DNA of 64,000 bases from Nitrospiraceae bacterium (GTDB lineage Bacteria; Nitrospirota; Nitrospiria; Nitrospirales; Nitrospiraceae), in NCBI GenBank assembly GCA_035623075.1, contig DASPUC010000037.1:1-64000 (forward strand), given 5' to 3'. This document shows, piece by piece, positions 1 through 64,000 of the stretch. The number at the start of each line of letters is the position of its first letter. Positions within the stretch are counted from its first letter, which is position 1. A program made the translations under genes and the position numbers. The notes under the pieces were generated by a model. The model was not told where the DNA came from. It worked only from the letters and a program-made list of their open reading frames with translations, and made no database searches.

Positions 1-194
1 CCGAGAGACGCGCTCAGCAAGCCGCCGATGGTGGCTCCAACATAAATTGAGAGCTGCTCCGTCGCCTGCCCCATCAGTCCAGCCAGTGGCACGATAGCGA
101 GGGCGGAAGCAATAAAGATTGCGATCGGACTGGCGCCGTACCAATCCAGCCCAACCGCCAACGGGATGCAAACCAGCAGCAGGTTCAAGGTCAT
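1..194 (-). CDS. Ca2+/H+ antiporter (Cax family), N-terminal part, cut by window edge
   Basis: Only the first 64 codons are visible; the rest lies before base 1. The protein opens with a hydrophobic stretch, then WYGASP, the segment ALAIVPLAGLMGQATEQL and GATIGGLL. This is the usual N-terminus of Cax calcium/proton exchangers, where the GLMGxATExL element leads into the first cation-binding repeat. The family exports Ca2+ across the inner membrane in exchange for protons. The ATG at 194 is preceded by AGGGA at a normal distance. The gene is divergent from the small plus-strand gene at 361, so both promoters must lie in roughly 195-360. Family assignment is by remembered motif similarity; the catalytic repeats cannot be inspected here. 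Confidence 0.8.
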   Translation of the reverse strand, partial: MTLNLLLVCIPLAVGLDWYGASPIAIFIASALAIVPLAGLMGQATEQLSIYVGATIGGLLSASL

Positions 195-360
195 GGTCGT
201 TCCCTATCAGGAGAATGCCTGCGCGTCCTCAGAAGGGAATGTCCCCTCCGGCCGTCCGTTCGAGGAGGAGCCTGAGCTGCTCCGGGCATTCAGAGATGTG
301 TTATCCTCCCTCCTCCTTGAGGCTCAGCTGAAACCTAACAGGTTCAAGGGAAGACGCGTC

Positions 361-567
361 ATGTACGGTCCACTCAGCCCGCGGGAGCCTAGCACAAGAA
401 AACTTTACTCGCAAAGCAAGCCTGTCCGCTTTATTGTGCCCGAAGTGCAGGGTGTTGGATTCGAATCCGGAATTTGCTGCTCAGCTTCGTATGCGACTAC
501 AGGCGAGATTGAATTCAATCTGCTCTTGGTAACGGTGGCCTTGCCGAGTCAAAATGGTGACGCATGA
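361..567 (+). CDS. small hypothetical protein, translationally coupled to the next gene
   Basis: A 68-residue product from an ATG at 361 with AAGGGA about eight bases upstream. The frame is open further upstream (ATGs at 166 and 193), but those starts overlap the beginning of the divergent antiporter gene, so 361 is preferred. I recognise no domain. The C-terminal half (FIVPEVQGVGFESG, then an alternating EIEFNLLLVTVALP segment) could form a small beta structure. Its TGA overlaps the next ATG as ATGA, which is the best evidence that it is translated and works with the following protein. Confidence 0.5.
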   Translation: MYGPLSPREPSTRKLYSQSKPVRFIVPEVQGVGFESGICCSASYATTGEIEFNLLLVTVALPSQNGDA

Positions 568-1493
568 AACTTTGGGGCCATCTGTATGAGGTAACAGAGC
601 TTACATCGTTCATCCGTCATTATGTGGTGAACAGATCTCAGCCGAGCCCAGACAGTATTCGTCCTATTCGAGATGCCCACGTCATCCTCTGCCAATTAAA
701 CAAAGGTGCCTCCAGTTCGCGCGTCCTCGTCGAGTCCAAGACGGATGAAGGAGGCCGATTCGAGCTGAATGTTCCGAACCTCTCGGACACTCCCGTATTT
801 CTGTTCGTGTCCGGCCCTGACGATGTCACCGGGTCCAACGTCGGAAACGAGCATCGATCCAGCTATAGGTACCGCTCCTTTCCGTTTGACCCCGACGCGA
901 ATGGCGAACTACGACGGGACATGTACGTGACCCGCCTCGTCCTCCCAAGCGAGTCCGGATATTCGCAGGCTTCATTAGCCGACGCCCTGACCGAGACAAA
1001 AAAACAGAACACAGAAATCGAATGGATTACAGGCACGATCACCTCTAACGGTATTGTTCTGAGCTGCGGTGGAAAGGGCGCTAGGGCGTCGGGCCGGCTC
1101 GTGCTCAAAGCCAACCTGTCGGGCGATCTGACCAGGATTTTGGACCACTCTGTCGAGGATTTTCATCTGGAGCTTCCCGGTCCGTCCTGGTTGGTCGGAT
1201 TTGTCGTCTCACGGAACGCGATCGAAGCATCCATCCGAGCCGGCCTCGCTGATCTTGCCAACGAGATCAGCGAGCGGCTGCGCCTCAACACCATCGCACT
1301 ATTCACAGGCCAAGTACCGCCCGCGGACCCTGAAGCTGCCAAGAGACTTGTCGGCGAGACCACGCTTTCGGTCAATCGTCTTCTCTATACAACCACACCT
1401 GGCAGTGAATCCTCGATGGCCTCTTGCACGATTACAATCGAGGCTTGTGTCGGTTTCGACAGGACGCTTAAGAAAGGCACTTCACGTGTATGA
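564..1493 (+). CDS. hypothetical protein with carboxypeptidase-regulatory/Cna-B-like N-terminal domain
   Basis: 309 residues, no signal peptide or membrane segment. Residues about 30-95 contain PIRDAHVILCQ, then DEGGRFELNVPNL and FLFVSGPD. This pattern resembles the seven-strand prealbumin-like fold of carboxypeptidase-regulatory or Cna-B domains. The remainder (about 140-300) is mixed alpha/beta with no motif I recognise. The ATG overlaps the stop of the 68-aa gene before it (ATGA), so the two are probably co-expressed and may interact. No function is inferred. The gene is followed by about 300 bases without a convincing gene (1494-1790). Confidence 0.65.
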   Translation: MKLWGHLYEVTELTSFIRHYVVNRSQPSPDSIRPIRDAHVILCQLNKGASSSRVLVESKTDEGGRFELNVPNLSDTPVFLFVSGPDDVTGSNVGNEHRSSYRYRSFPFDPDANGELRRDMYVTRLVLPSESGYSQASLADALTETKKQNTEIEWITGTITSNGIVLSCGGKGARASGRLVLKANLSGDLTRILDHSVEDFHLELPGPSWLVGFVVSRNAIEASIRAGLADLANEISERLRLNTIALFTGQVPPADPEAAKRLVGETTLSVNRLLYTTTPGSESSMASCTITIEACVGFDRTLKKGTSRV

Positions 1494-1790
1494 CATCTTC
1501 TCGAAGAGTTGGCGAAGGCGAAGAAGGAGAATACAGCGTCACACAGGAATGACGGAGTCTTCGTAACTTGACCTATTGTGACCGCTGATGGTAGCCTGCC
1601 GCCTCTGTTGGCACCGTGTTAGCTTTTTTGCATAAAGTACACCGTTCACCGATGTAGGCCGAGCGGCAAATGCCGTGTTCTTGTCGACAAGTCCTTCCCG
1701 CTCACACAACTGCAAGCCTTATCCGTTTTTGAAGCAATTGGAATAAATTCATGAACCTTCGCTTGAAGAACTGATCTTGGGATAACAAGT

Positions 1791-2894
1791 ATGGAACATC
1801 ACATGATAAAGACCCAATCTTCTATCGGCTATCTTCACCAATGGCTGGCAAACGAACGAGGCGTCGCCTTGTTAGCTGTAGCTCTCTTGATAAGTCTGCT
1901 CTTCGCCGGACCCACCGCCGACGCAGCTGACCTGCCGACGGTGGATGATGTCATGAAGGAGTTGAAGATCTCGGATAGTGACCAGGAAAAAATCCGGCGA
2001 GGTGAAATCGTCGATTGGTCACCGACAGAAGGATCGGATCGGGAACTGGCGCTCGGCATGGTGTTTCTTGTCAAGGCCACACCAGAGGAAATCACTCCGA
2101 TATATCGACAGGCCATGATCCTCAGGGAAGTGTCGGTGATTACAGCCCATGGCACTATTACGGGTGAAGGGACCATGGATCAATTGGCCGGGGTGGCATT
2201 GAAGCCGAACGCGGAAAAGGAGGCCAAACGCTATCTGAACGCGGAACCGGGCGAGGAGTTGAATCTGGACGCGAAGGAGATGGCGGGCTTTCGGGCGCTT
2301 CAGTCGCAGGCCAAGGACGGGGCGATCTCGGTGAAGAAGGTTGAAGAACTGCTTCGTGAGGGGCTGCTGGCTCGATACAAGGGCTACCATACAGAGGGGC
2401 TGGCAGGCATCGCGCCTTATGAGCGTGGCCACGGGAAGCAACGACGGGCAGGAGATGAGCTGCTTCTATCGACCAAGCAGCTGTCTGGTGTGGCCAAGCA
2501 TCTGCCTGTCTTCCACAACTTTCTGATCAATTATCCGAAAGGTCTGCCTGCGGAGGAGGTCAAGAACTTCGAGGAAAGGTTCTACTGGCTCAACATCGAT
2601 ATCTTTGGTCGCCCGACCTATGTTCTGGTTCACCGAATGCTGTACCATGTGGGCGAAGCCGTGATGGCGGTTGAGCGTCAGTATTATGCCAGCCACGACT
2701 ACAATACGATGCTTCAAGGAGTCGCTGCGCTCCCAACCAAGGAGGGCACTTTCTTGTTTTACATCGGCCGAGTCTCGACCGATCAGGTCGCGGGATTTAC
2801 GTCTTCCGCTCTCCATCCTGTATCTCGCGCGATCGCTGCGCCCTATATCAAGGACATGTTTAGGAGCCTTCAGGAAAGAGCGAAGAAGAAGTAG
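1791..2894 (+). CDS. uncharacterised exported protein
   Basis: 367 residues. After a short N-terminal extension there is a hydrophobic signal segment (about residues 24-40, ending TADAAD), so the mature protein should be periplasmic. The mature part begins LPTVDDVMKELKISDSDQEKIRRGEIVDW and is mainly helical, with a regular KNFEERFYWLNIDIFGRPT stretch near the middle. I recognise no catalytic motif or named family. A start at M5 (1803) is also possible. It stands alone between two gaps of about 300 and 190 bases, so it is probably transcribed on its own. Confidence 0.7.
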   Translation: MEHHMIKTQSSIGYLHQWLANERGVALLAVALLISLLFAGPTADAADLPTVDDVMKELKISDSDQEKIRRGEIVDWSPTEGSDRELALGMVFLVKATPEEITPIYRQAMILREVSVITAHGTITGEGTMDQLAGVALKPNAEKEAKRYLNAEPGEELNLDAKEMAGFRALQSQAKDGAISVKKVEELLREGLLARYKGYHTEGLAGIAPYERGHGKQRRAGDELLLSTKQLSGVAKHLPVFHNFLINYPKGLPAEEVKNFEERFYWLNIDIFGRPTYVLVHRMLYHVGEAVMAVERQYYASHDYNTMLQGVAALPTKEGTFLFYIGRVSTDQVAGFTSSALHPVSRAIAAPYIKDMFRSLQERAKKK

Positions 2895-3087
2895 CGTGTC
2901 CTAGACTTAGAATCTGCACCATCGCTCAGACGGTTGGGCTCATCAAGGTTCTGTCTAAATCAATCTGAGCATTCCCGACAACCACAGCCCTTCACTGAGG
3001 TAGCCCGACGATTTCTTCGGAAGAATTCTGATTCCTCGCACCAGTTGAACAGTTATATGCTCACGTATTCCACGGAGTGACCGCACA

Positions 3088-4761
3088 GTGATCATCCGTT
3101 TCGCACCCGGTCTTCGGAAGCTTCTGAACTACCGGCGTGAATGGTTCCGGGCTGATTTGGTCGCCGGTGTCTCGGTTGCTGCCGTGGCAGTTCCAACTGC
3201 GATCGCCTATGCGCAATTGATCGGCTTTGAACCGATCGTCGGGCTATATGCGGCGATCCTTCCACTCGTAGCCTATGCGCTGTTCGGGACCTCACGCCAG
3301 CTTATCGTCAACCCCGACGCGGCCACGTGCGCCGTATTTGCCGCCACCGTGCTGCCGCTTGCCGGCGGTGATCCCAATGCCCTCCGGTCGCTCTCCATGG
3401 TACTGGCAGGGTTGACCGGCCTGGTGTGCATCGCGGCAGGACTCTTCCGACTTGGCTTCGTAGCCGACTTCCTTGCGAAGCCGATCCTGGTCGGCTATCT
3501 CAATGGCGTGGCGATCAGCATCTTTCTTGGTCAGATCGGGAAAGTCTTCGGCTTCGCCATGCACTCGCGCGGGATCATCCCACGGCTCATCGAGTTCGCC
3601 GGTAAGCTGCCGCAAACCCATCTGCCAACGCTTGCCGTGGGAGCGACAACGTTCGCGATAATCATGGGAAGCAAACGCCTGGTACCTCGCGCGCCAGCTC
3701 CGTTACTGGCCACAGCGGCAGCCGTCGCACTGGTCTATGGCTTGAGTCTGGAGGCTAGTGATGTGGCGGTTGTAGGTGCATTACCGGCGGGACTGCCAAC
3801 CCTGAGCTGGCCACAATTTGATCCCGAGCTTTTGAAGCCCCTGCTCGGCGGCGCCCTCGGAGTGGCGCTCGTGAGCTTCAGCAGCGGCATGGTGACCGCA
3901 AGGAGTTTTGCCGCCCGGAATCGTTACGACATCGACGTGGATCAGGAATTCATCGCGCTCGGTGCTTGCCAGATCGCCGCCGGTATGTCGCAGGGCTTTG
4001 CCGTGACCGGAGCTGACTCTCGCACTGCGGTAAACGACGCAATGGGCGGCAAAACTCAAGTGGCTGGGCTGATTGCCTCTGCGACGATGGCGGTGGTGCT
4101 CTTTTTCCTGACAGAGCCCTTGCGCTATCTGCCGGTGGCAGCGTTGGGCGCGGTTTTGATCGTCGCCGCCGTCGGACTCTTCGATGTGGCTGCGCTCCGC
4201 AAGATGTGGCGTGTAAACCGATCAGAGTTTGTGCTGGCCCTGTTCACCACGCTTGGCGTCATCTGGCTGGACTTACTGGAAGGCATCCTCCTGGCAGTGG
4301 GATGCGCCTTGCTCCTGCTGATCAAGCGAACGTCGCGACCGCCGGATGCTGTGTTGGGTCGAGTGCCGGGGATGAGAGGATGGCATAACGTGGCCGACCA
4401 TCACGATGCGGTAACTCAACCAGGCCTGATGGTCTACCGATTCAGCGCCGCGATCGTGTTCTTCAATGCGGGGTATTTCAAAAAGCAGGTCTTGGAGCTT
4501 GTCGCTCGCCACCCAGACATTGAGTGGCTCGTTGTGGATGGAAGTACAATCAACGTGGTCGATGTCACCGGTGCCGAAATGCTCGAATCCCTCGCCGAAG
4601 AACTGGAGGCCAAGGACGTTCGTTTCTGCCTTGCGAACGTTCACCGTGACGTGCGCAACACACTCAAACGTGCCGGTACTCTCTCACGCATCAACACCGA
4701 CTTCATCTTCCCGTCACTCAATACCGCGACCGACGCATTCCTCGCACGCACACAAGCGTGA
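3088..4761 (+). CDS. SulP family anion permease with C-terminal STAS domain
   Basis: 557 residues, the normal length for bacterial SulP transporters. The N-terminal 400 residues hold about a dozen hydrophobic segments and the SulP hallmark near the first helices (DLVAGVSVAAVAVPTAIAYAQLIG, interrupted here by other residues in many relatives). A STAS domain follows from about residue 447 to the end, with the VDVTGAEML loop that corresponds to the anti-sigma-antagonist phosphorylation site. SulP proteins carry sulfate, bicarbonate or other anions across the inner membrane; the substrate cannot be read from sequence. The GTG start has GGAG about 11 bases upstream. The gene appears monocistronic. 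Confidence 0.88.
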   Translation: MIIRFAPGLRKLLNYRREWFRADLVAGVSVAAVAVPTAIAYAQLIGFEPIVGLYAAILPLVAYALFGTSRQLIVNPDAATCAVFAATVLPLAGGDPNALRSLSMVLAGLTGLVCIAAGLFRLGFVADFLAKPILVGYLNGVAISIFLGQIGKVFGFAMHSRGIIPRLIEFAGKLPQTHLPTLAVGATTFAIIMGSKRLVPRAPAPLLATAAAVALVYGLSLEASDVAVVGALPAGLPTLSWPQFDPELLKPLLGGALGVALVSFSSGMVTARSFAARNRYDIDVDQEFIALGACQIAAGMSQGFAVTGADSRTAVNDAMGGKTQVAGLIASATMAVVLFFLTEPLRYLPVAALGAVLIVAAVGLFDVAALRKMWRVNRSEFVLALFTTLGVIWLDLLEGILLAVGCALLLLIKRTSRPPDAVLGRVPGMRGWHNVADHHDAVTQPGLMVYRFSAAIVFFNAGYFKKQVLELVARHPDIEWLVVDGSTINVVDVTGAEMLESLAEELEAKDVRFCLANVHRDVRNTLKRAGTLSRINTDFIFPSLNTATDAFLARTQA

Positions 4762-4960
4762 GAAAATTCAAGAAGGCTGATAGAAGAGAGCGGACATCCG
4801 GGAACCGGTTGCGTACTTTTGGTTGTTCGAATTCAGCCCTCGGAGTTCTCGTTGAAGCAGAGCTCCGAACGGGAATAATGAGGCTGCACGAACAACACTA
4901 CCAGATATGTAAAAGAACACCCTGCGGCTCAAGCCGAAAACATGACAGAGCTCATAGATA

Positions 4961-4995
4961 TTTACTTTCACCTTAGGCCAGCCTATATTGGCTGG
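4961..4995 (+). promoter_or_regulatory. candidate sigma70 promoter with operator-like inverted repeat, upstream of the radical SAM/inositol cluster
   Basis: TTTACT (4961-4966) and TATATT (4984-4989) are separated by 17 bases, a good sigma70 arrangement. The -10 box is exactly the spacer of an inverted repeat CCAGCC (4978-4983) / GGCTGG (4990-4995). A protein bound to this repeat would cover the -10 region, as in classic repression. The site lies about 90 bases before the first radical SAM gene. Further upstream are nested short inverted repeats (GTTGTTCG 4822-4829 with CGAACAAC 4889-4896; CGGAG 4841-4845 with CTCCG 4863-4867). This is motif inspection only; chance matches are possible. Confidence 0.4.
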
Positions 4996-5084
4996 GTTGA
5001 GGGGTTGTATCGGTCAGCTGAGGCTCATCTTCGATGTGAAGCAAGCCCCTACCCGATACGGAATTGTCGGCACGAGTAGATTCT

Positions 5085-6086
5085 ATGCATCCATCAATGG
5101 TGATTCGGGGGATGATCGCGCGGCTGGGGATTCGGCCCTATCCCCTCTCCCTTACCTACGAGGTGACATGGCAGTGCAATCTGGCTTGCTCCTATTGCGA
5201 CCGGCATACCCCAATGCCGCAGGAAATGACGCGCGATCAGATAATCAAAGCGTTGGAAGAGTTTCATGCGCTCGGCATGCGACACACCAATCTCGATGGT
5301 GGGGACCCCCTCGTCCATCGACACATCGACGAGATCGTCGAGTGGCTCGTGCAACGGGGCATCACCGTCAGCATGCATACCAACGGAATACTGGTTCCCA
5401 AAAAGATCAACACTGTTCGAAAACTTTCACGAGTGAAGATCAGCTTGGATGGACCACGTGAACCCCATGATGCTATGCGGGGACCGGGAAGTTTTGATCG
5501 GGCTATTACAGGGGCGAAGGCCGCTCAAGCAGTTGGAATCCCCGTAGAGTTTACCTGCATCGTCGGGCGTCACAACGCCGGGACCCTCGATTCACTTATG
5601 GAGATCGCGGCGGACTTAACAATTCCGGTGGTCTTCCAGCCCGCGTTGAACAGTTTATTTCTGGAGACCGCTCGAGACGGATCGGCCTGGCAACTAGACG
5701 CCCAGTCCATTCGAGCAGCGTTCGGACACATCGAGCAAATCAAGCGACGCAGTACCGTGGTGGGGAATGAGTGGTCCAGCCTGCGGCATTTCCGTACGTT
5801 TCCTGAGGATACAACGCCCCCTTGTGCAGCGGGCTGGGTTCTGGCCACAATGGACGCCGAGGGAACGCTATTCCCCTGCGGTCAAGTCAACCGCGCTGAT
5901 CACTCCAACAACGTCGTGCGCCTGGGAGTGGCTCGCGCGTTCGCCGGACTTTCGAGGAAGGGGTGCAGTCAGTGCTGGTGCGCACGCCTGGTTGAAGGGA
6001 ACTACGAGTGGGGAATGCGCATCGATCGCATGCTGCCGCCGCTGATCATGCCACAGTCATCAGGAGGAGAATCGAGAGGCGCGTGA
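5085..6086 (+). CDS. radical SAM protein with C-terminal SPASM/twitch-like cysteines
   Basis: About 333 residues from the ATG at 5085 (a TTG at 5064 and an ATG at 5097 are alternatives). Near the N-terminus CNLACSYC gives the CX3CX2C motif that binds the [4Fe-4S] cluster cleaving S-adenosylmethionine. NLDGGDPL takes the place of the usual GGEP motif, and VKISLDGP is the typical beta-strand of the barrel. The C-terminal part has PCAAGW, a DAEGTLFPCG element and GCSQCWC, fitting an auxiliary iron-sulfur SPASM or twitch domain. Such proteins modify peptides, sugars or small molecules; the substrate is not evident. The stop overlaps the second radical SAM gene (GTGA), so the pair is co-translated. 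Likely first gene of the 5-15.5 kb cluster. Confidence 0.87.
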   Translation: MHPSMVIRGMIARLGIRPYPLSLTYEVTWQCNLACSYCDRHTPMPQEMTRDQIIKALEEFHALGMRHTNLDGGDPLVHRHIDEIVEWLVQRGITVSMHTNGILVPKKINTVRKLSRVKISLDGPREPHDAMRGPGSFDRAITGAKAAQAVGIPVEFTCIVGRHNAGTLDSLMEIAADLTIPVVFQPALNSLFLETARDGSAWQLDAQSIRAAFGHIEQIKRRSTVVGNEWSSLRHFRTFPEDTTPPCAAGWVLATMDAEGTLFPCGQVNRADHSNNVVRLGVARAFAGLSRKGCSQCWCARLVEGNYEWGMRIDRMLPPLIMPQSSGGESRGA

Positions 6087-7039
6087 AACAGTTAACGATG
6101 CCTTCATTGAATCACCGTGCCGATTCTCAACCTATCTCATGGTGGGACTGGTTGCGCTACGGACCATTTTTAGCGCAGCTGGTGGTCACGCGACGATGCA
6201 ATCTCTCCTGTGGCTATTGCTCCGAGTACGACAGCACCTCACAACCCATTCCCATTGCCATCCTCCAGAGCCGTATGGAGAAGTTACGTCAGCTGCGTAC
6301 ATGGGCCATGGCATTAATGGGTGGTGAACCGACGCTGCATCCGGATCTCCTCCAGATCTTCGCAGAAATGCGCCGATTAGGATTCCGCCGCCGCATGATG
6401 ACCACGAATGGCATTCTGCTGACGAAGGAGCTGATCGAAGGGCTAAATACCCAAGGCATGACTGATCTGAACGTCAGTGTCGACGGCGTGAAACGGAACT
6501 CTACAACGATGAAGGTGCTGGAGACGCTGCGATCGAGACTCGAGCTCCTGGCCCAACATGCGCGCTTTCGCGTTGTTCTGAGCGCCGTCATCGGCAGCGC
6601 ACCTCCAGAAGAAGTCCTTCAGGTCGTCGATTTCGCAACCTCGCATGGATTTAGTCCGCGCGTGCTCTTGTTGCATGATGAATCGGGGCAAATCGGACTC
6701 TCTCCCGATCAGTTGGCTCTCTATGCAGAAGTCAAGCGCAGAATTGGCCGGGCCGCGAATGAAGCGGGCAACTATCGCGATCGTTTGATCCACGGAGCAC
6801 AAGCGCCGTTTCGTTGTCGAGCCGGTGCGCGATACCTGTACGTCGATGAATTCGGAATGGTGTGCTGGTGTGCGCAGACCCGCGCCTCGTTCAGGAAGCC
6901 CCTACTGGACTATACCCTGGATGACCTGCGTGAGCAGTTTTACACCGGGAAATCCTGCCAGGCCACATGCAGTGTAGGTTGTGTGAGAACCGTCTCCGCT
7001 TATGACGCCTGGCGCTTGCAAGGGGCGTCGTCGAATTAG
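6083..7039 (+). CDS. second radical SAM protein with SPASM/twitch-like C-terminus
   Basis: 318 residues from GTG at 6083, chosen because AGGAGGAG lies at 6062-6069 and the start overlaps the previous stop as GTGA; ATG 6098 is an alternative. CNLSCGYC supplies the SAM-cleaving cluster, and MALMGGEPTLHPD and TTNGILL are standard radical SAM motifs. The C-terminal section has RCRAGARYLYVDEFG, CWC and CQATCSVGC, enough cysteines for auxiliary clusters. It is distinct in sequence from its neighbour, so this is not a recent tandem duplication. Two coupled radical SAM enzymes beside an inositol cluster suggest two radical steps on one product (inference). A 114-base gap follows. Confidence 0.87.
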   Translation: MKQLTMPSLNHRADSQPISWWDWLRYGPFLAQLVVTRRCNLSCGYCSEYDSTSQPIPIAILQSRMEKLRQLRTWAMALMGGEPTLHPDLLQIFAEMRRLGFRRRMMTTNGILLTKELIEGLNTQGMTDLNVSVDGVKRNSTTMKVLETLRSRLELLAQHARFRVVLSAVIGSAPPEEVLQVVDFATSHGFSPRVLLLHDESGQIGLSPDQLALYAEVKRRIGRAANEAGNYRDRLIHGAQAPFRCRAGARYLYVDEFGMVCWCAQTRASFRKPLLDYTLDDLREQFYTGKSCQATCSVGCVRTVSAYDAWRLQGASSN

Positions 7040-7153
7040 TCGACCACATGGAAGGGGATGGTGTAGCTCGGTTGTTCAGTTCAGTCTAAATAGACGACGA
7101 GACAAACCCAGCTATCCCTTCGATCGTAAGCTAACCCGCAACCGTAACAGACG

Positions 7154-8164
7154 ATGAGAAAATGCTATCAAGTTGGCGTGCTTTTGGCCGGAGTTGGGGT
7201 GATCGGATGGATTCTCTGGACGGTTGGGCTCGCAACGGTCGCGGCGAACCTCTCCGTCATTGGAGCTCGGCTGCTTGCCTTCATCGCACTCTATCTGTTT
7301 GCTCAACTTGCCTTCATGGTCGCCTGGTGGGTGGTGATGGACCGCGATGCCCAGGCCTACGGTTTTCTGAGGCTGTTCGGTGTCTACCTGGCGGGCGATA
7401 CCGTCAATTATCTCGTTCCCTCGGGTAATCTTGGAGGGGAGCCAGTCAAGGCCTACCTGTTAAGAGACACAGTGGGATTCGGGCAGGCGCTGACTTCGAT
7501 CGTCATTCACAAGCACGCGGAACTGATTGCCGAATGGGTCTTGCTGGTTGGAGGCCTGACGGTTTGCCTTGCATACATAGAGATGCCGAGTGTCGTGACG
7601 CTTGCAAACACGGTGATTGTCGGCGGACTCGGAGTGAGCCTCATTATCATGACGTGGGCCCTGAGAGCGGGCACGCTTTCCCCGATCCTGCGTCGGTTAT
7701 CTGATTGGAAACCGCTGGCCTCCTACCTGCAAACCCATCAGCCTGCTGCGGACGCGCTGGCTACGCGACTTCGTACGTTTTACAAGGAGCAATGGCGGTG
7801 GTTTCTTGTTTCGACAGGCTGGTGTCTTATCGGATGGTGCGGCGGACTTCTAGAGACCTACTTGGTCCTTCACATCCTCTCCCCGGCGGAGGGGTGGACC
7901 ACAGCTGTGGCGGTCGAAACCATGGTCCTGGCTTTTAACATTGTCTTTGGGTTTGTTCCGGCACGCCTAGGCAGCGCCGAGGGAGTGAGGGTCGGTGTGT
8001 TTGTGTTACTCGGGCTTCCGGCTGCGCAAGGGGTTGCATACGGAGCTGTTCGCCGTGCTCGGGAATTGGCCTGGATTTTGCCAGGCTTTGTCATCTTGTG
8101 GAAGCGACACTTGAGGTGGTTCACTCAAGAAGATGCTGAGACGCTCCCAGCGCGGCTCGCCTGA
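7154..8164 (+). CDS. lysylphosphatidylglycerol-synthase-type transmembrane protein (UPF0104/AglD2-like)
   Basis: 336 residues with eight or so hydrophobic segments and no soluble catalytic domain. NYLVPSGNLGGEPVKAYLLRD is the signature loop of the LPG_synthase_TM family, and LGSAEGVRVGVFVLLGLP is the matching C-terminal loop. Members of this family act as flippases or membrane partners of lipid and glycolipid biosynthesis enzymes; many have no known substrate. Its place between the radical SAM pair and the nucleotidyltransferase/CDP-alcohol transferase genes suggests it handles a lipid-linked or exported product. It starts at ATG 7154 with a weak GA-rich ribosome site and may be in the same transcript as both sides. 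Confidence 0.82.
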   Translation: MRKCYQVGVLLAGVGVIGWILWTVGLATVAANLSVIGARLLAFIALYLFAQLAFMVAWWVVMDRDAQAYGFLRLFGVYLAGDTVNYLVPSGNLGGEPVKAYLLRDTVGFGQALTSIVIHKHAELIAEWVLLVGGLTVCLAYIEMPSVVTLANTVIVGGLGVSLIIMTWALRAGTLSPILRRLSDWKPLASYLQTHQPAADALATRLRTFYKEQWRWFLVSTGWCLIGWCGGLLETYLVLHILSPAEGWTTAVAVETMVLAFNIVFGFVPARLGSAEGVRVGVFVLLGLPAAQGVAYGAVRRARELAWILPGFVILWKRHLRWFTQEDAETLPARLA

Positions 8165-8213
8165 CACGTGGTCAGCCCACTGTCGTGCTGCTTGCTGAGT
8201 GAGATTGAGCGAA

Positions 8214-8939
8214 ATGAAGCCAGGCCTATTGGATGAAATAGCTCGACCGCGTTTGGATCGATCGTCGATCACGGCGATCCTTTTCGATTTCGGCGGAACA
8301 TTGGATGCGGACGGTGTGGCCTGGAAGGAACGGTTTCTTCGCTTGTATCGGGAGGAAGGAGTGGACGTTTCGAGTGAGCGGTTTGCTCGAGCTTTCTATA
8401 AAGCCGACGATGCACTCGTAGGTAGGATCCCGTCCACGCTATCTCTCCAAGACACCGTTCGCCGCCTCGCACAGGATGTGGCGCGAGAGCTTGAGGTGAG
8501 CGATCAGGCCACGGTGGCACGAGTTGCCAATCGGTTCACGGCCGAAGCCCTCGAGCGCCTCACGAAGAATCTGTGCGTGTTGCAGGATCTCAGCCGTCGC
8601 TATCGCCTCGGGATCGTTTCGAATTTCTATGGAAACCTCTCAGCCGTCTGCCGTGAAGCCGGTTTGGATCCGTTCTTCCAGACCATCATCGATTCTGAGG
8701 TGGTAGGGCATCTCAAACCGAGTCCTGAAATCTTTTATACGGCATTGAAGGATCTCCAGGCCGAACCGTGGCAGGCTGTATTCGTGGGGGATTCTCTCCA
8801 GCGCGACATGGCGGGAGCCAAAGCAGTCGGGATAGCCCATGTCTGGCTCACTTCGCAAGCGTCTCAGCAAGGAGAAGCCTGTTGTCCCAACGATCCGGTT
8901 GCGCATGGGTTGGAAGACGTGAGAACGTTGTTCGTATGA
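8214..8939 (+). CDS. HAD-superfamily hydrolase (subfamily IA type)
   Basis: 241 residues from ATG 8214; GTG 8199 would add five residues and has a poorer ribosome site. LFDFGGTLD holds the nucleophile Asp25, GIVSNFYG is motif II, HLKPSPEIF carries the motif III lysine, and FVGDSLQRDMAGAK is motif IV. The second acid of the usual DxD is Gly27, a variant common in this subfamily that may change proton transfer. Probable role: dephosphorylating a phosphorylated intermediate of the cluster; no inositol monophosphatase-family gene is seen in the window. Its TGA overlaps the next ATG (ATGA), starting a run of coupled genes to 15528. Confidence 0.83.
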   Translation: MKPGLLDEIARPRLDRSSITAILFDFGGTLDADGVAWKERFLRLYREEGVDVSSERFARAFYKADDALVGRIPSTLSLQDTVRRLAQDVARELEVSDQATVARVANRFTAEALERLTKNLCVLQDLSRRYRLGIVSNFYGNLSAVCREAGLDPFFQTIIDSEVVGHLKPSPEIFYTALKDLQAEPWQAVFVGDSLQRDMAGAKAVGIAHVWLTSQASQQGEACCPNDPVAHGLEDVRTLFV

Positions 8940-9679
8940 CGCACAAGGGAATCATACGGGGGGGCATCATCGCTGCAGGCGAAGGGTCCCGTCTCCGGCA
9001 GGCCGGATATACGGAGCCGAAACCTCTCGTGCCGATAGCGGGCACTCCGCTCATCGAACGAGTGATCGGCAATTTTCTGGCGGCCGGGATTGAATCGTCG
9101 GTGATCATTTTCAATGAGGAAGGGGGGCGAGAGTGCGAGCGCTGGGTCCGTTCTCGATTCCCCGATGTAGACATCGAGGTCATTATCAAGACCACGGCAT
9201 CATCCCTTGAAAGTTTTCTCATGGTGGCCGGGCGAATCAAAGAGGGGCCTGCGCTCATTTCAACCGTAGACGCGTGGTGTTCACCGGAAGATTTCAAAGG
9301 CTTTGTCGAAGCGGCTGCGCGCCGACCACCGGAGTCGACGGTGCTGGCCGTCACACCGTTCGTGGCAGATGAGCGTCCGCTCTGGGCCCTGTTGGATCAG
9401 TCGGGTCGCGTGAAGAGTCTCGGAAATTACACCGGCACGATGGTAACGGCAGGCATGTACCTTGTGCCAGAGCGAGTGAGGCAGCTCTCAGTACCGAAAG
9501 AGCTCAACAGACTGAGGGATTTCTTGGGTTGGTTGGTCACGATCGGCGAACCGGTTTTTGGTATTCCGATTGAAACAGTGGTGGATGTGGACCGGGGTGA
9601 GGATGTGCCGTTGGCCGAGGCTTTGACGAGCACATTCCGGTTGAATCAGGCAGATCGAGCGTCTGAGGAGGTTACGTGA
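8936..9679 (+). CDS. sugar-phosphate/NDP-type nucleotidyltransferase, candidate CTP:inositol-phosphate cytidylyltransferase
   Basis: 247 residues from ATG 8936, preferred over an in-frame extension lying inside the HAD gene. IIAAGEGSRLR (about residues 11-21) is the GxGxR nucleotide-binding signature, followed by EPKPLVPIAGTPLIERV, and STVDAW near residue 104 can supply the metal-binding aspartate. The family joins NTP to a phosphorylated sugar or polyol, releasing pyrophosphate. Co-location with an inositol phosphate synthase and a CDP-alcohol transferase makes CTP plus inositol phosphate to CDP-inositol the simplest proposal. That is inference from context; UDP- or GDP-sugar chemistry is not excluded. 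It overlaps both neighbours by 4 bases. Confidence 0.85.
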   Translation: MTHKGIIRGGIIAAGEGSRLRQAGYTEPKPLVPIAGTPLIERVIGNFLAAGIESSVIIFNEEGGRECERWVRSRFPDVDIEVIIKTTASSLESFLMVAGRIKEGPALISTVDAWCSPEDFKGFVEAAARRPPESTVLAVTPFVADERPLWALLDQSGRVKSLGNYTGTMVTAGMYLVPERVRQLSVPKELNRLRDFLGWLVTIGEPVFGIPIETVVDVDRGEDVPLAEALTSTFRLNQADRASEEVT

Positions 9680-10518
9680 ACGAACGGGAATGTTGGGGGA
9701 TTTTCCGAGAACGGGCGCATTCGCCGGGACGGGAATTTGACGACGCCGAGATTCTTCGGCTAACCGGCAAGCATCTGGATGCAATGGGATTCCACGTCAG
9801 CCTCAAGACAACGGACGAGATTCCCGCAAGAGCTTCCGGACCTCCTCCGGCGATGTTCATGATGTGCGAGCAGATCCGAATTCTGGAAGAGCTTCAGCGA
9901 TGGGAACAACGAGGGGCCCGCATCGTCAACACCCCAGTGTCGGTGCTCAATACGTACCGGGAGCGGATGGTGCTGCTGCTGGAGCAGGCACGTGTCTCTT
10001 CGCCTGCGAGCCGGATCATACCGACGAATGCACCAAGGATCACGTCCGCCGATCCGGTCTGGGTGAAACGCGGAGATGTGCACAGTACGCAAGAAGAGGA
10101 CGTTTCGTTCGCTGCCAGTGGAGTTGAAGCAGAACAAGCGTTGCGGCGCCTGGCTCTACGCGGGGTTCCATCAGCCGTGGTACAAGACCACATTGCAGGC
10201 GATCTTCTCAAGTTCTACGGCATCGGTCGGCCTGATCTGAAACCGAGAGACGGCACATGGTTTCGATGGTTCTATCACAAAGATCAACGGGTCGCGGGAC
10301 ACTCGTTCAATCCGAAAATGCTAGTCGACCTTGTCCACCGCGCGGCAGCGGCTCTCGGCCTTGAAATCTATGGAGGAGACGCGATCGTGAGTGATGGAGG
10401 TGCCATCACCCTGATCGATTTGAATGCCTGGCCGAGCTTTGCGCTCTATCGTGACGAGGCGGCGAAACATATCGCAGCCTATCTGGCTGAGCGGTTTCTG
10501 GGAGAACGGGCCGCATGA
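9676..10518 (+). CDS. ATP-grasp-fold enzyme
   Basis: 280 residues from a GTG that overlaps the previous stop (GTGA), with GAGGAGG just upstream. WVKRGDVHS resembles the lysine-bearing strand of ATP-grasp domains, VVQDHIAGDLLKFYG the acidic/hydrophobic linker, and IDLNAWPSFALYRDEAAKHI the terminal metal-binding D-x-N motif also seen in RimK-like ligases and in inositol-phosphate kinases of this fold. ATP-grasp enzymes join a carboxylate to an amine or thiol through an acyl phosphate, or phosphorylate small molecules. Here it could amidate an amino-inositol made by the next two genes, or act as a kinase; sequence alone cannot choose. The fold call is firmer than the function. Confidence 0.7.
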   Translation: MNERECWGIFRERAHSPGREFDDAEILRLTGKHLDAMGFHVSLKTTDEIPARASGPPPAMFMMCEQIRILEELQRWEQRGARIVNTPVSVLNTYRERMVLLLEQARVSSPASRIIPTNAPRITSADPVWVKRGDVHSTQEEDVSFAASGVEAEQALRRLALRGVPSAVVQDHIAGDLLKFYGIGRPDLKPRDGTWFRWFYHKDQRVAGHSFNPKMLVDLVHRAAAALGLEIYGGDAIVSDGGAITLIDLNAWPSFALYRDEAAKHIAAYLAERFLGERAA

Positions 10519-11840
10519 AACGTCACAATCCAGGTCCGCGCTCCATGCGCATCGTGGAACAGGAACAGCAACACATGTCTCCTGGCTTGCAGTCGATCGC
10601 TCTCTACTCCGGTTTGGCAATGGCGCATGGCACCGGCTGTACGCTGATCGATGAAGACGGCAAGCGCTATCTCGATTTTGTCGCCGGTATCGGAGTGGGC
10701 AGTGTCGGTCACTGCCATCCCCACTATGTGGAGGCCTTGAAACAACAAGGCGAGCGTCTGACGTTCAGCAGCTTTACCACTGAAGTCCGCGCAAAATTTC
10801 TGACCCTCCTCGCGTCAGTCACCCCGAAGGGGCTCAGCCGAATTCAAATGTTTTCGGGTGGCGCGGAGACGGTAGAGGCGGCCTTCCGTCTCGCAAAATC
10901 TGCCACCCGCAAGTTCGAGTTCATCGGTTTCTGGGGCGGCTTTCACGGAAAGACGGGCGGGGTCTTGGGATTACTCGGAGATGACTTTAAGAAGGAACTC
11001 GGACCGTTCATGCCAGGTCTCTATTCAGCACCCTATGGACACTGTTATCGCTGTCCGTGGAAATTGACGTTTCCGAGCTGCGGGCTGGCCTGCGCCGAGC
11101 ATTTACGCCAGGTCATTCGGTACCAGACGCAAGGTGAGATTGCCGCGATCATCGTGGAACCGGTTCAAGGAACAGCGGGGAACGTTGTGCCTCCTCCGGG
11201 CTTTCTCCAAGCGGTCCAGGACATTGCCAAAGAACATGGTGCGTTGCTCATCGCCGACGAAATGCAAACCGGATTCGGTCGAACCGGATCGATGTGGGGA
11301 TGCGACCATGAAAGACTGGTTCCCGATGTCATGACGGTCGGGAAAGGCATCGCGGGGGGATTTCCGTTGTCCGCGCTGATTTCAACTGATGAGCTGACCA
11401 GCCGGAAGCCGTTCGCCAACCCGAGCGGCAGCTCGTCGAGTTACGGAGGGAACCCGCTGGCTTCAGCAGCAGGTCTGGCCACATTGGAAATTATCATCAA
11501 GGACGACCTCGTGAAGAATGCCGAGCGTGTCGGGAACGTGATGATGGCAAGGCTCCGTTCCATGCAAGATCGTTATCGATGCATCGGCGATGTCCGGGGA
11601 AGAGGCTTGATGCTCGGCCTCGAGTTAGTCCGGAACCGGGAGTCGAAAGAACCGCTCCCGAAGGACGTGACGCGGGCTTTATTCCAGGAATGTTTGCGCC
11701 GTGGACTGGTCGCCATGTGTTACTCACCCATCATACGAATCAGTCCACCCCTGGTCATCAGCGAAGACCAGGCCTTGCAAGGCCTCGAGCTCTTAGACGA
11801 GGCCTTGGCCGCAGTGACGCGGGATTATCAGCTCGAATAG
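10515..11840 (+). CDS. class III pyridoxal-phosphate aminotransferase
   Basis: 441 residues, full length for the family. LIADEMQTGFGRTG contains the cofactor-binding aspartate, TVGKGIAGG the Schiff-base lysine (Lys277), and SSSYGGNPLASAAGLATL the phosphate-binding region. A cysteine-rich stretch (CYRCPWKLTFPSCGLAC, near residues 180-195) is characteristic of one subgroup of this family and may bind metal. Class III enzymes transfer amino groups to aldehydes or ketones; some relatives are ammonia or phospho-lyases. Next to a Gfo/Idh/MocA oxidoreductase it fits oxidation of an inositol hydroxyl followed by transamination to an amino-inositol (inference). The start overlaps the ATP-grasp stop (ATGA). 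Confidence 0.88.
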   Translation: MKRHNPGPRSMRIVEQEQQHMSPGLQSIALYSGLAMAHGTGCTLIDEDGKRYLDFVAGIGVGSVGHCHPHYVEALKQQGERLTFSSFTTEVRAKFLTLLASVTPKGLSRIQMFSGGAETVEAAFRLAKSATRKFEFIGFWGGFHGKTGGVLGLLGDDFKKELGPFMPGLYSAPYGHCYRCPWKLTFPSCGLACAEHLRQVIRYQTQGEIAAIIVEPVQGTAGNVVPPPGFLQAVQDIAKEHGALLIADEMQTGFGRTGSMWGCDHERLVPDVMTVGKGIAGGFPLSALISTDELTSRKPFANPSGSSSSYGGNPLASAAGLATLEIIIKDDLVKNAERVGNVMMARLRSMQDRYRCIGDVRGRGLMLGLELVRNRESKEPLPKDVTRALFQECLRRGLVAMCYSPIIRISPPLVISEDQALQGLELLDEALAAVTRDYQLE

Positions 11841-11849
11841 GCGGGAGCA

Positions 11850-12914
11850 ATGCTACGCGGAGCACTCATCGGATTCGGCAACGTGGCGGCCAACGGCCAT
11901 GTGCCTGGATGGTTGGCGTGCCAGGATGTTGAGATTGTAGCGGTGTCGGATACAAACAAAGCGAGGCAGTCCGAAGCCGAACGTCTGCTCCCCTACGCAC
12001 GCTGGTACGACTCTGGTGAGATGTTGCTGGCCGAGGAGCGGCCTGATTTCGTGGATATCTGCACGCCTCCATCCGGCCACGCTGACCTCATTCGAGCCGC
12101 TCTGCAGCGAGGATTGCATGTGCTGTGCGAGAAACCGTTGGTGACATGCCCTGACGATCTTGTTGAACTCTCAGTGTTGGCCGGAGCCGAAAGAAAAGTT
12201 CTCTATACGGTGCACAATTGGCACCACGCTCCGAATATCGTCTTCGTCCGTGAGCTTCTCCAACGACGTGAAATCGGATCCATCACCCGATGCATCTGGC
12301 AAACCCTTCGTATCAAGCCGGCGGCAGCCGTCACCGGCCAGCCGGGCAATTGGCGTCTCGATCCACAAGTCGCAGGGGGAGGAGTGCTTGTCGACCATGG
12401 ATGGCATGCCTGTTATGTCATGCTCAGCTGGTTGAATCAGAGGCCGACTGCGATCAGTGCCAGGCTGGAGACCAGACGTCACGTTGACTCTCCTCTCGAA
12501 GACACGGCAACGGTCCACATTCAGTTTCCGCGCGCAACCGCGGAACTGTTTTTGACATGGGCGGCCGACGATAGACGCAATACGGTCGAGATCTCCGGTG
12601 ACCGCGGCACAATACGTCTTGAGAATAATTCCGTTGTGCTCTCGCAGCCCAACTCACATGAAGAACCGCGTCGTTGGACTTTGGCGTCGAGCCTGGCCGA
12701 AGGCTCCCACCATCCGGAGTGGTTCGGTGGCGTTGTCAACGGATTTCTTGCGGAGATGGCGGAGGCAACGACGAGAGGTCACAATTTCTCCGAAGCGGCT
12801 CTCTGTGTCCAGATGCTGGCCTTGGCTCAATTATCCAACCGACAAGACGGCGCCTGGCTTCCGATCCCGGACTCAATCTCAGTTGAGAAGATGGACACGG
12901 GAGTGCCGCGGTGA
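11850..12914 (+). CDS. Gfo/Idh/MocA family NAD(P)-dependent oxidoreductase
   Basis: 354 residues. IGFGNVAANGHVPGW is the N-terminal dinucleotide-binding loop, VDICTPPSGHADLI and CEKPLVTCP (the EKP motif) mark the family, and GGGVLVDHGWHACYVM carries the conserved histidine region of the C-terminal domain. The family includes inositol 2-dehydrogenases and sugar dehydrogenases that oxidise ring or chain hydroxyls. Given the inositol-phosphate synthase three genes on and the adjacent aminotransferase, an inositol or inositol-phosphate derivative is a reasonable substrate. It starts 9 bases after the aminotransferase stop and ends in a GTGA overlap with the CDP-alcohol transferase. Confidence 0.88.
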   Translation: MLRGALIGFGNVAANGHVPGWLACQDVEIVAVSDTNKARQSEAERLLPYARWYDSGEMLLAEERPDFVDICTPPSGHADLIRAALQRGLHVLCEKPLVTCPDDLVELSVLAGAERKVLYTVHNWHHAPNIVFVRELLQRREIGSITRCIWQTLRIKPAAAVTGQPGNWRLDPQVAGGGVLVDHGWHACYVMLSWLNQRPTAISARLETRRHVDSPLEDTATVHIQFPRATAELFLTWAADDRRNTVEISGDRGTIRLENNSVVLSQPNSHEEPRRWTLASSLAEGSHHPEWFGGVVNGFLAEMAEATTRGHNFSEAALCVQMLALAQLSNRQDGAWLPIPDSISVEKMDTGVPR

Positions 12915-14173
12915 CTCTTCTCTCAAATGAGACCGCAGTGTCCGATTATCCTGTGCCAGTCAGGCGTAATGGTCCAACGCTCATTGTGGTTTTTCCACAA
13001 GAACAGGATCACGAGAAGCCCATTTCGCCCATGACGGTTGTGTTGGGCTTATCCCTTCTCCGACGAGTTATATTGACGGCCCAGCGAGCAGGATTCTCGA
13101 CTCCCTTCGTGGCAACCTCCGACCCTTCTGGGATCAAACAGATTCTGGACGGAACTTCTGCCATCGCAATATCGCCATCCGACGTGAGCACTCACCTCCC
13201 TCAAGGACGAATCGTGCTGTTGACCTCGAACGTACTTCCGACTCAACAGTTCTTGCGACAGCTGTTGGATCAACCGCTTCAACCCGATCGAGTCTCTGTG
13301 TGTGGCAACGTAGCAGCATGGGTTGAACCGTCGAGGTCTTTAGATTGGTCCTCGGTCCTGCAGCATGTTTTGCGAGGTCACGGCTTGGGGGGAGCGTTTG
13401 TCGGTGCGAACGCGACCATCGTTGAAGAAAAAGTCGACGGGTTGTTTATCCTCAAGACCATGAAGGATCAACGGGTAGCTGAGCGTCATCTTCTGCGAGG
13501 GCTGATCAAGGATACAGAAGCATTTATGTCTCGACATTTCGAAAGACCAATGTCGCTGGCGATCACGCGACGACTCGTGTCACGTGCCATCACTCCCAAC
13601 GCGATGACCACAGTCAGTGTCGGCATTGGACTCTTGGGATCCCCGTTTTTTCTCTCTTCGTACTGGGGCTATCAGCTCGTCGGCGCGCTTCTCTTTCTTG
13701 CGCACTCCATCCTGGATGGATGCGATGGAGAACTGGCGCGATTGCGTTTTGAAGAGTCGCGCTGGGGCGGCATTCTGGATTTCTGGGGCGACAACGTCGT
13801 GCACGTCGCGGTGTTTGCCTGTATGGGAATCGGATGGAGTCTGAGCGTCGGCGAAGCCTGGCCGCTCTGTTTGGGTGTTCTCGCGATACTGGGAACAATC
13901 TGTTCGGCCGGATTCGTCTATTGGCACACCATGCGGGGTGAAAAGTCGACCGGCCCGCTCTTTACGTCCGTCGTTCGATCGACAACCTCCAGGCTGTCTC
14001 ATTTGATGGATTCACTGGGGCGGCGAGATTTCATTTATCTGGTCGTCATACTTTCGGCTTTTGGAAAGGCTTCGTGGTTTCTGGCCCTCACCGCGATCGG
14101 CTCTCCGATCTACTTCATCATCTTGGTGTGGCTTGCCCGCACTGAAGGCCGTAACAGAGGAGAACAATCATGA
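12911..14173 (+). CDS. CDP-alcohol phosphatidyltransferase with degenerate nucleotidyltransferase-like N-terminal domain
   Basis: 420 residues. The C-terminal half is hydrophobic with about six membrane segments and a perfect CDP-alcohol motif: D269, D272-G, A276-R277, G286, D290, D294 (DxxDGxxARx8Gx3Dx3D). These enzymes transfer a phospho-alcohol from a CDP carrier to a second alcohol. Residues 1 to about 195 look like a decayed nucleotidyltransferase fold (VVLGLSLLRRVILTAQRAGF, then IVLLTSNVLPTQQ) lacking the GxGxR loop. In archaeal di-myo-inositol phosphate synthesis one protein carries an active cytidylyltransferase fused to this transferase; here the active copy may be the separate gene at 8936. 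GTG start overlapping the preceding stop, ATGA into the next gene. Confidence 0.87.
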   Translation: MTLLSNETAVSDYPVPVRRNGPTLIVVFPQEQDHEKPISPMTVVLGLSLLRRVILTAQRAGFSTPFVATSDPSGIKQILDGTSAIAISPSDVSTHLPQGRIVLLTSNVLPTQQFLRQLLDQPLQPDRVSVCGNVAAWVEPSRSLDWSSVLQHVLRGHGLGGAFVGANATIVEEKVDGLFILKTMKDQRVAERHLLRGLIKDTEAFMSRHFERPMSLAITRRLVSRAITPNAMTTVSVGIGLLGSPFFLSSYWGYQLVGALLFLAHSILDGCDGELARLRFEESRWGGILDFWGDNVVHVAVFACMGIGWSLSVGEAWPLCLGVLAILGTICSAGFVYWHTMRGEKSTGPLFTSVVRSTTSRLSHLMDSLGRRDFIYLVVILSAFGKASWFLALTAIGSPIYFIILVWLARTEGRNRGEQS

Positions 14174-15528
14174 GTGAAAACAGTTCGCGTTATCCTGAAT
14201 TGGCCAGGACGATCGCTCTGGCGCAGGGAAGGCTCGGGGTCCTCCTGCCAGGTCTGGGCGCCGTGGCAACTACCCTGATTGCCGGCACGCAATTGATCAA
14301 CAAGGGTCTGGCAAAACCCTACGGATCGTTGACCCAGCTCCAGCGGATACGGCTCGGCAAACGCACCGCTCCTCGATTTGTTCCGATCAAGAAGGTGGTG
14401 CCGCTCGCCGAACTATCCGATCTGGTCTTCGGCGGCTGGGACATCTTTCCGGACGATGCCTACCAGACGGCCAGAGCCGCAGGCGTCGTGCCGCACGATC
14501 AGCTGGAACATGTGAAGCATGAACTCGAAGCCGTCAAGCCTTGGCCCGGCGCCTTCGAGCAGCGGTATGTCCGAAACCTGCGGGGGACCCACATCAAAAC
14601 CGCAACGACAAAAATGGATCTAGCTGAAGCAGTGATGCGGGATATCGAGAACTTTGTCGCCGCAAACGGAATCCGCCGGTCGGTCATGATCTGGTGCGGA
14701 TCGACTGAAGTGTACTCCCAGCCCGGCTCCGTGCATCAAACCCTGGAAGCGTTCGAGCAGGGTCTTAAGGAGAATGCGCCGGAGATTTCCCCTTCGATGA
14801 TTTATGCGTACGCGGCTCTGTCCCTTGGTGTGCCCTTTGCCAATGGAGCTCCGAATCTTTCGGCTGATATTCCGGCACTCGTGCAACTGGCGGCCCAACG
14901 ACGGGCACCGATTGCCGGGAGCGATTTCAAAACAGGACAGACCTTGATGAAGACGGTTGTTGCGCCAGGCCTGAAAGCCAGGATGTTGGGGCTCCGCGGC
15001 TGGTTTTCCACGAATATCCTCGGCAACCGGGATGGCGAAGTGCTCGATGATGCCGGCTCCTTCCGCGCAAAAGAGGTCAGTAAGAGCGGCGTATTGGATG
15101 CGATCCTGCAACCGGACCTCTATCCGGACCTCTATGGAAACTATTACCACAAGGTGCGTATCGAGTTTTACCCACCGCGCGGTGATGCCAAAGAAGGATG
15201 GGATAATATCGACATCGTTGGTTGGCTGGGGCAGCCGATGCAGATCAAGATCGATTTTCTCTGCCGCGATTCTATCCTCGCCGCCCCGGTCGTGTTGGAT
15301 TTGGTGCTCTTTCTGGACCTTGCGCAACGGGCCAGACTCTCCGGGATTCAGGAGTGGTTATCATTTTACTTTAAGTCACCGATGTCTCGGCCTGATTTAA
15401 AGCCCGAGCATGATCTCTTTGTTCAGCACCTGAAGTTGACCAATACGCTCCGGATCCTCGTCGGTGAGGAGGTGTTGGACCACTCCGGGCTGGATTACTA
15501 CGAGGGCGAGATGTCTCACGGCCACTGA
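14170..15528 (+). CDS. ino1: myo-inositol-1-phosphate synthase
   Basis: 452 residues, near the usual size of bacterial and archaeal members with long C-termini. LLPGLGAVATTLIAG is the NAD-binding N-terminus, NGAPNLSADIPALVQLA and GSDFKTGQT (Lys254, a catalytic lysine) are core motifs, and STNILGNRDGEVL matches the family NxLGNxDG element. The enzyme converts glucose 6-phosphate to inositol phosphate using bound NAD as an internal hydride carrier and is the committed step to inositol compounds. It is the last intact gene of the cluster, overlapping the CDP-alcohol transferase stop by ATGA, and it anchors the reading that the cluster makes an inositol product. Confidence 0.93.
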   Translation: MSENSSRYPELARTIALAQGRLGVLLPGLGAVATTLIAGTQLINKGLAKPYGSLTQLQRIRLGKRTAPRFVPIKKVVPLAELSDLVFGGWDIFPDDAYQTARAAGVVPHDQLEHVKHELEAVKPWPGAFEQRYVRNLRGTHIKTATTKMDLAEAVMRDIENFVAANGIRRSVMIWCGSTEVYSQPGSVHQTLEAFEQGLKENAPEISPSMIYAYAALSLGVPFANGAPNLSADIPALVQLAAQRRAPIAGSDFKTGQTLMKTVVAPGLKARMLGLRGWFSTNILGNRDGEVLDDAGSFRAKEVSKSGVLDAILQPDLYPDLYGNYYHKVRIEFYPPRGDAKEGWDNIDIVGWLGQPMQIKIDFLCRDSILAAPVVLDLVLFLDLAQRARLSGIQEWLSFYFKSPMSRPDLKPEHDLFVQHLKLTNTLRILVGEEVLDHSGLDYYEGEMSHGH

Positions 15529-15925
15529 TGATACAACGTCTCGATGAGGACCAGGATTCGTTCTCGAAATACGGCTGGGTCGGAATCGGCGTTCTGTGGT
15601 GTCTGGTCATTCTCCTCTGTCAGCCTTCTTCCCTCACACGAGCAGAGAATCCGCACGAGACTCATCATCCCAGAGACGACGCTCATGGATCACTTTCTAC
15701 GAAGCGATCTCCACGACCATGGGCCCTATGACCTCTGGTTGGGACGGATCGCCTGAAGGAAAGGCCTACTCAGAATTCAATCACCGCCTAGCAGGAGCCC
15801 TGGTAGTGATCATCGGCTTGGGGGGACTGCAAGGAAGCTTGGGCACGGCCCTTTTATCATGGATGCGGTTCCTCTTACCGGGCGCGCTGATGTCGGAAAA
15901 GAGAGCGGCCTCAGTCGTTTCGTAG
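15528..15925 (+). pseudogene. decayed small membrane-protein gene following ino1
   Basis: An ATG at 15528 shares its first base with the ino1 stop (TGATG) and opens a frame with a plausible signal/membrane segment (VGIGVLWCLVILLCQPSS) followed by a His-rich stretch. That frame runs into an unlike sequence near 15690. In the next frame, from about 15690 to 15925, the product reads MGPMTSGWDGSPEGKAYSEFNHRLAGALVV (here split) and then a second hydrophobic segment LLSWMRFLLPGALM before ending abruptly. The two parts read as one protein broken by a frameshift and truncated at the 3' end. The SEFNHxLAG element resembles membrane proteins I associate with this kind of genome, but I cannot name the family. 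A sequencing error is an alternative explanation of the frameshift. Confidence 0.5.
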
Positions 15926-15929
15926 CATC

Positions 15930-16148
15930 TCACGAGTCCACAGAGTTGGCTCCGTATCCCTTATCCGTTTGTGGCTCTCCTTCCTTCGCCATACCACGTG
16001 AAATCCGAGAGCCGAAGCACGACGGACAAAGGTGGAGTCCTTTCTCCTTTAACGTATAGAAGGTCTGGAGATCGGAAACCCCGCAGTCCATGCAAGTGAC
16101 TGGGCGTAGTGAAGGTAAAGGATGCTGGCAGGTTGTTCGGCAGCACAT
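15930..16148 (-). CDS. possible small Cys-rich (zinc-ribbon-like) protein
   Basis: A 72-residue frame from ATG 16148, with GAGG about nine bases upstream. It has paired cysteines: an N-terminal CCRTTC, then TCMDCG and LCPSCF about 20 residues apart, the layout of a small zinc ribbon. The middle (SDLQTFYTLKEKGLHLCPSC) is well formed, whereas the ends look less protein-like. No homologue is recalled. It is the only coding candidate in the gap between the pseudogene and the SYLF gene, and it could be a chance frame. Confidence 0.3.
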   Translation of the reverse strand: MCCRTTCQHPLPSLRPVTCMDCGVSDLQTFYTLKEKGLHLCPSCFGSRISRGMAKEGEPQTDKGYGANSVDS

Positions 16149-16247
16149 GAACGAGACCTCGCTGCTCTTGGAGGAGGATCTATTCGGAATACCGCAGGAG
16201 TGTGCCCCAGCACAGAAGGGCATCGCTCACGAGCTGGCTGTCGTTCT

Positions 16248-16859
16248 CTACGGTTCAATTTTGGTAATTTTTGACCCTTGCAATCCCAACCCCGCCATCA
16301 GCCCCTGTTGGCTGAAAATGAAGGCATAGACGTCGCTCCGCCCTGTTGTCGTCGTGAGGCTCTTTCCCGCGCCTTTATCCATGACCACGATGCTGGGACC
16401 GACCCCGACCTCCCATCCCGAGCTATTGTCCAAGTACTCCAACGCCTTCTCGTTCATGAAGAACATGACATAGCCGAACGATTGGATGCCGGCTTGAAGG
16501 CCATACGACGCAGCGACATTGCTATAGTACCCGACCGTTGTCCCATCTTTTTTGAGGGCACCCTTCCCGTAGTGAGCCCCAATAATGAAGCCACCCTTCA
16601 CGATGCTCGGAAAGATAAGGATACCCTTGGCCTCCTTGCGGAACATCTCCGCCTCCGGTGTATCTTCGAGCAGTTTCTTAAGTCCCGCATCCGCCTCGCG
16701 ATCGATCTGCGCGGCCTCAGCGGACTGCCCCGCAATGGCTATCGAGGGATGAAGCGAGACACTCATTGACAGAGAAAGCAGCAGGATGATCAACGTACCG
16801 GACCTCACGGATCGTTCTCGCTCGGAAGCCTCCTTATCTGCTTGGTTCCACCTGCCCAT
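16248..16859 (-). CDS. SYLF-domain (Ysc84-type) exported lipid-binding protein, copy 1
   Basis: 203 residues from ATG 16859; the frame is open further upstream to 16934, but those codons precede a normal signal region. A hydrophobic export segment (GTLIILLLSLSMSVSL) ends near SIAIAGQS. The SYLF domain follows: AKGILIFPSIVKGGFIIGAHYG, GYYSNVAASYGLQAG, VGPSIVVMDKGAGKSLT and AFIFSQQGLMAGLGLQG. SYLF proteins bind phosphoinositide-type lipids in eukaryotes; the bacterial role is unclear, with envelope localisation likely. The domain is about 85% like the copy at 24216 by eye, so they are paralogues about 8 kb apart on the same strand. Confidence 0.85.
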   Translation of the reverse strand: MGRWNQADKEASERERSVRSGTLIILLLSLSMSVSLHPSIAIAGQSAEAAQIDREADAGLKKLLEDTPEAEMFRKEAKGILIFPSIVKGGFIIGAHYGKGALKKDGTTVGYYSNVAASYGLQAGIQSFGYVMFFMNEKALEYLDNSSGWEVGVGPSIVVMDKGAGKSLTTTTGRSDVYAFIFSQQGLMAGLGLQGSKITKIEP

Positions 16860-16952
16860 TGTGCCGCCCGTCACTTCATGATGCTCCTGTTTCTTTCCAC
16901 TCTTGATTCCTCTTCCTTCCGCAATTTTACGCACTAATGACTTGCATGTCGA

Positions 16953-17849
16953 TCACCCACGCGTCACGCGCACTTCGACGCGCCGATTCTTTGCCCGGCC
17001 TGCATCAGTTGTATTCGGTGCAGTAGGCTTGGTGTCGGCGTAACCCGCTGTAGAGGCTCCGGTGAGCCCCCCATCGGCAAGAGCTTTTGCCGCATTGGCT
17101 GCGCGTGCTTCAGAAAGTTCCTTATTCGTGGGAAACCTCTCCTTCAAGGGGGATTTAATCGGCTGGCTATCGGTATGACCTTCCACCGCTACCTTATATT
17201 CCGGGAAGTCTTTGAGAATGGTCCCGACCTGTTTGAGTGCATCGGTGCCCGCGGGTTTCAGTTCGTCCTCGCCGCTCCCGAACAGGTAGCCAGACGCGAG
17301 ATTGATTAAGAGTCGCTCGTTGTCCAAATCGACCATAATATCGCCCTTCTCGATTTGAGGACGAAGGCCCCGGACCAAACTGCGCTGGGCATCTTTGAGT
17401 TTCGACATTTCGGCAGAAAGTTCGCCGCGAAGGCTGGCGAGCTGGCTTTCCAAATCTGCGTTTCGCTGCTTGGCTGCGGCAAGGTCCGCAGCGAGTCTGT
17501 CCTTCTCTCCCGCTCCGGCTTGAAGCGCCGCGATTTCTGATTGCGAGGCGGCCAGCTGCCCTTCAAGATCCGCTACTCGTGCCTTGGACCCATCGAGGTT
17601 TGTCTGGGCCGATTGAAGGGATCCACTGGCGCCAGACCGGAGAGACGCGATCTCTCGTTCACGATCCGCCAGCTGCTTCCGTGCAGCGGCAAGTTCATCC
17701 TTCAACCGTTGCTGTTCTATTTCCCAAGAGGTCGGGTGACGGTACTCATAGCCGCCATCGCAGCAGATTCCGTTCCAATTGAGGGCACTCGCATTGCCAG
17801 CGAAGACCAACAGACTCAGGGTTAAAACCGAGCACTTCACAGTGTTCAT
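16953..17849 (-). CDS. OmpA-family outer-membrane/periplasmic protein with coiled coil
   Basis: 298 residues from ATG 17849, which has GGAGAAGGAG upstream and starts a clear signal peptide (TVKCSVLTLSLLVFAGNASA); the longer frame to 17912 is not needed. Residues about 45-150 are a heptad-rich coiled coil (repeated AAxKQLADRER- and LEGQLAAS-type units). The C-terminal domain is OmpA-like: GYLFGSGEDELKP, VAVEGHTDSQPI and LSEARAANAAKAL with NRRVEVRV at the end, the peptidoglycan-binding signature. It should tie the outer membrane or a periplasmic complex to the cell wall. It lies between the SYLF and BON genes, all on one strand. Confidence 0.88.
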   Translation of the reverse strand: MNTVKCSVLTLSLLVFAGNASALNWNGICCDGGYEYRHPTSWEIEQQRLKDELAAARKQLADREREIASLRSGASGSLQSAQTNLDGSKARVADLEGQLAASQSEIAALQAGAGEKDRLAADLAAAKQRNADLESQLASLRGELSAEMSKLKDAQRSLVRGLRPQIEKGDIMVDLDNERLLINLASGYLFGSGEDELKPAGTDALKQVGTILKDFPEYKVAVEGHTDSQPIKSPLKERFPTNKELSEARAANAAKALADGGLTGASTAGYADTKPTAPNTTDAGRAKNRRVEVRVTRG

Positions 17850-18018
17850 GGTAGTAGTCTCCTTCTCCTTGAGATTAGCTGCTTCTGTCATATTTTGCCC
17901 CGCCAAACGCACAGTTACGCTCCACCCCGGCTGTCAGGCCACCAAGCCAACGGAGTTTCGCGAGGAGCAACCTGGAGCATGAAACAGTATTCTTGAATGG
18001 TACCCACTCTCGACGGCA

Positions 18019-18663
18019 CTACGACGTCGACATCGGCTTGATCTCGACGAACTGCTTGATGTCTGTCACCCCTTCGGTCTTGCGGATGATGCCCAGGACA
18101 GTGTTCAGTTCGTCCTGGCTCCGAGACCGGCCGATGAGGTATACGACGTCCCGGACCGACCGCCACCGGTAGTTGACCGACGTGACTCCCCGAGTTGAGA
18201 GCAACTGCCCGTTGATCTTGGTTTCAATCCAAAAATCATTGACGGCCTGTCCGACCCCTTCTTTCTTGGACTCATCCTTGTTCTGGGCCGCCTCCCGACG
18301 CTGTTCCTTCTCCTCCTTGGACACGATCTGGATCTCGTTGTAGATTTTCTTCACACGCGAATCCGCTTTCTGGACCAGCTGGACCATGTCCGCCTTCACC
18401 TTGGGATCGTCGAGCGTGCCGGTCAGCATCACCCGCTGCTCCCAGACGTCCGTCTTGACGTCGAGCAGCAGACTTTTATCCTTATCGGCCAGGGCGGAGA
18501 GGATATTGGTGTCAACCTTCGCATCAAGGATATGATCATCATTGGAGCGATCTTCAAAAGCCGCTTTAGCGGCTTGCTCATACACCTGCATACATCCGGT
18601 CACGCCGAGCGCGACGATCACCGCTAGGCTAGCCAAGATGATCCGACCACTGCCTTGGGTCAT
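18019..18663 (-). CDS. lipoprotein with two BON domains
   Basis: 214 residues. The N-terminus is a lipoprotein signal (LASLAVIVALGVTGC, lipobox VTGC), so the mature protein is lipid-anchored. Two BON domains follow: about residues 45-110 (DAKVDTNILSALADK, VMLTGTLDDPKVKADMV) and about 145-210 (ETKINGQLLSTRGV, VVYLIGRSRSQDELN). BON domains bind phospholipid and are typical of osmotic-shock and envelope proteins such as DolP and OsmY. The charged linker between them (KEEKEQRREAAQNKDESKKE) is flexible. It is likely to support outer-membrane integrity together with the neighbouring OmpA and SYLF genes. Confidence 0.87.
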   Translation of the reverse strand: MTQGSGRIILASLAVIVALGVTGCMQVYEQAAKAAFEDRSNDDHILDAKVDTNILSALADKDKSLLLDVKTDVWEQRVMLTGTLDDPKVKADMVQLVQKADSRVKKIYNEIQIVSKEEKEQRREAAQNKDESKKEGVGQAVNDFWIETKINGQLLSTRGVTSVNYRWRSVRDVVYLIGRSRSQDELNTVLGIIRKTEGVTDIKQFVEIKPMSTS

Positions 18664-18993
18664 GGTGTCCTCCCCTCTTTCGATTAAGAGCGCTGTACAG
18701 TCACGGCCAAGTGCAGCATGAGTGCCAGGCGCCCGTCGTGAAACTGCCCAGGAAGAAACAATCGCATTAACAAGACGTTAAGCATCTCAAATGGCTGTGG
18801 CGTAAAGAGAGTCAGTTGCCTCGTGGGGTGTTTCGGGTCAGTCATCTAGTCGATGGTTGTCCTCGATTTCCACAGCCGACCGTTGCGACCCCCTCTTGTT
18901 CAAGATGCCATGCACGGCCTGGGGTGTTCCGGTTGCACATTTCTTAAAGGCTATGATGAACATAGAGATGGGAGCGAGGAGATCGCGCGGCAC
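18664..18993. other. 330-base intergenic region, no gene seen
   Basis: The stretch between the BON lipoprotein start and the outer-membrane protein stop has only short frames without plausible starts or composition. It should hold the promoter of the BON gene near its left edge. I found no hairpin with a T-run or other recognisable element. Confidence 0.5.
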
Positions 18994-20076
18994 TCAAAAC
19001 CCAACAAACATGCGTCGGATTCCGGTTTCGATATTCCACTCATAGCCGCCGGGAATATTTCTGCCCCAGAGCCCGACACCGGGCCTCACCCACAGCCCCC
19101 AATCGTGGACGAAGCGATATCCTCCTTCGAATTCTAGCGTCATGCTACTCTTTGCCCTCTGATCCCAAAGCACTTGAGGGGTGAGCTCTATGCGTGTCCA
19201 CCATTGATCCGTCCAAATCGTATTAAAAAAAATCTGGCCACTAGACGTGGATATAGACTGCCGAGAGGGATCTCCACCCACCGAAACCTGATGTTCGATC
19301 AGGGTGAATAACAGAGAATCCCATGCGGGAAACACGTGAGCCGTTGCTACGCCGGGACCGACGGTATATTTACCACTCCCCAGCGTGTCTTCCGCCGTCG
19401 GGAACGTGAAATCCATCCCGATAAAAATTGCATTCCTTGGATCTGAATAGACACGGCCACCGGTTCGTACGAAGAGATCGCTCACCCCGTTCTCATTGCT
19501 CGCACCAGCCTGGTTCGGCGTTGACCATACGTACGGTATGTCGGCGCGAAAGACAAAATTTCCCTGATAGGGGACATCGAACCGGGTGACAAGATTGTTT
19601 GTCCGCTTGCCTCCTTCCAACGCATCATACCGAAAGAGGGTCTGGGCTCGACCAATGATGGCAGTGGGATCGTTTCCCATTCTGGCTGCGAGGTTGGACA
19701 GGGTCTTCGCCTTGTCTTCCTCTTCGGTAGTCAGTGGCTGCCATCCGAATAGCTTGATCAATGATCGAAGCCCAACCGCCTCTTCTCCTGATCTGGGTGC
19801 CGACTCATCTGCCCCAAGCCCACGAGTCTTTTCGAAAACAGCTTCCTGAGCACGCTTCAGAGATTGGGCACTCCCCTCCTCTCGAGGAAGCGGCGGTGGT
19901 TCCTGCCCAAACGCCAGGTGGGGAGAAATTGGTAGGAAAAGAACCGAGATGAGCCAGGCGCGCCGTGCCAGCGGGCTCGATTGGACTCGCGTCCACTTTC
20001 TGCCGACTGGACGACCGTTCAGGCGCCGCCGTCGTGCGTACGTCACTCCACCATCGTGTAGAGATCGCTGAGACAC
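18994..20076 (-). CDS. putative outer-membrane beta-barrel protein
   Basis: 360 residues. After a long basic N-terminal extension the hydrophobic segment AWLISVLFLPISPHLAFGQ acts as a signal, so the true start may be internal. The mature protein has a Pro/Glu-rich linker, then alternating aromatic beta-strands ending in GIRRMFVGF, with a terminal Phe typical of outer-membrane barrels. NNLVTRFDVPYQGNFVFRADIPYV and FIGMDFTFPTAED resemble the transporter/MetA-like barrel proteins found in many environmental bacteria. The cargo is unknown. It faces the antiporter gene at 20120 on the same strand with a 43-base gap. Confidence 0.7.
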   Translation of the reverse strand: MSQRSLHDGGVTYARRRRLNGRPVGRKWTRVQSSPLARRAWLISVLFLPISPHLAFGQEPPPLPREEGSAQSLKRAQEAVFEKTRGLGADESAPRSGEEAVGLRSLIKLFGWQPLTTEEEDKAKTLSNLAARMGNDPTAIIGRAQTLFRYDALEGGKRTNNLVTRFDVPYQGNFVFRADIPYVWSTPNQAGASNENGVSDLFVRTGGRVYSDPRNAIFIGMDFTFPTAEDTLGSGKYTVGPGVATAHVFPAWDSLLFTLIEHQVSVGGDPSRQSISTSSGQIFFNTIWTDQWWTRIELTPQVLWDQRAKSSMTLEFEGGYRFVHDWGLWVRPGVGLWGRNIPGGYEWNIETGIRRMFVGF

Positions 20077-20119
20077 AAATATCGAGCGTTGAACCTTAGC
20101 AAGGCTTATGCGCTGAGAC

Positions 20120-21451
20120 CTATTTCACGTACCGTCCGAATCGATCCGTCAAAATCGGTCCGACTGTTGCCGTCAAGACCATCAACACGATGACGGCATT
20201 GACAACCTCTTCTCCGATCAATCGTTCGCCGGCTAGATTAATCGAATTATACGCCGTCACCGTTGCGGCTAATGTGGCAGCGAGTTGCGGCAACGATAAA
20301 GCCCACATCGAAAACCCCTCAGCTCGACTATATCGATAGAACCAGGCAGTAAAAGCTGCCGCACCGAATTTGCCGACACACAAGACGCCGATCATGCCGA
20401 GCACGAAGGGGAGTCTCTCAACTAGGCTGCGCCCGAATGCGGGAAGATCCATGGTCGCCCCAATGAACAAAAGAAATCCGGGAATGAAGAAACCCTTCCC
20501 CAAGAACTCTACCTTTTCCCGCGCTGCCCCGTGCTTGAGTACCTGATTGACTGCGATGCCGCAAAGAAAGGCTCCCACAATGTCCTCCAACCCGATCAAT
20601 TTCGCTCCGACGGCGCAGATGACGATAACCGCGAGGACAAATTGGAACTGGGCGACTTCATCATCGTGTCGCCACCGGAGATAGACGCGACCGAACCAGG
20701 GAATGGCGCCCATTACGAATACGCTATAAACCGTCAGCGCTCCAACCAATTCGGCCAGGGTGTACCAATCCAGGATTCCGCTCACGTGAACCGAGAGACA
20801 GACCGCTAGGACTAACAACGATGCGATATCGGTGAAGATGGTCGCCCCGATCGTCGTCAGCGCGAACGGTCGTCGCACCAATCCCAGCTTCTCGATGATC
20901 GGATAGCCCAGCAACGTGTGAGACGCGAGGAGAGAGCCGATGAGCACAGAGGCATTGGTGCTAAAGCCGAACATCTGACCGAGTACGTACCCTCCAATCA
21001 TGGGCCCGGCAAAGGTGGTGACCCCGAACAGGCTGGATGGCTTGGCATACCGGCGGAAGTCGCTCAGACTGATTTCAAGCCCTGCCATAAACATCAGGAA
21101 CACCCGACCCATCTCGCTCCAGAAATGGCCAACCGGTCCGACCTCTTTAGCCAGAGCTAAACCGGAAGGCCCAAGCAGCGCACCAGCAAGAATCAATCCG
21201 AGCATGCCAGGCAATCCAAACCGCTCAAACTGCCGGGGTAAGATGACTATGGCAATGAGAACGAGGGCGAACCGGTCGAAAGGTCGTCCCTGACGAAAGT
21301 ATTCAAGGACTAATCCTCGCTGCCATTCGACGATGAACCCAATCACGGAAATGACGACCGACAGAACGATCAACCACTGCCATAGCGTCAGACCGGCGCA
21401 CACATTCGCCAACCTACCGATCAATGTTGTATCTCCGCTTTTTCTCGTCAT
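20120..21451 (-). CDS. CPA2-type cation:proton antiporter (Kef/NapA-like)
   Basis: 443 residues with about 12-13 hydrophobic segments. GLPGMLGLILAGALLGPSGLAL is the CPA2 N-terminal membrane motif, FLMFMAGLEISLSDFRR the conserved second element, and GFFIPGFLLFIGATMDLPAF the matching C-terminal half. No RCK/TrkA regulatory domain follows, so it is the short form. Members exchange K+ or Na+ for H+ across the inner membrane; the ion is not decided by sequence alone. Its ATG overlaps the stop of the MarC-like remnant (ATGA), implying it once was, or still is, downstream in that operon. Confidence 0.85.
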   Translation of the reverse strand: MTRKSGDTTLIGRLANVCAGLTLWQWLIVLSVVISVIGFIVEWQRGLVLEYFRQGRPFDRFALVLIAIVILPRQFERFGLPGMLGLILAGALLGPSGLALAKEVGPVGHFWSEMGRVFLMFMAGLEISLSDFRRYAKPSSLFGVTTFAGPMIGGYVLGQMFGFSTNASVLIGSLLASHTLLGYPIIEKLGLVRRPFALTTIGATIFTDIASLLVLAVCLSVHVSGILDWYTLAELVGALTVYSVFVMGAIPWFGRVYLRWRHDDEVAQFQFVLAVIVICAVGAKLIGLEDIVGAFLCGIAVNQVLKHGAAREKVEFLGKGFFIPGFLLFIGATMDLPAFGRSLVERLPFVLGMIGVLCVGKFGAAAFTAWFYRYSRAEGFSMWALSLPQLAATLAATVTAYNSINLAGERLIGEEVVNAVIVLMVLTATVGPILTDRFGRYVK

Positions 21452-21744
21452 GGTCTGATCACGCTGGTGTTGAACTCCGCAGCGCCGTGCCAGAGCACCT
21501 CGATGCCGATGCAGAAGAGCAGAAATGCGGAGAGACGCACAATGATGGTCGTGCCGGTCGCCCCCACGACTTGTGAAACCCGGTCCGCGTTGCGGTAGAG
21601 TTCGTAAATTATCGGACTCAGCAGAGCGGCCACGATGGTAGCGACTAAAAGAACCATTGCCAACGTCGCAACCTTGCCCGGACGGTTGGTACCCAGCATA
21701 TTCATGCAGAGGCGTAGTCCGCGAGAAGAACTAGCTATCAGCAC
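21448..21744 (-). pseudogene. 5'-truncated MarC-family membrane protein gene
   Basis: 98 codons matching only the C-terminal third of MarC proteins: two hydrophobic segments with VSQVVGATGTTIIVRLSAFLLFCIGIEVLW (read in pieces), corresponding to the family ISRxLGRTGxNVxTRxMG and AIAVxFIxxG region. Family members are about 200-220 residues, so roughly half of the protein or more is missing at the N-terminus. The opening MLIASSSRGLRLCMN is not MarC-like. The remnant still overlaps the antiporter start (ATGA). It could be expressed as a short two-helix protein, but it cannot have normal MarC function. Confidence 0.6.
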
Positions 21745-21818
21745 GACACACAGCTCGACACAGACACGTACCTTCAGTCAACATGTAGTCTGCTCACAAA
21801 CGGATGATGTCGAATCCG

Positions 21819-22496
21819 TTAGGGCTTCTTCTCCACAACCGGGTACACACCGGTCAGGCGCGCGATCAGAATAGCCACATACATCACGCCCGTCACCATC
21901 TCCAGGATTGTTAGAAAGCGCGATTGGATCAGCATGGGAGTGAAGTCACCGAATCCGGCGGTTGTGAGGGCCGTAAAGCTGAAATAGATCAGCTCCGCCA
22001 TGTCGAGGGCCTTTGGCGTTCCTCCCAGTGCATAGGCACCGGGGTAGAAATATTGCAGGACACCATGCAATTGGGCCCATAATATGGCAACCATCAAGTA
22101 CGCGACCACGGCACCGTACAGTTTGTCTGCGGTCATGAAGTCTCTACGTAAGACGTAATGTAAAAGCTCAGCGAGGACGAACGCGTAGAAAAGGGCGCTA
22201 AAACCCCATGACAAGATGAGGTGTCCCGGTAGGTTCGACTCCAGAGCCAGGAGCCGAAAAGCAAGCGCCGGTGCAACCAAAAGCAATGCAATGACCAATG
22301 AAATGCGCGAGCGCCCGACTGCCGCAATCGCGGTCAGCTGGACCGTAACGTTAACAAATGTGAGTATCAGACGGCCGTGGACGGTTTGGCCCAGAAACGG
22401 TAGGGCCATGAGGAGTGCGAGCAGGGCCAGGAACAAGAAGAAGCACCGCTGATCGAGAATCCGCTCCAAGACCGGATGACGCGTTACGATCGGCAT
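21819..22496 (-). CDS. two-TM potassium-channel-like membrane protein, copy 1
   Basis: 225 residues with four or five N-terminal hydrophobic segments, then a pore module: LIYFSFTALTTAGFGDFTP, where TAGFGD is the ion selectivity filter of Ion_trans_2 channels, followed by the inner helix. The filter is GFG rather than GYG, a known functional variant. There is no cytoplasmic RCK domain. It is probably a K+ channel subunit in the inner membrane (tetramer expected). A second gene of the same architecture is at 28009. Confidence 0.82.
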   Translation of the reverse strand: MPIVTRHPVLERILDQRCFFLFLALLALLMALPFLGQTVHGRLILTFVNVTVQLTAIAAVGRSRISLVIALLLVAPALAFRLLALESNLPGHLILSWGFSALFYAFVLAELLHYVLRRDFMTADKLYGAVVAYLMVAILWAQLHGVLQYFYPGAYALGGTPKALDMAELIYFSFTALTTAGFGDFTPMLIQSRFLTILEMVTGVMYVAILIARLTGVYPVVEKKP

Positions 22497-22559
22497 GATG
22501 AGTCATCCTTCCCGGCATTCCTGCCAATGCCTTTGCTCGGTTTCGAGTTTTACAAATCA

Positions 22560-23009
22560 AAATGAAGTCGCGTCCCATGTTGGCATGGGCATAAAAGATT
22601 TCCACTCGCGGAAGTTGACTCATTCCGCCGACAGAGAACTGGCTGTCGATAGTGTGCTTCCTTGAGAGCGGGTTGCACCACCACACGCGACCGGCGTTGG
22701 TCATTCCGGCCCTGGCTCGTTCAAGGAGTTGAACGTATCGAGCTTCGCGCCGTTCGTCTTCGCCGTCTCGCGCGCATAATGGACGTCATCGTTGAGCAAG
22801 AGCAGCCCGCCCCATCCCTTCGCGCCTGGATAGGCCGCGACAGCCATGCCGTGGTACAGATTTGCCGAAGCATCGACGCCGATGACTGTGGCAGGCCGCA
22901 TGGACCCCATCATCATTACTGGCTTGTTGCTCTTCAGATTATAGCTATGTCCGTCGTTGTGCCTAAACCATAGTGGTTGCACACCTTCATGCTCCGCTGA
23001 CTGTCTCAC
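22560..23009 (-). pseudogene. asparaginase (type II) remnant, frameshifted and truncated
   Basis: Two overlapping frames together match the middle of bacterial L-asparaginases. The first (from 23009 to 22701) reads NKPVMMMGSMRP, GVDASANLYHGMAVAA, LLLLNDDVHYARETAKTNG and LDTFNS, equivalent to the family KPVVMVGAMRP ... NLYNAV ... VVMNDTVLDGRDVTKTN ... FKS. The second (from 22704, another frame) continues GRVWWCNPLSRKHTIDSQF and LPRVEIFYAHAN, equivalent to ARKHTSDTPF and LPKVGIVYNYAN. The N-terminal catalytic Thr region and the C-terminus are missing. This is a dead gene; orientation and order are still colinear with the functional protein. Confidence 0.75.
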
Positions 23010-23064
23010 CAGAGCAGTCGCAGAGTCTCCTTCCCTTCGCCACGGAATGCCGCGCCACTGTCGG

Positions 23065-23580
23065 TCAATCGACTAACGGAATGTCTTGCGCCAATTCCAT
23101 CTTGATGACAGCTCGGATCTTGTTTTCCAATTGGATGTAACGGGCCGTCTTGGTCGCCGGCAACACCTTGCCGATCTTGTCCGCATAGGTGCGCTTGAGT
23201 TTGACCTCCGCCTCCTCCACGGCCAAGGCTTCATTCAAGAGTTTCTTCGCTGCGTCGTTTGAAATCGTCCCTTTCCCCTGGTTATACGCGTCGGCGTAGG
23301 CCTTGATCGTTTTTCCGAGCCGCTGATTGATCAGCGCTAATTCTTTTTGATAGGCATCGTAGAGCGGCCAAAACTTCTTCCCTTCTGCATCGTTCAAATC
23401 CATATTGGTCGCGATCAGCAGTTTTTTGTCGGCCTTGATCTTCTGGATGAAGATATCCATGTCCGTCTGGCTGCCACCACCGGACGGATCGGCACTTGGA
23501 GCCACATCTTGCCCCATCCCGATGACCGGCAGCGCGCACAACATGGTTCCCAGAACCAAGACCCTTGTGAACAACAGCAT
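23065..23580 (-). CDS. small exported helical protein, tandem copy A
   Basis: 171 residues with a signal peptide (MLLFTRVLVLGTMLCALPVIGMGQ). The mature part is all-helical: KIKADKKLLIATNMDLNDAEGKKFWPLYDAYQKEL, then SNDAAKKLLNEALAVEEAEVKLKRTY and ARYIQLENKIRAVIKMELAQDIPLVD. The region LxxAEGKKFWPLYDxYQ recalls the small periplasmic Spy/CpxP-like chaperone-type helices, although no LTxxQ motif is present. The gene just upstream (23663) encodes a clear paralogue, so the pair is a tandem duplication. Function unknown; periplasmic location is inferred. Confidence 0.7.
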   Translation of the reverse strand: MLLFTRVLVLGTMLCALPVIGMGQDVAPSADPSGGGSQTDMDIFIQKIKADKKLLIATNMDLNDAEGKKFWPLYDAYQKELALINQRLGKTIKAYADAYNQGKGTISNDAAKKLLNEALAVEEAEVKLKRTYADKIGKVLPATKTARYIQLENKIRAVIKMELAQDIPLVD

Positions 23581-23662
23581 TGAGAACCTCCCTCACATTC
23601 GTTTTGATTGCACACACGAAGACAGAGCCCGGATGTCGCGCCCTTCGCGTTGCTCGGCTCTG

Positions 23663-24142
23663 TTAGCTGACTAAGGGAATCTGTGCGGCCATCTCGAACT
23701 TCACGATCGCCCGAATTTTGTTTTCAATCTGCAGATACCGGACGACCTTTGTGGCGGGCAGTACCTTGCTTAACTTGACCGAGTAGGATTGCCGTAGCTT
23801 GAGCTCCGACTCTTCCACGGCCAGGGCTTCATTCAACAGTTTCTTCGCTGCGTCGTTGGAGATTTCGCCCTTGCCGGCATTATACGCGTCGGCATAGCCC
23901 TTGATGGCGGAGAGCACCCGTTGATTGATCTGGTCCAGCTCCTTTTGATAGCCATCATACAGAGGCCAGAAACTTTTAGCTTCCGCATCGGTGAGATTCA
24001 TATTGGTGGCGACGACGAGTTTTTTGTCCGCCTTTATCTTTTCTTTCAAAATGTCCATGTTCATTTGGCTCGCTTCCTGAGCCTGAGCCTGCCCCATGAA
24101 CAGGAACGACAGCACGAGAACCGCGATTCGCAGCACCATCAT
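23663..24142 (-). CDS. small exported helical protein, tandem copy B
   Basis: 159 residues with a signal peptide ending GQAQAQE. It shares with copy A (23065) KIKADKKLxxATNMxLxDAExKxFWPLYDxYQKEL, ISNDAAKKLLNEALAVEE and LPATKxxRYxQxENKIRA, and the same C-terminal IPLV ending. The two are about 60% identical by eye over the mature region. Both follow the SYLF gene at 24216 on the same strand, so all three may be one transcript for envelope proteins. No named family is assigned. Confidence 0.7.
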   Translation of the reverse strand: MMVLRIAVLVLSFLFMGQAQAQEASQMNMDILKEKIKADKKLVVATNMNLTDAEAKSFWPLYDGYQKELDQINQRVLSAIKGYADAYNAGKGEISNDAAKKLLNEALAVEESELKLRQSYSVKLSKVLPATKVVRYLQIENKIRAIVKFEMAAQIPLVS

Positions 24143-24215
24143 GACACGTCTCCTTCCTTGGTTAATTCACAATTTTTCCCACAGCTGTCTCTGGCCACCT
24201 CCGTACTGCCACAAG

Positions 24216-24776
24216 CTATGGATTAATCTTTGTGATCTTTGAACCCTGCAATCCCAGGCCAGCCATCAGCCCTTCCTGGCTGAAGATAAAGGCATACACG
24301 TCGCTGCGGCCCGTCGTCGTTGTGAGACTCTTCCCCGCGCCTTTATCCATCACCACAATGCTGGGACCGACGCCGACCTCCCATCCCTCACTGTTATCCA
24401 GATACTCCAGCGACTTGTCGTTCATAAAGAACAGGATGTAGCCGAACGATTGCACGCCGGCCTGCAAACCGTAGGACGCAGCCACCGTACTGTAATACCC
24501 GGCCGTCGATCCTCCTCTTTTCAGCGCTCCCTTCCCGTAGTGGGCTCCGATGATAAAGCCGCCCTTTACGATACTCGGGAATATCAGAATCCCTTTGGCC
24601 TCCTTCCGGAACGTCTCCGCTTCTGGCGTATCCTCGAGCAATTTCTTGAGTGCTGCATCAGCGTCGCGTTCAATCTGCGCCGCCTCCGGCGACTGCCCTG
24701 CCGACACGATCGACCCCGGCAGTGATACACCCAAGACCGAACAAAGGAGCATGGCCATCGGCGCTTTGTATCTCAT
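24216..24776 (-). CDS. SYLF-domain (Ysc84-type) exported protein, copy 2
   Basis: 186 residues with a compact signal peptide (MAMLLCSVLGVSLPGSIVSAGQS). The SYLF core is nearly the same as copy 1 (16248): AKGILIFPSIVKGGFIIGAHYG, VAASYGLQAGVQSFGYILFF, EVGVGPSIVVMDKGAGKSLT and SQEGLMAGLGLQGSKITKINP. The N-terminal helix (AAQIERDADAALKKLLEDTPEAETF) is shared too. Full-length conservation suggests both copies are still functional. It leads the run 24216, 23663, 23065 on the minus strand. Confidence 0.86.
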   Translation of the reverse strand: MRYKAPMAMLLCSVLGVSLPGSIVSAGQSPEAAQIERDADAALKKLLEDTPEAETFRKEAKGILIFPSIVKGGFIIGAHYGKGALKRGGSTAGYYSTVAASYGLQAGVQSFGYILFFMNDKSLEYLDNSEGWEVGVGPSIVVMDKGAGKSLTTTTGRSDVYAFIFSQEGLMAGLGLQGSKITKINP

Positions 24777-24855
24777 AGGTATTTCCTCCCGGGGGGACCC
24801 TTATACAATACCGGACAAATTTGATCCACTACAATCTTTCTTGCACCTGGTCTGT

Positions 24856-25257
24856 CTAGTGCCCAAAGATTTGCCTGCCCGTCGAAGAGAGCAGATACCA
24901 GATGAGGACGAGCGGAATGATGAGCACAAACAGACCAACAATGATCGACCCGCCACCGAGTACGGCACGTACAACGTAAAGGATGCTCAGCGCCGAGGCC
25001 AAGAGTCCGACCCACCAAGCCCAACTCCGCATGCGCCATGCACCTACTGAAAAAACCAGATACAAGAGAGCGAGGACAACCAGTACTGCTCCCTTGGCCT
25101 CTGCTATCATCACCATCAATGGCGACGTAATCCCGGAGGAATCCGGAGAAAAGTAGCTCGCGATTCCGAACCATAGCAAGGCCACCAAGGTAACCATGAA
25201 TCCTTGGACGAAGGTGAGCCATGCGATGATCGTCAGATGCGTCGGTCGTTCCATCAC
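24856..25257 (-). CDS. small four-TM membrane protein
   Basis: 133 residues with four hydrophobic segments (about 8-30, 45-70, 80-98 and 102-125) and few charged residues, so an integral inner-membrane protein. The pattern AWLTFVQGFMVTLVALLWF and VGAWRMRSWAWWVGLLASALSILY resembles small DUF-type membrane proteins; I cannot name the family. It sits between SYLF copy 2 and the M48 protease, with a 27-base gap to the protease stop. Confidence 0.6.
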   Translation of the reverse strand: MMERPTHLTIIAWLTFVQGFMVTLVALLWFGIASYFSPDSSGITSPLMVMIAEAKGAVLVVLALLYLVFSVGAWRMRSWAWWVGLLASALSILYVVRAVLGGGSIIVGLFVLIIPLVLIWYLLSSTGRQIFGH

Positions 25258-25284
25258 GCCCCCTATCGTGGTGGTGCCTGTGTC

Positions 25285-26772
25285 TTATTTATATGGTTCT
25301 TCCACCGCCACTTTGATGACTTGCCCTTCTGTAAGTTTTACTGTGGACTTGAGTCCGTTCACGACGGCTATTTCCTCTGCCTTCCAGGCGGAACTTGTAC
25401 GAGTGGCCAAGGCCTCGATCGACTCCCCTGCGCGGGCCTTGACGAGACGAATTCGTTTTTCTTTGATATTCGCTCGCTCGGTAGCAGACAAGGGTCTGAA
25501 GCTGTGCGCCACCGAATTAAAAACGGCTTGCAGCGTGTCGAATTTTTTTGTCGGAGCAAGACCGACCACTTGGTAGATCAACCCTCCATGTGCAATCCAC
25601 GTGATATCGAGCGTGACCTTGCCGTCCGCTTCAAGCTGGGTGTGGGCAGCAGACAGCCCGTTGATGGTGACGGTCTGCGTTTTCGAAACGATGTCGGTTG
25701 ATTTTGTCGCCTTCTCGACAGCACGAGCGCCGTCCAGCGGGTCGTTTCCTTCGGCAGCAGCGCCTAGCACGACCGCCGCCTCACCATCTGGCGCCGCGGC
25801 CAGAATTCTTTGCGGGGAGTTCTCGATCTGCCACTTCTCCGGAAACTGTACCAAGAAGTTGAAATCCGGATGGAGAAAAGTCTGCCCCTTGATGATCCCA
25901 TTCGCTGCTCGCTGACCGACGACCAATCCATCCAATCTCGCGAGAAACGCTTCACGGGACGCGCTGATCGGAGAACGGCTTGCACGCGTCAGCTCCTTGG
26001 CATGTTCTGCGGTCTTGGCCACTCGATGGGGCGTTGCCGGATGAGAATCAAAGAAGCTCGGCTTCCGAGGGCCTTTGCTCTTCAGCTCGACCTCACGCTC
26101 AAGCGTATTGAGAAACGTCGATAAGGCGGCAGGGTCCCAACCAGCATTGGCCGACATCTCCTGCCCGACTTTATCTGCTTCACTTTCTTGGCCTCGGCTG
26201 TATGGCGAAAACACGAGGCTCTGCGCGAATTCGCCAGCCCCCCCGATAATACTCCCGACCATTGGGCTGACTAATCCTGTGATTCCCGCAACCAAATTCG
26301 TGAGCAGTGCGAAGGGACCTTGGCGCGAGATTCTCTGAACCGTGTGCCGGGCTGCCACATGTCCAATCTCGTGCCCCACGACGCCGGCCAGTTCGTCCTC
26401 GGAATTCACCAATGAGAGCAGGCCGCGCGTGACGTACACATACCCCCCTGGCAACGCGAAAGCATTGGGCTCGGCCATATCGACCTGGTAGAACTGATAG
26501 GCAACATCCTTTCGTGGCGATTGTTCAGCCAATCGCTGCCCCAGTTGCGTGAGGTATGGAGCAAACTGGTTGTCATCGAGCAGCCCCATCTGTTCTGCGA
26601 CCTTCTTGGCCTCTTCATCGCCAAGCTCTTGTTCTTGTTTGGCGGAGACGAGTGTCACTTCAGGCATGCCGCTAACCGGATTCACGGAACAGCCGGTCCA
26701 CATGCCGGCCATAAGGCCCAGCAGAGCCATCAAACCCATTGATCGGACTTTTCGCATCACCTTGATCTTCAT
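25285..26772 (-). CDS. M48-family metalloprotease lipoprotein with C-terminal LysM-like segment
   Basis: 495 residues. The N-terminus is a lipoprotein signal (LMALLGLMAGMWTGC). GHEIGHVAARH contains the zinc-binding HExxH of M48 proteases, with the third ligand expected in the following ESEADKVGQEM. PSFFDSHPATPHRV is the family substrate-cleft region. The C-terminal third (RLVKARAGESIEALATRTSS to LTEGQVIKV) looks like a LysM module, suggesting peptidoglycan contact. BepA/LoiP-type M48 lipoproteins degrade misassembled outer-membrane proteins, which fits the surrounding envelope genes; the exact substrate is inference. Confidence 0.88.
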   Translation of the reverse strand: MKIKVMRKVRSMGLMALLGLMAGMWTGCSVNPVSGMPEVTLVSAKQEQELGDEEAKKVAEQMGLLDDNQFAPYLTQLGQRLAEQSPRKDVAYQFYQVDMAEPNAFALPGGYVYVTRGLLSLVNSEDELAGVVGHEIGHVAARHTVQRISRQGPFALLTNLVAGITGLVSPMVGSIIGGAGEFAQSLVFSPYSRGQESEADKVGQEMSANAGWDPAALSTFLNTLEREVELKSKGPRKPSFFDSHPATPHRVAKTAEHAKELTRASRSPISASREAFLARLDGLVVGQRAANGIIKGQTFLHPDFNFLVQFPEKWQIENSPQRILAAAPDGEAAVVLGAAAEGNDPLDGARAVEKATKSTDIVSKTQTVTINGLSAAHTQLEADGKVTLDITWIAHGGLIYQVVGLAPTKKFDTLQAVFNSVAHSFRPLSATERANIKEKRIRLVKARAGESIEALATRTSSAWKAEEIAVVNGLKSTVKLTEGQVIKVAVEEPYK

Positions 26773-26843
26773 CCCGGGCTTCCTTCCTTGATAGACTGAG
26801 AATCTCTGACTTGTTCAATATCCGACGTCAGCCGGCAACTCCG

Positions 26844-27977
26844 TTAGTTCGCGCGGATCGTCAGAATCGGTTTCTGAATTTTCTCGCCTGTTTCGCTCAA
26901 CGTGAAGAGGACCGTCAAAAACGTAAAGACCCGCTTGGACAGGAGGTCCCGATCGTCGACCCAATACCAGTAACCACGATACTTCACTTGCACGAATGGG
27001 TCCGTTTGCCGCTCAGCGTTGCTGTGAATCGTGATGATTCGTGGGAGGAGCGCAGTTCCCTCCGCGCGAGTGGCCGGCAGGCCGATGGTGCGGTGCTCTG
27101 CGATATGCTCCGGAGGCACGGCCACTTCCATGGAGAGGTCAACGAGCACTTGATACGCGGAACGGGTGTGGAGCGCGATCTCTCTATCACTCTGAGCATC
27201 CGCTCCATACGTGACACGGATGTCCGTCGCCTCGGGGTTCAGACGCAACAGCTGCTTCACAGATGCGATATCCTGGACGGTCTCCGGAGTCAGACGGCGA
27301 GTATGAAACATCAGCATCGACGCTTCTTGGCCCTCTTTTTCTTGTTGCACTCTGAATCCCACACCGCCTGCGATTTGGATCTTCTTCAACAGCCGAACAA
27401 CTTCGATGAACTCAGGATCGGCCGGATGCCCATGCATTCCGCCTTTTTCGTTTCGCAGACCGTTAATGGCTTGCACACTGACTTGCAGCATCACATCCAC
27501 CGGCCATCCCGCCTCGATGAGAAACATGATCGAACCCGGAGGAAAGGGCGTCATCATCGTCCTAATGAAATCGGCTCCCGTGAGTGGGGAATAGGTGATC
27601 GTCGGTCGGTCGAGGTAGCGCCCACCAGCGTGAAGGTCCACAAAGTCTCCCAGCGCGCCGGGCGCGGTCTTGTTGCCGATCTGGCCACCGGCTGAGAGCG
27701 TGCCCTCCAGTTCATACCCGCTGATGACTTGCCCCACGTCCATAAAGACTGGTACATCCGCATAACGTAACTTGACGATGTTCAACAGAATCTGCTGCTT
27801 CAAGGATTCACTGATCGCCGACACATAGTCGAACCGATCGCGCCCGAGGGTGCTCGGACCGAGACTTCCGCAGCTGGCTATAAGCGGCAATGCCAGAACC
27901 ATCGACACGAGCCAGGACCATCCGCACATCGGCTTTGTCAGTCTTCCCATAAACCAGCTGGGTCGTTTCATTTCCAA
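26844..27977 (-). CDS. uncharacterised lipoprotein
   Basis: 377 residues. A hydrophobic signal ends at LPLIASC, a lipobox, so the mature protein is lipid-anchored. DRFDYVSAISESLKQQILLNIVKLRYADVPVF is a distinctive helical start of the mature domain, followed by YELEGTLSAGG and FIRTMMTPFPPGSIMFLIEAGWP. The C-terminus has KYRGYWYWVDDRDLLSKRVFTFL. I recall similar unnamed lipoproteins in Proteobacteria-like genomes but cannot state a function. It is between the M48 protease and the second channel gene. Confidence 0.65.
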   Translation of the reverse strand: MEMKRPSWFMGRLTKPMCGWSWLVSMVLALPLIASCGSLGPSTLGRDRFDYVSAISESLKQQILLNIVKLRYADVPVFMDVGQVISGYELEGTLSAGGQIGNKTAPGALGDFVDLHAGGRYLDRPTITYSPLTGADFIRTMMTPFPPGSIMFLIEAGWPVDVMLQVSVQAINGLRNEKGGMHGHPADPEFIEVVRLLKKIQIAGGVGFRVQQEKEGQEASMLMFHTRRLTPETVQDIASVKQLLRLNPEATDIRVTYGADAQSDREIALHTRSAYQVLVDLSMEVAVPPEHIAEHRTIGLPATRAEGTALLPRIITIHSNAERQTDPFVQVKYRGYWYWVDDRDLLSKRVFTFLTVLFTLSETGEKIQKPILTIRAN

Positions 27978-28008
27978 TCCAGTCTTTTCGGTGGTCTGGT
28001 AAATTGGA

Positions 28009-28719
28009 TTACCGTGCCTCGCGCATGTAGAGGCTCACCAACCGGGCGATCATGACGGCCAGATAGAACTGCCCTGCGATGGCCTCCACAATCGCCAAGC
28101 CGCGAACCACATCGTTGCCTGGCACGATGTCCCCATACCCGACGGTCGCAAGCGTAATAAAGCTGAAGTAAATGCCTTGTGTCAGTCCAAACGACTGAGG
28201 GGACAGTCCCGCGCCAGCGACCATGATCGAGCCGGGCCTGAGATCTTCGAGCCCCCAATACAGCACACCCAGGAACAGTCCAGCCAAGAGATATGCACTG
28301 AGGGCGGCATAGAGATGTTCGACTGTGACGGCTGACGCCCGCAAGACGAGACGGAGAGCGCCGAAAGCTGCGTAGAGCGCGATACCCGTCCAAAGCATGA
28401 GGCTCGCGGTTGACAGCGTCACGTGGCCGACCCGCAGGGATTCAGCCCTGAGAATGATCGCGACCACGAGAATAACCGGTAGAACCCAGCGGTTCTTTTT
28501 GGTTTCGAGCGGAAGAATGGCGGCCAGCAGATTCACACCGACCAACGCCTGGAGGAGCAGTAATTCGCTGGAGAGGCCGAAGGTCTTCACGACCGGCGTT
28601 GCAATAAGCGTCAGGAGAAGTGAATAGAACAGAAAGCCATAGCGGTGGCGAAGATAGGCTCGCCACCACGCTGAGAGCTCATTCAGTCCCACCCAACCGA
28701 CCGAACTCCGCTGTGCCAT
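28009..28719 (-). CDS. two-TM potassium-channel-like membrane protein, copy 2
   Basis: 236 residues: several N-terminal hydrophobic segments, then IYFSFITLATVGYGDIVPG with a canonical TVGYGD selectivity filter and a final helix (AIVEAIAGQFYLAVMIARLVSLY). It has the same layout as the gene at 21819, whose filter is TAGFGD, so the two could be alternative subunits with different selectivity. Like that copy it lacks an RCK domain. The product is an inner-membrane ion channel, probably for K+. Confidence 0.85.
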   Translation of the reverse strand: MAQRSSVGWVGLNELSAWWRAYLRHRYGFLFYSLLLTLIATPVVKTFGLSSELLLLQALVGVNLLAAILPLETKKNRWVLPVILVVAIILRAESLRVGHVTLSTASLMLWTGIALYAAFGALRLVLRASAVTVEHLYAALSAYLLAGLFLGVLYWGLEDLRPGSIMVAGAGLSPQSFGLTQGIYFSFITLATVGYGDIVPGNDVVRGLAIVEAIAGQFYLAVMIARLVSLYMREAR

Positions 28720-28735
28720 TCCCGCTGCTGACCGG

Positions 28736-28999
28736 TTATTTCGCCTTCTTCTCCTCCGGCTTCACTGCAGCTTTGAACTCTTCCTCGGAAATTTCTTTAA
28801 CCTCCGAGGACTGCAGCGTTACCGTGCTGCCGCTCTTCTCGTCTTTGAATGTGATGGCGCCCGCCTTGGTCTGGTCGATGTCCGTCGTGTAGTACAGCTT
28901 CGATCCCGCCGGATCATTTACCTTATAATAGGTGGTACAGCCGGCCAGGACCGCGATCAGTCCGCAGGCGACCCACGGGTTCACACGTGTTGCTTCCAT
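28736..28999 (-). CDS. small lipoprotein
   Basis: 87 residues with a lipobox (LIAVLAGC). The mature part has YYKVNDPAGSKLYYTTDIDQTKAG and then a short beta segment ITFKDEKSGSTVTLQSSEVKEISEEEFK, ending in a lysine-rich tail. No family is recognised. It lies 16 bases upstream of the channel gene at 28009 on the same strand and may be co-transcribed with it. Confidence 0.7.
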   Translation of the reverse strand: MEATRVNPWVACGLIAVLAGCTTYYKVNDPAGSKLYYTTDIDQTKAGAITFKDEKSGSTVTLQSSEVKEISEEEFKAAVKPEEKKAK

Positions 29000-29170
29000 C
29001 TTTTCCTCCTTCTTCAGTCCGACGATCTCTCATTTTCGATAGTGGACATCGTCCAACAGGCTCGATGTAAAGCTAACCGTTTGTCCGGTTTTGCAAGGTT
29101 TTATATCACAACTTGAGAGAAAATTGACTGGCCGATCGTCATGACGATTTCGTTCCGCTGCTCATCTCAT

Positions 29171-30259
29171 CTATGAACCTGAGCCCGATGCCTTTTCTGT
29201 CCGGGCGGTGGTCGCACCTTCGTCGATCCAGGCGGTGAAGAGTGTATAAGCCACTGCGAGCACGACCGGACCAACAAAAAGCCCAACCATCCCGAAAGAG
29301 ATCAAGCCTCCGATCACACCGGCAAAGATCAACAACAACGGAAGGTCCGCCCCCTTCTTAATCAAAATGGGGCGCAAAACATTATCGACTGGGGCAATGA
29401 CGATCGACCAGACGAGGAGCACCGTCCCTGACGTGGAGTTGCCGGTCGCATAGAGCCAGATCACAGCACACAACATAATAGGGATCACACCGACCTGTAC
29501 AACCGCTGAGATGAACATCACCAGGGTTAACAGGATGGCGAACGGTACCCCCGCAATGACCAGTCCGATTCCAGCGAGTGCGGCATGCACCAGCGCCGTT
29601 AGGACCACTCCGAGCGCCACTCCTCGAATCGCCTGGCCGGCCAGGTGCATGGCCTGTTCACCCCGGTCCCCTGCCAGTCGACGGCCGAAACTCATGGCCA
29701 TTTCCGCTGCGGATTCCCCACCTGCATAGAACACAGCCGCGACAATCACCGTCAACAAGATCTGTGCGAGGAGCAAACCGAGACTGCCGATTTGTCCTGC
29801 GATCCAACGAATGATTCCGCCTAAATACGGTGACACCCGAGCCGCCATCTCTTCACGACTCAGCGCAGCAAATTGTTGCCAGCTCGCGGTCATGCGCGGA
29901 CCCACGACGGGAATTTTCCCCAGCCAATAAGGCGGCGAAGGCAGCTTAAAGCTGGAAAGCGATGTCGTCCAGTTGGCAATCTCAGCGAAGTTTTCGACGA
30001 GAGCCGTGATGCCGATCGCGAAAGGCACGAGGAACACCGCCAGCAAGAGGAGCGTCATGAACGTGACGGCGAGCCACCGCTTTCGCCATAACCGACGTTC
30101 AACCATCAGCAGGATGGGCCAGGTGGAGACCACAATCATCGTCGCCCAGATCACCGCGCCGAGGAAGGGCAACAGGATCCAGACTGACGCCGCGATCAAG
30201 GCGAACAGGAACACTACCGCCAATGTGTCACGAGTGAGATCAGACGGACGATCTTTCAT
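29171..30259 (-). CDS. AI-2E family transporter (YdiK/PerM-like)
   Basis: 362 residues with seven or eight hydrophobic segments in the AI-2E arrangement: two at the N-terminus (LAVVFLFALIAASVWILLPFL and AVIWATMIVVSTWPILL), a helical middle section with GGIIRWIAGQIGSLG, and a C-terminal bundle with ALAGIGLVIAGVPFAILLTL and LPLLLIFAGVIGGLISFGMVGLFVGPVVLAV. The family includes exporters of small molecules and Na+/H+ antiporter-like members; the substrate cannot be told. A basic Arg/Glu tail is cytoplasmic. It stands at the upstream end of the minus-strand envelope block. Confidence 0.83.
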   Translation of the reverse strand: MKDRPSDLTRDTLAVVFLFALIAASVWILLPFLGAVIWATMIVVSTWPILLMVERRLWRKRWLAVTFMTLLLLAVFLVPFAIGITALVENFAEIANWTTSLSSFKLPSPPYWLGKIPVVGPRMTASWQQFAALSREEMAARVSPYLGGIIRWIAGQIGSLGLLLAQILLTVIVAAVFYAGGESAAEMAMSFGRRLAGDRGEQAMHLAGQAIRGVALGVVLTALVHAALAGIGLVIAGVPFAILLTLVMFISAVVQVGVIPIMLCAVIWLYATGNSTSGTVLLVWSIVIAPVDNVLRPILIKKGADLPLLLIFAGVIGGLISFGMVGLFVGPVVLAVAYTLFTAWIDEGATTARTEKASGSGS

Positions 30260-30786
30260 GGGTTCCCCTCTTTCCGATCGATGACGGCCAGATGCGGGAT
30301 GTGCGCATGGCAGATTTCATAGCGCCGGCGCTCAAAACCACAAGGGCCGCATCCGCCGCTCGGTGGATGCAGCCCTCGGTTTCTCGGACGGCCCTGTTTG
30401 GGACGTCGACAAATTACTTGCCCGGACGGGAGCTCGTACGATTATTGCTCCGGCATCACGCAACTTACAGGCCCACCATCGAAGTGTCTTGATCAAATCG
30501 GCACAGGCCACTCCCGCATCTTCCCACCGAGTCAACGGCTTTCGGCATCAGTCGGTTGGTCATCATGCGTGACCTTCAAGAACGCATTCTGGGTCCGAAT
30601 TCATCGCTCCTGGGAGGATGATCCTAGGCAACTTATGCAAACAAAGCAATACGATTGTTGGCTAGCCGGTCCGTTTCCCCTTCTTGAAAGGCCCGCACCC
30701 GTTCCGTATGGCGAGGGACTCGCAGATGAAGATTGGGGTCATCCACTCACTATGAACGAGGAATTTCGCTTGAATGGAACGAATGC
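30260..30786. other. 527-base region without a supported gene
   Basis: Several frames of 60-130 codons cross this stretch on both strands, but none has a recognisable domain, good start or coherent composition. It should hold the promoter of the AI-2E gene on the left side. Decayed coding sequence is possible, but I cannot align it to anything I know. No terminator-like hairpin is evident. Confidence 0.45.
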
Positions 30787-32085
30787 TCAGGGGTGAAACT
30801 GTACGATGGCAAATTTTCGACGGCCGATTTTTAGTCGATAGGAACGGCCCGGTTGTAGCGACAATACCGTATTGGGATCGGTGTATTTTTGGTCATCTAC
30901 CTCAAGCCCGCCCTGAATAATCAATCTCCGTGCCTCACTCTTACTTGGGAGAATATCTGTCTCGTTGACCAGGTCCACGACGCGGATATTGAGCACGGAT
31001 TCTTCTGCCGAACTGAGTGCGATTTCATCGCTCACCTTCTTGGTGACTAATTCACCGCTAACCGCCAACTCACCAGGAGGGGGAGTAACCGTTAGGTTTC
31101 TCGTGAGGACAAGGCGCTTGTCTGGAACAGCCGGAAACTCCCGCTCCTGAAATTTCTGCTGAAAGGCCGTCCGCGCCTGTTTTCCAGCCTCTGCCGCGTG
31201 GTAGCGAGCTACGATGAGCTCCCCGAGTAATTGCTTCGCTTCCATTGGATGAAGCCTCTTGATGCGACCGAGATCTTCGGTGGTAAGCAGTTCGTAGTAG
31301 CGCATCATCAACGAATCGCTGATGGACATCAGTTTGCCGAACATCTCGCCGGGCGGATCCTCGAGCGCGATATAGTTCCCCACGCTCTTGCTCATTTTCT
31401 TGATCCCGTCCGTTCCTTCAAGCAAGGGCAGTGTGATCACTACCTGTGCTTCCTGGCCATAATCACGTTGAAGATCGCGACCCACCAATAGATTGAATTT
31501 CTGATCGGTCCCGCCCAACTCCACGTCCGCTTTGAGCGCCACCGAATCATACCCTTGAACGAGCGGGTACATGAACTCGTGGATGCTGATGGGCTTCCGA
31601 TCAGCGTAACGCTTGTGAAAGTCTTCGCGCTCCAGCATGCGGGCCACACTGTAGTGCGCGCTCAGGTAAATCAATCCTTCTGCCGTCATCGTACTCATCC
31701 ACCGGCTGTTGAATTCGACGGATGTTTTCGAGGGATCGAGGATCTTGAAGATTTGCCGTTCGTAGGTCTTGGCGTTCTCCAACACCTTGTCTTTTGACAA
31801 GGCGACGCGAGTTTCCGACTGTCCCGATGGATCGCCGATCATCCCTGTGAAATCCCCGATCAGGAAAATCACATGATGCCCCAGCTCCTGGAAGTGTTTG
31901 AGCTTGTGGATCAGCACCGTATGGCCCAGATGCAAGTCCGGGGCGGTCGGATCGAAGCCGGCTTTGATCCGCAGCGGGCGTTTCTCTTTGATGGAGCGGC
32001 TGAGTTTGGATTCGAGTTCAGCCTGCTGGATGACCTCCACAGCCCCGCGAAGAATCAAGTCGAGTTGACGGGATAGTTCGCTCAT
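30787..32085 (-). CDS. tyrS: tyrosyl-tRNA synthetase
   Basis: 432 residues. [16 protein letters not shown] contains the HIGH-type motif (HLGH) and [13 protein letters not shown] the KMSKS loop of class Ic synthetases. [24 protein letters not shown] is the tyrosine-binding and dimer region of the TyrRS family. The C-terminus (about 365-430) is an S4-like RNA-binding domain ([20 protein letters not shown]). It charges tRNA-Tyr in the cytoplasm. Its start overlaps the comEA-like stop (ATGA), so the two are co-transcribed. Confidence 0.95.
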
Positions 32086-32561
32086 GTCACTTTCTTGGCC
32101 TTCTGCGGCTGTGACGTCGTCGGAGTAACCATGACCAACGCACGAATCTGCTCGAATTTCTTCTTACCGATCTCCTTCACCTCCCGCAGATCATCGATCG
32201 TTCGAAACGTCTTGCCGGCTTTGCGGTAGTCGACGATCCGCTCGGCCAGCACTGGACCGATCCCGGGAAGCTGCTCAAGCTCCTGCGCGTTAGCCCGATT
32301 CAGGTCCAGCTTTGCCCGTTCTTGTCTCCCTCCGGCTACTGAACCAGTCTGATGGGGGGAGATACCAAGAGGTGGTACGGACGACGCGGAAGCTGGCAGC
32401 CTTACGATCTCCGACGCCAGACTCGATTTCGGATCAGGGTCCGGTTGAACTCCGCTGTGCGCAGGCCGAGTCACTGTGTTTGGGACTGACCAGCCAATCC
32501 AGAACACCACTCCCATGGTGGCCACCAACATGCCTAGTTTGATCACCAACGAGTGCCACAT
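32082..32561 (-). CDS. comEA: ComEA-like helix-hairpin-helix DNA-binding protein
   Basis: 159 residues: one N-terminal membrane segment ([18 protein letters not shown]), a Pro/Ser-rich linker, then the ComEA module at about 86-146: [30 protein letters not shown] and [18 protein letters not shown]. LNxAxxxEL and LPGIGPxLA are the double HhH signature. ComEA binds DNA on the outside of the inner membrane during natural transformation and hands it to ComEC, which is encoded at 38076. Its frame overlaps tyrS by 4 bases. Confidence 0.83.
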
Positions 32562-32590
32562 TGGAATCAGCTTTTAGCAATCAGGGGTCA

Positions 32591-32626
32591 GCTGTCAGCT
32601 TTTCTTCATCGCTGATGGCTGACAGC
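32591..32626. repeat. intergenic inverted repeat GCTGTCAGC / GCTGACAGC
   Basis: Perfect 9-base arms at 32591-32599 and 32618-32626 with an 18-base loop, between lpdA and the comEA-like gene. Adjacent copies of AGCTGA-type words (for example GGGGTCAGC, CTGATGGC) suggest an interspersed intergenic repeat. No T-run follows on either strand, so a simple terminator is unlikely. Confidence 0.45.
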
Positions 32627-32631
32627 GCGCT

Positions 32632-34059
32632 TCACAGCTTCTTTCTTGCCTGATGAATCGCCCGACCATCGACATCCTCGGCTGCTTCCATCAGACCTTC
32701 GGAGAGCGTGGGATGAGCATGGATCATTTCCGCCAGTTGCGAGACCCGAGTTCCAACCTGCATTGCGAGCGCCGCTTCATGGATCAGGTCGGCGGCATGG
32801 GCCCCCAAAATATGGACGCCCAAGATGGTTCCCGTCTTCGCTTCTGAGATCACTTTGAATAGGCCCGTCACATCCCCGGTCGCTTGCGCTTTTCCCAATC
32901 CCCCATAGCGGAATCGTCCGATCCTGAGCGTCTGCTCAGGCTGTTGCCCAGCCGCTTGGACTTGCTCACGAGCCTGTTGTTCCGTCAGCCCGACGCGCCC
33001 GATTTCTGGCAAGGTAAAGATTCCTGCCGGGATGACATCATATCGGACCGTGGTCGGATGTCCCATGATGTTCTCGACCGCGACCTTCCCCTGAGCCGAA
33101 GCGACGTGCGCGAGCATCGCCTTGCCCACGACATCACCGATCGCATAGATGCCGGGCACAGTGGTTTCCAACCGGTCGTTGACGAGGATTTCCCCTCTCC
33201 GACCGGTCTGGACACCGACTTGCTCGAGTCCGATGCCGTGGCTGTTCAACCCTCGGCCCACGGAGACGAGAAGTTTATCGACCGTCACCGTTGTGCCGTC
33301 TTTGAGATGCACCGTCACGGCGATGTCGGATCGCTCGAATTGGTCAATCGTCGTCCCCGTGTACAGCGTCACTCCCCGCTTCTTGAGCTCCCGCTCCATC
33401 GTCAACGCAATTTCCTCATCCTCGGTCGGCAACACACGCGACATGAGTTCCACCATCGTCACTTGAGTCCCCAACCCGCTATAGAGCGCGGCAAACTCGC
33501 AGCCTTCGACGCCCGCACCGACAATCAAGAGTCGAGAAGGAATGGCCTCGAGGTCCAACAGATCCTTGCTCGTCAAGATCTGTCGCCCATCGATCGGAAA
33601 CTGCGGGAGATTGGGCCAGGACGAACCGGTTGCGATGATGATGGCGTCAGCAGAAAGTTGGCACTCCGTCCCATCCTTTTTTCTGACATCAATCGTCCGG
33701 TGATCACGGAATGATCCGGTACCTTCCAGCTGATCGATGTTCCACACCTTGAAGAGCGTGGCAATCCCTTTGACCAACCCAGCTACGACTTTGTTCTTGC
33801 GTGCGACCATCCGGGCCAGGTCGTACCGAGCCTGCCCAGGCAGGATGACTCCCAACTCGTCCGCCTTTTTCATTTTGTCGCCGAGTTCAACCACAGACAG
33901 TAGCGCTTTACTGGGAATACAACCCCAGTTCAAACAAACGCCACCGAGAGCCTGGTTTTCAATGACGGTGACGCGCGCGCCTAATTGCGCCGCTCGAATC
34001 GCTGCGACGTAGCCGCCAGGCCCGGCACCAAGAATGGCGATGTGCTTTGGAAGAGTCAT
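32632..34059 (-). CDS. lpdA: dihydrolipoyl dehydrogenase
   Basis: 475 residues. GGYVAAIRAAQLGARV is the FAD-binding loop, GGVCLNWGCIPSKALL the redox-active disulfide site (CxxxxC), LLIVGAGVEGCEFA the NAD-binding loop, and HAHPTLSEGLMEA carries the catalytic HxxxxE at the C-terminus. It reoxidises dihydrolipoyl groups of 2-oxoacid dehydrogenase or glycine cleavage complexes using NAD+. The gcvH gene lies 68 bases upstream on the same strand, so glycine cleavage is the most likely partner. No gcvT or gcvP is in the window. Confidence 0.94.
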   Translation of the reverse strand: MTLPKHIAILGAGPGGYVAAIRAAQLGARVTVIENQALGGVCLNWGCIPSKALLSVVELGDKMKKADELGVILPGQARYDLARMVARKNKVVAGLVKGIATLFKVWNIDQLEGTGSFRDHRTIDVRKKDGTECQLSADAIIIATGSSWPNLPQFPIDGRQILTSKDLLDLEAIPSRLLIVGAGVEGCEFAALYSGLGTQVTMVELMSRVLPTEDEEIALTMERELKKRGVTLYTGTTIDQFERSDIAVTVHLKDGTTVTVDKLLVSVGRGLNSHGIGLEQVGVQTGRRGEILVNDRLETTVPGIYAIGDVVGKAMLAHVASAQGKVAVENIMGHPTTVRYDVIPAGIFTLPEIGRVGLTEQQAREQVQAAGQQPEQTLRIGRFRYGGLGKAQATGDVTGLFKVISEAKTGTILGVHILGAHAADLIHEAALAMQVGTRVSQLAEMIHAHPTLSEGLMEAAEDVDGRAIHQARKKL

Positions 34060-34127
34060 AACCTCATCGGACTATTGCCGATTGGTTCAGACAATGCGCG
34101 ATGCCATCGAACCTATTTTACAACGGT

Positions 34128-34514
34128 TCAATGTTTTTGGTTTTTGAGGAAGGTCTCGTACTGTGTTGCCGTCATCAACTTCTCTACTTCCCCTGGGTTT
34201 GAAAGCTCAACGACCGCCATCCAGCCTTTCCCATAGGGATCAGAGTTGACGACTTCCGGATGGTCTTTTAAATCGGTATTGACCTTCACAATGGTGCCGC
34301 TGATCGGCGTATAAATCGTCGAGGTGGTTTTCGTCGATTCCACTTCACCGATCTGCTGCCCGGCCGTCACCGAGGCTCCGACTTTGGGGAGATCAATAAA
34401 GACGATGTCGCCAAGGGCATCCTGCGCAAAATGACTAATCCCCAATGTGGCCTGCGTGCCGTTGACCCGAATCCATTCATGCTCCTGATGATACCGAAGA
34501 TTTGCTGGAATCAT
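34128..34514 (-). CDS. gcvH: glycine cleavage system H protein
   Basis: 128 residues from ATG 34514, chosen because AGAGGAGAG lies just upstream; an extra eight residues to 34538 are possible. NLRYHQEHEWIRV is the family N-terminus, and GEVESTKTTSTIYTPISG contains the lipoylated lysine (ESxKxxS). KDHPEVVNSDPYGKGWMAVVEL is the C-terminal half of the lipoyl fold. H protein carries the aminomethyl group between glycine decarboxylase and T protein, and relatives serve as general lipoyl carriers. Adjacent to lpdA, the enzyme that reoxidises its arm. Confidence 0.94.
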   Translation of the reverse strand: MIPANLRYHQEHEWIRVNGTQATLGISHFAQDALGDIVFIDLPKVGASVTAGQQIGEVESTKTTSTIYTPISGTIVKVNTDLKDHPEVVNSDPYGKGWMAVVELSNPGEVEKLMTATQYETFLKNQKH

Positions 34515-34601
34515 ACTCTCCTCTAAGTGGCCGGCCAAATAACTGTGGGCCTCACGCGACGAAATGGGCGTGCGGATCGTAGTGGCACAGTGCCCGTTTT
34601 G

Positions 34602-36017
34602 TCAAGGAACGACTGCCCCGTTCATCAGGACGAGCGGGGTGTGAGGTTGTTCTGACATTGCAGTCAGCGTCGTGGTAACTGCCTCTGGTATCATATCCGG
34701 ATCCGATCGAGTGAGTGCCAGACCGAGCCAGAGGGGTCGCTCTCCCGTCGTCGCCTGAGCCAGCCGTTTCACGAGTTCCGTCCGACCGATCCCGCCTCCG
34801 GTCGAAGCTTCCGACTCTAGAAGTACTAAAGCATCGAATCCTCTCAGTCTGGTTTCGAGCAGGTCCTCCCCGTAATCGATCAGCGATGCTTTCGGATCCA
34901 GAACTGCGCTTGCATGAACAGTCATCACCATACTACGAGTCGACCGCTCTCGGCGTACCTGATCCCGTAATTGCCCGACAAATCGGAGATAGCTGCGCGT
35001 TTTCCACCCTGCCCATCTCCAAAATGATGGACTGGGGGGTTCTCCCTTGGTCGATGAGCCAAATTGCCGTTCAAACACAGCCCAGGACGTTGGGCTGATT
35101 TCCTCCGCGAATCCTTTTTTCATTCTGGCCTGCAAGACCAGTCCGTCGATGCCGGTTCGACATAGATCGTCGACGATACGGCTGACTGTTTGCTGGTATT
35201 CCGGATTGAGAACGTCCACCAAACTACTCGATTGTGACAGTAGTGCGCTCGGGCCTCGAACTGCATTGACCCACTCTGGGTTGGGAGACATCCAGGCCGC
35301 TTGATGGAGGTCCAGCCGAGCGAAGACAGCGACTCCTTCTGCGTGGGCGAGCGGAATCACGCGGCCCAGCAAATCGTCGATAAGCGGGACCACGGATGTT
35401 TTGAAATACACTCCTGTGGCGGGAGACCGATCCAGATCAGCCATGGATGTCCCGGCATCGATCAATAAGGTCGTGACGCCCGCCTTGCGCACCTTCGCGA
35501 TCCAAGAAGAGAGATCTGCGATCCGGCTCCAATCAACATAGCTCACCGACAAGACGACCGAGCGCATCTCCGACAAAACAGCGGTCCCGCCATTCTGCAT
35601 GAGGGCATCGAGCCGTCGGACGGCATGAGCTTGGTAGCCGGAGGCGGAATCGTTCGGCGGACTAGAAGCCCCTGCCAACGTTCGATATTCAGCGATTGCG
35701 CCTGGGACATTGCCCTGCGCTTCGTAGGATCGAGCCAGCCACCAACGGGCTTCACTGAGTCGTGGAGATTGTGGATTGGCCTCGATGAACCGCTTGAACA
35801 GTATCGACGCCTTGGAATATCGGCCTTGAACATAGGCGCGGTAGGCTTCCTCGAGAGACCTCGTCTGGGTATCGAGCTGCAGATTAATTCCGGATTCGAC
35901 CGGCGGAATAGAAGGTGCAACGGGATAGGCAGTATGGTGGCATGCGGTGAGGGGCAGCATCATAAGTCCTCCGAACCGGAGTATCGCCCCTCGAAGATGT
36001 GTGAAGGTGACTGGCAA
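34602..36017 (-). CDS. lipoprotein with TPR-like and glycoside-hydrolase-like (PgaB C-terminal type) regions
   Basis: 471 residues with a lipobox (MMLPLTAC). Residues about 55-115 are TPR-like (SLEEAYRAYVQGRYSKASILFKRF, then RWWLARSYEAQGNVPGAIAEYR). The C-terminal 300 residues resemble a TIM-barrel glycosidase-like domain such as the C-terminal part of PgaB or GHL families: GVTTLLIDAGTS, LAHAEGVAVFARLDLHQAAWM, LCRTGIDGLVLQARM and FDALVLLESEAS. Catalytic residues cannot be assigned with confidence. PgaB relatives act on surface polysaccharide (poly-N-acetylglucosamine); that role here is a guess. Located between gcvH and ndk. Confidence 0.68.
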   Translation of the reverse strand: MPVTFTHLRGAILRFGGLMMLPLTACHHTAYPVAPSIPPVESGINLQLDTQTRSLEEAYRAYVQGRYSKASILFKRFIEANPQSPRLSEARWWLARSYEAQGNVPGAIAEYRTLAGASSPPNDSASGYQAHAVRRLDALMQNGGTAVLSEMRSVVLSVSYVDWSRIADLSSWIAKVRKAGVTTLLIDAGTSMADLDRSPATGVYFKTSVVPLIDDLLGRVIPLAHAEGVAVFARLDLHQAAWMSPNPEWVNAVRGPSALLSQSSSLVDVLNPEYQQTVSRIVDDLCRTGIDGLVLQARMKKGFAEEISPTSWAVFERQFGSSTKGEPPSPSFWRWAGWKTRSYLRFVGQLRDQVRRERSTRSMVMTVHASAVLDPKASLIDYGEDLLETRLRGFDALVLLESEASTGGGIGRTELVKRLAQATTGERPLWLGLALTRSDPDMIPEAVTTTLTAMSEQPHTPLVLMNGAVVP

Positions 36018-36043
36018 GACGTGTCATGCCCACTTGAGTGACG

Positions 36044-36463
36044 CTATCGAACGAGCTCCATTTCTGAGAAAAAGTACCCAATCTCGAATCGCGCCGTCTC
36101 CGGCGAGTCCGATCCGTGGACGGCGTTATATTCGATGTTGGCCCCATGTGCGGCGCGGATCGTCCCCTTCTCAGCCTTTGCCGGGTCCGTCGCCCCCATG
36201 ATTTCTCGATTCTTCTTGATGGCGTTCTCGCCCTGCAGCACGAGAACAACGGCTGGCCCGGACGACATGAAGGTGCACAGGCTCTCAAAAAACGGCCTGG
36301 CCTTGTGAACGGCGTAAAATCCTTCTGCTGTTGCTTTCGACAGATGCATTAGTTTCATCGCGACTGGCTTGAGCCCTGCCTTCTCATACCGGCTGATGAT
36401 GTCACCGATGACATGCTTTTTTACCGCATCAGGCTTGATGATCGCGAGCGTTCGTTCACTCAT
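36044..36463 (-). CDS. ndk: nucleoside diphosphate kinase
   Basis: 139 residues, standard length. [16 protein letters not shown] opens the fold, and [12 protein letters not shown] contains the phosphorylated histidine (His116) of the NxxHGSD signature. It transfers the gamma phosphate of ATP to other nucleoside diphosphates via phosphohistidine, balancing NTP pools. Monocistronic position between the lipoprotein gene and mtnA. Confidence 0.96.
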
Positions 36464-36560
36464 TGCTTGAAGTATTCCTCCCCTCTCAGTAGCCGAAGAT
36501 GACCCAATGCAACGATCTCATTATAAGGATGGCCTACGGACCTTGCAAGAAGAGCACGGA

Positions 36561-37592
36561 TCAGCTGGAAAATGTTCGAGCGAGTTCATGCGGTGGGAAC
36601 ACCCCTCGTTCAGTAATGATACCGGTGATGTATTCAGCCGGCGTGACATCGAAGGCGGGATTGTATACGTCGACACCGGCCGGGGCGACGGGATGACTTC
36701 CGTGGATGGAGGTCACTTCCGCTGGGTTGCGCTGTTCGATCGGAATGTCGTCCCCGGACTTGGTCTTGAGATCGATCGTCGAATAGGGTGCCGCAACGTA
36801 AAAGGGAATTCTGTGGGCCTTCGCCAACACCGCTACCGAATAAGTTCCAATCTTGTTGGCCACGTCGCCGTTGGCTGCAATGCGATCGGCCCCAACGACA
36901 CAGAGATGAATGTTCCCCTTGCGCATCAGGGCACCGGCCATATTGTCGGTTATCAACGTCACCGGAATCTTGTCCTGCATCAGTTCCCACGCTGTGAGTC
37001 GTGCGCCTTGCAGCACGGGGCGGGTTTCGTCGGCAATGACCCTGATTTGCTTCCCCTGTTCCCACGCCGCTCTGATCACACCGAGCGCAGTACCATACCC
37101 GGCCGTCGCCAACGCGCCGGCGTTGCAATGGGTAAGCACCGTCTGGCCGTGTTTAATTAATTCTGCCCCGTGCCGACCCATCGCTTTACAGAGCGCAATA
37201 TCCTCGTCAAGGATTGCCTGAGATTCAGCGACCAAGGCTGCTTTGATGGATACGATCGACTGACTGCGGAGTTCACCCAGTTTCCGCTTCATCCGATCGA
37301 TCGCCCAAAACAAATTGACAGCGGTCGGCCTCGTCGCAGCGAGCTGGTCACAAATCGCAAGGACGGCGGTTTCAAATTCGCTCCAGACAGTCGCCTTCAC
37401 CGCCTGCGCTCCCAGCGCGATCCCCATTGCCGCGGTCACTCCAATCGCAGGAGCCCCTCTGACTTTAAGGTCACGGATTGCTCGCACGACTGTTTGGTAC
37501 TCTCGGCAATCGAGAAACTCGACGGACTCAGGCAAGCGGCTTTGATCGAGCAGGCGAACTGCGCCATCGCTCCATTCAACCGTAGGAACCAT
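36561..37592 (-). CDS. mtnA: methylthioribose-1-phosphate isomerase
   Basis: 343 residues. The family core is visible as [41 protein letters not shown] (conserved Cys) and [24 protein letters not shown] (catalytic Asp). It belongs to the eIF2B-like family and isomerises 5-methylthioribose 1-phosphate to the ribulose form in methionine salvage. No other salvage genes are nearby; the gene is followed downstream by ndk after about 100 bases. The start ATG is at 37592. Confidence 0.93.
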
Positions 37593-37691
37593 GTTGTCAT
37601 CTTGTAGCGAGAATGAACCGAGAGTGCAAGGCCCAGCGAGATGAACCCCAATGGCACGAGGGTGACAGCTTACGGGTGAGGCAAGGAGAAA

Positions 37692-37883
37692 TCAGGAACG
37701 TGCGCCAGCGCGTTTTCCATTCGAGACAGAGTGGAGGGGCTTCGGATCAAGCTTGGCCAGCTCTCGTTCAAGCATGGCTCGGATGAATCCGCTGGTCGTA
37801 TAACCTTGTTGTTTCAGATTATCCAACTGTACTTTCAGGTCTGCGGGTAGCTGAATGACAATTCGCACGAGTTTTGAGGGCAT
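37692..37883 (-). CDS. small ribbon-helix-helix (MetJ/CopG-like) protein
   Basis: 63 residues from ATG 37883, with AAGGGAG upstream; the frame is open to 37955, but the extra codons look non-coding. LVRIVIQLPADLKVQLDNLKQQGYTTSGFIRAMLERELAKL has the beta-strand (VRIVIQLP) and two helices of a ribbon-helix-helix DNA-binding fold. It likely works as a dimeric transcription regulator or antitoxin; no toxin gene is adjacent. A short inverted repeat (AGCCTTA with TAAGGGCT, 37979-37998) lies about 100 bases upstream and could be its own operator. Confidence 0.7.
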   Translation of the reverse strand: MPSKLVRIVIQLPADLKVQLDNLKQQGYTTSGFIRAMLERELAKLDPKPLHSVSNGKRAGARS

Positions 37884-38075
37884 ACCCGACTCCCTTGGTA
37901 AGCCTGCACGTACGGGTGCGTTGTGAGGGCTGCACATGCTATGCCTTGCTAGCATTCGGTCAGATATGAATAAAATTGAAGCCTTATGCGTAAGGGCTCA
38001 ACCTGGAGATGTGGAAACAGTGCCGAAAACCGTCATGGATGACCTTGATTGTACAGTCTGTCGGTGCATCTTTGT

Positions 38076-40628
38076 TTAATCTTGCCATCCGTCAACAACC
38101 CGTCTCCAGACTCGACTCCAATTGGCTTGTTCACAGCTCCACACACACGCTGAGAGCCGTATCGGTTCCAATTTTTTATCTCGGGTCCTATGAATTGAGA
38201 GCATGGAAGTTGACAACTTGCCTGTGATCCAGACTCCTCCGTCCTCGTCCGTGCGCAAGATTTTGATCCCTTGCCCTGAATAGGCCTGGAGAACTTTGGG
38301 GTTCGGGTGTCCATACGGGTTATACCTACCGGCTGACACCACGGCGTACGTGGGGCGCAACAAGGTTAACCATTCCTCATCGAGGGAACTCACTGCTCCG
38401 TGATGAGGCACCTTTACCACTTCAACCGATTGCATAAATGGTTGTCGCTCCGTGCGAGACAGAGCATCCTGTTCAACATCAGCGGCAAACAAAAATGAGT
38501 GCCTGCCGCACTCCAATCGGCTGACGACCGATCGGTTATTGAGGATGCTCCCGACCCTCCGAGTCGTCGCTCCGTTCGCGTGCGTCGATTGAACCATCGG
38601 CGGATTCAACACGAGAAGCCTACAGGGACCGTCCGCTACAATCTCTTGCCCCTCATGGGCAACGTGCTCCTCGAGTCCTTTCTCGTGTAATGAGTCGACA
38701 AATCGTTGATAGAAGATTTCGTCTCGTCGCTCGCCGGAGCCCCAGTACCTTTTGACAGGAACGTGTCGGATCAACCAGGTCAGTCCACCGAGATGATCCA
38801 GTTGGGGATGCGTACCGATGAGATGATCGATCGTCCGGATCCCTCGGTTCCATAGATAGGGCGCCACAACGCCTCGCCCCATATCAAATCGCTCGTAGGC
38901 CGCGCCACCGTCAATGACAATGACCTCTTTATCAGGCAATTCAATGACCGCACTGTCACCCTGTCCTACATCCAAAAATGTGATCCGAAACCGGTCCCCG
39001 TCAAGCCACAACCTGGGCGACCAGATCCACCACAGCAAGATAACCGCAACACCTCCGATGGCAACTCCTCGAATAAGCCGTCCACCACTGAACCAAACAG
39101 CCAGAGCGAGACATCCGTAAAACGTCACTATAGTAACGAGGGCCGGCGCCGCCACATGCCATTCTCCTCCGGGAATCGTGGCGGTGACACGGACAGCCGA
39201 TATGAATCCGTCAAAGAGCCATTGCATCACTCCAGCCATTGGCAAGTGCATTTCACCAGCCATCAGCTGCCAGACGCCGGCACCCAAACCTAAAGGGACA
39301 AGCACGGCGCCGGTGATCGGCACTGCTGCGAGATTCGTGATGACGCCAAGCCAAGGAATCTGGTTGAAATAGAAAGCGACCAACGGAAGTGTGGCTATCG
39401 TGACCACGCCACTCATCACGATCGCATCCTGGCCCCACCGCAAAATTTTGCACGTGACAGGACGGGATCGTTCGTCAACATCGTCTGTCCGTGACTCACT
39501 CGACCACACCATCCATCCAGCGATCGCGAGTACTGACACAAACGACAGCTGAAATGAGATGTCGAACACCGCCTGTGGATCGGGAAGGAGCAGAACGAGA
39601 GCCGCTACCGCCAGAGCATAAAAGATGCGACGTTCTTGTCCAAGCCAAAGGGCCAACAGTGCCACCAACACCATGATCAAGGAGCGCAACGTGGCCACTT
39701 CTGCACCGGCAAGACAGGCGTAGCCGACGACCGGCACAATCGTGCCCAGTGCCGCCAGTTGGGTTGCCGTCATGTATCGAGAAAGTCGGAGCAGCCATCC
39801 GCCCGGTAACAGCAGGAGCCCTCGGCGGATTGCTACAAACACGACGATGGCGACCAGACCCAAGTGGGATCCAGAAATCGAGATCAGGTGGACCGTCCCC
39901 GTTACCATGAATTCGTCGCGGAGCGATCCGTCAAAATAACCACGGTCTCCAATGACGACTCCCAGATATAAACCAAGGGCCGGCTGAGAGAGAGTTTGGA
40001 TCGCAGCCGTTCGAATGCGCCCTCGCCAGCGATCAATTTGATTCCAAATCGTCCACCGTCCGTCGGTCAAACCCGATTGCAGAACCTGAACCGCGTCCGC
40101 TCCGGTCACCGAGGCCACCGCATCAATACCCTGACGCTCGAGATGCGCCGCGTAATCAAATCCTCCCGGATTCGATGAGCCTGTTGGAGGGCGTAGGCGC
40201 GCGTGGAACCCAATCCGGTCGCCGTGGAAGACCTGCCGCTCCGGCGCCCGCCATGTCAGTCTGACACGTTGGAAAGGTCGCGATTCCGAGGTCCCCTCGT
40301 CTAGCCTCACGATCAGCAGCATGCGATCAGACGATTGTTGAACAGGCACTATGATCCGTCCGCTCACGTCCAGGACAGCCTCATCGAATTGAGTCGCACC
40401 GGGATCACGAACAACGGGCCCAGCCATCGCCGTCCAATAGACGATACCCGCCAGCAGGCAGGCAAACCACCACGACCTGAGACGAGTGGGAATCAAAGCG
40501 GAACGTTCGACGGCGACACTAACAAAAGCAACGAGCAGCAGTACGCAGGAGATCACCAGCGGGAAATAGGGAACCTGTGACCCGACGAGAAGTCCGGCGA
40601 TGAAAGCAAAGGTGAGGGACGGCAGCAT
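38076..40628 (-). CDS. comEC: ComEC/Rec2 DNA-uptake channel protein
   Basis: 850 residues, full length. Order: N-terminal DUF4131-type membrane region, oligonucleotide-binding-like part (IGFHARLRPPTGSSNPGGFDYAAHLERQG), the competence membrane domain with GTVHLISISGSHLGLVA (ISGxH is a ComEC signature), and a C-terminal metallo-beta-lactamase-like domain. In that domain FLDVGQGDSAVIELP, VIDGGAAYERFD, GTHPQLDHLGG and VVKVPHHGAVSS give the metal ligands, so it is probably a nuclease. ComEC carries single-stranded DNA across the inner membrane, working with ComEA (32082). Confidence 0.93.
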   Translation of the reverse strand: MLPSLTFAFIAGLLVGSQVPYFPLVISCVLLLVAFVSVAVERSALIPTRLRSWWFACLLAGIVYWTAMAGPVVRDPGATQFDEAVLDVSGRIIVPVQQSSDRMLLIVRLDEGTSESRPFQRVRLTWRAPERQVFHGDRIGFHARLRPPTGSSNPGGFDYAAHLERQGIDAVASVTGADAVQVLQSGLTDGRWTIWNQIDRWRGRIRTAAIQTLSQPALGLYLGVVIGDRGYFDGSLRDEFMVTGTVHLISISGSHLGLVAIVVFVAIRRGLLLLPGGWLLRLSRYMTATQLAALGTIVPVVGYACLAGAEVATLRSLIMVLVALLALWLGQERRIFYALAVAALVLLLPDPQAVFDISFQLSFVSVLAIAGWMVWSSESRTDDVDERSRPVTCKILRWGQDAIVMSGVVTIATLPLVAFYFNQIPWLGVITNLAAVPITGAVLVPLGLGAGVWQLMAGEMHLPMAGVMQWLFDGFISAVRVTATIPGGEWHVAAPALVTIVTFYGCLALAVWFSGGRLIRGVAIGGVAVILLWWIWSPRLWLDGDRFRITFLDVGQGDSAVIELPDKEVIVIDGGAAYERFDMGRGVVAPYLWNRGIRTIDHLIGTHPQLDHLGGLTWLIRHVPVKRYWGSGERRDEIFYQRFVDSLHEKGLEEHVAHEGQEIVADGPCRLLVLNPPMVQSTHANGATTRRVGSILNNRSVVSRLECGRHSFLFAADVEQDALSRTERQPFMQSVEVVKVPHHGAVSSLDEEWLTLLRPTYAVVSAGRYNPYGHPNPKVLQAYSGQGIKILRTDEDGGVWITGKLSTSMLSIHRTRDKKLEPIRLSACVWSCEQANWSRVWRRVVDGWQD

Positions 40629-40657
40629 TGGCCTCCCTCACTTGAGGGGAGTGATGA

Positions 40658-42007
40658 TTATCCTAGATGGGTTCGAACGACCTGGGCCAACTGATTCGCA
40701 ACTTCCTGGATAAGGGCGTCGCGTTCGCCCTCAACCATGATGCGTAACAACGATTCAGTTCCTGAATATCGAACCAGCACCCGCCCGCTTCCGTTCAGAC
40801 GACGTTCGCCCGCGCGGATCGCTTCCTCGAGATCCGGAACCGTATCAAGATTGGGCTTGTGAGACACCTGAACGTTGACCAAGACTTGCGGAACTGCCGT
40901 CATCGCTTGGGCCAGCTCGGACAAAGGTTTTTGCGTCCGCTTCATTAACGACAATACCTGTAAGGCAGAAACCAATCCATCGCCCGTCGTGTTGTGATCG
41001 AGAAAAATAAAATGCCCGGACTGTTCCCCACCGAAGTTGAAACCGTCACCCAACATCCGTTCGAGGAGGTAGCGATCTCCCACCGCCGTTCGGGCCAGCG
41101 TGATCCCGGCTTTTGAGAGAGCCAGCTCAAGACCGAAGTTACTCATCACGGTACCCACGACAGTCTGCTTCGCCAAGCGACCCTGTCGATGAAGGTCGAT
41201 TCCCAGCGCCGCCATGATATGATCTCCGTTGATCACATTTCCCTTTTCGCACACAAACATGGCTCGGTCGGCGTCACCATCCAGCGCGATCCCCACATGA
41301 GCGCCATGCTCCAACACGGCTTTCTGTACAAGTTCGGGATGGACGGCTCCACAGCCAGCGTTGATATTCATCCCGTCAGGGCTGTTTCCGATTACCTTCA
41401 CTGTCGCACCGAGCTCGCGCAAGATAGCAGGCGCCACTTTGTAGGCGGCCCCGTGGGCACAGTCGACAACCAGCGTGATGCCCTGAAAGTCCAGATCCTT
41501 TGGCAACGACCGTTTGACGAACTCAATGTAGCGTCCTTCGGCGTCGTCGATACGGAATGCCTTGCCGATCGCATCGGCCGTCGGACGGAGATGGCTGATT
41601 TCATTCGACACGATGAGTTGCTCGATGCGCGCTTCCATCTCATCTGGCAATTTCAGACCGTCATTTGAAAAGAATTTGATCCCATTGTCTTGATAGGGGT
41701 TGTGCGATGCCGAAATCATCACACCGGCATCGGCCCGAAGGCTTCTGGTGAGGAAGGCGATAGCCGGAGTCGGCATCGGACCGACCAACAGCACGTCAAC
41801 CCCCATCGAACAGATACCGGAGGTCAACGCGGACTCCAACATATAACCGGAGACGCGAGTGTCCTTGCCGATGACGATCCGGTGGCGCCCGGCTCGACGC
41901 ATGAAGAGATGGGCGGCAGCTCGGCCAAGCTGCATCGCAGTCTCACTCGTCATGGGTTCGAGATTCGCGACCCCTCGAACTCCGTCCGTGCCAAACAATT
42001 TACGCAT
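40658..42007 (-). CDS. glmM: phosphoglucosamine mutase
   Basis: 449 residues. [15 protein letters not shown] is the family start, [16 protein letters not shown] holds the phosphoserine (Ser101), [11 protein letters not shown] is the metal-binding loop and [13 protein letters not shown] the C-terminal phosphate-binding loop. It interconverts glucosamine 6-phosphate and glucosamine 1-phosphate for UDP-GlcNAc and cell-wall synthesis. Its start overlaps the folP end by 8 bases (42000-42007), so the two are translated together. Confidence 0.96.
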
Positions 42008-42863
42008 GTTGGACTCGCGCGGATGCGTTGGCGTACCGCGTGATCGCCGCCGCCATGGCCACGACCTCTTTCATCCCTCTGACATTATGGACACGAAGAA
42101 TTCCGGCTCCCTTGCTGACTGCAAGGGCGATTGCTGCTGCCGTCCCCCAAGACCGTTCTTCCAACGGGCGGCCCAGTACTTGTCCGATAAACGCTTTCAT
42201 CGATACTCCAACCAGAATCGGTCGGCCAAACTGAGCAAAGGACTCAAGTTGTCCTAGCAACGTCAGATTATGTACCAGCAGCTTACCAAATCCTATCCCC
42301 GGATCAAGCACGATCTGGTCTTGTCCAATCCCTCGTTCTCTACAGAACTTGACGCGTTCCCGGAAAAATTCCGTCACCTCGCCGACAACGTCGTCATACG
42401 ACGGAGCTTCCTGCATCGTCTTTGGCATCCCCCGCATATGCATGAGCACGACTCCCGCCCCCGTCGCCGCCACCAGATCCGCCATGGCCGCATCAGCCTG
42501 CAGTGCGGTCACATCGTTGATGATCACCGCTCCCGCTTCCAGCGCAGCCCGCGCCACTGTTGATTTCTTCGTATCGACTGAGATTGGTATGGTCACCGCC
42601 TTTGCCACAGCCGTCACGACTGGCAACAGGCGTCGGAGTTCTTCTCCCGCCTCAATAGAGTCCGAACCGGGACGAGTGGATTCACCTCCGATGTCCAGCA
42701 AGTCGGCCCCTTCCTCCGTGAGTTGAAGTGCATGGCGGACTACGGCATCCGTCGTCGCATACTTCCCTCCGTCGAAAAATGAGTCAGGAGTGACATTAAC
42801 CACGCCCATCACCAAAGGGCGATCACTGACCCCGATGGTTCGATCTTTGGCCCGCAGAATCAC
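42000..42863 (-). CDS. folP: dihydropteroate synthase
   Basis: 287 residues. [18 protein letters not shown] is the pterin/pyrophosphate-binding signature, [13 protein letters not shown] the second motif and [11 protein letters not shown] the third. It condenses p-aminobenzoate with dihydropterin pyrophosphate in folate synthesis and is the target of sulfonamides. The ftsH-folP-glmM order is widely conserved in bacteria. The last eight bases overlap glmM. Confidence 0.95.
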
Positions 42864-43060
42864 GGATCGTCAACCCCGCTCATGAACCCGATAGCTCCTA
42901 TTTGAATGGTAACCTCGATCTCGTTCTGCCCGTTTCATGCGCGCAAAAACACACGAGCAAGCCTGGGTAGGATTTCCTTCCAAACACGAACGGAAACTCT
43001 GTGTGTCTCCCCCAACTCCTGTGCCCCGATAAGGAGCTGCGGGATGACGGAATGCAGTGA

Positions 43061-44872
43061 TTAGGCAGGTACGGTCTGAGACGTGGACTGCATGAGAATC
43101 TGATCAATCTCCGGCGCATCAAGCACTTCCTTTTCCAAAAGTGCTTCTGCCAATGCTTTTAGACTGCGCATGTGGTCAGTAAGTAGCCGTTTGGCCCGTT
43201 CGTAATTTTCACTCACAAGCCGTTTGATTTCGCTGTCGATATCCAGCGCAACCTGCTCGCTGAAATCGCGTTTCGTCGCGATTTCTCGCCCCAGGAAAAT
43301 CTCTTCCTCTTTTCGGCCGAACGTGAGCGGTCCCAGTTTCTCGCTCATTCCCCACTCACACACCATTTTTCTGGCCAAGTCGGTCGCCCGTTCCAGATCG
43401 TTTCCAGCTCCGGTGGTGATGTTCTTCAACACGAGTTCTTCCGCCACACGTCCACCCATCAGAATGGCCAGCGTGTTGTAGAGAAATTCCTTCGAATAGT
43501 TGTGCCGATCGTCCGTCGGCAGCTGCATGGTCACGCCCAACGCACGCCCACGGGGAATAATCGTGACTTTGTGAACGGGGTCCGTGCCGGGAAGTAACTT
43601 CGCCATAAGAGCATGGCCAGCTTCATGATAGGCTGTAATCCGTTTCTCCTCATCGCTCAGAATCATGCTCTTCCGTTCGGCTCCCATGAGGACTTTGTCC
43701 TTGGCCATCTCAAAATCGACCAGTTCGACTTCCTTCTTGTTCTGACGGGCCGCCCACAAAGCCGCTTCGTTCACGAGGTTCTCCAAATCGGCCCCGGAGA
43801 ATCCCGGCGTGCCACGAGCAATCTTCTCCAGTTCAACGTCCACGGCAACCGGCACCTTCTTCGTATGAACCTTGAGAATTTCCGTACGTCCGCGCAAATC
43901 CGGTCGGTTCACGACGACTTGTCGGTCAAACCGACCCGGTCTCAACAATGCCGGATCTAGCACATCCGGGCGGTTGGTCGCCGCGATCAAAATGACGCCT
44001 TCCGTGGTGTCAAACCCATCCATTTCGACCAGCAGCTGGTTAAGGGTCTGTTCCCGCTCGTCGTGGCCACCACCCAGCCCTGCGCCACGGAGTCGTCCGA
44101 CAGCGTCGATCTCATCAATGAAAATGATGCAGGGCGCGTGTTTCTTCCCCTGTTCGAACAGATCACGAACACGGGATGCGCCAACCCCCACGAACATTTC
44201 CACAAAGTCGGACCCGCTGATGCTAAAGAACGGGACCCCGGCTTCTCCTGCAATGGCTTTTGCCAATAAGGTTTTCCCGGTTCCGGGGGGACCGACGATC
44301 AACACCCCCTTGGGGATACGGCCGCCGAGCTTTTGGAATTTCCTCGGATCCTTGAGAAACTCGATGATCTCTAGCACTTCCTCTTTCGCTTCATCGATAC
44401 CAGCCACATCGGAGAAGGTCACTTTCTTCCGTTCTTCCGTCAGCATCCGAGCGCGGCTTTTCCCGAACGATAAGGCCTTGTTGCCACCGATCTGCATCTG
44501 GCGCATCAAGAAGAACCAGAGACCTAGGAACAGAACGAACGGTCCCCATGTCACGAGAAACGTAATGTACCAAGGGCTTTCGTCCGGCGGCTTCGCCTCA
44601 ATCTGTACTCCCTTTTCCCGAAGGACTTTGACGAGTTCCGGGTATTCCGCAGAGTAGGTTCGAATGCGAGTCTTATCTTTGAGAATCGCGCTGATATGGC
44701 TCGCTTTGATAATGACTTTTTCGATATCGCCCTTGTCGAGCTTGGCCATAAAATCGCTGAAAATGACTTCTTCTTCCGGCGCGTGCGTCGGAACGCTGAA
44801 CAGATTGAACAGAAGAATCATGAAGAGCCCGACCACGACCCAAAAAAGAAGGTTCTTTGCTCTGGAATTCAT
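43061..44872 (-). CDS. ftsH: ATP-dependent zinc metalloprotease FtsH
   Basis: 603 residues from ATG 44872, with AAGGAGAG upstream; 16 further codons to 44920 are unlikely. Two membrane segments ([18 protein letters not shown] and [22 protein letters not shown]) flank a periplasmic part. The AAA domain has GPPGTGKT (Walker A), [11 protein letters not shown] (Walker B) and RPGRFDRQV (second region of homology), and the protease domain has [10 protein letters not shown] with the zinc ligands. FtsH removes unneeded membrane and soluble proteins as a hexamer in the inner membrane. Upstream neighbours are hpt and tilS, as in many genomes. Confidence 0.96.
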
Positions 44873-44974
44873 CCAGCTCTCCTTATAGGCAGCAAGCCTA
44901 ACCAGCGAAGAAAACCGCAAACTTCGGTGATGTTAACACAAGGGTATTCCGACTGACAACCGTCCGGCCAAACT

Positions 44975-45514
44975 CTACTCCCGCTTTCCATCCATATCGA
45001 GCACCGCCAAATAGGGCAGGTTCCGGTATTTTTGCTGGTAATCTAGCCCGTAGCCGACCACATATTTGTCCGGGATGTTGAAACCTATGTAAGCCAACGG
45101 AACGTCGATCGTCCGGCGTTCCGGCTTGCTGAGCAGCGTACAGACCTTCACCGACCGTGGTTTGCGTTTCGACAGCTGTTTGACCAGGTATTGGATCGTC
45201 AGACCGGAATCGACGATGTCTTCCACCAGCAAGACGTCCTTTCCTTTAATGTCTTCGGTCGGCTCGGTTACCATTTTCACTTTGCCGGATGTCTTTGCCT
45301 GTGCCCCATAACTGGTGACGACGATGAAATCGACCCGCATAGGAATTCTGATCGCCCGGGCAAGATCGGCATAGAACGCATACGCCCCTTTTAGAATCCC
45401 GATGAGCACAAAGTCTTTCCCGGAATAGTCGGCCGTAATTTGCTTGCCAAGCTCTCGAATCCGGGTGCGCATTTCCTCTTGCGTCACAATCGGCCGACCG
45501 AAAAGTCGTTCCAT
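44975..45514 (-). CDS. hpt: hypoxanthine phosphoribosyltransferase
   Basis: 179 residues. VLLVEDIVDSGLTIQYLV is the PRPP-binding signature, FVLIGILKGAYAF the first loop and YVVGYGLDYQQKYRNLPYLAVL the C-terminal purine-binding region. It salvages hypoxanthine (and guanine) to nucleotides. It starts one base after the end of tilS and is followed by ftsH 102 bases further on, so tilS-hpt-ftsH is likely one transcript. Confidence 0.95.
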   Translation of the reverse strand: MERLFGRPIVTQEEMRTRIRELGKQITADYSGKDFVLIGILKGAYAFYADLARAIRIPMRVDFIVVTSYGAQAKTSGKVKMVTEPTEDIKGKDVLLVEDIVDSGLTIQYLVKQLSKRKPRSVKVCTLLSKPERRTIDVPLAYIGFNIPDKYVVGYGLDYQQKYRNLPYLAVLDMDGKRE

Positions 45515-45515
45515 C

Positions 45516-47000
45516 CTACAGCGCTCCTTCCCGTTGACCCGTCACCGTAACAACCAAACACCTGGTTGTCGAATCACGCAGAACAAACCGATCGTCCTGT
45601 CGTTTTCCAACAACCCAGAGAATTCCTTCAGGTGCCACCACAAGCGGAATGTCCGCTCGTTCTTCCCGTCCAACCTTCAAATCAGTAAACAGATCCTGGA
45701 GTTTCTTGGTGCGCCCTCTCATTCCCTTTGGACAGAAACGATCCCCCGCTTGCCACGTCCTTACAAAGAGGGGCGTCGAGAATCGATCCGCGTCAAACAA
45801 GGCCCGATGAACCGACCGCTCCAGAGGCAATCGCACTGCCTCATCGCGCGGCATGAGTTGTACCTGAAATTGATAATTCCTTCTACCCCAGTACGCTACC
45901 GAAGGAACGGTCAAACGGCATGCCTCGGTCAAGCCTCGATCCTCAGCAGACACACCTGTGAGACGCCCGTCTCGAGAACGGGAGAGTTCGGCGTAATCTT
46001 GCTTCTGAATCAAAGTGCCGGATCGCAGCGTCAATCGATTCCCCGATTGTCCCTTCAGAAGAAATCGTCGGACGGTTTCGATACTGTCCAAGCCGGAGGC
46101 CCGCTCCTGCTCATCGCAATCCCGAAGAACCCGACGGATCAGCCGCCGTTGTAACGCCACAGGAAGAACCGCGATCCCTTGCCGGTCCAATCGCAGACGC
46201 CCTTCGTCACTCTTGCTCACGACCAACGACATCAGCCCATCTACCATCTGCTCCAAATAGGCTTCCTCGTCTCGAAGCAACTCTGCATGCCGCTGGAGCA
46301 CACGGACAGCGGCCGGATTCAGCCTTGCCAAGGCCGGCATGATCTCCATTCGAATCCGATTACGGCGGTATAGAGGCTTCTCATTGCTTGAATCAGATCG
46401 GTAGGGCACCCCCTGTTGATCGAGATATGTCAGGATGTCTTTTCGAGTCGAGGCCAAGAGAGGGCGAACGATGAGGCCCTCCCGCTTATACGGCATCCCG
46501 GCCAACCCACTCAACCCTGCCCCTCGCAACATCCACATCAGCATCGTCTCAGCTTGATCGTTCGCCGTATGCCCGACAACAATCCGGTCAACCCTCAGAT
46601 CGCGGGCGATCCGTCGCATGGCGGCATAGCGAACCTCTCGAGCGGCGGCCTGCAGCGAAGAAGCTCGAGATTTCTTGGACAACATCGGCCGTTGAACCAG
46701 AAGAGGGATTCGTCGTTCGTCGCACCAGGTGCGAACGAATGATTCATCTCCATCCGATTCCTCTCCACGTAGACCATAGTTAAAATGGACCGCCGTCAGA
46801 GAGAGGCGCCAGGACTGGGCCAACCGATGGAGCAAAGACAGCAATGCCATTGAATCAGGTCCCCCCGACACAGCCACCAGAAGATGCTGACCAGGCAAGA
46901 ACAACGCTCGTTCCCTGACCGTTCTGACCATTTCGTTCAGAAGGGCGGGACGAACATTTGGCGTGGACGTTTTTTTGTTGATCGTCGTCTCCATCGTCAT
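45516..47000 (-). CDS. tilS: tRNA(Ile)-lysidine synthetase
   Basis: 494 residues. LLVAVSGGPDSMALLSLLH is the PP-loop ATP-binding motif, then HFNYGLRGEESDGDESFV, VGHTANDQAETMLMWMLRGAG and RPLL complete the N-terminal catalytic domain. The rest matches the TilS central and C-terminal regions (FRxxGMRGxTKKLQDLF type element at about 430-450). The enzyme adds lysine to C34 of tRNA-Ile(CAU) so that it reads AUA. It overlaps ribF by ATGA. Confidence 0.94.
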   Translation of the reverse strand: MTMETTINKKTSTPNVRPALLNEMVRTVRERALFLPGQHLLVAVSGGPDSMALLSLLHRLAQSWRLSLTAVHFNYGLRGEESDGDESFVRTWCDERRIPLLVQRPMLSKKSRASSLQAAAREVRYAAMRRIARDLRVDRIVVGHTANDQAETMLMWMLRGAGLSGLAGMPYKREGLIVRPLLASTRKDILTYLDQQGVPYRSDSSNEKPLYRRNRIRMEIMPALARLNPAAVRVLQRHAELLRDEEAYLEQMVDGLMSLVVSKSDEGRLRLDRQGIAVLPVALQRRLIRRVLRDCDEQERASGLDSIETVRRFLLKGQSGNRLTLRSGTLIQKQDYAELSRSRDGRLTGVSAEDRGLTEACRLTVPSVAYWGRRNYQFQVQLMPRDEAVRLPLERSVHRALFDADRFSTPLFVRTWQAGDRFCPKGMRGRTKKLQDLFTDLKVGREERADIPLVVAPEGILWVVGKRQDDRFVLRDSTTRCLVVTVTGQREGAL

Positions 47001-47947
47001 GCTTCCTGCATTCCTTCAGGAAAACGTTTGAGGCTAAGCCGTGCCTGTTCGACATCGCGGGTGATTTGCTTCGACAGCTCGTCCGCGGAAGCGAACGCAT
47101 GGTCATCTCGCACTCGCGCGACAAATTGAACGGTAATTTCTTTACCATAGAGATTACACGACTGATCCAGCAGGTACACCTCAATCAGACGCTCTCCCTC
47201 TCCAAATGTTGGTCTTGTCCCAATGTACGCAATCGCCTCATACATCTGCGCGTCATAAACGGTCCGCGCGGCATAGACTCCGTCCGGCGGCATCACGCGG
47301 TGGAGTGGAAGGCGGAGGTTGGCGGTGGGCCACCCTAAGGCTTGTCCTTGCTGAGCCCCATGAACGACCGTACCTCGGATCCCATAGGCGCGCCCCAACA
47401 GCACCGCGGCTCGTTCCATCTCTCCTGCCTGAATAAGCTGACGAACCCGCGTGGAGCTCACCACCGTTCCTTCAACCACCACCGGCCTGACTGGATAGAC
47501 CTGAAATCCGTACTGGCCGCCGAATTGAATGAGATCAGCGATACGACCGGCCCGCCCATTCCCAAATGCAAAATGTTCACCGACAAAGAGTTCCGCCAAT
47601 TTGAGTTGCTGGTGCAGGACGCGATCGACGAATTGCTCTGGTGTCATCGAGGCAAAGGCCGGAGTAAATTCCAGCAAGACAACTTCATTGATCCCGGCAG
47701 CCTCAAAGCGAGCCAGTTTTTCCTCCGGACTGGTCAGATACAGCAGTTCGACGTGCGGAGCGAGAACTTTGACGGGATGGGGCTCGAACGTCAACACGAG
47801 CGCCGTCCCCTGCGATTTGCGAGCCGACTCCACCACGGTCTGCAGCAACAGCCGGTGGCCGAGATGGTGGCCGTCAAAATTGCCGATGGTGGCGACAGGA
47901 TGGGCACGTGGACTGGCGTCGGAAAGCCCACGCGTCACTTTCAGCAT
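46997..47947 (-). CDS. ribF: bifunctional riboflavin kinase / FAD synthetase
   Basis: 316 residues from ATG 47947, six bases after the hemB stop; earlier codons lie inside hemB in another frame. VATIGNFDGHHLGHRLLL is the nucleotidyltransferase motif of the FAD synthetase half, and VHGAQQGQALGWPTANLRLP is the riboflavin kinase motif (GxxxGxPTAN). It converts riboflavin to FMN and FAD. ribF follows the heme block and overlaps tilS (ATGA), tying the tetrapyrrole genes to the tilS-hpt-ftsH-folP-glmM run. Confidence 0.94.
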   Translation of the reverse strand: MLKVTRGLSDASPRAHPVATIGNFDGHHLGHRLLLQTVVESARKSQGTALVLTFEPHPVKVLAPHVELLYLTSPEEKLARFEAAGINEVVLLEFTPAFASMTPEQFVDRVLHQQLKLAELFVGEHFAFGNGRAGRIADLIQFGGQYGFQVYPVRPVVVEGTVVSSTRVRQLIQAGEMERAAVLLGRAYGIRGTVVHGAQQGQALGWPTANLRLPLHRVMPPDGVYAARTVYDAQMYEAIAYIGTRPTFGEGERLIEVYLLDQSCNLYGKEITVQFVARVRDDHAFASADELSKQITRDVEQARLSLKRFPEGMQEA

Positions 47948-47952
47948 CGTGG

Positions 47953-48924
47953 TCAGTGTAGTAGCCGGGCTGCGTCTTTGGCAAAGTAGGTGAGGATCAC
48001 ATCCGCACCGGCCCGTTTGATCGCGAGCAAGGATTCCATCATGGCACGCGATTCGTCGAGCCATCCGGCTCTGCCCGCTGCCTTGACCATGCTGTACTCC
48101 CCGCTCACCTGATAGGCGGCGATTGGCAGCAACGTCTGCGTTCGCGCGGCCGCGATGACGTCGAGATAGGGCAGCGCCGGTTTGACCATGACAATGTCGG
48201 CCCCTTCTTCGATGTCGAGGGCGATCTCATGCAGCGCCTCTCGACGATTGGCCGGGTCCATTTGATACGACTGCCGGTCGCCGAATTGCGGGATGGAGAA
48301 TGCTGCGTCCCGAAATGGAGCGTAAAAACACGACGCAAATTTTGCCGCATAGGACATGATGGGAAGTTCGGGGAATCCTGCTTGATCCAGCTCGGCTCGA
48401 ATCGCCCCCACCCGCCCATCCATCATATCGGACGGAGCCACCATATCGGCACCCGCTTGTGCATGCGTTCGCGCCATCGCGCGAAGACACTCCAAGGTTT
48501 CATCATTCAGAATGCGCCCATCCCTGACAATCCCACAGTGACCGTGGCTGGTATATTCGTCGATACAGACGTCGGTAACGACCAGCAAACCTGGCACCTG
48601 GTCTTTCACCGCCTTCACCGCCCGCTGTACGATCCCGTTGGGATCGAATGCGGAGCTTCCTCGTTCGTCCTTCTGATTCGGAATGCCGAAGAGGATGATC
48701 GCTGGAATCCCCAATGCTTTGATCTCGCCGGCTTCCTTTACTAAAAGGTCGATCGAAAGCCTGAACTGGCCCGGCATTGAGGCAATCTCTTCCCGCCGAT
48801 CCTTCCCTTCAACCACAAACAGCGGATAGATGAAGTCTGCCGGCGACAAACTAGTTTCACGAACCATTCTTCGGAGCAACTCGTGCTCCCTCAGGCGACG
48901 CAACCGCTGAATCGGAAAGGCCAT
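47953..48924 (-). CDS. hemB: delta-aminolevulinic acid dehydratase (porphobilinogen synthase)
   Basis: 323 residues. The two active-site lysines lie in [18 protein letters not shown] and [13 protein letters not shown] (Schiff base), and [15 protein letters not shown] is family-specific. The metal loop reads [15 protein letters not shown]: the first and third zinc cysteines of CxC...C are kept, while the middle one is Asp, a mixture of the zinc-type and magnesium-type forms. It condenses two aminolevulinate molecules to porphobilinogen. It is followed by ribF and preceded by the CBS gene, in the heme block. Confidence 0.95.
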
Positions 48925-48928
48925 GGTG

Positions 48929-49321
48929 TTATTTTCTCGGTAGATTCGTCAGAAACACGACGAGATCGCGGACTGAGATCATGCCGACCAACTTACCGTC
49001 CCTCGTCACACCCAAATGGCGAATATGGGCTTGCGCCATGAGATCGTTGGCGTCCAACAGCGTTTTATTTTCTTCGATCGTCAAAATCGGAGCGGACATG
49101 ATCTGCTCCACATTCGTCTTGGTCGCATCGGCTCCTGCTGCGACAATCCGGCGCATCATATCCGTATCCGTGAGGATACCGATGATCTCCCGCTCATTGG
49201 TGACAAACAGGCTTCCGATGCCGCGGTCGCGCATGATGCGAGCAGCCGTTTGTGCATCCGTGTCCCGTGCCACTGTCACGAACTTTTCTCTCGGCACCAT
49301 GAATGATTTCACTGGAACCAT
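48929..49321 (-). CDS. two-CBS-domain protein
   Basis: 130 residues built of two CBS repeats: [43 protein letters not shown] and [38 protein letters not shown]. Stand-alone CBS pairs bind adenine nucleotides and regulate partner enzymes. Its place between hemB and the cobA-hemD fusion suggests it could sense energy state for the tetrapyrrole pathway; that is inference only. The start ATG at 49321 is followed by a short [13 protein letters not shown] leader. Confidence 0.88.
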
Positions 49322-49366
49322 GAATACCCTCCCTCCGATGATCAGAACAGATCGACGACGGACATA

Positions 49367-50932
49367 TTATCGCGATGTGGTCATCCCCACACCGACTCCT
49401 TCACTATAATGCTTTGCAATGGCCTCTGCCAGCGCCGGCACCGTGTTTTCAGTCGGCACGATGGCGACGGCTAGGCCGTATTCCTCAGCGGTTTTCGCAG
49501 TAATCGGCCCGATGCAGGCAACCACGGTGTGGCCGATGAGGTGTCGGGCTGACTCGGCGCCTCCGAGGAGTTCGACCAGGTTCCGCACGGTCGAGGAACT
49601 CGTAAACGTGACAACATCGATCCGGCCCTCTCGAAGTTGCTGCTTGAATGGTTCTATATCCACATGTGGCATAACTGTTCGGTATACCGGAACGACTTCG
49701 ACCCGCGCGCCCAATTCAAGGAGCTGATCCGGCAAGATTTCACGAGCCACTTCTGCACGAGGAATAAGGATTCGACTCCCTCGCACGCCCACCTTGCTCA
49801 AGGCTGCAATCACCCCTTCCGCCTGATACTCAACCGGAATGACATCAGCCTTCAATCCGTATCGTCCAAGTTCTTGGGCGGTCCTGGGCCCGATACACAC
49901 GATTCGGAGAGTGGCAAACGTGCGCGCATCCTTTCCAAGGGCCTGCACACGCTGCATGAACGGCTTCACACCGTTCACGCTGGTGAAGATCAACCAATCA
50001 AACTGAGTGATTCGGCCGATGGCCTCGTCGACAATTTTCCACGTGTCGGGCGGGACAAGGAGAATAGTCGGCAGTTCAACCGGTTCTGCCCCATATGCCA
50101 TAAGCAGCTGTGAAAATTCCACGGCCTGCTCTTGAGCCCGCGTCGTCATGACACGTTTTCCAAACAGCGGCCGCTTCTCGAACCAGTTGAGCTGCTTCCG
50201 CAGGCGCACAACTTCCCCGACGATGATGACAGTTGGTGGTTCGAATCGGGCCGCTTCGGCCTTTCCCACGATATCCAATAAGGTTCCCACGATCGTCCGC
50301 TGATCGGCTCTCGTCCCCCAACGCACGAGCGCGACCGGAGTATCAGGGGCACGTCCTTCCGACAGTAGATTGGCCACGATCGTGGAGAGGTTTTTCATCC
50401 CCATCATGAACACCAGCGTACCCGACATACCGGCAAGCTTCGGCCATTCCAACAAAGGAGAAGGTTTCTCAGCATCTTCATGACCAGTCACGATCGTGAC
50501 CGTTGAGGCCATGGTTCGATGGGTGACGGGAATTCCTGCATAGGCCGGGACAGCCACCGCCGCAGTCACCCCCGGCACGACCTCGAATGCCACTCCGGCC
50601 GCTGCCACCGCTTCTGCTTCCTCCCCTCCCCGGCCAAAAACAAATGGATCGCCGCCTTTCAGCCGAACGACAATTTTCCCGGCCCTGGCCCGCTCGATGA
50701 GGACGCGATTGGTATCCGCCTGGTTTTGGTACTGTCCTCGTCCACGCCGGCCCACATAGATTCGTTCTGCAGTGGCCGGAACGTATTTCAACAAATCCGG
50801 ATTGGCCAGATAATCGTAGATGACGACATCAGCACGCTCAAGGCATTCCTTCCCCTTAATGGTGATGAGCCCTGGATCACCGGGTCCCGCTCCGACCAGA
50901 AATACCTTTCCACGTCGCATTGATGTCGTCAT
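49367..50932 (-). CDS. cobA-hemD: fused uroporphyrinogen-III C-methyltransferase / uroporphyrinogen-III synthase
   Basis: 521 residues in two domains. Residues 1 to about 250 are SUMT: KVFLVGAGPGDPGLITIKG, VVRLKGGDPFVFGRGGEE, VPGVTAAVAVPAYAGIPVTHR and VGEVVRLRKQLNWFEKRP. Residues about 260-510 are uroporphyrinogen-III synthase (HemD): RVMTTRAQEQAVEFSQLL, WLIFTSVNGVKPFM, IGPRTAQEL and DVVTFTSSSTVRNLVELL. The product makes the common precursor of heme and then methylates it to precorrin-2 for siroheme or cobalamin. Overlaps hemC by 4 bases (ATGA). Confidence 0.95.
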   Translation of the reverse strand: MTTSMRRGKVFLVGAGPGDPGLITIKGKECLERADVVIYDYLANPDLLKYVPATAERIYVGRRGRGQYQNQADTNRVLIERARAGKIVVRLKGGDPFVFGRGGEEAEAVAAAGVAFEVVPGVTAAVAVPAYAGIPVTHRTMASTVTIVTGHEDAEKPSPLLEWPKLAGMSGTLVFMMGMKNLSTIVANLLSEGRAPDTPVALVRWGTRADQRTIVGTLLDIVGKAEAARFEPPTVIIVGEVVRLRKQLNWFEKRPLFGKRVMTTRAQEQAVEFSQLLMAYGAEPVELPTILLVPPDTWKIVDEAIGRITQFDWLIFTSVNGVKPFMQRVQALGKDARTFATLRIVCIGPRTAQELGRYGLKADVIPVEYQAEGVIAALSKVGVRGSRILIPRAEVAREILPDQLLELGARVEVVPVYRTVMPHVDIEPFKQQLREGRIDVVTFTSSSTVRNLVELLGGAESARHLIGHTVVACIGPITAKTAEEYGLAVAIVPTENTVPALAEAIAKHYSEGVGVGMTTSR

Positions 50933-51876
50933 GCCGTCCCGTAGATCGCTTTGAGAATCTTGTCCCCTCCGCGAGCCAGCAATCGCTCTGCCAGCTGTCT
51001 ACCTACGTCGCTGGCATGCTCGGTCGTACCTTCCACGACGTCTCGAATCATCTCTTTGCCGTCCACGCTGGCCACAAGTCCTTCAAGCCGCAAACCCGTT
51101 CCGCTGACTGTCGCATGCGCAGCGATGGGCACTTGGCACCCGCCTTCGAGTCGATCCAGCAACGCTCGCTCCGCCAATACCGCCACTCTCGTCAAGGGAT
51201 GGTCCAATCGACTGAGCAACGAACGGACCAGGACGTCGTCCTGCCGGCCTTCGATCCCCAGCGCCCCTTGACCGATCGCGGGCAGACTGATGTGCGGATC
51301 GAGATACTCCGTAATTTCGTGAGTCCAGCCGAGTCGGCGCAGCCCCGCAACTGCCAGCACGATGGCATCGTAGTGGCCTTCCCGCAGTTTCCTGAGTCGC
51401 GTGTCCAAATTGCCCCGCAGCATTTCAATCTTCAAGTCCGGCCTCGCATGAAGGAATTGCGCCTGACGTCTCAGACTGCTCGTGCCGACCTTTGCCCCGT
51501 GTGGAAGATCTTTAAACGTACACCCGGTTCGGCTGATCAGCGCGTCACGGGGATCCTCACGCTGAGGAACGCAGAGGATGGCCAGTCCTTTTGGCAATTG
51601 GGTCGGTACATCCTTCATGCTATGGACGGCAAGATCGATTTCACCGGCCAACAGCGCCTCTTCAATTTCCTTGACGAACAGTCCCTTGCCTCCGATGTTC
51701 GCCAGCGGAACATCGAGAATCTTATCTCCGGACGTTTGAATCCGCCGCAAGGTCACCGTGACCTCTGGCGCAAGTGCTCTCAACCTGGCCTGCACCCATT
51801 CGCTTTGCTGCACCGCCAGTTTGCTGCCTCTCGTCCCGAGAACAATGGTGGAACGCTCAGGGATCGAGACGACCAT
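50929..51876 (-). CDS. hemC: hydroxymethylbilane synthase (porphobilinogen deaminase)
   Basis: 315 residues. GTRGSKLAVQQSEWVQARL is the N-terminal motif, HSMKDVPTQLP carries the catalytic Asp, RRQAQFLHARPDLKIEMLRGN the substrate-binding arginines, and LEGGCQVPIAAHA the cysteine that holds the dipyrromethane cofactor. It polymerises four porphobilinogens to hydroxymethylbilane for the HemD domain next door. Between the 121-aa zinc-ribbon gene and cobA-hemD. Confidence 0.96.
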   Translation of the reverse strand: MVVSIPERSTIVLGTRGSKLAVQQSEWVQARLRALAPEVTVTLRRIQTSGDKILDVPLANIGGKGLFVKEIEEALLAGEIDLAVHSMKDVPTQLPKGLAILCVPQREDPRDALISRTGCTFKDLPHGAKVGTSSLRRQAQFLHARPDLKIEMLRGNLDTRLRKLREGHYDAIVLAVAGLRRLGWTHEITEYLDPHISLPAIGQGALGIEGRQDDVLVRSLLSRLDHPLTRVAVLAERALLDRLEGGCQVPIAAHATVSGTGLRLEGLVASVDGKEMIRDVVEGTTEHASDVGRQLAERLLARGGDKILKAIYGTA

Positions 51877-51885
51877 GGATTCCTT

Positions 51886-52251
51886 TCATCGAGCCGGCTC
51901 ATGGTACGGGGTACGAAACGTCGCGGGTCGATCCGACCCCGGCAACTTCTCGGCTCCCTCACCGCCCGACAATCGCACGCGATCAGTAGAAGGCTCGCCT
52001 AAAATACTACGATAGGATGACGACACCAGGAGAAAGCTGATGAGGCCGAGGATCGAGAGTAAGTACACGAGCAAATCCCACCGGAATCGTTCTTGCCCTC
52101 GATAGTCATATCCACACCGCGGGCAGTCCGGGAGAGACCCATAGCCGAGATACGTCGCCCGACATTTGGGACAGGTGAACAATTTCGGCGAAGCATTCTC
52201 TCGTGTCCTGACGTTCCTCCACAGCCGCGCGATCAAACCCGACATAGACAT
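51886..52251 (-). CDS. small zinc-ribbon membrane protein in the heme operon
   Basis: 121 residues. TCPKCRATYLGYGSLPDCPRCGYDY has two CxxC pairs 14 residues apart, a zinc ribbon, followed by one membrane segment (LVYLLSILGLISFLLV) and a short polar tail. Its ATG shares a base with the hemA stop (TAATG), so it is translated with hemA. The function is unknown; a regulatory or assembly role in heme synthesis or cytochrome maturation is a guess from location. Codon frame and composition are coherent. Confidence 0.65.
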   Translation of the reverse strand: MSMSGLIARLWRNVRTRENASPKLFTCPKCRATYLGYGSLPDCPRCGYDYRGQERFRWDLLVYLLSILGLISFLLVSSSYRSILGEPSTDRVRLSGGEGAEKLPGSDRPATFRTPYHEPAR

Positions 52252-53654
52252 TACTTCCCTGTCCCTCGTGGGTTCTGGATAATTGATGGGGATCTCAGAC
52301 TTTCAAATCGCGGTTCGTCGTCCCCCTTTTCGTGGTCGGACTCAGCAGCCGATGAAGAAGAGAGCCCATTCTGGTCCGAAGATGAGGTCTCCCCGAGGTT
52401 AAAGAACCGCCTGGCCGCCTCCACAAACGCAACACCATCGGATGAGTTGACCTCGGTTTTCAATGTCACGAGCGTACTGTGAATCAGCTTGTTCACGATC
52501 GTAGAGGCCATGCCTTCGACCAGCTCTCGTTCCTGGATCGAAAGATGAGAGAGCCGTCCGAGTGCCTTCTCTAATTCAACCCGCTTGATGTCATCCACAC
52601 GATTTTTCAACGCCACGATGGTGGGAGTGACCTCGAGTGATTGGAACCATTGCCGGAGCACTTTCACTTCCTCGCTCACCATCTGTTCGGCCTTCTCCGC
52701 TTCGCGCAGCCGATCTTCCATATTTTGCTCGACTCTGAGTTTGAGGTCGTCGATATCGAACAAAAACGCGTTGTCCACATGGCGAACCGACGGATCGATG
52801 TTGCGTGGAACCGAGATATCGATCAAGAACATCGGACGATTCATACGTTGCTTGACCGCTCGTTGCACATCGTCGCTGCCGATGAGGTAATGCGCCGCCC
52901 CTGTGGAAACAAGCACGATATCAGCCGATGCCATGTCTTCTCCGAACTGTTCGAACGGCACCGCGGTGCCGTTAAACTTGTCAGCCAATTCCAGTGCATG
53001 GTGAGGGCTCCGCGTGGTTACGCGGACATGTCGGACGCCGTTGGCCACAAAGTGCCGTGCGGCCAGCTTCGCCATCTCACCGGCCCCGACCAAGAGCACG
53101 GTTTTCCCGGAGAGGTCGGAGAATATTTTTCTCGCCAACTCCACTGCGGCGTAACTGACCGACACCGCCATCTCCGCAATCTTCGTATCGGTCCGGACCC
53201 GCTTCGCGACGGAAATGGCCTTCTTCACGACCTTGTTCAAGATCACGCCGGTTGTCTTATGGGTCAATGCCACCTCGAACGCATCCTTCAATTGGCCGAG
53301 GATCTGAGATTCGCCGACGATCATGGAATCGAGACTCGCAGCGACGCGGAACAGGTGGCCGATCGCACGATCTCCCGAATGCCAATAGAGATGCGGCGTC
53401 AGCTCCTCGGAAGGCAGCGAAAGATGCGCATCGGCCAGAAATTCCTGAATGCGGCCGTACCCCGCCTCAATGTCGTCGACCACCGCATATACTTCGACAC
53501 GATTGCATGTCGAAAGCAGCAGACCTTCCCTCACACCGGAATAGGAGCAAAGCCTGGCCAAGGCTTCACCCAAGCGGCTTTCGGGAACCGCCAGCTTTTC
53601 CCGCACTTCCACCGGAGCTGTTTTATGGCTGAGTCCGACGACAACAATGTGCAT
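52251..53654 (-). CDS. hemA: glutamyl-tRNA reductase
   Basis: 467 residues from ATG 53654, one base after the stop of the CcsA-like gene; six more codons to 53672 are possible. HIVVVGLSHKTAPVEVREKL is the family N-terminus, LLSTCNRVEVYAV carries the catalytic Cys (about residue 50), KTVLLVGAGEMAKLAARH the NADPH loop, and the C-terminus is the long dimerisation helix. It reduces glutamyl-tRNA to glutamate-1-semialdehyde, the first step of the C5 heme pathway, and is usually the regulated step. Confidence 0.95.
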   Translation of the reverse strand: MHIVVVGLSHKTAPVEVREKLAVPESRLGEALARLCSYSGVREGLLLSTCNRVEVYAVVDDIEAGYGRIQEFLADAHLSLPSEELTPHLYWHSGDRAIGHLFRVAASLDSMIVGESQILGQLKDAFEVALTHKTTGVILNKVVKKAISVAKRVRTDTKIAEMAVSVSYAAVELARKIFSDLSGKTVLLVGAGEMAKLAARHFVANGVRHVRVTTRSPHHALELADKFNGTAVPFEQFGEDMASADIVLVSTGAAHYLIGSDDVQRAVKQRMNRPMFLIDISVPRNIDPSVRHVDNAFLFDIDDLKLRVEQNMEDRLREAEKAEQMVSEEVKVLRQWFQSLEVTPTIVALKNRVDDIKRVELEKALGRLSHLSIQERELVEGMASTIVNKLIHSTLVTLKTEVNSSDGVAFVEAARRFFNLGETSSSDQNGLSSSSAAESDHEKGDDEPRFESLRSPSIIQNPRGTGK

Positions 53655-53655
53655 G

Positions 53656-54459
53656 TTAAGAGACCGGTCCATAACTCTTCAGCACGACACCGACAAGCGT
53701 CAGAATGACTCCTGCAAATCCAATAATGGTCAGATAGGCGGCCCGCTTCGCGCGCCAACCCACCGTCAGCCGTCCAACGAGCACAGCGAAATAAAACAGC
53801 CAGGTGACCAGGGCCCACGTTTGCTCGGGATTCCAGCTCACATAGGATCCTTGAACGAATTCGGCCGAAATCGCGCCGGTGATGATGCCGAGCGTGAGCA
53901 GCGGAAACCCCATGACAATCGACTGCTGATTCAATTGGTCCAGGAAATCCAACGCGGGCAGCTTCGAATACAGCACGTTAAACCGTTTGGACTTGAGAAG
54001 ACCGTCCTGAATCAGATACATCACACCGGCTACGAACGCCACGGCAAATCCGACCGTGCCCAACATGCTCAAGGTCACATGGACCCACAAGGTGCCAAAC
54101 ATTGGCCTGAGCGTGGGGGCGGTATCGGGGAGCGCAGCCGCTGAGACAAGGGAAACGAGCGCGAGCGGGACAATAAACGAGCCGAGCACGTGAATCCGAT
54201 GGCGAAACTCCACTGCGAGAAACACGAGGACGAGCATCCATGAGAAAAATGAGAGGGCTTCATGGAATGTCGGTGGTGAACCTCCTGTTGCTCCCATCAT
54301 CCGGGCTACAATAGCCACGGTGTGCGTGCAGAAACCGGCCGCGGTGATGCCGAGAGACACAGTGGAGAGCGCTTCAGCACGCCGGAGAAGATAGGCCAGA
54401 AATAAGACAGTGGCGCCAAAATAGAGCGCCATCGTCACCATAAAAAACACGGCGGCCAT
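53656..54459 (-). CDS. CcsA/HemX-type cytochrome c assembly membrane protein
   Basis: 267 residues with eight hydrophobic segments. GSYVSWNPEQTWALVTWLFYF is the WWD-like motif of CcsA/CcmC/HemX heme-handling proteins, and FHEALSFFSWMLVLVFLAVEF with conserved histidines is typical of HemX. Proteins of this family move or bind heme in the inner membrane; HemX next to HemA also affects GluTR levels in some bacteria. It starts the heme block and is divergent from rsmI, with a 63-base promoter region between them. Confidence 0.85.
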   Translation of the reverse strand: MAAVFFMVTMALYFGATVLFLAYLLRRAEALSTVSLGITAAGFCTHTVAIVARMMGATGGSPPTFHEALSFFSWMLVLVFLAVEFRHRIHVLGSFIVPLALVSLVSAAALPDTAPTLRPMFGTLWVHVTLSMLGTVGFAVAFVAGVMYLIQDGLLKSKRFNVLYSKLPALDFLDQLNQQSIVMGFPLLTLGIITGAISAEFVQGSYVSWNPEQTWALVTWLFYFAVLVGRLTVGWRAKRAAYLTIIGFAGVILTLVGVVLKSYGPVS

Positions 54460-54522
54460 CGAGGTCTATCCCCGCAACTTGTAAGGACAAACTGATCAGT
54501 CTTTAGGAGAGGAATTATATCG

Positions 54523-55305
54523 ATGGTTCGAGAAGGGAGTCAACCAAAGTCCCGAAATAACGGCGATCGACCGTCCGGATCAGCCCGATTCGGCACCCTC
54601 TACGTGGTGAGCACGCCCATTGGCAACCCGGACGACCTCACCGTTCGTGCGCTCCGGATTTTAAAGACTGTAGCCCTGATCGCGTCGGAAGATCCGGTCG
54701 TAACCCAGACTCTCCTCGCACATCACCGCGCCACCGGGACCGTTACGAGCTATGGGCCTCGGAATCGTGATGAAAAAATTGCCATTCTCCTGAATCGCCT
54801 CAAGAACGGCTGTCACGTCGCGCTCGTATCCGATTGCGGTACACCCGTGATCTATGATCCGGGATGCCGATTGATTCAGGAAGCACACAGAGCGGGAATC
54901 CCGGTTCGGTCCGTTCCCGGTCCATCGGCCTTGACCGCAGCCGTCGCGATTTCCGGCTACTCCGGAGACTCGGTACTCTTTGAGGGACACCTGCCACGGT
55001 TGAAAACTTCCCTCACGAAATTTTGTTCAGGACTTCGAAATGAGCGGAGAACAGTCGTGGTTTTCATGGCATCCGAGAGCATTGCGCCCATGCTCATTGC
55101 CCTCGCACGGACGCTTCCGACAAGGAGGGTGACCATTGCCCAGAACTTAACGAAATCGGGGGAAAAGACGCTTGAGGGAACACCCAGCACGCTGTTGAAA
55201 CACGTGCGGCGCTCCCCAAAGGCAGACACCGTGACCGTTGTGATCGAAGGTTTGTCCTCGCATCGTCGACCCACGCGACGATCGGGGCATAGCAGTCCCG
55301 CTTAA
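54523..55305 (+). CDS. rsmI: 16S rRNA (cytidine-1402-2'-O)-methyltransferase
   Basis: 260 residues with TAGGAGAGG upstream. LYVVSTPIGNPDDLTVRALRILK is the family start, and ALVSDCGTPVIYDPGCRLIQEA and SVPGPSALTAAVAISGYSGD form the SAM-binding tetrapyrrole-methylase fold. GHLPRLKT and FMASESIAP are in the middle. It methylates C1402 of 16S rRNA with RsmH. The N-terminal 20 residues are a polar extension, and the usual SEDTR motif is replaced here by SEDPVVT. Its stop overlaps the stop of the convergent TusA-like gene. Confidence 0.9.
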   Translation: MVREGSQPKSRNNGDRPSGSARFGTLYVVSTPIGNPDDLTVRALRILKTVALIASEDPVVTQTLLAHHRATGTVTSYGPRNRDEKIAILLNRLKNGCHVALVSDCGTPVIYDPGCRLIQEAHRAGIPVRSVPGPSALTAAVAISGYSGDSVLFEGHLPRLKTSLTKFCSGLRNERRTVVVFMASESIAPMLIALARTLPTRRVTIAQNLTKSGEKTLEGTPSTLLKHVRRSPKADTVTVVIEGLSSHRRPTRRSGHSSPA

Positions 55306-55586
55306 CCTGCAGCGCTCTTGCGGATGATCACCCGATGCACACGGTCGATTTGTTCCTGGGAGAGAATCGTGTGGCCTTCGTTGCGAACACTTTGAGGCAC
55401 GTTCCGGATTGGGTCTCCATCATCGAGAAGTACGGACAGAATCTGCCCCCCCTCCATCGTTTCCAACTTCAGTTTGGTTTTGACGAAGTTGTAGGGGCAG
55501 ATCACGCCTCGGAGGTCCAACTCCACATCTGGTTGGATGGATCCAGTTGAGTCCTTTGGTGGGAGGGAGTCGTGGGTGTTTTTCAT
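55302..55586 (-). CDS. TusA-family sulfur-carrier protein
   Basis: 94 residues from ATG 55586; a TTG at 55652 behind GGAAGG would add 22 residues and remains possible. VELDLRGVICPYNFVKTKLKLETMEGGQILSVLLDDGD is the TusA fold, with the single active cysteine in the CPxP-like CPYN position. TusA proteins pass sulfur (as persulfide) to tRNA thiolation, molybdenum cofactor or dissimilatory sulfur pathways. The Pro-to-Asn change is unusual within CPxP but seen in diverged members. Convergent with rsmI; the stop codons overlap in TTAA. Confidence 0.8.
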   Translation of the reverse strand: MKNTHDSLPPKDSTGSIQPDVELDLRGVICPYNFVKTKLKLETMEGGQILSVLLDDGDPIRNVPQSVRNEGHTILSQEQIDRVHRVIIRKSAAG

Positions 55587-55679
55587 CAGCGTACAGCCCA
55601 AGCAGTAGTCTATCTTCGCCTGGATCCTATCAAGGAGACGAGAACCTCGCAAGGATTGTCCTTCCGAGGAAAAAATGGC

Positions 55680-55705
55680 AAAAAAAAGGGCAGCTGACGC
55701 TGCCC
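55680..55705 (-). terminator. rho-independent terminator of the 55739 gene
   Basis: Reading on the minus strand, GGGCAG (complement of 55700-55705) and CTGCCC (complement of 55688-55693) pair around a six-base loop. Eight T residues follow (complement of A at 55680-55687). It lies 33 bases after the stop of the exported protein gene, so that gene is likely a single-gene transcript. Confidence 0.85.
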
Positions 55706-55738
55706 CTTCTCACACATCACGATGATGCTACTGGTGGT

Positions 55739-56500
55739 TTATTGCAGACCCTTTACAAGATTCGGCTTGGCAACGTCCGTGCCGTAGTCCGACTTGTTCT
55801 GGACCTTGGTTTCAGGCGCAACCGTCTGGTAACCCCACCCTGGCTGCGGTTCACAATTCCAGCACGGCGCAGCACCGGTAAACTCAGAAATGCCGGTTGT
55901 TACAGTTCCAGTGGCGGTGCCGGGTAGCACTCCTCCGACCGGACCACCTGTGACACCACCGCTGTTGGTTTCGATTCCACGCTCGGTCATCGGATTGGGG
56001 CGCTGTCCCAGCCCACCGAAGCCAGCCAGTTTCTCGTTGGCACGAAGCACCGACACCTCACGGACGAGCTTGCGTCCTGTCCCGAACTGTTGAGTGGACG
56101 TCGTCGCTTCGACAACTTGTAGCGTGACATCGTCACCAGCTTGGAGAGCCTTGATGGCCTCCATATTTGTCTTATCATCCAGATACACGGTCAGAGAACT
56201 CATGGCCCCAGTTCCAGCCCGTCCTTCATCATGCGAGCTTCCACCGGTCTCTAAGTGCATCTTGTTCCCAGGAATATCGACGGCGAGAACTCGGCCATAG
56301 ATCGTCTCTGGCTGAGATAGTCTCTCGATGAAATTGGTCCGATCGAATGTGGTTACCCGAGTGGAGGACCCTGAAACATCTCCGACGCCTGCGCCGACGC
56401 CCATCCCCTGTTGGTTGGACTGTAAGCGCTCCTGGGCCATGGCCACACTCACGGAGCCGACAAGAAGAAGTGCCGCTCCTAGTGCCAACACGTTACGCAT
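55739..56500 (-). CDS. exported protein with Gly-rich middle and C-terminal CxxC
   Basis: 253 residues with a clear signal peptide (MRNVLALGAALLLVGSVSVAMAQ) and an excellent ribosome site, AAGGAGG. After a polar start, residues about 60-150 form a small beta-domain (ETIYGRVLAVDIPGNKMHLE, SLTVYLDDKT, GDDVTLQVVEATTS). A Gly/Thr-rich stretch follows with GGVTGGPVGGVLPGTATGTVTTG, and a C-terminal region with APCWNCEPQPGWGYQ. The beta-domain looks OB-like. No family is named. Strong RBS and own terminator suggest it is abundant, probably periplasmic or surface. Confidence 0.75.
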   Translation of the reverse strand: MRNVLALGAALLLVGSVSVAMAQERLQSNQQGMGVGAGVGDVSGSSTRVTTFDRTNFIERLSQPETIYGRVLAVDIPGNKMHLETGGSSHDEGRAGTGAMSSLTVYLDDKTNMEAIKALQAGDDVTLQVVEATTSTQQFGTGRKLVREVSVLRANEKLAGFGGLGQRPNPMTERGIETNSGGVTGGPVGGVLPGTATGTVTTGISEFTGAAPCWNCEPQPGWGYQTVAPETKVQNKSDYGTDVAKPNLVKGLQ

Positions 56501-56724
56501 GTGCTGCCTCCTTGTGAGTTAGAGAAATGGATAAATGACGGACGACATGAAGATGAGGATACTCAACGAAACTTTTAAGGATTTTCATCATGCTAGGCGG
56601 CGGACTATAGGCTACTGTTGGGCTCATGTCAAGGGGGGTCGACCGCCCCTCGTGCGAACAAGTTCATCCCTTCCGATGTCGACAATTACAGCCCCCAAAG
56701 CGCTCATCTGGTAGCCTCAAAGGA

Positions 56725-56811
56725 TGGTGCCCGGAGGGAGGGTCGAACTCCCACTCTCTTGCGAGAACCGGATTTTGAGTCCGGCGCGTCTGCCAGTTCC
56801 GCCATCCGGGC
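56725..56811 (-). tRNA. tRNA-Leu, anticodon CAA
   Basis: Minus strand, 87 bases with encoded CCA (56725-56727). The acceptor stem is GCCCGGA (56811-56805) paired with TCCGGGC (56735-56729). The anticodon arm CCGGA-CTCAAAA-TCCGG gives anticodon CAA. A long variable arm (TCTCGCAAGAGA) identifies a class II tRNA, and GTTCGAC is the T loop. It reads UUG leucine codons. Confidence 0.96.
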
Positions 56812-56832
56812 ATAAATCTCATAAGGGGGCCA

Positions 56833-56861
56833 CTTCTAACATGAAGTTCCTGATGGGTCAA
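56833..56861 (-). promoter_or_regulatory. promoter for tRNA-Leu
   Basis: On the minus strand, TTGACC (complement of 56856-56861) and TAGAAG (complement of 56833-56838) are 17 bases apart and lie about 22 bases before the tRNA 5' end. The -35 is close to consensus, the -10 moderately so. It fits a sigma70 promoter with a short leader, as usual for tRNA genes. Confidence 0.55.
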
Positions 56862-56943
56862 TCGGCCGACTCCCCCTTCCCTTGGCCTAAAATCGAGTGT
56901 TACAATCACGCCACTTAACTCACGTCTGAGGAGGCCAATACAC

Positions 56944-57228
56944 ATGTCTGAAGTGCAATGCGTGACCTGCGGACAGTCCGGAGAGGCCATTACCGAAACC
57001 CTCTTCATGGGGCGGTTTGAGGCGGACATTAAGGCAAAGGTCTGTCGGCCTTGCTGGAAGAAATGGGAAGCGATGCGGGTCATGGTCATTAATGAGTATC
57101 AAGTGAACCTGGGGGATGAGAGCGGCAGAGAACTCGTCAAGAAACAAATGAAGGCCTTTCTGAAATTGGGGGAACAAGCCGACACATCCAAACTCGAACA
57201 GAATTATCGACCACCGTCTGGTACGTGA
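56944..57228 (+). CDS. zinc-ribbon protein with YggX (Fe2+-trafficking)-like C-terminal region
   Basis: 94 residues behind GAGGAGG. The N-terminus has CVTCGQSG and, 23 residues later, VCRPCWKKW, so two CxxC pairs forming a metal ribbon. The second half, KWEAMRVMVINEYQVNLGDESGRELVKKQMKAFL, resembles YggX (WxxWxxxQTMLINEKxLN...EHRKLLExEMxxFL), a small protein that protects iron-sulfur clusters and handles Fe2+. YggX itself has an N-terminal single Cys and no ribbon, so this looks like a related or fused form. It is transcribed alone; a TACAAT box at 56901-56906 may be its -10. The family link is by eye. Confidence 0.7.
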   Translation: MSEVQCVTCGQSGEAITETLFMGRFEADIKAKVCRPCWKKWEAMRVMVINEYQVNLGDESGRELVKKQMKAFLKLGEQADTSKLEQNYRPPSGT

Positions 57229-57419
57229 CCGAGGCCGCCAACGTTTCTCGACAGACGTGCGATGTTCAACACTTCACATGAAATTTCTCCTGCGTTCTCG
57301 CAGGCTTCGTTGACAGTCTCATTTCAGAAGTGCTAGATTGAAAGTCTTCGTGGGCCCCCGGTTCATCCTCTACGCCAGAGAGATCGTGACCATAGGGCAG
57401 AGAGAGATAGTGTGACGCC

Positions 57420-57875
57420 ATGATTGCGCAGATGCATTTGAAAGGGTTGATGTTCGACCCGTACAATAACGCTTATATTGTCATCCTGCGCGATGAGGAT
57501 CGTTCCGACATCCTTCCGATTTGGGTAGGAAAATCGGAAGCCGGCTCGATCAGCCTGGCTCTGGAAAACGTCGCCCCGCCCCGACCAATGACCCATGACT
57601 TCATGAAGTCGATTCTCGACGCCTATGATGCGAAGATCATCAGCGTCGTCATCACAGACCTTTCCGAGAACACGTACTTCGCCAAGATCCACATGATGTA
57701 CGAAGACTCAGAATATACCGTGGACTCTCGCCCCAGTGACGCCATTGCTCTTGCGCTTCGCTGCAACGCGCCGATTTTTGCGAGCGAGACAGTGATTCGA
57801 AAGCAGAACTCGGAAGAGCTTGAACAGTGGCTTGAGAACCTGAAACCGGAAGATTTCGGAAAGCTGGATTCCTGA
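57420..57875 (+). CDS. bifunctional-nuclease-domain (BFN, DUF151) protein, first of tandem pair
   Basis: 151 residues. YIVILRDEDRSDILPIWVGKSEAGSISLALENV and RPMTHDFMKSIL are the DUF151 signature, continuing with TYFAKIHM and VDSRPSDAIALALRCNAPIFASE. Plant members of the family are nucleases; bacterial ones are common but of unclear activity. The TGA overlaps the next ATG (TGATG), so the two BFN genes are coupled. They are followed by rplM and rpsI with a 30-base gap, suggesting a shared transcript. Confidence 0.85.
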   Translation: MIAQMHLKGLMFDPYNNAYIVILRDEDRSDILPIWVGKSEAGSISLALENVAPPRPMTHDFMKSILDAYDAKIISVVITDLSENTYFAKIHMMYEDSEYTVDSRPSDAIALALRCNAPIFASETVIRKQNSEELEQWLENLKPEDFGKLDS

Positions 57876-58372
57876 TGAGCGACGCATCGTCTTCCCTAAA
57901 TCACGATTTGATTGAGTTCAAGGTCGATCGCGTCGTCGACGAAACGGCGACAGACACGAGGATCGTGGTGTTGACGCGTGCAGGTTCTCCGACCGATACG
58001 TTCCCGATCTGGGTCGGAGCAGCAGAAGGCTCCGCGATCAAGCTGGCGATGGATACGATGGTCACTCCGCGGCCGATGAGTCATGACCTGATCAAGAGTT
58101 TTATCGAACATTTAGGAGTTGTTCTGCGACGCGTGGTGATCACTGACGTCAAAAGCAGTACCTACTATGCGACGGTGTATCTCGAAAGCAAGGGTGTCGA
58201 GCGGACGGTCGATGCAAGGCCGAGTGATGCCATCTCGCTGGCATTGCGCGTTCATTGTCCTATTTACATTACGCAGGACGTGCTGACACGTCGCAGCAGC
58301 AGCAACCTCGATGCGTGGCTCGCAAAGATGGAGTCGAAGAACCTCGGAACGCAAGAAGTCCAAGAAACCTGA
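57875..58372 (+). CDS. bifunctional-nuclease-domain (BFN, DUF151) protein, second of tandem pair
   Basis: 165 residues. It keeps the same pattern as the first copy: DTFPIWVGAAEGSAIKLAMDTM, RPMSHDLIKSFIEHLG, TYYATVYLES, VDARPSDAISLALRVHCPIYI. Identity to the first copy is about 40% by eye, so this is an old duplication. Its N-terminal 20 residues (LIEFKVDRVVDETATDTR) and C-terminal tail differ. Transcribed into rplM. Confidence 0.85.
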   Translation: MSDASSSLNHDLIEFKVDRVVDETATDTRIVVLTRAGSPTDTFPIWVGAAEGSAIKLAMDTMVTPRPMSHDLIKSFIEHLGVVLRRVVITDVKSSTYYATVYLESKGVERTVDARPSDAISLALRVHCPIYITQDVLTRRSSSNLDAWLAKMESKNLGTQEVQET

Positions 58373-58402
58373 TTCACTCGGAGCAAGGAGCGAGCGTACA
58401 CA

Positions 58403-58831
58403 ATGACAACGTATCTGGAAAAACCGGCGAATGTGCAAGAGAAGTGGTACCTCGTCAATGCAGAAGGAAAAACATTGGGCCGCTTGGCTGCTCGCGTCGC
58501 CGGCCTCCTGCGCGGAAAACATCGCCCAACGTTTACTCCAAACGTCGACCACGGCGACCACGTGGTGATCGTGAACGCGGAGAAAATCCAGTTGACCGGT
58601 GACAAAATGCAAACCAAGTTGTACCGGCATCACAGCGGTTATCCGGGAGGGCTCAAGACGGCGACGGCCGCCCATGTCTTTCGGAAAGACCCGACCCAGC
58701 TCTTGACCAGAGCGATCGAGGGGATGCTTCCCAAAACCCCGTTGGGGAATCATATGGCGAAAAAACTCCGTGTGTATGTCGGCCCAACCCATCCACACCA
58801 GGCCCAACGGCCGGAAGCCATTACGTTGTAA
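58403..58831 (+). CDS. rplM: 50S ribosomal protein L13
   Basis: 142 residues, standard size. WYLVNAEGKTLGRLAARVAGLLRGKHRPTFTP and GDHVVIVNAEKIQLTG are L13 motifs, with YRHHSGYPGGLK and the C-terminal GMLPKTPLGNHMAKKLRVY region. It binds 23S rRNA domain VI. The usual rplM-rpsI operon order is kept, with rpsI 44 bases on. Confidence 0.97.
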   Translation: MTTYLEKPANVQEKWYLVNAEGKTLGRLAARVAGLLRGKHRPTFTPNVDHGDHVVIVNAEKIQLTGDKMQTKLYRHHSGYPGGLKTATAAHVFRKDPTQLLTRAIEGMLPKTPLGNHMAKKLRVYVGPTHPHQAQRPEAITL

Positions 58832-58875
58832 ACAACAGGTCCTAATCACGCGTGTGAAGAAGGAGGCGTTCTAGC

Positions 58876-59268
58876 ATGGCAGTGGCTACTCAGTACGCAA
58901 CCGGACGAAGAAAATGTGCGGTAGCCCGAGCCTGGGTGACCGGGACGGCAGGCGATATTACGATCAATGATAAACCGCTGGAGCAGGCGTTCCCGCGTTT
59001 GACGTTACGCCAGATTATCCAATTACCACTCGAGATCGCTGGCGTCGCCGGAAAATATTCCATCAAGGCGACGGTTCACGGGGGAGGGCCGACTGGACAG
59101 GCCGGTGCCATCAGACATGCCATCGCCAGAGCCCTCGCGACTATGAACCAACCGCTCCGCAGCCCCCTCAAGAAGGAAGGGCTGCTCACCCGAGATTCCC
59201 GGGTCAAAGAGCGGAAAAAGTACGGTCAGAAGGGTGCGCGCAAACGGTTCCAGTACTCGAAACGATAA
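58876..59268 (+). CDS. rpsI: 30S ribosomal protein S9
   Basis: 130 residues. YATGRRKCAVARAWVTGTAG and INDKPLEQAFPRLTLRQII are the S9 motifs, with the basic C-terminal tail KKYGQKGARKRFQYSKR reaching the ribosomal P site. It ends the transcript at a strong terminator (59290-59318). The upstream spacer of 44 bases contains AAGGAGG just before the ATG. Confidence 0.97.
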   Translation: MAVATQYATGRRKCAVARAWVTGTAGDITINDKPLEQAFPRLTLRQIIQLPLEIAGVAGKYSIKATVHGGGPTGQAGAIRHAIARALATMNQPLRSPLKKEGLLTRDSRVKERKKYGQKGARKRFQYSKR

Positions 59269-59289
59269 CGGCAGGAGCCAGAGCGAGAA

Positions 59290-59318
59290 AAAGGGAAGGC
59301 TCCTGGCCTTCCCTTTTT
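59290..59318 (+). terminator. rho-independent terminator after rpsI
   Basis: A ten-base-pair stem (AAGGGAAGGC 59290-59299 with GCCTTCCCTT 59305-59314) and a five-base loop, followed by a run of T. It lies about 20 bases after the rpsI stop. Confidence 0.9.
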
Positions 59319-59506
59319 TATGCCCGCAGCTATAAGTTGGGGGTTATCAGATAAGAAGGAAGACAGATGATGACAGGGGCTTTCCAGCAACACCGCGGCG
59401 TTGAACGTGGTCTCCCCCCGGCCATGCATCACGTATCATGCGTGACGTCTTCGAAAAGAGATGCGGGAACGCAGTGGGAGACCTTTGGCAGAATCTGGAA
59501 ACCGCT

Positions 59507-60580
59507 ATGAAAAAGTTTCGAATTGCAATCGCAGGAGCGAGCGGCTATGCAGGCGCGGAACTCGTCCGTCTCGTGGCTCTCCATCCACACTTCGAGTTGG
59601 TGGCTGTTACGTCAGAAAAGTCGGCTGGCGCAGCCGTTGCCTCCGTCTTTCCCAGCCTCGCTGGCCTTGTGGTACACACGTTTCAAGCTCTCACACCTGA
59701 GACCTTGGCAGAACGAGCCGATGCCGTTTTTCTGGCACTCCCCCATACAAAATCTTTGGACCCGGTCGCAGTTTCCGTCAAAGCAGGCAAGATCGTCGTT
59801 GATCTTAGCGCCGACTACCGGCTGAAAAATCCACTGGTCTATGAACAGTGGTATGAGACCCCTCACACCCACGCTCAATTGTTGAATGAAGCCGTCTACG
59901 GACTTCCGGAGTTGTATCGGTCTGCCATCGCCAAGGCGAAGTTTGTCGCTTCACCCGGTTGCTATCCGACCGCAGCAGTCCTGCAATTGGCACCGCTTTT
60001 CGCCCGGGACCTCGTTCAGCCCAATACCGTGGTTATTGATGCAAAATCCGGGATCTCCGGTGCCGGTCGAAGCCCTGCGCTCGCCTATCATTTTCCAGAA
60101 GCGCACGAATCACTGGAGCCGTACAAGATCGGCCAACACCGCCACACTCCTGAGATCGAGCAAGAACTCACCGGGCTATTGGGAAAAGCCGTGGGCCGGT
60201 CTGGCGGGAGTGATTCATCAGTTACCGTTGCCTTTACGCCGCATCTTGTTCCCATGAACCGGGGAATTTTGAGCACGGCCTATTGCAAATTACGCAATCC
60301 GCTGAAGCTCACCGACCTTCGGTCCTTGTACCGCGACTTCTATAAAGGGGAGCGATTCGTCCGCGTCCACGAAGATATCGTCCCCAATCCGCGTTATATC
60401 AAAGGGTCCAATTATTGCGACCTTGCTGTCTTCACCGATGATCGAGCCGGCTGGGTCGTGACCGTTGCAGCAGTGGACAATCTCGTCAAGGGAGCCGCGG
60501 GCCAAGCGATTCAAGCGATGAACCTCATGCTTGGTCTTCCTGAGGAAGCGGGGCTTACCAGTCCTGCTGCCTACCCCTAG
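59507..60580 (+). CDS. argC: N-acetyl-gamma-glutamyl-phosphate reductase
   Basis: 357 residues from ATG 59507; the frame is open 23 codons upstream, but those are not conserved. RIAIAGASGYAGAELVRL is the NADP-binding loop, KFVASPGCYPTAAVLQLAPL carries the catalytic Cys, and GAGRSPALAYHF is family-specific. It reduces N-acetylglutamyl phosphate in arginine synthesis. argJ follows 24 bases on, so the two are co-transcribed. Confidence 0.95.
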   Translation: MKKFRIAIAGASGYAGAELVRLVALHPHFELVAVTSEKSAGAAVASVFPSLAGLVVHTFQALTPETLAERADAVFLALPHTKSLDPVAVSVKAGKIVVDLSADYRLKNPLVYEQWYETPHTHAQLLNEAVYGLPELYRSAIAKAKFVASPGCYPTAAVLQLAPLFARDLVQPNTVVIDAKSGISGAGRSPALAYHFPEAHESLEPYKIGQHRHTPEIEQELTGLLGKAVGRSGGSDSSVTVAFTPHLVPMNRGILSTAYCKLRNPLKLTDLRSLYRDFYKGERFVRVHEDIVPNPRYIKGSNYCDLAVFTDDRAGWVVTVAAVDNLVKGAAGQAIQAMNLMLGLPEEAGLTSPAAYP

Positions 60581-60604
60581 ACCACGCCCGTTTCCTTTTC
60601 CACC

Positions 60605-61828
60605 ATGCACCAGCCGTCTTTTAGGAAATCTCCTCGTCAGGGCGTCACGGCTCCAGCCGGGTTTAAGGCAACGGGCGTACACTGCGGAATCAAGAAGGCC
60701 GGCCTCCTCGATTTGGCCTTGGTGGTCTCGGAGCGGAGCGGCCCGATTGCCGGCGTATTCACCCGCAATCGGATCGTCGCCGCCCCGGTCATCCTCGATC
60801 GTCTCCATCTCCGACATAGGCGTGGCCGTGCCTTCATTATCAACAGCGGCAATGCCAATGCCTGTACCGGCCCTGCAGGCACGACGACAGCTCGACGGAC
60901 GGCACAGCTGGTGGCCAGGGTGCTTGGTGTTCCTCCATACGAAGTCTTTGTGGGATCGACTGGCGTCATTGGCCGTCCCCTCCCATTCACCTGTATCAGG
61001 GACGGGATACCGAGGTTGATGAAGGAACTTGGCGCTCGCGGAGGGCACCTGGCGGCTCGGGCCATTATGACGACAGACCTTCATCCCAAGCACGTCGGGT
61101 TACAGACCAAGATCGGTGGACGGATCGTGACCATTGGTGGAATGGCCAAGGGATCGGGCATGATCCATCCTGATATGGCCACCATGTTGGGCTACCTCAC
61201 GACGGATGCGGCGATCACGAGGTCCGCGTTGCAGCGTGCCTTAACGTTGGCCGTCGACAACTCGTTCAATTGCATCTCGGTCGACGGCGACACCAGCACC
61301 AACGATACCGTGCTCTGCCTGGCCAATGGACTCGCCGGCAATCGTGCGATCTCAACTGGCACGTCAGACTTCCGCCGATTTGTTCAGCTCCTGACCAAGA
61401 CCTGCGAAACCTTGGCTCTGGCAATTTGTCGTGATGGAGAAGGCGTGACGAAGGTGGTGAAGATTGCCGTTTCCGGTGCTGATACTGCGAAGCAGGCACA
61501 TCAGATTGCCCAAACTGTGGCAACGTCGAATTTGGTCAAGACCGCTCTGTTCGGCGAGGATGCCAATTGGGGTCGGGTGATGGCTGCGATCGGGAGGGCC
61601 GGCGTTCCTGTCATTCAGGGGAAAGTCGATATCTGGTTCGACGGAGTCGCCATGGTCAAGCACGGCGTCGGACTTGGCCCAGCGGCTGAGAGGCGGATTG
61701 CGCAGGTCTTCAAGCAGAAAGAGTTTACGATCGCCATCCGTCTCGGCAGCGGAAGACACCAATCCCACATGTGGACAACGGATTTGTCGTACGACTATGT
61801 GCGCATCAACGCGAGCTACAGGTCCTGA
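60605..61828 (+). CDS. argJ: glutamate N-acetyltransferase / amino-acid N-acetyltransferase (ArgJ)
   Basis: 407 residues. GFKATGVHCGIK opens the family, INSGNANACTG forms the oxyanion region, and HPDMATMLGYLTTDA is the self-cleavage site where the Thr of the ATM-LG motif becomes the catalytic residue of the beta chain. GEDANWGRVMAAIGRAG is a C-terminal signature. It cycles the acetyl group from N-acetylornithine to glutamate, the cyclic arginine pathway. Upstream of the rpsB leader. Confidence 0.95.
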   Translation: MHQPSFRKSPRQGVTAPAGFKATGVHCGIKKAGLLDLALVVSERSGPIAGVFTRNRIVAAPVILDRLHLRHRRGRAFIINSGNANACTGPAGTTTARRTAQLVARVLGVPPYEVFVGSTGVIGRPLPFTCIRDGIPRLMKELGARGGHLAARAIMTTDLHPKHVGLQTKIGGRIVTIGGMAKGSGMIHPDMATMLGYLTTDAAITRSALQRALTLAVDNSFNCISVDGDTSTNDTVLCLANGLAGNRAISTGTSDFRRFVQLLTKTCETLALAICRDGEGVTKVVKIAVSGADTAKQAHQIAQTVATSNLVKTALFGEDANWGRVMAAIGRAGVPVIQGKVDIWFDGVAMVKHGVGLGPAAERRIAQVFKQKEFTIAIRLGSGRHQSHMWTTDLSYDYVRINASYRS

Positions 61829-61956
61829 TGGGCAGAGCACCAGGAACCTTGCAAACTCCCAGGTAGTATGCTAGCGTGCCAAGGCTTTGGGCTTGTAGGT
61901 GATAGCCTCCGCCGAGTTGAATCCCGCATCGGACGGAGAAATTTTTAAATACACGT

Positions 61957-62053
61957 CAGCGTCACGTGACGCTGCGGGGCTTGAGAATAAGGGACATGTT
62001 TCCCTCGCCTCCTTGAGTGAGGCGCTCTGCAAGCCTTGAGAGGAGGTGAAGGC
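61957..62053 (+). promoter_or_regulatory. structured rpsB leader, candidate autoregulatory element
   Basis: The leader begins with a perfect 18-base palindrome (61957-61974). Next, GGCTTG (61978-61983) can pair with CAAGCC (62030-62035) and enclose two hairpins: GGGA/TCCC around 61991-62004 and CGCCTC/GAGGCG (62006-62011 with 62019-62024). That makes a three-way-junction-like fold ending next to the ribosome site AGGAGGTGA (62041-62049). S2 protein represses its own messenger through such leaders in several bacteria. Pairing was done by eye, without energy calculation. Confidence 0.55.
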
Positions 62054-62827
62054 ATGGGAGTGGTTTCAATCAAGGAATTATTGGAAGCCGGCGTCCATTT
62101 TGGACACCAGACCAATCGATGGAATCCAAAGATGAAGAAATTTCTCTTTGGAGAACGAAACGGCATTTACATCATCGACCTTCAGCAAACGGTCGCCCGA
62201 ATGGATCAGGCCTATGCCTTCGTCCGTGATACGGTCGCTTCCGGTCAGCCCGTTTTGTTCGTAGGCACAAAACGGCAGGCCGCCGAGATTTTGGAAGAAG
62301 AGGCCAAGCGGGCCAATATGTTTTTTGTCAACCAGCGCTGGCTGGGCGGGATGCTCACAAACTTCCAGACGATCCGCCGTAGCATCGACAAGATGAAAAA
62401 AATGGAGACGACGCTGCTTGATCCCGCGCAGCACGGCTTGACCAAGAAAGAAATCTCTCAGATGCAAAAAGAGATCGTCAAGCTGCAAAAGTATTTGACG
62501 GGAATTAAGAACCTGCGCGGCCTTCCGGGAGCGGTGTTTATCCTCGACACGAGAGTCGAGCACATTGCCGTGATGGAAGCAGCCCGCCTGGAAATTCCGG
62601 TCATTGCGATTGTGGATACGAACTGCGACCCTGACCGCATCACCTACCCCATTCCCGGCAATGACGATGCCATTCGCTCGATCAAACTCATTACGTCCCG
62701 CATCGCTGACGCCTGCATCGAAGGCGCCCATTTGCGCGCGCAACGAGACGAGGCCGAGTTTCAATCGGCTCCCGCCGGCGATGCCAAGCAAGCTGCCATG
62801 AGCCTGGAGAGCGTACCAGCATCGTAG
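62054..62827 (+). CDS. rpsB: 30S ribosomal protein S2
   Basis: 257 residues from ATG 62054 behind [33 protein letters not shown]-type start (read here as [17 protein letters not shown]), [15 protein letters not shown], and [33 protein letters not shown] are S2 hallmarks. The C-terminal tail is short and acidic-free. It begins the conserved rpsB-tsf-pyrH cluster. Confidence 0.97.
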
Positions 62828-62886
62828 GATCGGGCACACGGGCGGTCTACCATCATCAACCGTTGAATAGAGAAGGGCTCTGGCGC

Positions 62887-64000
<1,114 letters not shown>

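Follow-up and report, generated by a model that had tools for sequence, protein, structure and literature searches.

Two Twitch-type radical SAM proteins encoded at the head of a candidate inositol-lipid gene run in a Nitrospiraceae bacterium

Inositol lipids are rare in bacteria, and Bacteroides vulgatus and Prevotella are described as carrying an 'alternative' inositol-lipid cluster in an account that leaves the enzyme functions unconfirmed (PMC9246714). By the definition given there, the cluster combines an NTP transferase, a CDP-alcohol phosphotransferase and a HAD-family hydrolase with a myo-inositol-1-phosphate synthase (MIPS), often together with an LPG_synthase_TM gene, and a lysylphosphatidylglycerol synthase is encoded nearby (PMC9246714). 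A term search found ATP-grasp, radical SAM and aminotransferase to be absent from the main text of that paper.

Three single enzymes are relevant to the radical SAM proteins of the present locus. BtrN (PDB 4m7t) is a Twitch radical SAM 2-deoxy-scyllo-inosamine dehydrogenase. BlsE (PDB 7vob) is a cytosylglucuronate decarboxylase with a small-molecule substrate, and SkfB (PDB 6efn) is a Twitch sactipeptide maturase. The Twitch domain is defined by a CX9-15GX4C motif around a β-hairpin and by two cysteines after the next helix (PMC6231123).

In the window, that is, the whole stretch of 64,000 nucleotides analysed here, two radical SAM genes, rSAM1 and rSAM2, head a run of ten same-strand genes that extends from position 5085 to position 15528 (Table 1). 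On its gene content, the run is an extended form of the alternative inositol-lipid cluster, with a predicted lipid product. The new element is a Twitch radical SAM pair joined to a lipid pathway that is known but unconfirmed.

Table 1. Features of the ten-gene run in the window and of a separate gene set in the same genome
Feature	Position	Strand	Details
rSAM1	5085..6086	+	333 aa; Twitch-type radical SAM protein; PF04055 80.6 bits
Candidate ribosome-binding site of rSAM2	6062..6069	+	AGGAGGAG, 13 nt upstream of GTG
rSAM2	6083..7039	+	318 aa; second, divergent Twitch-type radical SAM protein; GTG start; PF04055 61.7 bits
LPG_synthase_TM / HpnL-like membrane protein, probable lipid flippase	7154..8164	+	PF03706 100.6 bits; TIGR03476 102.2 bits, below cut-off 195.65
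HAD-family hydrolase	8199..8939	+	PF00702; 58% identity to L067
NTP transferase, candidate inositol-phosphate cytidylyltransferase	8936..9679	+	PF12804/PF00483; AAGEGSRL...KPL; 62% identity to L067
ATP-grasp-like protein (tentative)	9676..10518	+	280 aa; no Pfam/NCBIfam match at E 0.01
Class III aminotransferase	10515..11840	+	PF00202 348.4 bits; 79% identity to L067
Gfo/Idh/MocA oxidoreductase	11850..12914	+	PF01408/PF22725; 60% identity to L067
CDP-alcohol phosphotransferase	12911..14173	+	PF01066; DX2DGX2AR...GX3DX3D at residue 269
MIPS	14170..15528	+	PF07994 316.6 bits, PF01658 102.6 bits; 78% identity to L067
Separate set, L069 (G000:C49)	4970-13521		PEP mutase fused to NTP transferase, PhnW-like aminotransferase, NTP transferase, CDP-alcohol phosphotransferase, LPG_synthase_TM gene

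Two radical SAM proteins of the Twitch class

The two genes lie at the coordinates given for a coupled radical SAM pair in an earlier note on this DNA, and chance is excluded for the radical SAM identity because the PF04055 scores of both products exceed the cut-off of 29.5 bits. Both proteins also contain the CX3CX2C motif of the superfamily, which begins at residue 31 of rSAM1 and residue 39 of rSAM2. The additional C-terminal cysteines that had been noticed are residues 247, 265, 294, 297 and 299 of rSAM1 and residues 245, 261, 263, 292, 296 and 300 of rSAM2. The genes overlap in a GTGA sequence, as reported before, in which the TGA stop codon of rSAM1 (6084–6086) is entered by the GTG start codon of rSAM2 (6083–6085). 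The strong ribosome-binding site that had been assigned to rSAM2 is present, but its spacing to GTG is long, and the octamer occurs four times in the window against a chance expectation of 2.43, so that it constitutes weak evidence on its own. The sequences of the two proteins differ clearly (19% identity in the alignment), as had been stated. The claim that they catalyze different reactions fits this identity and their separate places in a phylogenetic tree, and the reactions themselves are proposed below as predictions. A recent tandem duplication as the origin of the pair was rejected on the same two observations, with the placement of rSAM2 unsure on its very long branch.

Both rSAM1 and rSAM2 are Twitch-type proteins with one auxiliary cluster rather than full SPASM proteins. 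This assignment is made because a β-hairpin and helices follow the barrel in both predicted structures, a CX12GX4C motif is present and the second SPASM half is absent (definition in PMC6231123). In rSAM1, C247-x12-G260-x4-C265 is followed by C294, C297 and C299. In rSAM2, C245-x12-G258-x4-C263 is followed by C292, C296 and C300, a part that is assigned by sequence since the C-terminus has pLDDT values below 50. The full SPASM pattern (CX9-15GX4C-gap-CX2CX5CX3C-gap-C, with seven cysteines and two clusters) lacks its second half in both proteins, and PF13186 is absent from their Pfam matches at E 0.01. The predicted structure of rSAM1 has a pLDDT of 82.8 and a pTM of 0.83, and that of rSAM2 has a pLDDT of 72.9, with its last 26 residues below 50. 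The 18/29-residue spacing of the cysteines was considered as a hallmark of the pair and rejected as a group feature, given that it is found in 24 of the 34 compared sequences.

A subfamily assignment with an HMM set, as the earlier note had advised, was attempted with NCBIfam and reached no named family. At E 0.01, 74 models match rSAM1 and 66 match rSAM2, and none of the best 25 of each attains its cut-off. The top models are HpnH (89.5 bits against a cut-off of 225) and MftC (88.5 against 265) for rSAM1 and tetraether synthase Tes (68.7 against 450) and prokaryotic viperin (49.5 against 180) for rSAM2. A viperin-like defence role was also rejected; the PADLOC pVip matches of both proteins, from a library without a curated cut-off, are confined to the barrel region.

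Among solved folds, rSAM1 is closest to BlsE (Z 26.0, rmsd 3.1, 284 aligned residues) and SkfB (Z 25.6, rmsd 3.4, 270 residues), and rSAM2 is closest to SkfB (Z 20.3, 3.5, 260), SuiB (Z 20.2, 4.7, 270) and BlsE (Z 20.1, 3.5, 276). The fold alone leaves the substrate unsettled because each top set ties within 1 Z and mixes small-molecule and peptide enzymes. BlsE also ranks first among the PDB sequence matches of rSAM1 (58 bits), with SkfB close behind, although the identity of BlsE to rSAM1 is 19% and its model TIGR04466 gives 61.7 bits against a cut-off of 400. Tes structures are on top of the PDB sequence matches of rSAM2, and the Twitch dehydrogenase SpeY is a weak match (24 bits; fold Z 13.0). 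BtrN shares the barrel, the Twitch domain and a cyclitol-related context with the pair, and the number of cysteines in both proteins would suffice for a fully ligated auxiliary cluster. Its fold scores are only 15.7 for rSAM1 and 15.3 for rSAM2, however, and no phmmer match was obtained at E 0.01. BtrN would be the nearest functional analogue by context, with a moderate structural score, and the dehydrogenase analogy is loose because BtrN ranks well below the top fold matches.

The ten-gene run and its relatives

Six of the nine junctions in the run are overlaps of a few nucleotides (4 nt each when the ATG at 8936 is taken as the start of the NTP transferase, which was analysed from 8933, one codon upstream), and the remaining gaps measure 114, 34 and 9 nt. 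The widest gap, 114 nt, separates rSAM2 from the flippase gene, and the pair could consequently be a separate unit. On the plus strand from 7039 to 7154, no terminator-like site is found among those listed, in promoter and terminator scans that operate at chance level, and no shift in base composition coincides with the pair.

The run contains the gene content of the alternative cluster in the definition of PMC9246714, with an NTP transferase, a CDP-alcohol phosphotransferase and a HAD-family hydrolase near MIPS. It differs in gene order and by the addition of the two radical SAM proteins, the class III aminotransferase and the Gfo/Idh enzyme. The CDP-alcohol phosphotransferase of the window also has an additional N-terminal part, which lacks a nucleotidyltransferase motif, and the CDP-inositol phosphotransferase model NF041135 matches its C-terminal part only, at 86.7 bits against a cut-off of 580.

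The seven genes from the HAD-family hydrolase to MIPS are syntenic in genome G037, a member of the same order and another family, with 52–79% identity. Neither a radical SAM gene nor a flippase gene adjoins this core in G037, which makes the radical SAM pair an optional addition. The ATP-grasp-like gene is present in only 2 of the 395 genomes of the phylum sample, namely this genome and G037. The ATP-grasp identity of its product is tentative; in a search of the PDB with a two-sequence profile, the ATP-grasp protein 7drm was matched at E 0.0032 and an inositol-tetrakisphosphate 1-kinase at E 0.19. A search of the plasmid collection with the same protein retrieved four records, all from Bacteroidales. 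In all four, the ATP-grasp-like gene lies between the NTP transferase and CDP-alcohol phosphotransferase genes with the HAD gene close by, so that the protein adjoins the alternative cluster there as in the window. MIPS is present in three of the four fetched stretches (52–56% identity to the window MIPS) and an LPG_synthase_TM protein in two; no match to rSAM1 or rSAM2 was found in any of the four. A function as cyclitol kinase or as ligase in the alternative inositol-lipid pathway is possible for the ATP-grasp-like protein. In these Bacteroidales records (L110, L111, L112 and L113), the ATP-grasp-like genes are located near 12001–12831.

Distribution of rSAM1 and rSAM2

The sole rSAM1 ortholog found in a scan of genome contigs, which relies on short conserved peptides and may miss distant orthologs, is encoded in L032, a Gemmatimonadetes metagenome-assembled genome (56% identity). 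The L032 protein keeps CX3CX2C and all five C-terminal cysteines at matching positions. C158, the remaining one of the nine cysteines in rSAM1, has a counterpart at the same alignment spot in L032. The neighbours of the L032 gene encode a methyltransferase, a SPASM-type radical SAM protein, which is not an rSAM2 ortholog, and a CDP-alcohol phosphotransferase; a flippase gene of the polysaccharide type lies between those of rSAM1 and the CDP-alcohol phosphotransferase. The best model of this phosphotransferase is archaetidylinositol phosphate synthase (53.1 bits against a cut-off of 180). The L032 gene lies outside an inositol cluster of the same kind because its genome gave no ATP-grasp homolog, in a sample without a positive control, and a weak MIPS match only (21.8 bits).

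At E 1e-30, rSAM1 matches 7 of the 395 genomes of the phylum sample, including this one, and the other six proteins have 26–33% identity. At E 1e-14, rSAM2 matches 25 of the 395 genomes, including this one; the other 24 are at 28–35% identity, and no relative above 35% was found in the sample. Among 64 genomes around that of L032, the L032 genome alone has an rSAM1 match at 1e-30. Viral contigs contain no relative of either protein, and plasmid records contain no rSAM1 relative at 1e-20. A 34-sequence tree groups rSAM1 with its L032 ortholog (100/100) and leaves rSAM2 alone. Of the 36 non-self full-length rSAM1 relatives, 33 were taken for comparison (L091 and L094 were omitted), with the L032 ortholog added separately, and alignments A2 and A3 consisted of 32 and 29 rows, including the proteins of the window.

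Six more distant rSAM1 relatives (26–31% identity across the aligned portion) have different gene neighbourhoods, and one of the six (L039) shows an NTP-transferase match of limited length (38% across 50 aa). A cluster role for full-length relatives elsewhere was rejected, as eight neighbourhoods gave zero matches to the non-radical-SAM genes of the window at E 1e-6. A conserved radical SAM gene recurs across several genomes of the phylum (L096–L103, at ∼7000–9800), with similar neighbours that appear glycosyltransferase-like and lipoprotein-like by translation.

Predicted role of the pair

The two proteins are proposed, with moderate confidence that is evenly poised, to be different Twitch enzymes whose substrate is a small molecule produced by their run and which would tailor the cyclitol head group, or the lipid, of an inositol or aminocyclitol phospholipid. 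Substrate, reactions, order of steps and lipid product are predicted here from gene order, overlaps, families, motifs and the Twitch class, which are read from the sequence. The position of the pair at the head of such a run makes a small-molecule substrate probable. The proposal is also favoured by the second occurrence of rSAM1 near a CDP-alcohol phosphotransferase and a flippase, in the phylum of L032. In the predicted pathway, MIPS would supply inositol phosphate, and the Gfo/Idh enzyme and the aminotransferase would carry out oxidation and amination of the ring or of a side group. The presence of these two enzymes suggests an amino or oxidized cyclitol. Ring amination is a poor fit to class III aminotransferases, whose usual substrates are aldehydes or omega-amino groups. 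Hydrogen abstraction by one or both radical SAM proteins, on the cyclitol itself or on a CDP- or lipid-bound version of it, may lead to dehydrogenation, epimerization or deoxygenation, and the Twitch cluster may accept or donate the electron in the way put forward for BtrN. The NTP transferase would convert the head group into a CDP derivative, the CDP-alcohol phosphotransferase would transfer it to the lipid and the LPG_synthase_TM protein would flip the lipid.

The absence of a precursor peptide gene beside the pair, noted earlier, agrees with the codon usage learned from 30 ORFs of the window. Small ORFs in the gaps 4758–5084 and 7002–7157 score −0.068 to −0.362 bits per codon, and these precursor candidates were rejected on their uniformly negative scores. 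True 45-codon segments average 0.203 (sd 0.122, n = 251) and wrong frames −0.151 (sd 0.153, n = 1255); the test is coarse, with rSAM1 and rSAM2 themselves at only 0.054 and 0.070. Modification of a ribosomal peptide with a missed precursor would accord with the peptide maturases SkfB and SuiB among the top fold matches and with a 45-codon ATG ORF (4942–5079) that ends 5 nt upstream of rSAM1, but this ORF resembles the wrong frames at −0.215 bits per codon. Moreover, the models place the start of the first barrel strand at residue 22 or 30, which leaves too little N-terminal sequence for a peptide-binding domain, and the gaps flanking the rSAM1 ortholog in L032 are just 27 and 6 nt. A small molecule is favoured over a peptide because of these tight gaps, the lack of a coding-like gap ORF and of an N-terminal extension, and the inositol-lipid genes downstream; a peptide substrate is unlikely, and the missed-precursor explanation in particular is very improbable. 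The small-molecule substrate preferred in the earlier note is retained, and the ten-gene run and the Twitch class had escaped that interpretation, whose AGGAGGAG argument is weak.

Two further explanations are about equal to each other in likelihood, each improbable but more likely than a peptide substrate. In the first, the target of the radical SAM proteins would be the lipid portion (an isoprenoid or acyl chain) instead of the cyclitol, in the manner of HpnH or Tes. The top NCBIfam models, the Tes structures that head the PDB sequence matches of rSAM2 and the L032 gene set, in which rSAM1 accompanies a flippase and a CDP-alcohol phosphotransferase without the inositol core, are in line with such a role, and this lack of the core also counts against head-group tailoring. 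The HpnH and Tes scores nevertheless fall far below their cut-offs and mainly cover the barrel, and the Tes fold (Z 16–18) ranks well under BlsE and SkfB. Alternatively, the pair may form an independent operon that serves cofactor or protein maturation and, as a bystander, happens to lie upstream of the lipid cluster. The shared strand, the lack of a listed terminator-like site in the 7039–7154 interval and the proximity of rSAM1 to a CDP-alcohol phosphotransferase in a second phylum argue against a bystander; the G037 core without the pair, the 114-nt gap and the rarity of rSAM1 and rSAM2 in the sampled genomes argue for one. The G037 core and the gap likewise weigh against tailoring, as do the lack of a close rSAM2 relative and the position of SkfB, which ties with BlsE in fold score and is near BlsE in the sequence matches of rSAM1.

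For the proposed tailoring of a lipid, the furthest-reaching form is a radical-SAM-tailored (amino)cyclitol phospholipid, in which the two Twitch enzymes, the aminotransferase and the Gfo/Idh enzyme would remodel the inositol head group carried by a membrane lipid. This form is tentative and leans towards doubtful. In the literature searched, no paper links radical SAM enzymes to inositol lipids or reports such head-group chemistry or substrate class. If correct, the proposal would provide a new lipid head group as well as two new Twitch enzymes whose substrate class is predicted, and it would give a role to an ATP-grasp-like protein that has no family name and travels with the alternative inositol-lipid cluster.

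The same genome contains a separate 2-aminoethylphosphonate set (L069 in Table 1), which suggests a phosphonolipid of the same design as the window run. Both loci combine head-group enzymes with an NTP transferase, a CDP-alcohol phosphotransferase and an LPG_synthase_TM gene. The L069 set differs in that a phosphonate head group is indicated, the aminotransferase is of class V and no radical SAM match occurs in the 16 kb examined.

Elsewhere in the window, two similar secreted proteins are encoded on the minus strand ∼8 kb apart (16248–16934 and 24216–24776), and we take them to be YSC84/SYLF-like from their appearance. Two similar ORFs that are presumably bifunctional-nuclease-like lie side by side at 57420–58372.
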